Assembly: GCA_016928575.1 (NCBI GenBank)
Contig: JAFGKK010000057.1
Span: 157,386 to 190,500 of the forward strand
Direction: 5' to 3'
Source of the DNA: Anaerolineales bacterium
Lineage (GTDB): Bacteria; Chloroflexota; Anaerolineae; Anaerolineales; RBG-16-64-43
DNA length: 33,115 nt
Made by a program: the position numbers and the translations under genes. This document shows positions 1 through 33,115 of this stretch, piece after piece. Below the pieces are notes generated by a model. It searched no databases and had not been told where the DNA came from. It saw nothing but the letters and a program-made list of their open reading frames with translations. Within the stretch, counting starts at the first letter, position 1. Every line of letters starts with the position of its first letter.

Positions 1-2
1 AT

Positions 3-650
3 CTGCCGTACGTGTACCGCGACCTGCTTCCTGGAGATGGATCGGCCAAGGCGCTGCTGCGCAAGCAGTTCTCCTGCTCGGTGATCAATTTCTTCTGGGG
101 GCTGGATCGGCAATTTCCCGACCTGAAACCCCATATGCTTTTCCTGGCGGATGATTACCGTGAAAACTTCGAAAGCATCATCCGCGATAAAGGCCTTCCG
201 GCTAATCCCACCATATATGTCCACACTCCCTCACGGCTCGATCCGGCCGCGGCTCCTCCCGGACGGGAAACCCTGGTCGCGACAATTCCGGTCGGCCATA
301 TGACCGACAACGGAAAACAGGATTGGGAGGCCCTGCGGGGCGAGGCCCGTCGGCATGTGTTCCGCAGACTGAAAACCATCGGCCTCACCGGTCTCGAGAG
401 GCACATCCAGGCCGAAGCGGTGTACACGCCGCCCTCATGGGCCGGACGGTACAACTTGGTGTATGGATCCACCCACGGGTTGTCCCATCGATTGACGCAG
501 ATGGCTGTTTTCCGCCCGGCCAACCGGCATCCGCGACTTAAAAACTTGTATTTTGTCGGAGCCAGCACGCATCCCGGCACGGGTATGCCGACGGCGATGG
601 TCTCGGGAAGGCTGGTTGCCGAGCGGATCCTGGACGAGCAAGGGAATTAA
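3..650 (+). CDS. crtI: Phytoene desaturase-type FAD-dependent oxidoreductase, C-terminal part (5' end outside window)
   Basis: The reading frame is open from the window edge, so this is the last 215 residues of a longer protein; the family is about 490-510 aa. The first residues read LPYVYRDLLPG, with no start codon implied. The C-terminal segment FVGASTHPGTGMPTAM, followed by SGRLVAERIL, is the classic FAD-binding end of CrtI-type carotenoid desaturases and related isomerases. The middle part (NFFWGLDRQFPDL, VATIPVGHMTD) also fits this family. Such enzymes introduce or rearrange double bonds in phytoene or related polyenes at the membrane, using FAD. The exact substrate (phytoene, diapophytoene or a ketolase-type reaction) cannot be told from the C-terminus. 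A hairpin with a T-rich tail follows 34 nt after the stop, so this is the end of its transcription unit. Confidence 0.85.
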   Translation: MPYVYRDLLPGDGSAKALLRKQFSCSVINFFWGLDRQFPDLKPHMLFLADDYRENFESIIRDKGLPANPTIYVHTPSRLDPAAAPPGRETLVATIPVGHMTDNGKQDWEALRGEARRHVFRRLKTIGLTGLERHIQAEAVYTPPSWAGRYNLVYGSTHGLSHRLTQMAVFRPANRHPRLKNLYFVGASTHPGTGMPTAMVSGRLVAERILDEQGN

Positions 651-683
651 GCAGGGGATAGCCGACCTTCATACGGGAGTCTT

Positions 684-710
684 AACGGCCGCTCGGCCGT
701 TTGGTTTTTG
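684..710 (+). terminator. Intrinsic terminator of the crtI-like gene
   Basis: A 7-bp stem (arms 684-690 and 695-701, AACGGCC/GGCCGTT, 4-nt loop) is followed by the T-rich tail TGGTTTTTG. It lies 34 nt after the crtI-like stop codon. Confidence 0.7.
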
Positions 711-1026
711 CCGTCTTCCTTTTCGGAATCCGATGGGGCGATTCCGAAAAAAGCCAAGGGGGTGTGCGATCGGCGATTGTTCTGAATAGTTGATCCGTCC
801 AGGCCGCCGGCGGTTCCGACGGCACTCCCGGAGGCCCGCCGGCGATTTCCCGACCGCGTGCATTGGAATAGAGAATCCGAAGGCCGCTTGCAATGGGCTC
901 GGAAGGGAGGATGGGGTTGAAGGGATTGGAACGAGTCGCCGAGACGCGAATCCATTTCCACCGAACAACACGGATTGCGCCGGCGAAAAAACCGGTGCCG
1001 TTGTTCTCTGTCATGGCGAAGGCGGC

Positions 1027-1059
1027 GAGCGCCTGTCCCGAGCGAAGCGAGGGAAAGCG
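1027..1059 (+). repeat. Interspersed intergenic repeat, copy 1
   Basis: This 33-nt stretch beginning GAGCGCCTGTCCCGAG matches the reverse complement of 15100-15132 at 31 of 33 positions; the only differences are two adjacent bases. Both copies lie in intergenic DNA, as expected of a REP-like family. Confidence 0.7.
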
Positions 1060-1209
1060 AGGGCAGGGCGGATGAGAGGGAGGCCGATATCTATTTCTTT
1101 TTTTCCCAGCGCCTTGTGGACGGACCAACAATGCGGAAGCGCATTGCGGATATTTGAAAGAAGCCGGGCGGGAAAAAACCGGGGAAGTGGGTTACAATTT
1201 AAAGAAAGG

Positions 1210-1282
1210 CTCCTCGGCCAGGATTCGAACCTGGAACCAATCGGTTAACAGCCGATTGCTCTGCCGGTTGAGCTACCGAGGA
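1210..1282 (-). tRNA. trnN: tRNA-Asn (anticodon GTT)
   Basis: The 73-nt cloverleaf can be folded by eye. The acceptor stem is TCCTCGG/CCGAGGA, the D-arm has GCTC/GAGC, and the anticodon stem ATCGG/CCGAT encloses the loop CTGTTAA, giving anticodon GTT (plus-strand 1247-1249). The T-loop is TTCGAAT. The discriminator is G, and the 3' CCA is not encoded. A consensus promoter lies just upstream on the minus strand. Confidence 0.97.
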
Positions 1283-1292
1283 AAACCCGAAG

Positions 1293-1320
1293 ATTATACC
1301 AGCCGAACATCGAGTGTCAA
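1293..1320 (-). promoter_or_regulatory. Consensus sigma-70 promoter for tRNA-Asn
   Basis: On the minus strand TTGACA (plus 1315-1320) and TATAAT (plus 1293-1298) are separated by 16 bp. Initiation is predicted near 1286, 4 nt before the tRNA 5' end. The -35 box overlaps a GTG at 1314 on the plus strand, which argues that this GTG is not the start of the divergent kinase gene. Confidence 0.85.
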
Positions 1321-1334
1321 GAAGGTGCGGAAGG

Positions 1335-3047
1335 ATGGAGACGCAATCCAAGATTGGTCCGGCCGCCAAACGGACGACGGTCCAGGTGACTCTCGCAGAC
1401 GGAAGGACTTTTGAGGGGCCGGCGGGGACAACGATCGAGGCGTTCCTCCGCGCCGCGGAAGTTCATGCCGAACCGCCGATCGTCGCGGCGTTGTTCGGCG
1501 GCGAATTGTGCGAATTAACGCATGCCGTTTTTCAGGACGGGATGCTTGAACCGCTGAATACGGGGACCGGAGACGGGGCGCGGATCTACCGCCGGTCGCT
1601 GGTGTTCCTGATGGTGGTCGCCGTACGCGAGTTGTTTCCGGGCGCCGACGTGGCGGTGGATCACTCGGTCAGCGACGGAGGATTCTACTGCACCGCCTAC
1701 CGGCGCGGCGCATTTTCCGCAGAAGAGATGCAGCGGATTGAAACCCGGATGCGGGAGATCGCGCACTCCGACGAGCCGATCCGCAAGCGCCAGGTGCCGC
1801 TCCCGGAGGCGATCGCCCTCTTCGAGCGCGAAGGCTACCAGGATAAGATCCGCCTGTTAAAAACCCGCGAGAAGGATTACCTGACCCTCTACAGCCTGCG
1901 CGGGATCGAGGACTACTTCCATGGATACATGGTCCCCTCGACCGGATATTTAAAAAAGTTCCGCCTGCACCGGACGGGGGCGGGTTTCATCCTTCGCTTT
2001 CCGCGGCGCCATCTTCCCAACGAACTTCTGCCCAACGGGGATTATCCAAAACTCTGGGCGACCTTCCAGGAGTACGGCCATTGGCAGGAACGGCTGAACT
2101 TGGAAGATGTGGGCATGCTGAATCAGGCCATCGAACGCGGCCGGGGGCGGGAGGTTATTCTGGTGGCCGAAGCGCTGCACGATCAGAAAACGGCCGAGAT
2201 CGCCCGCCGCATCGCCGACCTGCGGGATACGATCCGGCTGGTGCTGATTGCCGGCCCGTCCTCCTCCGGCAAGACGACCTTTTCGCGGCGGCTTTCGATT
2301 CAACTCCTCTCGCACGGCCTGCGTCCGTATCCGCTGGAGATGGACAATTTTTTCGTGGACCGCGAGTTAACGCCGCGCGACGAGCAGGGCGAAATGGATT
2401 TTGAAGCCTTCGAAGCCGTCGACGTCGGCCTGCTCAACGAAAACCTGGAGCGGTTGCTGCGGGGCGAAGAAGTCTCCCTTCCGCGCTTCGACTTTCCCTC
2501 CGGAAAGCGCGTTCCCGGAGAAACGGTCCGGCTGCCCTCGAACGGCGTGGTCATCATTGAGGGAATCCACGGACTTAACCCGGCCCTGCTTCCGCGGTTC
2601 CGTTCCGGGGAGGTGTACCGGATTTACGCGTCCGCCCTCACCCAGTTGAACCTCGACCGGCACAACCGGATTTCCACCACCGATTCGCGCCTCATCCGGC
2701 GGATCGTCCGCGACGCTTCGAAGCGGGGGCATTCCCCCGCCTTCACCATTTCGGTGTGGGAAAAAGTCCGGCGCGGGGAGCGAAAAAACATTTTCGTTTA
2801 CCAGGAAAATTCCGACAGCATCTTCAACTCGGCGCTGATTTACGAGCTTTCGGCGCTGCGGCCGATCGCTGAACCGCTGCTACGCCAGGTCGGGCCGGAT
2901 CTCCCCGAGTACATCGAGGCCAAACGCCTGCTGGCTTTGCTGGCCTGGGTCCGCCCGTTGTCGCCGGAGTTTATCCCGGATGATTCCATCCTGCGCGAGT
3001 TCATCGGCGAATCGATCCTCGAAGAATTCCAGAGCTGGGGTTCCTGA
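1335..3047 (+). CDS. Uridine kinase-like nucleoside kinase with N-terminal TGS and ThrRS-like SAD domains
   Basis: This 570-aa cytoplasmic protein has three parts. A TGS domain lies at about residues 16-76 (VQVTLADGRTFEGPAGTTIE). A region like the second additional domain of threonyl-tRNA synthetase follows at about 100-230 (VDHSVSDGGFYC, then LPEAIALFEREGYQDKI). A P-loop kinase of the PRK/uridine kinase class begins near 300, with Walker A GPSSSGKTT at 307-315, the acceptor-side motif LEMDNFFVDRELTP and VVIIEGIHGLNP. Stand-alone proteins of this layout are annotated as nucleoside kinases that phosphorylate uridine or similar nucleosides; the tRNA-synthetase-like half has no catalytic core. 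ATG 1335 was chosen over GTG 1314 because AGAAGG sits 9 nt upstream and GTG 1314 overlaps the tRNA promoter. The FAH-family gene follows after 2 nt and dcd after that, so this is the first gene of a likely operon with a nucleotide-metabolism flavour. Confidence 0.88.
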   Translation: METQSKIGPAAKRTTVQVTLADGRTFEGPAGTTIEAFLRAAEVHAEPPIVAALFGGELCELTHAVFQDGMLEPLNTGTGDGARIYRRSLVFLMVVAVRELFPGADVAVDHSVSDGGFYCTAYRRGAFSAEEMQRIETRMREIAHSDEPIRKRQVPLPEAIALFEREGYQDKIRLLKTREKDYLTLYSLRGIEDYFHGYMVPSTGYLKKFRLHRTGAGFILRFPRRHLPNELLPNGDYPKLWATFQEYGHWQERLNLEDVGMLNQAIERGRGREVILVAEALHDQKTAEIARRIADLRDTIRLVLIAGPSSSGKTTFSRRLSIQLLSHGLRPYPLEMDNFFVDRELTPRDEQGEMDFEAFEAVDVGLLNENLERLLRGEEVSLPRFDFPSGKRVPGETVRLPSNGVVIIEGIHGLNPALLPRFRSGEVYRIYASALTQLNLDRHNRISTTDSRLIRRIVRDASKRGHSPAFTISVWEKVRRGERKNIFVYQENSDSIFNSALIYELSALRPIAEPLLRQVGPDLPEYIEAKRLLALLAWVRPLSPEFIPDDSILREFIGESILEEFQSWGS

Positions 3048-3049
3048 CC

Positions 3050-3844
3050 ATGCGATACCTGCGTTTTCGGCGCAAAGGGGAGGCAACCGTACTGCAAGGC
3101 TGGATGGAGGAAGACCGGGTCGGGCTGATCGCCGGGCCGCTGTTCGGCGCGCACCGGCGCATGCCCGCCGGAACTCCGGCGGCTTCGGTGCAGATCGTGA
3201 CTCCCTGTCCGCCGGGGAAGATTCTCTGCGTCGGACGGAACTACGCCGAACATGCCCGCGAACAGAACGCCGAAGTCCCCGAGGTGCCGCTGCTGTTCAT
3301 GAAGCCTCCCTCGGCGGTCATCGGCCCGGGAGAGGCCGTCCTGCTTCCGCCGCAATCCGAACGGGTGGAACACGAAGCCGAGCTGGCGGTGGTCATCGGC
3401 CGCAGGATCCGCGGCGTCGGGGCCGAGGAAGCGGCGGCCGGGATCTTCGGATACACGATCGCCAACGACGTCACCGCGCGGGACCTGCAACAGCGCGACG
3501 GCCAGTGGACCCGGGCCAAGGGGTTCGACACGTTCTGTCCGCTCGGGCCGTGGATCGAGACGGACGTGGATCCGCACGATTTGCGGATCGCCTGCCGCGT
3601 CAACGGGCAGATCCGCCAACTGGGATCCACGCGCGACATGATTTTTTCGGTTCCACAGCTGATCGCCTTCCTTTCCGGAATCATGACCCTCGAGGCAGGA
3701 GACATCCTCCTGACCGGGACGCCGGCGGGCGTGGGCCCCTTGGAAGACCGGGACACGGTGCAGGTGGAGATTGAAGGCATCGGAATCTTAGAGAATCCGG
3801 TCCTCGGATCGCGGAAGGCGCCGGCAAACGGCGAATCCCTATGA
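3050..3844 (+). CDS. Fumarylacetoacetate hydrolase (FAH) family protein
   Basis: This 264-aa protein carries the FAH C-terminal-like fold, seen in [16 protein letters not shown], the metal-ligand stretch [10 protein letters not shown], the downstream [17 protein letters not shown] and the C-terminal [14 protein letters not shown]. The acidic residues in HEAE and NDVTARD are expected to bind the divalent metal. Family members include acylpyruvases, 2-hydroxyhepta-2,4-diene-1,7-dioate isomerases and oxaloacetate tautomerases or decarboxylases. Which substrate this one uses cannot be read from the sequence. The length of about 260 aa is normal, with a short N-terminal domain of roughly 55 residues before the catalytic part. 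It starts 2 nt after the kinase stop and ends 16 nt before dcd, so all three genes are probably co-transcribed. Confidence 0.88.
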
Positions 3845-3860
3845 ACGAAGGAGGATTTCC

Positions 3861-4415
3861 ATGGGATTAAAATCGGACGGCTGGATTGTCCGGATGGCGA
3901 AGGAGCACGGGATGATCGAACCGTTTACGGACAGACAAGTCCGGCAGGGCGTGATTTCCTACGGCGTCTCTTCCTACGGCTACGACATCCGCGTGGCAGA
4001 CGAATTTAAGATCTTCACCGACGTATACTCCGCCGTCGTCGATCCGAAGGCGTTCGACACGCGTTCGATGGTGGATTTCCGCGGCGACGTCTGCACGATC
4101 CCGCCCAACTCGTTCGCCCTGGCCCGGACCGTGGAATACTTCCGCATTCCGCGCAGCGTGCTGACCCTTTGCGTGGGGAAAAGCTCTTATGCGCGGTGCG
4201 GGATCATCGTCAACGTCACGCCCTTCGAACCCGAATGGGAAGGATACGTCACCCTGGAAATCTCCAACACCACTCCGTTGCCCGCGCGGATCTACGCCAA
4301 CGAGGGCATCGCGCAGGTGGTTTTCTTCGAGGCCGACGAGGAATGCCTCGTCTCCTATGCCGATAAAAAAGGAAAATACCAGGCGCAGAAAACCATCGTT
4401 CTGCCTAAGGTTTAG
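3861..4415 (+). CDS. dcd: dCTP deaminase
   Basis: This 184-aa protein belongs to the dUTPase/dCTP deaminase superfamily and converts dCTP to dUTP on the route to dTMP. The family signature is clear: SYGYDIRV at 38-45, GKSSYAR at 106-112 (phosphate binding and trimer contact), [20 protein letters not shown] with the putative catalytic Glu133, and the C-terminal KYQAQKTI segment. Length is typical. GAAGGAGG lies 6 nt before the ATG, the best ribosome-binding site in this operon. Whether the enzyme also hydrolyses dUTP, as bifunctional DCD-DUT forms do, cannot be decided here. It is the last gene of the kinase-FAH-dcd operon, and a strong GC hairpin follows. Confidence 0.95.
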
Positions 4416-4439
4416 CAATTTCTTCCCGAAGGGCGCAAA

Positions 4440-4480
4440 GCCCCGCCCCGGATCGCGCGGAGCATGAGCCGGGGCGGGGC
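4440..4480. terminator. GC-rich hairpin between convergent dcd and comEA
   Basis: The perfect 12-bp inverted repeat GCCCCGCCCCGG (4440-4451) / CCGGGGCGGGGC (4469-4480) has a 17-nt loop. There is no T-tract, so it is a bidirectional terminator-like structure rather than a textbook intrinsic terminator. Confidence 0.6.
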
Positions 4481-4540
4481 CGGGGAGGACCGGAAGACAA
4501 AGACGCAGGATCGGGGTTGAGCCCTTTACGCGGATTCTTC

Positions 4541-5083
4541 TCAGACTTCCACCAAATCCCTGATCTTCTCCAGCAGCGCCGGACCGACACCCTCGACGTT
4601 CAACAAATCGTCCACAGAGTGGAACGGGCCGTGTTCCTCGCGGTATTCGATGATCCGCTGCGCGAGGACGGGGCCGATGCCGGGCAGCGATTCCAGTTCC
4701 TCGCGCGTGGCGGTGTTGAGGTTGATCTTGCCGCCGGAGGAGGGCGCCGTGGGGGTGCCGGGACCGGGCGTGGGAGTCTTCACCGGAACGCGGACCTCCT
4801 GTCCCTCGCTCAGCGGCGCGGCGAGGTTTAGGCGCGACGTGTCGCCTTCCGGAAGGACGCCGCCGGCGGCATCCAAGGCATCCTGCAGGATGCTGCCCGG
4901 GGCAAGGCGGTAGACCCCGGGAGCCGCGACGGCTCCGCGCACAGATACGCGGACCCCGGGCGGGTCGAGCGGGGTGGAAAGCAGAATCGCCTTCCCTTCC
5001 ATCCGGCCGTGGCCGATGAGAATCAGCGCGGCCGAAAGCAATCCCGAGCATAAACCGATGAGAAACGCTTGCCAGGTTTTCAT
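4541..5083 (-). CDS. comEA: ComEA-like DNA-binding protein (SLBB plus helix-hairpin-helix), membrane-anchored
   Basis: This 180-aa protein has one N-terminal membrane helix at about 5-24, an SLBB-like domain at about 44-100 (VSVRGAVAAPGVYRL, EVRVPV), a Pro/Thr linker, and a tandem helix-hairpin-helix domain at about 119-180. The two hairpins are LPGIGPVLAQRII at 133-145 and VEGVGPALLEKI at 163-174. This is the standard ComEA architecture: an extracytoplasmic double-strand DNA receptor for natural transformation. The channel gene comEC is not in the window, so the competence role is inferred from the family. The gene lies about 94 nt downstream of the DsbA-like gene on the same strand. Confidence 0.92.
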   Translation of the reverse strand: MKTWQAFLIGLCSGLLSAALILIGHGRMEGKAILLSTPLDPPGVRVSVRGAVAAPGVYRLAPGSILQDALDAAGGVLPEGDTSRLNLAAPLSEGQEVRVPVKTPTPGPGTPTAPSSGGKINLNTATREELESLPGIGPVLAQRIIEYREEHGPFHSVDDLLNVEGVGPALLEKIRDLVEV

Positions 5084-5177
5084 CTCCCCCTCCGAAGCCC
5101 GATTCGGCCGCGAGGATCAACAGCGGCCGAGGTTGTCCAATTATATCAGCGGTCACAGGTACGACGGATGCCCCCGG

Positions 5178-5858
5178 TCATCCCCCTGCGGAGAGCAGCG
5201 CGCGGTCGATGGCGTCGAACAGCCATTGGAAACTGGGATCGGATCCGGCCACCATCACGTTGTTGACGTAGAAGGTCGGCATGTCCTGGATCCGCAGAAC
5301 GTTGGCGCGGTTGACGTCCGCCTCCAATACGTTCATCCGCGATTGGCTGCTCAGGCATTTGTTGAAGGCAAGGCTGTCCAGGTTCAACTCCACGGCGAAG
5401 GCCTGCAGGCGGGCGGTGGTGAAACTGCCGAGGTTCACTCCGGCTTGGTTGCGGTAAAGAATGTCGTGGTATTCCCAGAACATGTCCTGATCCCCCGCGC
5501 ACAGGGCGCCCAGCGCGGCCAGGGTCGACTCCGCTCCCAGCACGGGCAGGCTGCGGTAAATGAAAAGCACCTTGCCGGTGTTGATGTATTCCTCCCGCAG
5601 GCGGATTTCGGCGGTGGTGGCGAAGAGACCGCACGTGGGACACTGATAATCCGAATATTCCTCCACCAAAACCCGGGCGGTGCTGCGGTTGCCAATCTCC
5701 CGCGCCGGGAACGAAGCGTCGACCGGGGCGCTTTGGCTGGCGATGATCGCGACGACGGCGACGATCAGGACGACGGCGCCGATGGCGATCATCAGGTTGC
5801 GCTGCACGTTCATCGAGGAAATCCGCTGCCGGGTGAAATCCTTGCGTTTCTTGGGCAT
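5178..5858 (-). CDS. DsbA-like thiol-disulfide oxidoreductase, membrane-anchored
   Basis: This 226-aa protein has a basic N-terminus, one transmembrane helix at about 21-41 (NLMIAIGAVVLIVAVVAIIA) and an extracytoplasmic thioredoxin-fold domain of the DsbA/BdbD type. The redox motif is CPTC (Cys73, Cys76) in VEEYSDYQCPTCG, and the cis-proline motif is MPTF (Pro194). Two further cysteines, Cys120 and Cys168, could form a structural disulfide. GGAGGGG lies 3 nt before the ATG. It probably oxidises or isomerises disulfides in exported proteins. The neighbouring ComEA-like gene makes competence or cell-surface machinery a reasonable client, since BdbD-type enzymes are needed for competence proteins in Bacillus; that link is inference here. 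Confidence 0.9.
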   Translation of the reverse strand: MPKKRKDFTRQRISSMNVQRNLMIAIGAVVLIVAVVAIIASQSAPVDASFPAREIGNRSTARVLVEEYSDYQCPTCGLFATTAEIRLREEYINTGKVLFIYRSLPVLGAESTLAALGALCAGDQDMFWEYHDILYRNQAGVNLGSFTTARLQAFAVELNLDSLAFNKCLSSQSRMNVLEADVNRANVLRIQDMPTFYVNNVMVAGSDPSFQWLFDAIDRALLSAGG

Positions 5859-5968
5859 TACCCCTCCGGGGCAAGGGATGATGGCGAATTGCAGGAAAGG
5901 CGGTAGTTTGCCATGATTGACGGGAATTGTCTAGGAGCGGTAATCCGCATGCGGTTATCGAGCCGCGT

Positions 5969-6634
5969 TCATCGGCGTATGGGCGCCGTTTGCGCTCGGA
6001 AAACCGGAAACGATCCGCCGATGGGGGAGAATCCCATTTCCCGGTACAAGCGTTGAGACCGAAGGTTTTCCGTCTGCGTGTTCACCGTGACGATCGGCGC
6101 CCCTTGCCGATGAAAAAAATCCAACAAATAGGCGAGCAGGCGGCGGCCGGCTCCCCGGCCTTGGTGGCGCGGATGGACGGCGATGCGGCTGAGATGGACG
6201 CCCACCGAAGTGCGGACCGCCGTGAGGTATCCGGCGATGCGACTTTCCCGGCGGAGGACGACCGCCAAATCCGAACGGCGTCGGTTTTCCCCCAGCGCAT
6301 CCGGATCCAACTGCCAAGGCGGAGAAAATGCGGCCCGGTCCAATTCCCCCACTTCCCGGAGGTCGGCTTCCTGCATCGCCGATATTCCGGCGTCGACCTC
6401 CCCGATCCGCGGCGAAGGGTAAGGCCGTACGCCGTAGGCAACCACACATCCCACGTTTTCGAAGCCGCTCTGCAGGAGCAGTTGGACCATCCAACTCTCT
6501 GTGGTCATCGCCCAGGCGCGGGGCACGCCCATGTCCGAAAGGACCTGCGCCGCTTCCGGCCAGAGCCGGCCCCACACGGCGCTCGTTCCGGGGGGATCGT
6601 CCGCGGCGAAGAGGTGCAGCCACGCCACACCCAA
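5969..6634 (-). CDS. GNAT-family N-acetyltransferase (true 5' end probably further upstream)
   Basis: The C-terminal half is a GNAT domain with the acetyl-CoA loop HPRHQGRGAGRRLLAYL and the later NTQTENLRSQRLYREMGF. GNAT enzymes move an acetyl group from acetyl-CoA to an amine; the substrate is unknown. The given start is the only ATG/GTG/TTG in the frame (TTG at 6634-6632), but it probably truncates the protein. The same frame stays open upstream to 6922 and reads as plausible protein there (FLRWLPSAAFQFHHVGWHP, then CEFWIGRAPSLCLTDN). This upstream part runs up to the XRE stop at 6834-6832, in the -1 frame relative to XRE. The real start may be non-canonical (for example CTG at 6820-6818), or expression may depend on coupling to XRE. 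Function is confident at family level, the 5' boundary is not. Confidence 0.75.
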   Translation of the reverse strand: MGVAWLHLFAADDPPGTSAVWGRLWPEAAQVLSDMGVPRAWAMTTESWMVQLLLQSGFENVGCVVAYGVRPYPSPRIGEVDAGISAMQEADLREVGELDRAAFSPPWQLDPDALGENRRRSDLAVVLRRESRIAGYLTAVRTSVGVHLSRIAVHPRHQGRGAGRRLLAYLLDFFHRQGAPIVTVNTQTENLRSQRLYREMGFSPIGGSFPVFRAQTAPIRR

Positions 6635-6831
6635 ACGGTCGGGGGAGGCCAGCAGGGCGCCGACCTTCGATCCGCGGTTGTCCGTCAGGCACAGCGAGGG
6701 AGCCCGGCCGATCCAGAATTCGCAAGGATGCCATCCGACGTGGTGAAACTGAAACGCCGCGGAGGGAAGCCAGCGCAGGAAAGAATCCTTCTGGGCGGAT
6801 TCCAGAAAGGATGCGGACAGGGGAAGGAGGG

Positions 6832-7518
6832 CTATAGGGTGATGTCCAAGAGGGATTCGGCGATATCCCGCAGGCGGTCCACGGGAAGTTCGCTTAATTT
6901 CATCGCCAGCCGGAGGTAGGGTTCATGCACCGGCTGGGCGGCGAACCGGCGGATATCCGACGGGAGTTTTTGGAACTGGTCGTCGGATTCACGGTTCATC
7001 TCCCATTCGCCCACCGGACCGTGGTATTCAAGGAAGGATCCGACTTCCACCCCCAGGCCGGTGGCCAACGATTCTAAATCTGCCAGCGGAATCGGACGGA
7101 CGCCGTTCTCGTAGGCCTTCACCCGCCGGACGGTAAGGCCGGATTTCTTGCCGAGCTCGCCGAGACGCAGATTTTTCTCCGCCCGCAGTTGGCGGAGCTT
7201 CGTGGCGATCATCTTTTGGCGGAGGAGGATCAGCCGGTTCAGGTCGATTTTCTCGCGCTTGTTTTCGGTGAGGAATTGGGCGTTGTAAAGGAAATGCCGG
7301 ATGGGAACGTCGTAGGTGTACGCCAAGGCCTCCAACTCCGGCAGGGTGATCGCCCGCCTTCCGCTTTCGAACGCCGAAAGCATCGAGGAGGTCATCCCGA
7401 GGAATTCCGCGGCTTGCCGCACCGATTTATGGGCGGCTTCTCGCGCGTCCTTCAACAAGACCCCCAGCATTTTATTGCGGAGGAACTGCGGGGCATTCGG
7501 TCCTGGCATCGTCTTCAC
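6832..7518 (-). CDS. XRE-family transcriptional regulator with two helix-turn-helix domains
   Basis: This 228-aa protein has two Cro/CI-type HTH domains. The first spans about residues 20-78 (KSVRQAAEFLGMTSSMLSAF, then ESGRRAITLPELEALA). The second spans about 103-165 (KLRQLRAEKNLRLGELGKKS, GLTVRRVKAYENG, PIPLADLESLATGLGV). A short C-terminal region without a recognised ligand domain follows. Two tandem HTH units in one chain suggest binding to a bipartite or direct-repeat operator. The start is GTG at 7518; ATG at 7509 is an in-frame alternative, and AAAGGA lies just upstream of both. It is followed by the GNAT gene on the same strand, whose frame overlaps its 3' end. A hairpin separates it from the histidine kinase upstream. 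Targets are unknown. Confidence 0.88.
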   Translation of the reverse strand: MKTMPGPNAPQFLRNKMLGVLLKDAREAAHKSVRQAAEFLGMTSSMLSAFESGRRAITLPELEALAYTYDVPIRHFLYNAQFLTENKREKIDLNRLILLRQKMIATKLRQLRAEKNLRLGELGKKSGLTVRRVKAYENGVRPIPLADLESLATGLGVEVGSFLEYHGPVGEWEMNRESDDQFQKLPSDIRRFAAQPVHEPYLRLAMKLSELPVDRLRDIAESLLDITL

Positions 7519-7547
7519 TAGTCCTTTCGTCGGCTATTCGCGCTCGC

Positions 7548-7596
7548 TTCCGCCGCCCGCCGAAAGCCCGCTTCGCGCTTTCGGCGGGCGGCGGAA
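7548..7596 (-). terminator. Long hairpin after the histidine kinase gene
   Basis: A perfect 19-bp inverted repeat (arms 7548-7566 and 7578-7596, 11-nt loop) begins 4 nt after the histidine kinase stop codon on the minus strand. There is no T-tract. It probably ends or attenuates kinase transcription before the XRE gene. Confidence 0.65.
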
Positions 7597-7599
7597 GAA

Positions 7600-8781
7600 T
7601 CACTTGCCCGGAGGGGGAGGATCAACGGGCAGATCGAACATCAAGCTGGTGCCGCTTCCCTCTTTGCTTTTTATAGTGAGTTTCGATCCGTGCGCATCCA
7701 CGATCTGGCGGCTCAGATGTAGCCCGATGCCGGTTCCGCCGTGGCGGCGGGTCAACGACCGCTCCAATTGATGGAACGGCTCAAACAACTCATCCATCCG
7801 GGAGGCGGGGATTCCGATGCCGGTGTCCTCTACCGTGATCCAGACCCGATCGGAAGAGGTGCCGGTCCGGACGCTCACCCTCCCTCCCGAAGGCGTGAAT
7901 TTTATTCCGTTGTCGAGCGGTTGGGAAAGCACCCAGGTGATTTTCCGGCTGTCGGCCCGCACGTTCGGCAGCTCCGGCGGAAGGAAAACTTCGATGCGCA
8001 CGTTTCCTTTCTGGGCTTTCGCCGAAAGGCGCGCCAGCGCCTCCTGCAGGCAGGCCCGCAGGGAAACGGACTGCAAGTTGAGCGAGATCCCCCCGCGCGA
8101 AGAATCGGAGAATTGGATCAGGTCTTCGATCAGATCGGTCAAACGCTGAGATGCCTGGCGAAGCGTGGCCACCGCCGAGCGCTGCTGCTCGGACAGCGGT
8201 CCGAAGGTGTCGTCGGAAAGCAGGTCGATGTACCCCACGATATGGGTCATGGGCGTGCGCAATTCATGCGAAATGTTGGCGACGAAATCCGCCTTCAGTT
8301 GGCTGAGTTCTGAAAGCTTGTCGACGGCGCGGGACAGTTCGGCCGTCCGCTCCCGGACCCGTTCCTCCAATCGGCGGTTGGCCGATTGCAAAGCCCGTTG
8401 AAGCTGGAGGACCATGGCGGCCACCGATTGGTCCAGCGTCTCGCGGCTCAGAAAGCCCTTCTCCACCAGAACCTGTCCGATCCGGCGCGGCGGTTTCCCG
8501 GCTTTGACGTCGCGGGCCTGAGTCTGCAGCGCTTGTTGCAGCTGATCCGCGGTGATGACCTTCTGCGAAACCAAGCTTTCCCCCAGCCGGGGGACGAGTT
8601 CTTCGATGCTGATCGGCGCGGTGGGGGCAGTGTTCCGCGCTTCTTCCAGGTGGAGGCGGATCCAGAGGTCGGTATAGAGGATCAGATCGACATTGCATTC
8701 CGGGCAATGGGTTTGGTTTGCCGGGACCCCGGCGCCGCAATATGGACATTCCATCCGGACGGCCTTGGAAGGGGGCACCAT
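7600..8781 (-). CDS. Soluble sensor histidine kinase with N-terminal zinc ribbon and MshEN-like region
   Basis: This 393-aa protein has no transmembrane segment. A zinc ribbon lies at 12-29 (CPYCGAG...CPEC; Cys12, 15, 26, 29). Residues about 55-125 contain two copies of a short motif, LGESLVSQKVITADQLQQAL and IGQVLVEKGFLSRETLDQSV, like the N-terminal repeats of GspE/MshE ATPases. A coiled coil follows at about 125-160. The HisKA domain reads NISHELRTPMTHIVGYIDLL with phospho-acceptor His172. The HATPase_c domain has the N-box at Asn291, DTGIGIP and GGTGIGLHLSRQIV. ATG 8781 is preceded by GAGGAG; upstream frame extension is not supported. No response regulator lies next to it, so it is an orphan kinase. 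MshEN domains can bind cyclic-di-GMP, but whether this region does is unknown. Confidence 0.88.
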   Translation of the reverse strand: MVPPSKAVRMECPYCGAGVPANQTHCPECNVDLILYTDLWIRLHLEEARNTAPTAPISIEELVPRLGESLVSQKVITADQLQQALQTQARDVKAGKPPRRIGQVLVEKGFLSRETLDQSVAAMVLQLQRALQSANRRLEERVRERTAELSRAVDKLSELSQLKADFVANISHELRTPMTHIVGYIDLLSDDTFGPLSEQQRSAVATLRQASQRLTDLIEDLIQFSDSSRGGISLNLQSVSLRACLQEALARLSAKAQKGNVRIEVFLPPELPNVRADSRKITWVLSQPLDNGIKFTPSGGRVSVRTGTSSDRVWITVEDTGIGIPASRMDELFEPFHQLERSLTRRHGGTGIGLHLSRQIVDAHGSKLTIKSKEGSGTSLMFDLPVDPPPPGK

Positions 8782-8875
8782 GGGCCAGCTTTCTCCTCGC
8801 TTGCGGTCGATGATATAACCGATAAGTTTTTTCGGCAAGGCCGCGGGCTCTGGGAAAAATCGGCAAGCCCGCGCG

Positions 8876-8903
8876 TTGACACTCGCGGCGCACGGGGTAT
8901 AAT
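8876..8903 (+). promoter_or_regulatory. Consensus sigma-70 promoter for the 8958-10978 gene pair
   Basis: TTGACA (8876-8881) and TATAAT (8898-8903), both perfect consensus hexamers, are spaced by 16 bp. Initiation is predicted near 8910, giving a leader of about 48 nt. An inverted repeat (CGCGGGCT 8842-8849 / AGCCCGCG 8866-8873) ends 2 nt before the -35 box and could be an operator. Confidence 0.82.
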
Positions 8904-8957
8904 CGCCATGCCCGCGGCCGAGTCTGCGGGTCGAAATCCGCCGCATCTGAGGAACTT

Positions 8958-10547
8958 GTGGAATCGAAACTAGCAGCCCCCTCGCAACCGTGGGGCGAAG
9001 CCTTCACACTCACCGAAACCGACGTCGAGTTTGTCAATAATCTCCTTCTGGAAGAAGGCGCTCCAATGGAATCGGAGCGCTTGGCCGTCGCCGTCATCCG
9101 TGAGAGGCTACAAAACGACGCCAAACGCCGCGCCCGATTGAGTCCGGAGGATGTGATCTACCTTCCCCGCCTCGCGTACCGAGCGGGCCAGCAGTTGGTT
9201 TTTCCCCTCTTGGGTTTTTCCCGCGGGACGGTCGTGTCCATCCGGCCGGGGGAAAACCCGGAAGCCGGCGCCTTCGAAGTCATCCGCGTGAACGTGGACG
9301 GCGAAGAGCGCGAATTCGCATCCCGGCTGGAAAACCACGAACTCAACGCCATCCCGCTGGAAATCCTAATGGGGGGAAGCGAACAATCGCCCGAAGAAAT
9401 TCTCCGGGAACACGAAACCGTCATCCTGCCGCTGATCGAAGCCCGCCTGACGGAAACGGCGGACATCGCCAAAATCGCCGACCGCTGGTTTCCCCGCTCG
9501 CTGCTGGTGGAGATCTCTCACGGCCACCTGAACCTGGCGGAGGCGGTGCTCGACGTCGCCGGGGGCGGACCACTGCCGACGAGTGCGCTGTTGGAGCACC
9601 TCGAACTGCCGAGCAGCGTGGATCCGCGCCTGACCGCCTTTTCCCTGGAGCACGCGCTGTACCGGGATGAGCGCTTTGAGGAAGTCGGCCCCGCCGGCGA
9701 GATGGCTTGGTTCCTGCGCCGGTTGGAACCGCCGGAAGTCACCTTTCCGCCGCGGCGCCTGGCCTATGCGCCGGAGACTCCTGCGTCCGGCAAACTCCCC
9801 GAACAGATGCAGGCACTGGCGGCCGATCTGGAGGATGAGTGGAGTCCGGCGGCGGGCCCGGCCGGAGAGGTCGAAGAAGTCTCGCTGACCCTCACCTTCC
9901 CGCATTGGCGGGTTGGTACCCTGCCGCTTAACCCAAAGCTGGCATCGGTGTTCCCCCAAGCCCACCAAGCCACCCGGATCCGGTTCGATTTTGTGGACTC
10001 CGAATCCGGGGAACGGTTTCCCGGATGGGTGGTGACGCCGTTCCGCTTCGTGTTCGGATTGGCGGATTGGTATCCGAAAAAGGGGTTGCTCCCCGGCGGG
10101 TTGCTTCGTATCCGCAGGGGGGATCAACCCGGCGAGGTTGTATTGGATCCGGCGACCCGCCGACCGGCGCGGGAATGGATCCGCACCGCCACCGCCTCGC
10201 CCAACCACCGGCTGACCTTCACCATGCAGAAGCAGGCGGTTTCCGTCGAGTATGACGAATTGGCGGTGATCGCCGTCGACGACCTGCAAGCCGTGGACGA
10301 ACTCTGGCTGCGGATGAACGAGCAGAAAACGCCCTTGGAATCGCTGATCGCCGACGTTTTTCGCGAACTGGCAAAGTTGAATCCCCAAAGCACGGTCCAT
10401 GCGCGCACGCTTTACAACGCGGTCAATGTCGTGCGCCGGCTTCCGCCCCTGCCGGTGTTTGCGGAATTGATGCAGCGGACGTATTATTCCCACATGGGGG
10501 ATTTGTATTACCGGTTCGACGAGGTCAAATGGACCGAGACCCGCTAA
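8958..10547 (+). CDS. Protein of unknown function, winged-helix (HARE-HTH-like) segment suspected
   Basis: This 529-aa soluble protein has no signal peptide or membrane helix and I cannot assign it to a named family. Three parts can be described. The N-terminal ~130 residues include a beta-rich stretch (LVFPLLGFSRGTVVSIRP). Residues about 190-255 look like a small winged helix: LNLAEAVLDVAGGGPLPTSA, then DERFEEVGPAGEMAWFLRRL, a pattern resembling HARE-HTH and RNA polymerase delta-type domains. The C-terminal half is beta-rich, then helical (RFVFGLADWYPKKGLLPGG, LIADVFRELAKLNPQSTVHA). The start is GTG at 8958 with GAGGA 4 nt upstream. A consensus promoter drives it, which points to steady expression. 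It overlaps the next gene by 19 nt, so the two are very likely functional partners. A nucleic-acid-binding role is inference only. Confidence 0.85.
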   Translation: MESKLAAPSQPWGEAFTLTETDVEFVNNLLLEEGAPMESERLAVAVIRERLQNDAKRRARLSPEDVIYLPRLAYRAGQQLVFPLLGFSRGTVVSIRPGENPEAGAFEVIRVNVDGEEREFASRLENHELNAIPLEILMGGSEQSPEEILREHETVILPLIEARLTETADIAKIADRWFPRSLLVEISHGHLNLAEAVLDVAGGGPLPTSALLEHLELPSSVDPRLTAFSLEHALYRDERFEEVGPAGEMAWFLRRLEPPEVTFPPRRLAYAPETPASGKLPEQMQALAADLEDEWSPAAGPAGEVEEVSLTLTFPHWRVGTLPLNPKLASVFPQAHQATRIRFDFVDSESGERFPGWVVTPFRFVFGLADWYPKKGLLPGGLLRIRRGDQPGEVVLDPATRRPAREWIRTATASPNHRLTFTMQKQAVSVEYDELAVIAVDDLQAVDELWLRMNEQKTPLESLIADVFRELAKLNPQSTVHARTLYNAVNVVRRLPPLPVFAELMQRTYYSHMGDLYYRFDEVKWTETR

Positions 10548-10978
10548 GCGAATCCGGCGCTGGACGCCTGATCAAGCCAAGCCTTTCCACCCGGTTCCAC
10601 ATCGACCTCAATTGGTGGCGGCGCAACGAACGCGAGTGGCGGGTTTATCTGCTCAGCCACCTTTGCCCCGAGCACCGCAGCGCCCTGGAATCCGTCGCCG
10701 ACGGCTCCCGGATCGACTGGGTCGATCCGCATACGGCGGAGGTGCGTTCGATCGACGGCATCCAGCACGCTTTGATCACGCACTGCAGCCTTCAGCCGGA
10801 GTACATCTCCCCGAAGACCACGTTGGTCGACGCCGTCTTCCGCGTGTTCCTGGCCAATGGGAACACGCCGTTGACCGTATCCGAAATATCGGAAAAAATC
10901 GGACGCCCGGCGAATACCATTCTGCGAACCCTGTCCGGAGCCCGCGTGTACAAGGGGCTCCGGCCGGCGGACGGATAG
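10529..10978 (+). CDS. Small protein of unknown function with C-terminal HTH-like segment
   Basis: This 149-aa soluble protein overlaps the end of the preceding gene by 19 nt in a different frame, a sign of translational coupling. Its N-terminus is Trp/Arg-rich (HIDLNWWRRNEREWRVYLLS). The C-terminal part, TPLTVSEISEKIGRPANTIL followed by RTLSGARVYKGLRP, reads like a helix-turn-helix with a wing, again reminiscent of the HARE-HTH pattern suspected in the neighbour. Cys46 and Cys76 do not form a metal motif. I do not recognise a named family. The shared promoter and overlap suggest that it acts in a complex with the 529-aa protein, possibly on DNA or with RNA polymerase; this is inference. Confidence 0.82.
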   Translation: MDRDPLSESGAGRLIKPSLSTRFHIDLNWWRRNEREWRVYLLSHLCPEHRSALESVADGSRIDWVDPHTAEVRSIDGIQHALITHCSLQPEYISPKTTLVDAVFRVFLANGNTPLTVSEISEKIGRPANTILRTLSGARVYKGLRPADG

Positions 10979-11129
10979 GCAGGCAACCGCCCGCATTGTT
11001 CAGCGCGTAGATGCGGCTATTGCGGCGCCGATCCGTCCGCGTCGATTTTATGAGTAAAGGCCGCACGGTTGGCCTTCGATTCGCAAAATTCGCTTGACGC
11101 ACCGGAACAGAACGGGAAAGATGATAATA

Positions 11130-12299
11130 ATGAAGAGAATAAACTCGTTCGATCCAGGGGATTGCGGAGATTGCAGTGAACCTTCTGCCTGCAGCGGTGC
11201 CTGCGGGCGGGACGAGGGATGCGGCCAGGCTTGCCGCAACCCGTATCCACGGGGTTTGACTCGAAGAACGTTCTTGAAACTCGCGCTGGCGGCGGGCGGC
11301 ATGGCGGGGTGCAGGCCGGCGATAACGCAAACCCCAACCCCCGCCGAAACCGCCGCTCCGAAACCCTCCCGCACCCCCACAATCGCGCCGCGGTGGAACA
11401 AGGTGCGCGAGTTCACCGCTCCCAAGGGCATGAAATTCGCCGCTTTCCACGATGCAGATTTCGGCGTATTGTTGTTGACCGAAAACAAGGTTTGGAATAC
11501 AAGCGACATCCGGGTCACCGCCGACGGCGGAAAGACGCTGACCGTCGGAACCACCGAAGACGATTATTGCCGTTTCGGCGTGGATATCGTAGACCGCGAC
11601 ATCCTGTGGAATTGCGGGCGCGGGACGCCTTCCGGGGAAGGCATCGGCCACACGACTCCGACCGGATGGAAGCATGCCGTCAGTGTGAGTACCGACGGCG
11701 GACTGACCTGGGTCAACACAAGCCCGTTGGACGGCGAAGGTCCGCTGCATTTCGCGGGAGCGTCGAACCGGGGGGCGGGTTGGGCTTGCCATATTAGTTT
11801 TGTAGATGCGCAAACGGGTTGGGTGGCTTCCAGCCATCCCCAGCTGGCTGCCACCTCCGACGGGGGTGAGCATTGGGTTCCACTCTCCCTGCCGGAGAAT
11901 TTGCCGAATATCGCGGCGATGAATTGCCTGGACCGGGAAAACGGCTGCCTGCTCGATTTTCAGGGCTTTTTATATCAAACCGCCGATGCCGGAGCATCGT
12001 GGACCAGTCAAGAACTGGTCTTGTCGGAAGGGCAGTCGATGATTTCCATGGTTAATGCGCCGTTGCGGGTGGCCGCTGTCCGGTTCACCGATCCGGATCA
12101 CGGACTGGTGGCGGCAAGCCTGTCGGGCGGAGGCAAATCGCAAATGGCCGTTTACCGTACTACCGACGGCGGCCGGTCCTGGACCGTTGACTCCATACCC
12201 AAGCTGCTGGCCTTGCCGTATCTCAGCCGGGACGGCAAATTCCTCACGGCGGTGGATTTCATTAAAGGGGACAGACTTAGTTTGTGGACTTTCGCATAA
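11130..12299 (+). CDS. Tat-exported lipoprotein with YCF48/BNR-like beta-propeller and Cys-rich N-terminus
   Basis: This 389-aa protein has an unusual start. Six cysteines (12, 15, 21, 25, 31, 35) lie before a twin-arginine signal (LTRRTFLKLALAAGGMAGC, Arg45-Arg46) ending in a lipobox-like MAGC with Cys61. A Thr/Pro-rich spacer follows, then repeated blade motifs such as VTADGGKTL, VSTDGGLTW, ATSDGGEHW, QTADAGASW and TTDGGRSW. These are typical of BNR/Asp-box and YCF48 (photosystem II assembly-like) propellers. The mature protein is probably anchored on the outer face of the membrane. ATG 11130 is preferred over upstream TTG and ATG codons because GGGAAAG lies 9 nt before it. It seems monocistronic. 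No enzymatic function can be assigned. The Cys-rich n-region would be cut off if Cys61 is the lipidation site. Confidence 0.85.
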   Translation: MKRINSFDPGDCGDCSEPSACSGACGRDEGCGQACRNPYPRGLTRRTFLKLALAAGGMAGCRPAITQTPTPAETAAPKPSRTPTIAPRWNKVREFTAPKGMKFAAFHDADFGVLLLTENKVWNTSDIRVTADGGKTLTVGTTEDDYCRFGVDIVDRDILWNCGRGTPSGEGIGHTTPTGWKHAVSVSTDGGLTWVNTSPLDGEGPLHFAGASNRGAGWACHISFVDAQTGWVASSHPQLAATSDGGEHWVPLSLPENLPNIAAMNCLDRENGCLLDFQGFLYQTADAGASWTSQELVLSEGQSMISMVNAPLRVAAVRFTDPDHGLVAASLSGGGKSQMAVYRTTDGGRSWTVDSIPKLLALPYLSRDGKFLTAVDFIKGDRLSLWTFA

Positions 12300-12673
12300 A
12301 GCGGAGGCCCGCGAAGGAAGACTCAAGGGCCTGCGCATGGAAACGGCTCGGCAGACGTAATCCGAAACCTCCGGCGTCTTAAAAAGGCGAAAGACGGGGC
12401 ATCGGAATGGCCACCCGGCGATTGCGGATGCTCGGCCTGACCGGCGGTTTATGGTTGCTTGGAGCATTCCAAGATAGCTGGAAACCCTTCCCCCACGGGG
12501 CTAAAGCCCAGCGTTGAAAAAACCACTGGAAAAGAGGCAATCATCCATAGGAAAAAATCCATTTCGTAAAACAAGGCATTACGGAACGACGTAATCAGCG
12601 ATCACATCCTGAAGTTCGATCAATACCGGTGATGGGAGAATTCTTCCGCTGAATTTGTTAGAATATTGTCCAA
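12300..12673. other. Non-coding spacer before tRNA-Arg
   Basis: No gene is visible. It contains a small palindrome GGGCTAAAGCCC (12498-12509), of a type common in intergenic repeats. A possible -10 hexamer TAGAAT (12659-12664) sits correctly placed for the tRNA, without a clear -35. Confidence 0.5.
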
Positions 12674-12746
12674 GCCCCTGTAGCTCAACGGATAGAGCAT
12701 CGGACTTCTAATCCGGTGGTTGTGGGTTCGAATCCCGCCAGGGGCG
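12674..12746 (+). tRNA. trnR: tRNA-Arg (anticodon TCT)
   Basis: The 73-nt cloverleaf has acceptor stem GCCCCTG/CAGGGGC, D-arm GCTC/GAGC, anticodon stem TCGGA/TCCGG around CTTCTAA (anticodon TCT) and T-loop TTCGAAT. The discriminator is G and the 3' CCA is not encoded. Confidence 0.97.
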
Positions 12747-13376
12747 CTCGATTTAATCTCCGCTTTGATCCCGGAAGGGTGGATCGCAGGGTCGGCCGGG
12801 GCAAGCGATTCCCGTCAGGAGCGCCAGGAGCCCGCCGGCCGAATGAAGAAGTTTACCGGCATCGGCGCCGTTCGGCGCAACGCCTTGTCATAAAAATCAA
12901 GCCGCCGCCCGGAGGCGGCGTGCGGAGTTCACGGTTGTCCATTTTAGGGGCTGGGGCGGTGAGCTTTGCTCCCGCTCTGCCAAAGACCCCTCCGATCCGC
13001 TGGAATTGTTTGACTCTCGACGTCATATGCCGGCGGTCGGCGGCTTGTAAACGTACTATATCCCCGCTTGGTGCGGATTTCCATTAACACGTAATAAATC
13101 CACAACCCACCGTCACGCACAGCCGCGCGATTCCGGCTATTCCGGCTATTCCGGCTATTACGGCGGTCCTTCGGATGCCCGCCCCCCAGCATTGCATCTT
13201 GATTACATTCCTCAAACCGGTTACAAGGGATCTTTTAGAAAGCGGAAGCGAAAAGACCGGGTCCATGCGGCGGTTCATTGAATTGCTCGGCGGCCGGCGG
13301 CGGATGGAGACCGAAGAGAACCTACCGGCAGAGGGTCGTATAATTCGATCCGGATCGTCCGCGAGAAGGAGGGCAC
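12747..13376. other. Non-coding spacer between tRNA-Arg and nnrD/E
   Basis: No supportable gene in 630 nt. It contains a GC hairpin (GCCGCC 12901-12906 / GGCGGC 12914-12919), a 9-bp tandem repeat at 13130-13165, and a -10-like TATAAT at 13339-13344 that may serve nnrD/E, though no -35 box is evident at the right distance. Confidence 0.55.
13130..13165 (+). repeat. 9-bp tandem repeat, four units
   Basis: Three exact copies of ATTCCGGCT (13130-13138, 13139-13147, 13148-13156) are followed by a diverged fourth unit, ATTACGGCG (13157-13165). Confidence 0.85.
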
Positions 13377-15005
13377 GTGGCCCACATTGTCAACGTCGAA
13401 CAGATGCGCGCGCTGGAATCCGAAGCTGACCGCAAAGGGGTAAGTTATGATCGGATGATGGACCGAGCCGGCGAAGCCGTCTTCAATTGGACGGTCCGCC
13501 AATCCGGGCCGGCGTCCGGCAAACGGGTGGTGGTCCTTTGCGGCGGAGGAAACAACGGCGGGGACGGTCTGGTGGCTGCCGTTCATTTCGCGCAAGCCGG
13601 AGCCGCCGTGCGGACTTTCCTCGCCGTGGAGCGCCGGAGCGGCGACCCGCGCCGCAAAGCGGCGCAGGCGGCGGGCTGTTCCGTGGAAGAGTGCGCAAGG
13701 GAAGCCGGATATCCGGCTTTGGCGGAATCCGTGAAGCAGGCGGATGTTCTCATCGACGCCGTTCTGGGGACCGGGTTCCGGCTTCCGCTAAGGCCGCCGA
13801 TCCTCCGCTTCATGGAAACCGTCGGCGCCGCCCTGGCACAAAGACGACGCAGGCCTTTCATCACCGCTGTCGATTGCCCCTCGGGCGTGGATTGCGATTC
13901 GGGGGAAACCGCCCCGCAAGCCATCGCGGCCGACCTCACCGTCACCCTGGGTGCCGCCAAACCGGGGTTAGTAGCCTTTCCGGCGGCGGAATCACTCGGC
14001 CGGTTGGTGGTCGCTGATATCGGTTTGCCCGGAGATTTGGAGATCTTCAAGGAGCCGGGACCGCTATTGGCGGATTCCGGTCTGGTGGGCGGATGGCTGA
14101 CGCCGCGTCCGCGAAATTCGCATAAGGGAACATATGGGCGGGTTATCATCGTCGGAGGGTCGGCCAACTATCCCGGAGCCCCGGCCCTGGCAGGCTTAGG
14201 AGCTTACCGCACCGGCGCCGGATTGGTCACCCTGGCGGTTCCCGTTCCCGTGCATCCGGCCGCAGTTTCCATCGTCCCTGAAGCGACATGGATCGTCCTG
14301 CCGGATGATATGGGAGTCATCACGGCGGGAGCGGCGGAAGTCCTGTTGCCTGAGGCCGCCGCGGCAGAGGCCTTGGTCCTCGGACCCGGGATGGGAAGGG
14401 AAAAACAGACGGCGGCGTTCCTGAAGGAAATGCTTTGCCGGGGGCAGGGGAAAAAGGCGCACATCGGGTTCGGCGCCGTGGAAAAAACGGTGGGCGGCGA
14501 CGAAGTGCGCCGTCCGCCGTGGATTGTGGACGCCGACGCCCTGCGTGTTCTTTCCACGATTCCGGAATGGTGGAAAATGCTTCCGCCGGGATCCATCCTG
14601 ACCCCGCACCCCGGGGAAATGGCGGCCCTGACCGGACTGGCGGTGGAAGCGATCCAACGCGACCGGACGGAAATCGCATTGCGGTTTGCGAAGGCGTGGA
14701 ACGCGGTGGTCGTTCTGAAGGGGGCGTTCACCGTGGCGGCTGCTCCGGACGGCCGGTGTGCGGTCGAACCGTTCGCAACACCGGCCCTGGCCAAGGCCGG
14801 GACGGGGGATGTGCTGGCCGGCGTGGTCGGAGGATTGGTAGCCCAGGGGAGGGAACGCTGGCAGGCGGCGGTGCTCGGCGCTTATTTGCACGGCCGGGCG
14901 GGGGAACTGGCGGCCGAACAGGCCGGGGCGTCGGATTCCGTAATGGCAGGCGACGCGGCTTTGTACCTCTCCCGATCCATCGCCGAATTGCGCCATGCCG
15001 AATGA
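13377..15005 (+). CDS. nnrD: Bifunctional NAD(P)HX epimerase / ADP-dependent NAD(P)HX dehydratase
   Basis: This 542-aa metabolite-repair enzyme handles hydrated NADH and NADPH. The N-terminal YjeF_N epimerase half (about 1-225) interconverts R- and S-NAD(P)HX and shows CGGGNNGGDGLVAA at 55-68 and VDCPSGVDCDSGE. The C-terminal half (about 240-542) is the ADP-dependent dehydratase of the ribokinase-like fold, with SHKGTYGRVIIVGGSANYPG, LTPHPGEMAAL and the signature AKAGTGDVLAGVVGGL. The fused layout matches E. coli YjeF/Nnr. The GTG start has AAGGAGGG 3 nt upstream, and IVNVEQMRALE is the normal N-terminus of the family. It stands alone between a spacer and a convergent minus-strand peptidase gene. 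Confidence 0.94.
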   Translation: MAHIVNVEQMRALESEADRKGVSYDRMMDRAGEAVFNWTVRQSGPASGKRVVVLCGGGNNGGDGLVAAVHFAQAGAAVRTFLAVERRSGDPRRKAAQAAGCSVEECAREAGYPALAESVKQADVLIDAVLGTGFRLPLRPPILRFMETVGAALAQRRRRPFITAVDCPSGVDCDSGETAPQAIAADLTVTLGAAKPGLVAFPAAESLGRLVVADIGLPGDLEIFKEPGPLLADSGLVGGWLTPRPRNSHKGTYGRVIIVGGSANYPGAPALAGLGAYRTGAGLVTLAVPVPVHPAAVSIVPEATWIVLPDDMGVITAGAAEVLLPEAAAAEALVLGPGMGREKQTAAFLKEMLCRGQGKKAHIGFGAVEKTVGGDEVRRPPWIVDADALRVLSTIPEWWKMLPPGSILTPHPGEMAALTGLAVEAIQRDRTEIALRFAKAWNAVVVLKGAFTVAAAPDGRCAVEPFATPALAKAGTGDVLAGVVGGLVAQGRERWQAAVLGAYLHGRAGELAAEQAGASDSVMAGDAALYLSRSIAELRHAE

Positions 15006-15058
15006 ACAACCGCGTGGCAAGCCGCACGGCGCCACGGTGTGCAACCCCCAACAACTGC

Positions 15059-15089
15059 GCAGCCTGCCCTCATTGTGGGGGCAGGCTGC
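15059..15089. terminator. Hairpin between convergent nnrD/E and the M23 peptidase gene
   Basis: A perfect 11-bp stem, GCAGCCTGCCC (15059-15069) / GGGCAGGCTGC (15079-15089), has a 9-nt loop. It lies 53 nt after the nnrD/E stop and has no T-tract. Confidence 0.55.
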
Positions 15090-15099
15090 CCGATTCCCC

Positions 15100-15132
15100 C
15101 GCTTTCCCTCGCTTTACTCGGGACAGGCGCTC
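15100..15132 (-). repeat. Interspersed intergenic repeat, copy 2
   Basis: This is the inverted copy of 1027-1059, with 31 of 33 positions identical. It sits in the spacer between two convergent genes. Confidence 0.7.
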
Positions 15133-15200
15133 AGGATAGGCGCGGGGAATTAATCATCCCGCAAGATCGTCAAAAAACGGCGGGAATACCGCCCCTTTTC

Positions 15201-16259
15201 CTACCCTATCAACGGCGGGTTGATCAACGGGTCCAATCCGGAATGAATGACGACGAAAGTCGTTTGACCGGGGGCGATATCCACTTCGAAATAATAGTGC
15301 CTCCACCAAACCCAGGCGTCGATCACGTAGGTGCCCGCCGGCAAGTCGCCGACCACGAAATTCTCCTGATAGATGTCGTCCGGATGGGCCACGTTCCCCA
15401 CGTAGGTCAACAGCTTCCATTCCTTGTACGTGCCTTGCCGCCGCAGGATGAACGGATACTCGATCAGCGGCCAGGAGTCGGTGGTTTCGATCCGGCCGGC
15501 CAGAACCCCATACCCGATCGGCGGCACCAGCCATAGCTCTGGATTTCTCGAGCAATAGAAAGAATCTTCGCCGATGCGCACTTCGAAGTGCAGGTGCGGG
15601 CCGGTGGTATTGCCCGTGGCGCCGACCAGACCAAGTTGGTCGCCGGCTTTAACCCGCTGCCCGGGGGAAACGTCCACCTGCGAGAGGTGCGCATAGGCGG
15701 TGAAAACGTCCTGGCCGAGGTATCCGAAATCGTGCCGGATCGTGACCGCCATGCCGTACGGGTCGTTGATGTTCGGGAAATGGCCGAAGAGGCCGACCCC
15801 CACCCAATTTACAATTCCGTCTGCGGAGGCGATGACCGGAGTCTTGGCTTTGGCCGGAAAATCCACGCCGTTATGCGGCTCGAACAAGTCGTTCAGGTCG
15901 CTGGCGTAGCGGTAATCGGTGTCGATCCAATTCACGTACGTGGACGGGATTGGACGGTCGAACCAAAAATGATCCTCGGCGCGGAGCTGCAAAGGGGCTT
16001 TGTAGGGAGCCGGCCGTTCCGAAGTGGAGGGCGGATACTCAAGCACGGACGTGGGATCCAAGGCCGGGGGAGTGGATGCCACTCCGTAGAACATGTCGAC
16101 CGTGGAAGTGGCGAGTGAAACCCATCCGCCGCCGGCCAGCACCGGAAAAACCGGCCAGACCAGCACGGCCAGAATCAACGCCGTCGCGCCGGGAAGGAGG
16201 AGGCTTCGGATCCCTCCGGTCGGCGAGGTCATTTGCTTGTCCGAGTTAAAAGAATCCAT
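15201..16259 (-). CDS. M23-family metallopeptidase (LytM-like), membrane-anchored
   Basis: This 352-aa protein has an N-terminal hydrophobic segment at about 20-43, a linker rich in Pro and Ser, and a peptidase M23 (lysostaphin/LytM) domain at about 120-228. The zinc ligands are visible: His129 and Asp133 in EPHNGVDF, and His224 in GPHLHFEVR, with His222 and His191 (AYAHLSQ) as further active-site histidines. All catalytic residues are present, so it should be an active glycyl- or peptidoglycan-type endopeptidase outside the membrane. About 120 residues after the catalytic domain (PAGTYVIDAWVWWRHYYFEV) look like a beta-sandwich, an extra domain that I cannot name. The upstream same-strand gene is a TolB-like lipoprotein 144 nt away, so both may work at the cell surface. 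Confidence 0.9.
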   Translation of the reverse strand: MDSFNSDKQMTSPTGGIRSLLLPGATALILAVLVWPVFPVLAGGGWVSLATSTVDMFYGVASTPPALDPTSVLEYPPSTSERPAPYKAPLQLRAEDHFWFDRPIPSTYVNWIDTDYRYASDLNDLFEPHNGVDFPAKAKTPVIASADGIVNWVGVGLFGHFPNINDPYGMAVTIRHDFGYLGQDVFTAYAHLSQVDVSPGQRVKAGDQLGLVGATGNTTGPHLHFEVRIGEDSFYCSRNPELWLVPPIGYGVLAGRIETTDSWPLIEYPFILRRQGTYKEWKLLTYVGNVAHPDDIYQENFVVGDLPAGTYVIDAWVWWRHYYFEVDIAPGQTTFVVIHSGLDPLINPPLIG

Positions 16260-16403
16260 TGTCCAATCCGCCTGCGCGCGGTCCCCGGTCCGGTATCCGG
16301 TTTGCGGTTGTGGGTGATCCCTTCCCCAGGTTCATCATACAAGATTTTCCGTGGGAAACGCGGTTTCATTACTTGTGTAATGGGGTTGCAAAACTCATGC
16401 CAT

Positions 16404-18287
16404 TCAAGGGGTTCGGCTGGGGGTGGGAGTCCGGGTGCGGGTTTTGGTGGGGGCCGGTCCCCAATAATACGTGGGGGTATAGGTTGGCGTATCGATGGGG
16501 GTCGGGGTGAGAAAGGAATACGGCGAATACAATTCGCCCATAGCGGAAAACCAGTCCAGCCCGTCGTCGCAGACGAATTCCCAATACAATATGCCGAAGT
16601 AATACGTCCTCCACTCCGGATCGGAAGGGAGTCGGTGGAATCCAAACTCAGCGGCCAGCTGGGAGAAATCGACGAAATAGCCGACGGGAACCTCCGGATA
16701 GTACTGACCGCCGTTGTTAAACGCCGAGGGGGTTCCCGAAGTGCGGGCGTCGAAATCCCACGGCAGATCGCGCAACGGCTCGCCCAGGGTTCCGTTCTGC
16801 ACGGCGGCGCGGATGTACAGCCGCCAGTAATCGGAGGCGCCGATCGGATCGGGCAGCACCACCAGCCAGCCTTTGGAGACGGCGGCGCGCGATACGGCAA
16901 AAGCCCGGCCCGTCCGCAGCCAGGAAAGGGATTGCTTGGGCGGCATGGGGGTATTGATGTCGATCACCGCGTTGTCCAGCGTGCCGAGAAAGTCCCATCC
17001 GGACTGTTCCTTGACGGCTGCGCGCAGGGCTTGAAAACGCTGGACGACGGCTGAGCTTAGTCGGGGATCCGGAGCGTTGACATCCAAATCCACAAGCTGG
17101 GCCGAGAGCGGGGTGCCGGCGGGCGGTTTTGTTGCGGCGGGCTCGGGGACATTCCCGGAAAGGGCGGATAGCCAAGCCGGGAGCGGGTTCGACAACGCGG
17201 CCGCGGACCAGGCCACCTTTCCGATCCTCCCTGCAAGCCGCAAGGCGGAAGGGGAGAGCACCTGCTGATTGGAGGGGGAAAACAGCAGATACGATTCCTC
17301 CAGCACCGGATGGAAAACCCCCGCCAGCCATTTACCGTCCGGACTCCATTCGGGACGCTCGCCTTGGCCGACCAGGAGCGGAGTGCTGACCGCCGCCGCC
17401 GTGGAGATCCGGTAGATCCATGAATAGCCGTTTTCCACCGCCGAATAGGCGAGGTCGATTCCGTCCGGAGAGAACGCCGGATGCCGTTCGTCAAGGTCCG
17501 GCGTGTTGGTCAGATTGAGGATCTGCTGGGTGTCCAGATTCAGCAGGTAGATGTCGGTGAAGCCCTCGGTGCGTCCGGTGAAGGCGATGGTCCGCGCCTG
17601 GGCGGACCACGTCGGTTCGAAAGACTCCATACCGTCCGGACCGGGCCACATCAGCGCCCGATCCTCGACGCGGAGGATGCTGATGCGCAGACGGCCGTTG
17701 ATGCAGCGTTCAAAGGCCACTTGGCGGGAATCCGGAGACCATGCCGGATGGGCTTCGTATTCCGGGGAATTCGTCAGGCGCTGAATCGTCCCGGATTCCA
17801 TATCCAGAACGTACAGGTCCCAGAACCCGTCCTTTTGCGAAGCGAAGGCCAGCGCTCGGCCGTCGGGCCGGAAGGCCGGATCACGGTCGTTGGCGTCGCT
17901 GGCGGTAATGCGGATCGGATTGGGCAAGCCCATCGGCCACAGCCAAAGATGGGAATATTCCTTTGTCCGAAGCGAAAAAGCCAGCATTCCTTGCTCCGAA
18001 AGCAGGGACGGCGGGGTGAATTCCATCCCGGCGAATTCGGTCGGGGTCGGCGAGCGGCCGCTTCCGGCGGGGGGGAGGGTGCCGGATCCTCCGCACGGAT
18101 CGCAGGTGGGCGTCTCGCCGCTTTCCGGGGTGCAGAGGATTTTTTTGCAGGTCGACGTGGCCCATGGGGTCCCGGAAGCGTAGGGCACGGTGCGGGTCAC
18201 GACGATCGGGGCGGCGCAGCCGGCGGCAAGCAATGCCACGATCGCGAATCCCGCCGCGCGCGGAGAAAGCCGGGAATGGCAATCCAT
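16404..18287 (-). CDS. TolB-like beta-propeller lipoprotein with Thr/Pro-rich C-terminus
   Basis: This 627-aa protein has a lipoprotein signal peptide ending in LLAAGC (Cys24). A Cys-bearing linker follows (CKKILCTPESGETPTC, then DPCGG). Next come repeated WD40-like/PD40 blades: DPAFRPDGRALAFAS, HPAWSPDSRQVAFE, EPTWSAQARTIAFT, HPAFSPDGIDLAYS and RPEWSPDGKWLAG. Residues about 390-590 form a second domain of unknown type (QRFQALRAAVKEQSGWDFLG, YWRLYIRAAVQNGTLG). The chain ends in a low-complexity tail (TPTPIDTPTYTPTYYWGPAP, TRTPTPSRTP). TolB-type propellers bind proteins or peptides; no Tol/Pal system is present, so the role here is unknown beyond surface binding. TATAAT lies so close to the ATG that the mRNA may be leaderless. 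Confidence 0.87.
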   Translation of the reverse strand: MDCHSRLSPRAAGFAIVALLAAGCAAPIVVTRTVPYASGTPWATSTCKKILCTPESGETPTCDPCGGSGTLPPAGSGRSPTPTEFAGMEFTPPSLLSEQGMLAFSLRTKEYSHLWLWPMGLPNPIRITASDANDRDPAFRPDGRALAFASQKDGFWDLYVLDMESGTIQRLTNSPEYEAHPAWSPDSRQVAFERCINGRLRISILRVEDRALMWPGPDGMESFEPTWSAQARTIAFTGRTEGFTDIYLLNLDTQQILNLTNTPDLDERHPAFSPDGIDLAYSAVENGYSWIYRISTAAAVSTPLLVGQGERPEWSPDGKWLAGVFHPVLEESYLLFSPSNQQVLSPSALRLAGRIGKVAWSAAALSNPLPAWLSALSGNVPEPAATKPPAGTPLSAQLVDLDVNAPDPRLSSAVVQRFQALRAAVKEQSGWDFLGTLDNAVIDINTPMPPKQSLSWLRTGRAFAVSRAAVSKGWLVVLPDPIGASDYWRLYIRAAVQNGTLGEPLRDLPWDFDARTSGTPSAFNNGGQYYPEVPVGYFVDFSQLAAEFGFHRLPSDPEWRTYYFGILYWEFVCDDGLDWFSAMGELYSPYSFLTPTPIDTPTYTPTYYWGPAPTKTRTRTPTPSRTP

Positions 18288-18293
18288 GTTCGC

Positions 18294-18299
18294 ATTATA
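18294..18299 (-). promoter_or_regulatory. -10 element TATAAT 6 nt upstream of the lipoprotein ATG
   Basis: Minus-strand TATAAT (plus ATTATA, 18294-18299) is separated by 6 nt from the ATG at 18287. Usual initiation about 7 nt downstream would fall on the A of ATG, predicting a leaderless transcript. No good -35 is seen. Confidence 0.5.
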
Positions 18300-18365
18300 A
18301 CCCCGGACACTGTGTTAAAATACAAATCCCAGCGAGCGAGACGTCCGCCCGGCTCCGGAGGGTTG

Positions 18366-18899
18366 ATGATCGAAGTGACCGTGGACAGGATTCAAGTGAA
18401 CCTGGTGAACCAAACCCGGGTGGTGATCCTGCGCGAGGCGGAGGGTGAACGGTTTCTTCCGATCTGGATCGGACAGTTTGAAGCTGAAGCGATCGCGATG
18501 TTCCTCCAAGAGGTGGAGCCGGCCAGACCGATGACACACGATCTGCTAAAGAGCGTCCTCGGAGGGCTGGGCGCCCGCCTGGAACGGCTGGAGATCCACG
18601 ACCTGCAGGACGACGTCTTCTACGCCCGCCTGATCGTCCGCATCGGCGAGAAACAGATCGAGATCGATTCGCGGCCGTCGGACGGGATCGCCGTGGCCAT
18701 CCGCGCCCACGCGCCGATTTTCGTCGCCGAGGAAGTAATGGAGCGCGCCGCCGCGAAGCCGGAAGCCGACATCCGCGAACAGGGCCGCGGGGCGGCGCCG
18801 GAAGAGGGATCCTCAGACAAGCGGTTGGACGTGTTTAAGGATTTCATCCAGCGGCTGGACCGGAACGACAAACCACCGGAGGAAAAACCGGCCGGCTGA
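18366..18899 (+). CDS. Bifunctional nuclease family (DUF151) protein
   Basis: This 177-aa soluble protein belongs to the DUF151 / DNase-RNase family: MIEVTVDRIQVNLVNQTRVV at the N-terminus, then REAEGERFLPIWIGQFEAEA, MTHDLLKSVLGGLGA and the conserved IEIDSRPSDGIAVAIR. Homologues have been reported with both RNase and DNase activity in plants and bacteria, and the fold is often found in thermophiles and Chloroflexota. The last ~50 residues are charged and probably disordered. GGAGGG lies 3 nt before ATG 18366. It lies 105 nt upstream of dnaB on the same strand, so it may share the replication transcription unit. It is divergent to the TolB-like lipoprotein gene. Confidence 0.9.
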   Translation: MIEVTVDRIQVNLVNQTRVVILREAEGERFLPIWIGQFEAEAIAMFLQEVEPARPMTHDLLKSVLGGLGARLERLEIHDLQDDVFYARLIVRIGEKQIEIDSRPSDGIAVAIRAHAPIFVAEEVMERAAAKPEADIREQGRGAAPEEGSSDKRLDVFKDFIQRLDRNDKPPEEKPAG

Positions 18900-18971
18900 G
18901 CCCGGCGGCGTTCCGGATCCCGCGGCCGCATAGTTCGGATGCCCGGGCGAATCCGCCGACCGACCGGGTGC

Positions 18972-18985
18972 GGATCGTACGATCC
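18972..18985. promoter_or_regulatory. 14-bp perfect palindrome upstream of dnaB
   Basis: GGATCGTACGATCC lies 19 nt before the dnaB ATG and is followed by a T-rich stretch (TGATTTTCCTTTTC). It could be an operator or a short hairpin; no ribosome-binding site is seen next to it. Confidence 0.35.
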
Positions 18986-19004
18986 TGATTTTCCTTTTCA
19001 TCCC

Positions 19005-20462
19005 ATGAGCGATTATTCTCCTTCCAACGCGGATCTTCCCGCAACCTCCAGCCCTTCCGGTATCCCGGCCGAACCGCACAACCGGGAGGCGGAAGAAGCC
19101 CTGCTGGGCGCGGTGATGATCAATCCGGAAGCCTTCTATGAAGTCGCCGCGTTTCTCTCCCCCGGCGATTTTTACATCCACCGCAACGGATGGGTTTGGG
19201 AAGCCTTTCAGAAACTGGTCGACCGCCAGCTGCCGATCGACGCGCTGACAGTGTCCGAGGAATTGGAACGCCAAGGGCGGCTGGCGGAAGCGGGCGGGGC
19301 GGCCTACCTGGCTGCGCTGATGAACAACGTTCCCACCTCGCTGCATGCCGAGGCCTACGGCCGGATGGTGGAGGAGCAGTCCGTGCGGCGCCGGCTGCTG
19401 TCCGCCGCCAGTCAGATCGCCGCCCATGCCCACGACGCCCGCGCGGCCGTCGCCGAGGTGATGGGCGAGGCGGAAAAAGCCGTCTTCGAGGTGAGCCAGC
19501 GCCGGTTGATGCGGGATGTCCAACCGATCGACCGGGTGATCAGCGATTATTTCGACCGTTTGGAATACCTGACTCGACACCCCGAGGAATCCCTCGGCAT
19601 TCCGACCGGTTTTCATCAATTGGACCAATTGCTCGGGGGGATGCAGCGGTCCGACCTGTTGATCGTCGCCGGCCGGCCGGGCTTGGGGAAGAGTGCGATG
19701 CTGCTGTCCATCGCCAAGAACGTGGCCCAATCCCATAAGAAGCATGTGGCCATCTTCTCGATGGAAATGTCGAACGAGCAGCTCATCCAGCGCCTGTTGT
19801 CCCAGGAAACCAAGATCGACTCGCACAAATTCCGCCAGGGCACGGTCAGCGAAGACGAATGGGCGCAATTCACGCACGCCGCTTCCACCCTGAGCGAGGT
19901 TAAGATTTTCCTCGACGACACGCCGGCGCTCACCCCCTTGCAGCTGCGCAGCAAGTGCCGCCGGCTGCATCTGGAATACAACCTCGACCTGGTTTTGGTC
20001 GACTACCTGCAATTGATGGGGAGCGATTTCCGGACCGAGAACCGGGTTCAGGAAGTCTCCTACATTTCGCGCTACGTCAAAGCGCTGGCCCGCGAATTGA
20101 ACGTGCCGGTGGTCGCCGCCGCCCAGCTTTCGCGGGCGGTGGAACAGCGCACCAACAAACGCCCCCAACTCTCCGACTTACGGGAATCCGGATCGCTAGA
20201 GCAAGATGCCGACATTGTGATGTTCATCCACCGGCCGGACGAGCCCGGGGGCGCCGAGATGGATTCACCCACCTCTCCCTCCTGGCGCCGGAACGCGAAT
20301 CCGCGGACCGAGGCAGTGATCACCGAGATCGTTGTCGCCAAACACCGCCATGGGCCGACCGGAAGCGTGGACTTGATTTTCTTCCCTTCGCGGACCCGCT
20401 TTGAGAATCCCGCCCTCCCGAAACAGATTCAGGACGCCCCGCCGCCGGAGCGTTCGGGATGA
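19005..20462 (+). CDS. dnaB: Replicative DNA helicase DnaB
   Basis: This 485-aa hexameric replicative helicase unwinds DNA ahead of the replisome. The N-terminal DnaB domain (about 23-125) begins with PHNREAEEALLGAVMINPEA. The C-terminal RecA-like ATPase carries Walker A GRPGLGKS at 223-230, VAIFSMEMSNEQLIQRLLSQ, Walker B LDLVLVDYLQLM, and AQLSRAVEQRTNKRPQLSDL followed by RESGSLEQDADIVMFIHR. No intein or insertion is present. ATG 19005 is taken because the conserved N-terminus follows it directly; no Shine-Dalgarno is evident, and an in-frame ATG at 18939 would add 22 unrelated residues. It shares ATGA with the next gene (20459-20462), so it heads a tight replication operon with a DnaD-like protein and a loader-like ATPase. 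Confidence 0.95.
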   Translation: MSDYSPSNADLPATSSPSGIPAEPHNREAEEALLGAVMINPEAFYEVAAFLSPGDFYIHRNGWVWEAFQKLVDRQLPIDALTVSEELERQGRLAEAGGAAYLAALMNNVPTSLHAEAYGRMVEEQSVRRRLLSAASQIAAHAHDARAAVAEVMGEAEKAVFEVSQRRLMRDVQPIDRVISDYFDRLEYLTRHPEESLGIPTGFHQLDQLLGGMQRSDLLIVAGRPGLGKSAMLLSIAKNVAQSHKKHVAIFSMEMSNEQLIQRLLSQETKIDSHKFRQGTVSEDEWAQFTHAASTLSEVKIFLDDTPALTPLQLRSKCRRLHLEYNLDLVLVDYLQLMGSDFRTENRVQEVSYISRYVKALARELNVPVVAAAQLSRAVEQRTNKRPQLSDLRESGSLEQDADIVMFIHRPDEPGGAEMDSPTSPSWRRNANPRTEAVITEIVVAKHRHGPTGSVDLIFFPSRTRFENPALPKQIQDAPPPERSG

Positions 20463-21148
20463 AGGGGTTTGCGGGATTTCCCGAAGGTCCGGTGCGGATG
20501 ACGCCGATCCCCGCTCCGTTCTTCACCGACCTGCTAGCGATGATCGATCACCTGGGGGAATTAAAAATCACCTTGTTGGCCATGTGGATGCTGTCCCGGC
20601 AGGACGGGCCGCACCGGTTTTTATTCCTGCCCGATCTGCGGGGCGACGCCGATCTGCTCGCGGCGCTGGAATCGCCCGGCCTCCCCGGGCCGCAGGCGCT
20701 GGAAGACGCACTGGAGCGCGCCGTCATCCGCGGTACGCTGATCGCCGTCAGAACCGCCGACCCCGGGGAGGTATATTATTTTCTCAACAGCCCGCGGGGA
20801 AAGGCGGCGGCCGATGGACTGGCGGGCGGGAAGTGGACACCGGACCGCGCCCATTCCGACGCCCCCTGGGTCGAGCGTCCCAACGTATTCACCCTGTACG
20901 AACAGAACATCGGGATGCTCACGCCGATGGCGGCGGAAATCCTGCGCGACGCGGAAAAGGAATACCCCGCGGCTTGGATCGAAGAAGCGATGCGGATCGC
21001 TGTGGAGCGCAACGCCCGGTCCTGGAAATACATCGCCGCGGTCCTCGAGCGGTGGAAAACCGAAGGCCGAGGGCGAGGGAAACCGTACGCTGAAGGAAAA
21101 CGGAAGAGGGATTCTGAGGGAGAGTATGCGGATTTTATCGAACACTGA
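20459..21148 (+). CDS. DnaD-like primosomal protein
   Basis: This 229-aa protein overlaps dnaB by 4 nt. The N-terminal ~110 residues look like a winged-helix domain (LAMIDHLGELKITLLAMWML). Residues about 140-205 match the DnaB/DnaD C-terminal (DDBH2) domain: NVFTLYEQNIGMLTPMAAEI, LRDAEKEYPAAWIEEAMRIA and the terminal YIAAVLERW, equivalent to the YxxxIxxxW signature. In Bacillus, DnaD works with DnaB and DnaI to load the replicative helicase at oriC and restart sites. Position between dnaB and a DnaI/DnaC-type ATPase fits that role closely. The tail (EGRGRGKPYAEGKRKRDSEG) is basic and may contact DNA. Start ATG 20459 is fixed by the ATGA overlap. Confidence 0.87.
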   Translation: MKGFAGFPEGPVRMTPIPAPFFTDLLAMIDHLGELKITLLAMWMLSRQDGPHRFLFLPDLRGDADLLAALESPGLPGPQALEDALERAVIRGTLIAVRTADPGEVYYFLNSPRGKAAADGLAGGKWTPDRAHSDAPWVERPNVFTLYEQNIGMLTPMAAEILRDAEKEYPAAWIEEAMRIAVERNARSWKYIAAVLERWKTEGRGRGKPYAEGKRKRDSEGEYADFIEH

Positions 21149-22493
21149 TCTGCCCGGAGAGTCCCCGCTCGGGGCCGGCAGGCCGAATTGCCCGATTTGC
21201 GGAGGAGTCGGGTACCTGCGGAAGAACGTTCCGGTCGGCGACCCGGAGTTTGGACGGGTGTCGCCGTGCGTCTGCATGCAGGGGATCCTTCAGTCGCAGG
21301 CCAGCGAGCGGCTGTATCGCTTCAGCAACCTGGACCGGCTGAAGCATATGACGTTCGAATCCTTCTCGCCGCGCGGGCGGGTGGCGCTCAGCCCGATCGC
21401 GCAAAAATCCTTGGAACAAGCCTATAACCTCGCCTATACCTTCGCCCAGACCCGCAACGGCTGGCTTCTTTTGGAAGGCCGATTCGGCTGCGGAAAAACT
21501 CATCTCGCCGCGGCCATCGCCAACTTCAGTGCGGACCACGGCATCCCCACCATGTTCCTCACAGCCCCGGATCTGCTCGACTGGCTGCGGGCCTCCTTTG
21601 AAGGCAGCGACGAGCGCTTCTCGCGTCGCTTCGAGGAAATCCGCCAGGTGCCGCTGCTCATCCTCGACGATTTCGGAACGCAAAACGCGACCCCGTGGGC
21701 CCAGGAGAAGCTTTTCCAACTCTTGGATTATCGCTATGTAAACCAAAATCCGACGGTCATCACGACCAACCTGCGGCTTGAGGAAATCGAAGGGAGAATC
21801 CGGTCGCGGTTGGCGGACAGCGAACGCGTCAACCGGGTGCGGATCCTGGCGCCGGATTACCGGCAACCCGTGGAGGAAATGGGTTCCTCCGAATTGTCCA
21901 CCCTTTCCCTGCATGCCAAGCAAACCTTCGCCGCGTTTTCCCTGCGCGAATCCGAACGCCTCAACCCGGAGGATCTGAAGAACTTAAAAAAATCCGTCGA
22001 ATATGCGAAACAGATGGCGAAGAATCCGAGGGGATGGCTGGTGCTCATGGGCGAACACGGCTGCGGCAAAACGCATTTGGCGGCCGCCATCGCAAACGAA
22101 CGTGAGCAGAACGGATTTCCGGCGCTGTTTGTCGTGGTTCCGGATTTGTTGGATCACCTTCGTTCGACCTTCAACCCAACGAGTTTGGTTTCCTACGACC
22201 GGGCCTTCGAAGACATCCGCACGGCCCATTTGCTGGTGCTGGACGATCTGGGATCGCAGAATACGACGCCGTGGGCGCGCGAGAAATTATTCCAGCTGCT
22301 GAACCATCGCTATGTCGCAGAACTGGCGACGGTCATCACCACCACGTCCAACCTCCACGAGATCGATGCCAGCATCCGGATGCGCCTTCTGGATAACCGC
22401 GTGTGCACAATTCTTGAGATGTATGCGCCATCCTTTCATGGCGGGCGGCTGGAGGGCGGCGCGGCGCGCAAGCCGCGCAAGGCCAGGAGGTAG
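21126..22493 (+). CDS. Helicase loader-like ATPase with zinc site and two tandem AAA+ (DnaC/DnaI-type) domains
   Basis: This 455-aa protein starts with a probable zinc site (CPIC at 22-25, CVC at 48-50), as in DnaI-type loaders. Two complete AAA+ modules follow. Module 1 has Walker A GRFGCGKT (118-125), Walker B LLILDD (177-182) and sensor-like TVITTNLRLEEI. Module 2 has GEHGCGKT (309-316), LLVLDD (369-374) and TVITTTSNLHEI. The modules share near-identical stretches such as GCGKTHLAAAIAN and TPWA.EKLFQLL, so they arose by internal duplication. Normal DnaC/DnaI loaders are about 245-310 aa with one AAA+ domain. ATG 21126 overlaps the DnaD-like gene by 23 nt, with GAGGG 5 nt upstream. It ends in a basic tail (RKPRKARR). 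Its likely job is loading DnaB onto DNA; use of two ATPase modules per chain is unusual. Confidence 0.88.
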   Translation: MRILSNTDLPGESPLGAGRPNCPICGGVGYLRKNVPVGDPEFGRVSPCVCMQGILQSQASERLYRFSNLDRLKHMTFESFSPRGRVALSPIAQKSLEQAYNLAYTFAQTRNGWLLLEGRFGCGKTHLAAAIANFSADHGIPTMFLTAPDLLDWLRASFEGSDERFSRRFEEIRQVPLLILDDFGTQNATPWAQEKLFQLLDYRYVNQNPTVITTNLRLEEIEGRIRSRLADSERVNRVRILAPDYRQPVEEMGSSELSTLSLHAKQTFAAFSLRESERLNPEDLKNLKKSVEYAKQMAKNPRGWLVLMGEHGCGKTHLAAAIANEREQNGFPALFVVVPDLLDHLRSTFNPTSLVSYDRAFEDIRTAHLLVLDDLGSQNTTPWAREKLFQLLNHRYVAELATVITTTSNLHEIDASIRMRLLDNRVCTILEMYAPSFHGGRLEGGAARKPRKARR

Positions 22494-22524
22494 GGCGCGG
22501 CCGGCGGCCGACGAAAAGACACAA

Positions 22525-22587
22525 CCGCAGAGGCGCAGAAAGCGCGGAGAAACCCCGGGTTTCTCCGCGCTTTCTGCGCCTCTGCGG
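22525..22587. terminator. 31-bp perfect inverted repeat between convergent loader gene and apgM
   Basis: Arms 22525-22555 and 22557-22587 are perfectly complementary around a single base (C22556), beginning CCGCAGAGGCGCAG. It lies 31 nt after one stop codon and 32 nt before the stop codon of the opposite gene, so it can serve both as terminator-like structure. The CGCAGAGGCGCAGA wording resembles a widespread intergenic repeat. Confidence 0.75.
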
Positions 22588-22619
22588 CGTATTCCCGGAC
22601 GTGGAACGAAGGCGGGGAA

Positions 22620-23831
22620 TTACGCCCCGAATTTCACAAGCCTGCCGGCGTGCGCCAGGGCAAGGGGCATCAGTTCGATCGTGGGGAAGGTTCCCAAACC
22701 GCCGTGGGCGCAGACCCGCTCCCCAAAAACCGTTTCGGTATCGGGGCGGACCGTCTCCGGCGCCCAAAGGAGCAGGGGGACCGGATGCCAGGAATGGCTC
22801 TTCAGCTTGGCAGGTGTGGAGTGGTCTCCGGTGACCAGTAGGACATCCGGTTTGCGCTCCAGCAACGCGGGCAGGGCTGCATCGACCTTTTCGATAACCT
22901 TCACTTTCGCCGGAAAATCGCCGTCTTCGCCGCGCGAATCGGTGGCCTTGATGTGAATGAAAAAGAAATCAAAGTCGTCCCAAACCTTTGCGAGCGCGCG
23001 GAATTCGTCCGCGGGGGCATCGCCTTCAAAAGCGATGCCCTGCATGCCTACCAGCTTGGCCACCCCGCGGTACATCGGATACACCGCGATGCAAGCCGGC
23101 CGTAATTTATAGATCTCCGCAAATTGCGGAAGGCGCGGGTCGCCGGAAAAACCACGCAGGGTAAGCATGTTGGCGGGAAGATCGCCGGCGAGGATCTTCC
23201 CGGCCTGGGCGATCCACTCGTTGAAGGCCTTGGCCGCCTTTTCGCCTTTGGGATCGGTCGCCTTCACCGGCAGCGGGGGGACGCCGGTTTTTTGCGGATC
23301 GGTTTCGGTCATGCAGGCGGAAAGGCCCGGCCCGCGCATCACCACTACGAATCGGTGCTCCTTGACCGGTTTAACTTCCGTCTCCACTCCGGGGATGCGG
23401 ATCTTGGCCAGTTTTTCCACCAGCTTGGAGGACGACTCGGTCGGGATCCGGCCGGCGCGCCGGTCGGTGATCCGGCCGTCGGAATCCACGGTGCAGAAAT
23501 TCCCGCGGGCGGCGACGTCGTCGGCGCCGACGTCGACGCCGATGCCGAACGCTTCCAGCACGCCGCGGCCGATGTCGAACTTGAGCGGATCGTAGCCGAA
23601 CAGGCTCAGGTGCCCGGGGCCGGATCCGGGGGTGATTCCGTATCCGACGGGATTCATCTGCCCCAGACAGCCTTCCGCCGCCAGACGATTCAGGTTCGGC
23701 TTTTGGGCGGCTTCCAGTTCGGTCGGGCCGCCCGCTTCCGCGGGTATCCCGCCCAAGCCGTCCAGCACCAACAGAACGATTTTTGTTTTCGCGCCTTGCG
23801 CCAGAGAACGAATCAACTCGAAATCCGCCAT
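22620..23831 (-). CDS. apgM: Cofactor-independent phosphoglycerate mutase, archaeal-type ApgM
   Basis: This 403-aa alkaline-phosphatase-superfamily enzyme interconverts 3- and 2-phosphoglycerate. KIVLLVLDGLGG (18-28) gives the first metal ligand. ITPGSGPGHLSLFGYDPLKF contains the putative nucleophile Ser70. Later metal-binding motifs are HIKATDSRGEDGD, TGDHSTP and SHSWHPVPLLLW. The protein is the ApgM type, not the ~510-aa GpmI type. ATG 23831 has GGAGG 5 nt upstream. It lies on the strand opposite gap-pgk-tpiA, 3-8 kb away, and with them covers four glycolytic steps. The long inverted repeat follows its stop, and the ABC gene's terminator lies upstream, so it is transcribed separately. Confidence 0.93.
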   Translation of the reverse strand: MADFELIRSLAQGAKTKIVLLVLDGLGGIPAEAGGPTELEAAQKPNLNRLAAEGCLGQMNPVGYGITPGSGPGHLSLFGYDPLKFDIGRGVLEAFGIGVDVGADDVAARGNFCTVDSDGRITDRRAGRIPTESSSKLVEKLAKIRIPGVETEVKPVKEHRFVVVMRGPGLSACMTETDPQKTGVPPLPVKATDPKGEKAAKAFNEWIAQAGKILAGDLPANMLTLRGFSGDPRLPQFAEIYKLRPACIAVYPMYRGVAKLVGMQGIAFEGDAPADEFRALAKVWDDFDFFFIHIKATDSRGEDGDFPAKVKVIEKVDAALPALLERKPDVLLVTGDHSTPAKLKSHSWHPVPLLLWAPETVRPDTETVFGERVCAHGGLGTFPTIELMPLALAHAGRLVKFGA

Positions 23832-23853
23832 CGATGCCTCCGATCCGACGGGC

Positions 23854-23887
23854 AAAAAAATCCCGCGCCGAAACAGCCGGCGCGGGA
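23854..23887 (-). terminator. Intrinsic terminator of the ABC ATPase gene
   Basis: On the minus strand the stem TCCCGCGCCG/CGGCGCGGGA (arms 23878-23887 and 23861-23870, 7-nt loop) is followed at once by seven T residues (plus A-run 23854-23860). It lies 23 nt after the ABC gene stop, and it separates that gene from apgM. Confidence 0.92.
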
Positions 23888-23910
23888 GGGCGGGTGCATG
23901 TGCGAACCGA

Positions 23911-25011
23911 CTACCGGACCGCGACCTGCGTATCCCGATCGAATACGTGAACCTGACTCATGTCGAAGGAGACCTCAAGCCGGTCTCCCATCCGGGCGCG
24001 GGTGCGCGGGTCGACGCGGGCGATGAAGGTGTGTTCGCCGCTGACCAGGTAAAGGAAGACCTCGTTGCCCATCGGCTCGGTCACGTCCACGCGGCTTTCG
24101 ACGCGGGCGACGGCGATGCCGGGCGGAGCGAATTGCGGGTCGTGGATGTGCTCGGGGCGGATGCCGAAGACGATCTCCTTGCCAACGCGCGAAGCGTAGC
24201 GCTGGGTCTTGTCGGCCGGAATCGGCACGGCGAAGGCGCCGGCGTCGATGAAGAGGGTGGAATCGCTGCGGGTGACTTTGGCGTCGAAAAAGTTCATCGA
24301 CGGCGAGCCGATGAAGCCGGCGACGAAAACGTTGGTCGGCTTGTCGTAGAGGACCTGGGGCGTATCCAGCTGCTGCAGGATTCCGTCGCGCATGACCGCG
24401 ATGCGGGTGGCCATGGTCATAGCTTCGGTCTGGTCGTGGGTCACGTAGACGAAGGTGGTCTGCAGGCGCTGGTGGAGTTTGGAGATGTCGGCGCGGGTTT
24501 GCACCCGCAGTTTGGCGTCCAGGTTGGAGAGCGGTTCGTCGAGGAGGAATACCTGCGGCTCGCGGACGATGGCACGGCCGAGGGCGACGCGCTGGCGTTG
24601 GCCGCCGGAAAGCTGGCGCGGCTGGCGCTTGAGCATGTCGGTGAGGCCCAGGACTTCGGCGGCTTCCTTCACACGCCGGTCGATTTCAGGCCGGGGGACG
24701 CGGCGCAGCTTCAGGCCGAACGCCATGTTGTCGTACACGGTCATGTGCGGATAGAGGGCGTAGGACTGGAACACCATGGCGATGTCGCGGTCCTTGGGGG
24801 CGATGTCGTTCACCACGCGCGTGCCGATTTTGATCGTTCCGCTGGTGACTTCTTCCAGACCCGCCAGACAGCGCAGGGCGGTGGTCTTCCCGCATCCCGA
24901 GGGTCCGACCAGGACAAGGAATTCCTTGTCCTTGATCTCGAGATTCAAGTCGTTGAGCGCAACGACACGGTCGAACCTTTTAGTGACATGATCGTACGTG
25001 ACGCCAGGCAT
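23911..25011 (-). CDS. Sugar-type ABC transporter ATP-binding protein (MalK/UgpC/MsmK-like)
   Basis: This 366-aa ATPase energises uptake by a membrane ABC importer. Walker A is GPSGCGKTT (36-44), the Q-loop is at Gln82 in VFQSYALYPHMTV, the signature is LSGGQ (134-138), Walker B is VFLLDEPLSNLDAKLR and the switch is YVTHDQTEA. The C-terminal ~120 residues form MOP/TOBE-like regulatory domains (FGIRPEHIHDPQF, RVDVTEPMGNEVFLYL). This matches MalK/UgpC/MsmK proteins serving carbohydrate or glycerol-phosphate importers. No permease or binding-protein gene is adjacent, so it may be shared by several sugar importers, as MsmK is in streptococci; that is inference. GGAAGGAGA precedes the ATG. Transcription ends at a strong terminator and starts divergently from yvcK. 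Confidence 0.93.
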   Translation of the reverse strand: MPGVTYDHVTKRFDRVVALNDLNLEIKDKEFLVLVGPSGCGKTTALRCLAGLEEVTSGTIKIGTRVVNDIAPKDRDIAMVFQSYALYPHMTVYDNMAFGLKLRRVPRPEIDRRVKEAAEVLGLTDMLKRQPRQLSGGQRQRVALGRAIVREPQVFLLDEPLSNLDAKLRVQTRADISKLHQRLQTTFVYVTHDQTEAMTMATRIAVMRDGILQQLDTPQVLYDKPTNVFVAGFIGSPSMNFFDAKVTRSDSTLFIDAGAFAVPIPADKTQRYASRVGKEIVFGIRPEHIHDPQFAPPGIAVARVESRVDVTEPMGNEVFLYLVSGEHTFIARVDPRTRARMGDRLEVSFDMSQVHVFDRDTQVAVR

Positions 25012-25064
25012 GAGGCATCTCCTTCCGGTTTATATAGTGGGTGAAGTATATCATACGAGCCGGA

Positions 25065-25093
25065 TTGACGGTGCCTGCCTTTCCTGCTATGAT
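25065..25093 (+). promoter_or_regulatory. Sigma-70 promoter for yvcK
   Basis: TTGACG (25065-25070) and TATGAT (25088-25093) are spaced by 17 bp. Initiation is expected near 25100, giving a leader of about 13 nt before the ATG at 25113. Confidence 0.75.
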
Positions 25094-25112
25094 CCCCGGA
25101 CGATAAATTCCC

Positions 25113-26420
25113 ATGGGAAAATCACCGGGAAGGCTGGCCGACCGCCTGAAATCCTGGTTGGCTTTGGGCAAAATCTGGTTGACGCCGGGCATGGGGGTGA
25201 AGAGATGGTTGATCGGTCTGGTGACGGGGACGCTTTTGGTCGGGCTTGGTTTTTCGGTGTTCATGCTCGACCTGTACCGCTCCCGGCCTGATTCCACGGT
25301 CCTTTCCACGCTGGCGCTCAGTTTTATCCCAAGACCCATCCGAATCGCAGTGCTCCTGCTGGCTGGCGGCGGATTGATCGCCTTCTCCCTGTGGAGGCTG
25401 AGTTACGCGCTGCTGGCTCCGTTCGCGAAATCCGGCAGGAACGTTCCGGAAATCCTGGCCAGCTACCGGAGGCGCGGACGCGGGCCGCAGATCGTCGCCG
25501 TCGGCGGCGGACACGGGCTTTCCAACCTGTTGCGCGGATTGAAACACCGGTCCTCGAACCTCACCGCGGTGGTCACGGTCGCCGACGACGGCGGATCCTC
25601 GGGCCGCTTGCGGCGCTCGTTGGGCATCCCGCCGCCGGGGGATCTACGCAACTGTTTGGCCGCGCTGGCCGAGGATGAGTCGCTGCTGACCCAGCTCTTC
25701 CAATACCGGTTCGCCGAAGGCGACGGCATTCACGGGCACGCCTTCGGCAACCTGTTCGTAACGGCGTTGGCGGGGGTCACCGGAAGCTTCGAACGGAGTC
25801 TGCTTGAATCCGGGCGGGTGCTTTCGATCTGCGGCAAGGTGGTGCCTTCCACGTTGAGCAATGTGACGTTGGAAGGAGAGTTGATCGGCGCGGATTCCGA
25901 CGCCCTGCGGCGGGTCAGCGGACAGGCCCAGGTCCAGGGGGCGGTTTGGCGGGTGTGGCTGGAGCCGGAAGACGTGCGGGCCTACCCGGAAGCGGTGCAG
26001 GCGATTCTCTCCGCGGACATGATCGTGGTGGGGCCGGGCAGCCTGTTCACCAGCGTGCTCCCGAACCTGCTGATCGGGGAAATCCGCGAGGCGATTGCCG
26101 CCAGCCGCGCGCTGAAGGTCTACGTCTGCAACGTCGCCGCCCAGCCCGGGGAAACTGACGGGTTTTCGGTGAAGGATCATCTGGAGGCGATCGAACGGCA
26201 CATGGGCTTCCAGCCGTTCCACGGAATCCTGGTGAATGCGGTTCCGGCCGCCCCGATCGAAGGAGCGGAGTTGGTGGGGAGGCCGTTTCCCGAGAGCGGA
26301 GTGGTCGTGGTGGAAAAGGATCTGGCTGATTCCTCCGCGCCCGGGCGCCACGATCCGCAGAAGCTGGCCGCCGCGCTGATGGAATTGTTCGAGCAGCGCA
26401 AATCGCGTTTTCCGATCTGA
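25113..26420 (+). CDS. yvcK: YvcK/CofD-like gluconeogenesis factor with N-terminal membrane anchor
   Basis: This 435-aa protein has two predicted membrane helices at about 31-53 and 76-101, then a YvcK/CofD-like Rossmann domain from about 125 onward. The nucleotide-sugar-binding motif [15 protein letters not shown] is followed by [57 protein letters not shown] and the [15 protein letters not shown] segment. In Bacillus and Listeria, YvcK binds UDP-sugars, is needed for growth on gluconeogenic carbon and cell-wall integrity, and is phosphorylated by the Ser/Thr kinase PrkC in B. subtilis. A Ser/Thr kinase gene lies about 2.5 kb downstream here. The membrane anchor is absent from Bacillus YvcK (about 317 aa). 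Only a weak ribosome-binding site precedes the ATG. Confidence 0.93.
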
Positions 26421-26441
26421 CGGTTCGGCCGCATTCCCCCG

Positions 26442-26458
26442 CCGCGGAGGATCCGCGG
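26442..26458. terminator. Small hairpin after yvcK
   Basis: CCGCGGA (26442-26448) and TCCGCGG (26452-26458) enclose a 3-nt loop, 21 nt after the yvcK stop. There is no T-tract, so the terminator role is weakly supported. Confidence 0.35.
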
Positions 26459-26541
26459 AGACGTCACTCTCCCGGCCCGGGAAAACCGCGCCGGCATTTG
26501 GCACACGGTCATCATCCCACTTTCCCTTCAGGAGGATTGCT

Positions 26542-27594
26542 ATGGCGACAAAAGTTGGCATCAACGGGTTCGGGCGCATCGGCCGGCAGGTGCTTAAGGC
26601 GATCATGGAACGCGCGCCGAAGGACCTCGAGGTGGTGGCGGTCAACGATCTGTTCGACGTCGACACCAACGCCCATCTGTTCAAGTACGATTCCACTTAC
26701 GGAAAATTCGACGGAAGCGTCGAGGTCAAGGAAGGAAACCTGGCGGTCAACGGCCGCATGGTCAAGGTCCTCGCGGAAAAGGATCCGGCCAAACTTCCGT
26801 GGAAAGACCTCGGAGTCGAGATCGTGATCGAATCCACCGGCATTTTCACCGATGCGATCGGGGATCCGGCAAAGGGCAAAGCCGGCGCCAACGTCCACAT
26901 TCAATCGGGCGGGGCCAAGAAGGTCATTATTTCGGCGCCGGCCAAGAACGAAGACCTGACCATCGTGCTGGGCGTCAACGATTCGAAATACGATCCAGCC
27001 AAGCAACACATCATTTCCAACGCCTCCTGCACCACCAACTGCCTGGCCCCCGCGGCCAAGGTCGTGCACGACAAGTTCACCATCCTCTACGGCTCGATGT
27101 GCACGATCCACTCCTACACCAATGACCAAGTGATCCTGGACCAGGGGCACAAGAAGGAAATGCGCCGCTCGCGCTCGGCCGGCCTCAACATCATCCCCAC
27201 CACCACCGGGGCGGCCAAAGCCGTGGCACTCGTCATTCCCGAATTAAAGGGGAAATTCGACGGCTATTCCCTGCGCGTTCCCAGCCCGACCGTTTCAGTC
27301 GTGGATTTCAGCTGCACGGTTTCGAAAGCCACCACCAAAGAAGAGCTGACCGCGGCTTTCGTGGACGCATCGAACGGCGCGCTGAAGGGCGTCCTGGGGG
27401 TCACCTCCGGCAAAGCCCAGGATCCGCTGGTCTCCACCGATTTCCGCGGCGACGACCGCTCCTCGATCGTCGATCTCCAATACTGCAATGTCCTCGGCGG
27501 CACGCTGGTCAAGGTGGTGGCCTGGTACGACAACGAATGGGGTTACTCCTGCCGCACGGCCGACCTGGCGGTGATGATCGCCAAAAAGCTCTAA
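26542..27594 (+). CDS. gap: Type I glyceraldehyde-3-phosphate dehydrogenase
   Basis: This 350-aa enzyme oxidises glyceraldehyde 3-phosphate to 1,3-bisphosphoglycerate with NAD(P)+ in glycolysis. The Rossmann motif is [12 protein letters not shown] at the N-terminus. The catalytic Cys163 lies in SNASCTTNC and the general base is His190 in [10 protein letters not shown]. The C-terminus has [12 protein letters not shown]. Compared with the usual STGxFTD...AxxHLxGGAKKV stretch, this protein has a longer loop (residues about 104-124, [20 protein letters not shown]), which accounts for a length above the typical ~335 aa. An AGGAGG-type ribosome-binding site precedes the ATG. It lies 25 nt upstream of pgk, so the two are co-transcribed. 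Confidence 0.96.
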
Positions 27595-27619
27595 CCCGGT
27601 TTTCCGGAGTGGAGGATCC

Positions 27620-28795
27620 ATGCTGAAGAAGAAGACTGTCCGCGAAGTGAACGTCAACGGCTGGCAGGTGTTGATGCGGGTGGATTTCAACGTTCCGATT
27701 AAGAACGGCAAGGTGGGCGAGGATACCCGGATCCGGTCGGCGCTGCCGACCATCCAATATCTGCTGGACCAGCAGGCGATGGTGATCCTGTGTTCGCACC
27801 TCGGGAGGCCGAAGGGCGGTCCGGATCCGGCGTTTTCCCTGGCTCCGGTGGCCGCGCACCTGGGCGGATTGCTAAATAAGAAAGTGGCCTTCGCCTCGGA
27901 CTGCGTCGGATCGGCGGCCGAAGGGGTCGTGGCCGAGATGAAGCCGGGCGATGTGGCGATCCTGGAGAACACCCGCTTCCATCCGGAAGAGGAGAAGAAC
28001 GATCCGGCCTTCGCCCAGCGGCTGGCCATGCTGGGCAAGATCTACGTCAACGACGCGTTCGGATCCGCCCACCGCGCGCATGCCTCGACGGAAGGCGTGG
28101 CGCACTACCTGCCGGGCGTGGCCGGGTTCCTGATGGAAAAGGAAATCGAATTCCTCGACAAGGCGGCCAACGATCCGGAACATCCCTATGTCGTCATCTT
28201 GGGCGGAGCGAAGATCAGCGATAAAATCGGCGTCATCACCAACCTGCTCAAGAAGTGCGAGCGGCTGCTGATCGGCGGCGGGATGGCCAACACCTTCCTG
28301 AAAGCCCAGGGCCTGAACGTCGGCGCATCGCTCGTCGAAGACGGGAGCCTCGAAACGGCGAAGAAGATCATGGCCGACGCCGGCGACAAACTGCTCCTGC
28401 CGGACGACGTCGTGGCGGCGGACAAGTTCGACGCCGCGGCCCAATCCAAGACCGTCGCCGCGAACGCCGTCCCGGACGGCTGGCGGATCCTCGACATCGG
28501 ACCGGCGACGGTGAAAAAATACGCCGCCGCACTCCAGGGCGCCAAACAGGTGGTCTGGAACGGGCCGATGGGCGTGTTCGAGTTTCCCAGCTTCGCCAAG
28601 GGGACCCGCGATCTGGCCCAGGCCGTCGCCGCCTGCGGCGCGGTCACCGTGGTGGGCGGCGGCGATTCGGTCGCCGCGATCACCGAGGCCGGATTGGCCG
28701 AGAAGATCAGCCACATCTCCACCGGCGGCGGCGCGTCCCTGGAATTCCTTGAGGGCAAAGTCCTTCCCGGGATCATGATTCTGCAGGATCAATGA
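27620..28795 (+). CDS. pgk: Phosphoglycerate kinase
   Basis: This 391-aa enzyme transfers phosphate from 1,3-bisphosphoglycerate to ADP. Family motifs are complete: [14 protein letters not shown] near the N-terminus, [10 protein letters not shown], the substrate-binding [30 protein letters not shown], the hinge-side [12 protein letters not shown] and the nucleotide-binding [10 protein letters not shown], plus [11 protein letters not shown] and [15 protein letters not shown]. Length is normal. GGAGG precedes the ATG, 25 nt after gap. A strong hairpin lies between pgk and the following kinase gene and may set the level of downstream transcription. Confidence 0.97.
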
Positions 28796-28832
28796 ATCTT
28801 CCCGGCATGGAAACGGAATAGAATGTAGAATG

Positions 28833-28868
28833 GAGGGCGCAAGACCCCGATCGGGGTCTGGCGCCCTC
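28833..28868. terminator. Intercistronic hairpin between pgk and the Ser/Thr kinase gene
   Basis: The outer arms GAGGGCGC (28833-28840) and GCGCCCTC (28861-28868) enclose the 18-bp palindrome AGACCCCGATCGGGGTCT (28842-28859), with one A/G mismatch between. There is no T-tract, so it may attenuate or stabilise the mRNA rather than end it. Confidence 0.5.
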
Positions 28869-28943
28869 TACGGATCGGGGAACTGCGGTCCGCCACGGGC
28901 CGCAGGTCCACGGCCCAAGCGCCTTCTTCCCGGGGGAGGTGGT

Positions 28944-30704
28944 ATGTCTTTCGCCAACGGACAGAACGTAGGCCCTTACCGCATCTTGGAACAGCTTGGC
29001 CAGGGAGGCATGGCGACGGTCTACAGGGCCTATCATGCCGGACTCGACCGCTATGTGGCGATCAAAGTCCTGCACGCGGCTTTCCGCGAGGATCCCTCCT
29101 TTACAGCCCGATTCACCCGCGAAGCGCGGGTAGTGGCCAAGCTCGAGCATCCCCACATCGTACCGATTTACGATTACTCCGAATACGAGGGCCAGCCCTA
29201 TCTGGTGATGAAGTACATAGAGGGCGAGACTCTCAAAGCCCGGCTGATTCGCGGTCCGCTCTCGGCCGGGGAAGCCGTGCGGGTGATCGAAGCCGTGGGC
29301 GCGGCGCTTTCCTATGCCCATGGAAAAGGTATCCTGCACCGCGACGTCAAACCCTCCAACGTGCTGCTGACGCCCGACGGCGGGATCTACCTGGCCGATT
29401 TCGGGCTGGCCCGGATCGCCCAATCCGGCGAATCGACCCTGTCCTCGGATATGCTGCTCGGAACGCCGCACTACATCTCGCCGGAGCAGGCGCAGGGTCT
29501 GAAAAACCTCGACGCTGGGACCGACATCTACTCCTTCGGCGTGGTAATGTACGAGTTGGCGGTCGGCCGGGTGCCGTTCAACGCCGATACCCCCTTTTCC
29601 ATCATCCACGATCACATCTTTACCCCGTTGCCCCTGCCGCGGGCGATCAATCCAAAGGTACCCGAAGGAGTCGAACGGGTTCTGCTAAAGGCGCTCGCCA
29701 AGGACCGCAAGGACCGGTTCGCGGACGTGGAATCCCTGGTCCAGGCCTTCCTCGATTCGATCCATGACGTCGCCCCGGCGCCGGTCAAGGCTTCGCCCTC
29801 GACCATACGCGCGGCGCAGCCCGAACCCTCCGCGGAGCCCAAGGCCAAGCCGAAACCGCCCAAAAAACCGCCGGTTTGGAAACGGATCCCCCAATGGGCG
29901 CTGGGAGCCATGGCAACCTCGGCTTGCGTCTGTTTTTGCGTCGCGGGATTCCTGACGCTGGGAGCGGTTTCCGACAGGCAAAATCAGAAGGCCACGCAAA
30001 CCGCCTTGGCGGCAGGCGGGGCAATGGGAACTTCGCCTTCGCCGGCGGAGCGAATTCCTGCGGAAGGGAAAAAACCGCCGGAATCGCTTTCCACGGAGGA
30101 ATTTGATGTTCCGGAAGATTCGGCCGAGGCTTGGGCGCACTTCCGGAAGGGAATGGAGTATCTGGCTAAAGGGGATCAGCAGGCGGCCGACAAGGAATTC
30201 GCCACCGCACTGCAGTTACTGCCGGTCGAGAGGATCGGGATCATGCTTCTCGCCGTCGAACAACTGAATGGCCGCGGGCAATGGATCATGTCGGCTCAAT
30301 ATCTACAAAAGGGATTGGACTGGAATCCGGACGAACCCACGCTGCGCCTTGCGGCGGAGGAGGTCCTGTTCCACATCGCCGGAATCCTGGATGCCGAGCC
30401 GCTGGTGCGCTGGTTCGTGGATCGGATCCCGCGCTGGGCGATCTCGCAGGGAGCGATGGGGCGCTGGCTGACGATCTTCTCCCCGGATCCGGAAGGCGGA
30501 GCGGCGTTCATCGAACACGGGCAGGAGCTCGCGCGGGGACAAGAAAAGCCCTTCGTGCGCGCGATCCTGGGCGAGCATTATTGCGTGATCGGAAGAACGG
30601 AGGAAGGAATCAACCTGTTGCGGGAAGTGATGGAAGACCCCAATATCCTGCCCTGGCTGAGGGCGGAAGTAGAGAGGATGATCGAAAAATGGCAACCGAA
30701 GTGA
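28944..30704 (+). CDS. Transmembrane Ser/Thr protein kinase with extracytoplasmic TPR-like domain
   Basis: This 586-aa protein has an N-terminal Hanks-type kinase domain at about 12-270. The Gly loop is GQGGMATVYRA (20-29), the ATP lysine is Lys41 (VAIKV), the catalytic loop is HRDVKPSNV with Asp134, the DFG motif is ADFGLA with Asp152, and the activation segment ends GTPHYISPEQ. All catalytic residues are present. A Pro/Lys-rich juxtamembrane linker (about 275-315) leads to a transmembrane helix at about 318-342. An outer region of about 240 residues contains TPR-like helices (AWAHFRKGMEYLAKGDQQAA, DKEFATALQLLP) and no PASTA repeats. GGGAGG precedes ATG 28944. It sits between pgk and tpiA and overlaps tpiA by 16 nt. 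Substrates are unknown; glycolytic enzymes or YvcK are candidates by position only. Confidence 0.93.
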   Translation: MSFANGQNVGPYRILEQLGQGGMATVYRAYHAGLDRYVAIKVLHAAFREDPSFTARFTREARVVAKLEHPHIVPIYDYSEYEGQPYLVMKYIEGETLKARLIRGPLSAGEAVRVIEAVGAALSYAHGKGILHRDVKPSNVLLTPDGGIYLADFGLARIAQSGESTLSSDMLLGTPHYISPEQAQGLKNLDAGTDIYSFGVVMYELAVGRVPFNADTPFSIIHDHIFTPLPLPRAINPKVPEGVERVLLKALAKDRKDRFADVESLVQAFLDSIHDVAPAPVKASPSTIRAAQPEPSAEPKAKPKPPKKPPVWKRIPQWALGAMATSACVCFCVAGFLTLGAVSDRQNQKATQTALAAGGAMGTSPSPAERIPAEGKKPPESLSTEEFDVPEDSAEAWAHFRKGMEYLAKGDQQAADKEFATALQLLPVERIGIMLLAVEQLNGRGQWIMSAQYLQKGLDWNPDEPTLRLAAEEVLFHIAGILDAEPLVRWFVDRIPRWAISQGAMGRWLTIFSPDPEGGAAFIEHGQELARGQEKPFVRAILGEHYCVIGRTEEGINLLREVMEDPNILPWLRAEVERMIEKWQPK

Positions 30705-31468
30705 AGCGCAGACCGTGCATGGCGGCGAACTGGAAGATGAACAAGACCTCCGCGGAGGGGGCGGAATTCGTGCGCCGGATTCTCCCGGGCCTCAAGGAAG
30801 CGGACGGAGTGGAACGGGTGATTTGCCCGCCGGCCGCCGCGCTCCCCGCGCTGGCGGACCTGCTGAAGGGCAGCGGGATCGGGCTCGGCGCACAGAACAT
30901 GCATTGGGAGCCGAAGGGCGCCTTCACCGGAGAACTTTCGGCGGCGATGGTCAAAGAATGGTGCAACTACGTAATCCTCGGGCATTCCGAGCGGCGCGGC
31001 TTGTTCGGCGAGACCGACGAGATGGTGGCCAAGAAGGTCAAGGCGGCGCTGGCGGCCGGACTCATGCCGATTATCTGCGTCGGAGAGACCCTCGCCGAAA
31101 ACGAAGCCGGACAAACAGATGCGGTCGTCCGGCGGCAGATGAATGCGGCCTTTGACGGCCTGACTCCCGACCAAGCCGGGACGACGATCGTCGCCTACGA
31201 ACCGGTGTGGGCGATCGGAACCGGACGCGCGGCGCACGGACCGGACGCCAACAAGGTCATCGCCGGGTCGATCCGTTCGGTACTCACCGAACGCTTTGGG
31301 AACGCCGTCGCCCAGGCGGTGCGGGTCCTCTACGGCGGCAGCGTGACGCCCGACAACATCGCCGAGTTCCTTTCCGAACCGGAGATCGACGGCGGATTGG
31401 TGGGCGGGGCGAGTTTGAAACCGGAATACGTGGAAGTCGTAAAAGCGGCATTAAAGAGAATTAAATAA
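30689..31468 (+). CDS. tpiA: Triosephosphate isomerase
   Basis: This 259-aa TIM-barrel enzyme interconverts dihydroxyacetone phosphate and glyceraldehyde 3-phosphate. The active-site residues are Asn14 and Lys16 in AANWKMNKT, His99 in VILGHSERR and Glu171 in VAYEPVWAIGTG. The phosphate-binding loops YGGSV and GGLVGGASL are also present. ATG 30689 overlaps the kinase gene's 3' end by 16 nt, with AGAGGATGA upstream inside that gene. This implies co-transcription and possibly translational coupling. An intrinsic terminator follows the stop, so tpiA closes the gap-pgk-kinase-tpiA unit. Confidence 0.96.
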   Translation: MATEVKRRPCMAANWKMNKTSAEGAEFVRRILPGLKEADGVERVICPPAAALPALADLLKGSGIGLGAQNMHWEPKGAFTGELSAAMVKEWCNYVILGHSERRGLFGETDEMVAKKVKAALAAGLMPIICVGETLAENEAGQTDAVVRRQMNAAFDGLTPDQAGTTIVAYEPVWAIGTGRAAHGPDANKVIAGSIRSVLTERFGNAVAQAVRVLYGGSVTPDNIAEFLSEPEIDGGLVGGASLKPEYVEVVKAALKRIK

Positions 31469-31486
31469 ACCGACCAAGAAAACCTG

Positions 31487-31532
31487 AAGGACACGAAGAT
31501 ATAACGGACAATCTTCGTGTCCTTTTGTATTT
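31487..31532 (+). terminator. Intrinsic terminator of the gap-pgk-kinase-tpiA unit
   Basis: A perfect 14-bp stem, AAGGACACGAAGAT (31487-31500) / ATCTTCGTGTCCTT (31511-31524), has a 10-nt loop and is followed by TTGTATTT. It starts 19 nt after the tpiA stop. Confidence 0.9.
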
Positions 31533-31541
31533 ACTCGGCCT

Positions 31542-31660
31542 CCCCCTCATCCGCCCTTCGGGCACCTTCTCCCAGCCCTACATCTGCGTATGTAGATATG
31601 CATTTGTTGAAAGCCCTCCAGCTTAAACGATGGGCTGGGAGAAGGATGGAGTGAGGGGGA
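31542..31660. repeat. Imperfect long inverted repeat with nested hairpin
   Basis: Arms CCTTCTCCCAGCCC (31565-31578) and GGGCTGGGAGAAGG (31632-31645) pair perfectly over 14 bp. Outer CCCCCTC/GAGGGGG stretches extend the pairing imperfectly. The loop holds a second hairpin (CTACAT 31578-31583 / ATGTAG 31590-31595, sharing one base with the outer arm). Confidence 0.65.
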
Positions 31661-31704
31661 ATAATTGGATGGTTTTTCGACTATTATTTCAATCCTTGCA
31701 TCAT

Positions 31705-31815
31705 GCTGAGCAGATACGTCCTTTTTTTATTGCATCCTCTTTGTTGATTCGGTCAAGAACTCCAACGCCTCCGGCAGGGAATTACCTGTCCGGGTGCTTA
31801 AAAAACCCTTTTAGA
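31705..31815 (+). pseudogene. Decayed coding-like segment, copy 1
   Basis: It starts GCTGAGCAGATACG, identical over 14 nt to 32411-32424, and reads AEQIRPF. After a run of seven T the similarity to copy 2 continues in another frame (DSVKNSNASGRELPVRVL), ending at a TAG. This looks like a frameshifted remnant. The gene family is not recognised. Confidence 0.3.
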
Positions 31816-31862
31816 GTGTGCTTGAGGCTTGTCCTCGCGAAATGGGAGGGACCGGAGAAAGA

Positions 31863-31902
31863 GAAGCAATCTCATTCTACTGAAAGGCAGGGAGATTGCT
31901 TC
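31863..31902. repeat. 11-bp perfect inverted repeat
   Basis: GAAGCAATCTC (31863-31873) and GAGATTGCTTC (31892-31902) enclose an 18-nt loop. The GAGATTGCTTCG wording is common in bacterial intergenic repeats. Confidence 0.6.
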
Positions 31903-32044
31903 GTCCGACCCGGACCTCACAGGCGGGCCGGGGCGGCTTCGTTGACCAGGCTTAGCCAAGGAGAAGTCGGGGCTGGACTCGCCATGACGGCTCCTGTCTT
32001 TTTCAGCACCCTGCTAAATGGGTTAGGCTATGGGAGTAAAAATA

Positions 32045-32068
32045 TTCCGGGCGGAAACAATCCCGGAA
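32045..32068. repeat. Short inverted repeat
   Basis: TTCCGGG (32045-32051) and CCCGGAA (32062-32068) enclose a 10-nt loop in the gene-free region. Confidence 0.4.
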
Positions 32069-32288
32069 ATTGGAGCCGAAGGATTTCTCGAAAATGATCC
32101 GAGAATAATCATTATCTCCTCCGCCATCCGCCTTTTTTTTTCGGCAATTATCCCAAAGGAAGGAAGCCAAGTGAACTTGGTAGGGAGGGGGACTAGGGAG
32201 ATCAATAGGAAACCGGAAGGGTGATGCGGAGTGCGGGAACCGGTAAAAAAAGACCTTACGTATCTCCTCAGCCCCCCGTCCCTGCCCT

Positions 32289-32374
32289 TTCCTCACCCCC
32301 AACCCCACAAGCCCTTCCCCCTCTCCTGACTTATGCCAGGAGAGGGGGAAGGGGCCAGGGGATAGGGGTGAGGA
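32289..32374. repeat. Long palindromic intergenic repeat
   Basis: A perfect 17-bp core, CCCTTCCCCCTCTCCTG (32312-32328) / CAGGAGAGGGGGAAGGG (32337-32353), has an 8-nt loop. Flanking TCCTCACCCC and GGGGTGAGGA stretches extend the palindrome. Confidence 0.75.
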
Positions 32375-32410
32375 TGGAAAAGAGCAGGATTTCATTTAAG
32401 TATTACTGAG

Positions 32411-32537
32411 GCTGAGCAGATACGACCTTACAGGATTTACATTGATGAAGCCGTTGCCAATTGTTATGATGATTTACCTGCTTCCAAAGCCAATGCCTTT
32501 GGCAGTAAGTACCCTGAAAAGGTTCTAACGTGGGAGT
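32411..32537 (+). pseudogene. Decayed coding-like segment, copy 2
   Basis: It reads AEQIRPYRIYIDEAVANCYD, then DLPASKANAFGSKYPEKVLT, in one frame up to a TGA at about 32540, without an ATG, GTG or TTG start at the repeat's edge. It shares the opening 14 nt and an alignable later part with 31705-31815. Probably the 3' remnant of a gene whose 5' part has been lost. Confidence 0.3.
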
Positions 32538-33115
32538 GAGATTTTTTCTTGATAAAAACAATACGAAAAAAGCCGAGGTGTTCGCCTCAAAGGATCCGGG
32601 GAAAATAGTGCTTCCTTACGCACACGGTTCGGTTACCCTTCCCTATGGATTACGTCATTTCAGGGAAAGGCTCTTCTCCCCCCATCCCAAAGGGATAGTC
32701 GCCTTTTTGGATGCTACACTAACAGGGGGGAGGTGAAATTGGGGGGATGGAGCTCGAGGAGAATGTTCCTCCATTGGAATTCAAATTCGCACGAGCAGAA
32801 CCGGAAAGAGTGCGCACTCGGCCTCGCCCGGCAGCCTGTCCTGAATAGAGAAAAATGTGGCCTGAACCTGGCCTGACCTCAGGGACGGGCTCGCAACGCA
32901 GGAGGCCGGGGCGGGGCTTCGAGGTGCAGTCTTCTCAATCCTGTTGTGTTGTGAACGTAGAAGGGACTGATGCCACTGGCAAATGAAATAGACTAATGGG
33001 ATAATAAAAACCCCAATATTTTTTTAATCCTGCAAATTCCGGTCAATTCGGCCACCGATTCCGGTGTAATCCGGCCGCCCCATACCAACCCTCCATCATC
33101 AGCGACGAGATTGTA

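Follow-up and report, generated by a model that had tools for sequence, protein, structure and literature searches.

In Bacillota the N-terminal domain of the delta subunit binds to RNA polymerase. A winged helix of the HARE-HTH type is said to be marked by an extra helix within the helix-turn-helix (PMC11037411). B3 domains are described as recognition domains of the restriction enzymes R.CglI and R.NgoAVII, in which they bind the recognition site (PMC4267653), and the plant B3 domains are said to derive from a restriction enzyme fold (PMC11685440).

Here we analyze two overlapping genes within a 33,115-nt stretch of DNA from an Anaerolineales bacterium (class Anaerolineae, phylum Chloroflexota), the whole of which is called the window in the following. 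The genes code for proteins of 529 and 149 residues, p529 and p149. In most cases the larger protein is predicted to contain a DNA-binding fold that is mainly familiar from transcription factors of plants and from some restriction enzymes, and the pair is a good candidate for an unstudied housekeeping DNA-binding complex. An initial annotation, made from the sequence alone, had described both proteins as containing a stretch that resembles a winged helix of the HARE-HTH / RNA polymerase delta kind. That wording missed a B3-like domain and an inserted SH3-like barrel in p529, a Cys/His quartet in p149 and the separate occurrence of the two families outside the class. We found nothing on the pair in the literature by title or by the start of the abstract, nor a paper which combines Chloroflexi with a B3 domain; most subscription papers lie outside these searches.

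Results

Gene organization and promoter

The following elements are found at the locus.

8876..8903, + strand: sigma70-type promoter TTGACA-N16-TATAAT, both hexamers exact, 54 nt 5′ of the GTG of p529
8949..8952, + strand: GAGG, likely ribosome-binding site of p529, just 5′ of the GTG in the sequence
8958..10547, + strand: p529 gene, open reading frame of 529 aa with GTG start
10521..10524: GAGG motif in the sequence just 5′ of the p149 start
10529..10978, + strand: p149 gene, open reading frame of 149 aa with ATG start

The two open reading frames overlap by 19 nt with the stop codon counted in; both frames, their overlap and the exact promoter sequence are all present as first annotated. The window contains two matches to TTGACA-N15..19-TATAAT against 0.01 expected, and the genome of 3.84 Mb contains 19 exact consensus sites (N16-18) against none in a backward control. 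The second site of the window is an exact TTGACA-N16-TATAAT at 1293-1320 (minus strand) and is directly followed by a tRNA-Asn(GTT) gene, promoter and gene together taking up 1208-1320 (minus strand). One of the other 17 exact-consensus promoters of the genome stands before a tRNA. Among the open reading frames behind the others are presumably those of the ribosomal proteins bL21 and bS21, and several appear to us to be regulators of the TetR, PadR and ArsR type.

A promoter of this type recurs upstream of p529 in other genomes of the class. Within 250 nt upstream, the best site has at least 10 of the 12 consensus bases in 41 of 69 p529 loci as compared to 39 of 1380 shuffled sequences (mononucleotide shuffles, which keep base composition only; a locus was included only if its upstream sequence was at least 250 nt long). 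The 69 loci represent about 62 genomes, seven of which are counted twice, and by genome the count is 37 of 62. The recurring strong promoter supports a constant expression of the pair as far as can be judged from the sequence, and the steady expression originally proposed is thus plausible.

Pfam over cut-off, NCBIfam and PADLOC are empty for p529 and p149, in line with the earlier statement that no family could be named. In PHROGs p529 has no match, whereas p149 has two weak ones (E 0.1-0.14). Searches of the PDB with the single sequences return nothing credible for either protein, nor do profile searches (best E 0.48). A match to GUN4 (E 0.022; 1 of 59 relatives) is far under the cut-off and was rejected as noise. 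No relatives of p529 were found in plasmids, in phages or in one scan of viral contigs with p529 as query, and Foldseek of the p529 model against a viral library gives a best E of 0.019 and no match at E ≤ 0.001.

Conservation and pairing within the class

In the class p529 is present in 228 of 249 genomes (155 of the 162 good ones) and p149 in 229 of 249 (156 of 162). There is a single match per genome, except for two p529 matches each in genomes G028 and G052 and two p149 matches in G099. The genes adjoin in 127 of the 130 class genomes in which both places are known, namely in 106 of the 109 genomes common to both searches among the 150 matches listed per protein, and in all 21 further genomes, of which 20 were picked for a low p529 score and one (G043) because its p529 place was missing from the list. 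In one of the three exceptions (G087) p529 lies at a contig end. The other two, G089 and G113, belong to one genus and carry the genes on different contigs; in the two corresponding loci (L016 and L028) the 1.27-1.5 kb that follow p529 contain no p149.

Over 68 loci, in which some genomes are included twice and the start codons were chosen by us, the distance between the two genes varies from -50 to +121 nt, and 20 of these pairs overlap. This short spacing and the adjacency across the Anaerolineae bear out the joint unit suggested by the initial annotation. We further compared the window with 40 loci of 14.9-19.5 kb, which we selected so that the contigs were long enough and many families were represented. 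In 41/41 the two genes lie side by side in the same orientation, and no other neighbor gene family is found in more than 9/41; clusters of frames antisense to the pair, such as cluster 2 with 38 genomes, were treated as shadows and set aside. Thus, the conserved unit is the pair itself and not a larger operon. One contig scan retrieved only a close relative of p529, an Anaerolineales MAG locus (L006, 77% identical). This kind of scan is insensitive, and absence outside the Chloroflexota does not follow from it.

Domain structure of p529

Only sequences free of X and not truncated at a contig end entered the alignments. The p529 alignment (A1) comprises the window and 58 of 99 listed stretches, with L093 and L094, which code for a form without the B3-like domain, left out as well; the p149 alignment (A2) comprises the window and 56 of 98 listed stretches. 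From the 59 sequences AlphaFold gives a model of p529 with a mean pLDDT of 91.5 and a pTM of 0.79, in which we distinguish the following parts.

9012..9137, + strand: first half of wH1, a probable winged helix, residues 19-60 (AF2 helices 20-33 and 39-59)
9141..9377, + strand: SH3/KOW/Tudor-like barrel inserted in wH1, residues 62-140 (AF2 barrel about 66-126; Foldseek)
9390..9506, + strand: second half of wH1, residues 145-183 (AF2 helix 145-166, strands 170-179)
9510..9725, + strand: wH2, acidic winged helix, residues 185-256 (AF2, VIA, charge), holding DERFEEVGPAGEMAWFL
9867..10160, + strand: B3-like pseudobarrel, basic, putatively DNA-binding, residues 304-401 (AF2, VIA, profile-profile comparison, charge); further AF2 strands follow up to residue 430
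10284..10544, + strand: wH3, C-terminal winged helix, residues 443-529 (AF2, VIA)

The computed model is confident, and residues 304-401 are predicted to adopt a B3-like fold. The top 16 VIA rows of p529 are all plant B3 domains (Z 10.2-11.3), headed by ARF5 (Z 11.3, rmsd 2.4, 93 residues) and VAL1 (Z 11.2), and rows 17-21, with Z 8.3-9.9, are plant or restriction enzyme domains which align to this segment as well. By the confident model and these rows the segment has the B3 pseudobarrel fold. The fold is the same as in ARF1, ARF5, MpARF2, VAL1, FUS3, LEC2, NGA1 and TEM1 (rmsd 2.1-2.9 over 91-97 residues in the top 16 rows), and RAV1 follows lower (Z 8.7). The restriction enzymes LlaJI, BfiI, NgoAVII, EcoRII and UbaLAI have the same pseudobarrel with Z 6.2-9.9 (LlaJI 9.9, BfiI 8.3, NgoAVII 7.4, EcoRII 6.4); the LlaJI and EcoRII domains we take to be of the B3 type. 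Unlike these enzymes, p529 lacks a nuclease part, and its gene belongs to the core of the class. From plant B3 the domain differs in that it is bacterial, is only 12-20% identical in the top rows, is embedded between winged helices and is missed by Pfam B3. In the profile alignment the loop that corresponds to the C-arm of plant B3, as we assume it to be called, looks shorter than the plant one.

In profile-profile comparison the outcome depends on the sequences used. With class sequences alone the segment matches a profile built from six B3 domains of plants at 52% (other segments at most 2.1%), and with 79 sequences, including 20 relatives from outside the class, at 72%, in register over 75 columns (the four other segments 0.1-0.3%). 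The value falls to 14.6% when the 20 outside relatives are used alone. Foldseek gives this part a probability of 0.99 but an E of only 0.09, and Pfam B3 (PF02362, cut-off 30.1 bits) is over its cut-off in 0/100 class genomes, none of the 18 weak matches listed lying at a known p529 place.

The B3 segment is the only clearly basic part of p529 (median pI 9.6 and net charge +4 over 59 sequences) and has the conserved residues H316, R318, R340 and R402. The protein as a whole is acidic (pI 5.0; median 5.2 over the 59 sequences), with median values in the same sequences of 4.4 for wH2, 4.9 for the wH1-SH3 region and 6.5, near neutral, for wH3. This split in charge makes it likely that the B3-like domain contacts DNA and that the acidic modules contact proteins; for the domain itself DNA binding is suggested by its charge and its conservation. 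The SH3-like barrel holds several invariant residues as well (P70, R96, G98, V108 and H127); Foldseek aligns it to EF-P, MSL3 and Tudor rows with probabilities of 0.95-0.99 but E values of 0.2-0.3.

The winged helices of p529 are less specific. Their VIA matches (Z 6.2-7.8) lie in the common range of the aligner, for which Z 7-8 is the typical best value without a clear match. These are 2od5 (Z 7.8), the TFIIE chain 5fyw_X (Z 7.8) and RPOE 9a6y_A (Z 7.2) for wH2, FoxP3 (Z 6.3) and FoxP2 (Z 6.2) for wH3, and Egalitarian rows over residues 19-183 for wH1 (Z 6.8-6.9). Among themselves wH1, wH2 and wH3 reach 4.5-12.7% in profile-profile comparison, which is not significant.

The peptides originally pointed out do lie in modeled winged helices: DERFEEVGPAGEMAWFL covers residues 237-253 and lies in the wing of wH2, and PLTVSEISEKIGR covers residues 114-126 of p149 within a predicted helix-turn-helix. 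Each protein is thus predicted to have a winged helix where the initial annotation placed one, but the fold matches stay in the common range (wH2 Z ≤ 7.8, p149 Z ≤ 4.9). With RpoE and HARE-HTH, wH2 shares the winged-helix fold and its acidity. It differs in that the HARE-HTH family PF05066 (cut-off 25.9 bits) has no match in this genome at E ≤ 10 and that the wH2 model has no helix between 212 and 223, that is, no extra HARE helix in the helix-turn-helix. Of the PF05066 matches listed, a single one coincides with a p529 or p149 whose position is known, namely the p149 of G039 (E 0.049). The RNA polymerase delta structure is just one of many at similar Z. Membership of p529 or p149 in HARE-HTH is thus not supported.

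Domain structure of p149

The AlphaFold model of p149 has a pLDDT of 86.9 and a pTM of 0.78. Two features are assigned.

10664..10786, + strand: candidate zinc site, residues C46/H49/H85/C86 (co-conservation)
10811..10975, + strand: C-terminal winged helix, residues 95-149 (AF2), holding PLTVSEISEKIGR

Cys or His is found at all four positions 46, 49, 85 and 86 in 39 of 57 sequences, at three in 7, at one in 1 and at none in 10. The four residues are thus mostly present or absent together, as would be expected of a zinc site that some lineages have lost, and p149 probably binds zinc. The winged helix has sub-threshold Pfam HTH matches. The best VIA row of the p149 model has a Z of only 4.9, and Foldseek of the model against the PDB gives nothing under E 2. 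In profile-profile comparison p149 reaches 47% with wH2 of p529 and 35% with the wH1 region.

A form without the B3-like domain and relatives outside the class

In 13 class genomes p529 consists of the N-terminal half only, which ends at profile position 256-275 of 525 and has no B3 part. They come from five families (six genomes of f35, three of f39, one of f49, two of f51 and one of f53), in which the B3 half may have been lost, or it may have been gained elsewhere. Each has one p529 match, directly followed by p149 in 13/13. The B3-like domain is therefore dispensable there, the kept core being the acidic winged-helix/SH3 half together with p149, which hints that p149 works with this half of p529.

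Outside the class the two families part. In a sample of 251 genomes of the phylum, taken as the same sample for both searches and containing 31 matching genomes of the class in each, p149 relatives occur outside the class in 34 genomes and p529 relatives in 32, and the two sets are disjoint: no p529 relative was found in the outside genomes with p149. Thus, each family is independent and the pairing is a trait of the class.

The p529 relatives of another Chloroflexota lineage are encoded by frames of 545-957 aa. They are homologous over the wH2, B3-like and wH3 region (best E 1e-17 to 1e-32) but differ from p529 in that, in the loci inspected, the match to the profile begins only behind the SH3 part and that no p149 was found. 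A HEAT-repeat cluster lies downstream in 15/20 of these loci and is fused in one more, where a single open frame (L171:7478-10348, minus strand) encodes both the p529 relative and the HEAT-repeat protein, for which related loci have a gene of its own downstream. After the HEAT cluster follow PIG-L (12/20), FemAB (14/20) and Mur-ligase (12/20) clusters, and a ROK cluster lies upstream in 11/20, all five being named by Pfam on L163 and L171 only.

The p149 relatives occur in further Chloroflexota families and are homologous with E 6e-5 to 1e-24. A CxxC is present in 9 of 11 sequences inspected, with a later CC in 7 of those 9. Among 20 loci a yebC cluster lies upstream in 9 and ruvC in 5, both Pfam-confirmed in L151 only; the ruvC frames were clustered together with p149, and this count is tentative. 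Other neighbors, in different loci of the same set (L136-L155), are genes which we take to be macrodomain-like and signal-peptidase-like.

Discussion

The explanation that fits best, and which we put forward tentatively, is that the pair is a constitutive operon for a two-protein, housekeeping DNA-binding regulator or chromosome-associated complex which is core to the class. The two overlapping genes would be tightly coupled and transcribed constitutively to provide a p529-p149 complex. In it p529 could be a multi-domain scaffold which contacts DNA through the basic B3-like domain found in most of the class, whereas the acidic winged helices and the SH3-like barrel would mainly contact proteins, p149 among them. 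The small partner would be a probable zinc-site and winged-helix protein, and the complex a regulator or chromosome factor, neither an enzyme nor a defense system. Conservation, adjacency, promoter, the p529 model with its B3-like fold, charge distribution and the co-conserved Cys/His quartet are results of the computation; DNA binding, the p529-p149 contact, zinc binding and the regulatory role are what we infer. Against a DNA-binding complex speak the Foldseek E of 0.09 for B3, the blindness of Pfam B3 to p529, the 14.6% of the outside relatives alone, the acidity of p529 overall, the fact that p529 and p149 are never found in one genome outside the class, and the HEAT-repeat, PIG-L, FemAB and Mur-ligase neighbors in the other lineage, which do not point to transcription. 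The 13 genomes without the B3 part also lower the probability of this explanation.

A pair which is present in more than 90% of the sampled genomes of a very diverse class and has no name in Pfam or NCBIfam likely performs a basic task that the well-studied bacteria do otherwise. A more far-reaching proposal, which we regard as doubtful, is that it represents a housekeeping factor of bacterial transcription or of the chromosome which uses a B3 domain of the plant kind and is unrelated to restriction-modification, a lineage-specific component of basal DNA handling in the Chloroflexota and a possible bacterial cousin of the domain ancestral to plant B3.

The pair might instead be a factor associated with RNA polymerase, in line with the polymerase-binding complex considered in the initial annotation, with the acidic winged helices on the polymerase in the manner of the delta subunit and the B3-like domain, where present, as DNA anchor. 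The alignments of wH2 with RPOE (9a6y_A, Z 7.2) and TFIIE (5fyw_X, Z 7.8), its strong acidity, the constitutive promoter, and the fact that it is the acidic winged-helix half which stays with p149 in the 13 genomes would all fit. However, many unrelated winged helices score alike, PF05066 has no match in the genome, wH2 lacks the HARE helix, and no neighbor gene family exceeds 9/41 loci. We judge this alternative unlikely; polymerase binding is a possible sub-case of the constitutive complex.

Alternatively, the B3, SH3 and winged-helix modules may have been exapted for contacts to protein or RNA, with a role in the envelope or in translation and without DNA binding. This is made somewhat more probable by the 13 class genomes which keep the pair while the B3 part is missing, and it would agree with the p529 pI of about 5.0, the weak resemblance of the SH3 part to EF-P and the envelope-type neighbors in the other lineage. 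Yet the B3 part alone is basic and keeps H316, R318, R340 and R402, and the class loci have no neighbor family in more than 9/41. Such a role seems unlikely to us.

The tandem winged helices of p529 together with that of p149 could also be accessory subunits of an SMC-type chromosome organizer, presumably of the kind called KITE. The HEAT-repeat cluster directly downstream of the p529 relatives (15/20, and fused in L171) and a ScpB row among the weak p149 matches (2z99, Z 4.0) would favor this idea, but other winged helices score just as well as the ScpB rows. We rejected p149 as a ScpB substitute: a canonical ScpB is present in 37/41 class genomes and no replacement is needed. PF04079 (ScpB) does not match the pair, and its single match in the genome is on another contig (C45). 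We consider an SMC-accessory function improbable.

Finally, although the bacterial B3-type VIA rows are restriction enzymes and the recognition site of R.CglI and of R.NgoAVII is bound by their B3 domains (PMC4267653), an orphan restriction or modification-sensing system is very improbable and a defense role disfavored by the near-universal, single-copy distribution in the class, the lack of a nuclease or methyltransferase domain in either protein (Pfam) and of a PADLOC match, and the lack of p529 copies on plasmids and phages.

In the window the pair lies between a histidine kinase gene and a gene for a protein with BNR repeats. The kinase (7600-8946, minus strand) is divergently oriented and has HisKA and HATPase_c domains, preceded by weak zinc-ribbon and DUF4388-like stretches. 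The listed start of its frame overlaps the p529 promoter region, and its true start is thus probably further in. Downstream (11094-12299, plus strand) lies a YCF48/BNR-repeat (PSII_BNR) protein with a TAT-signal-like, Cys-rich N-terminus.
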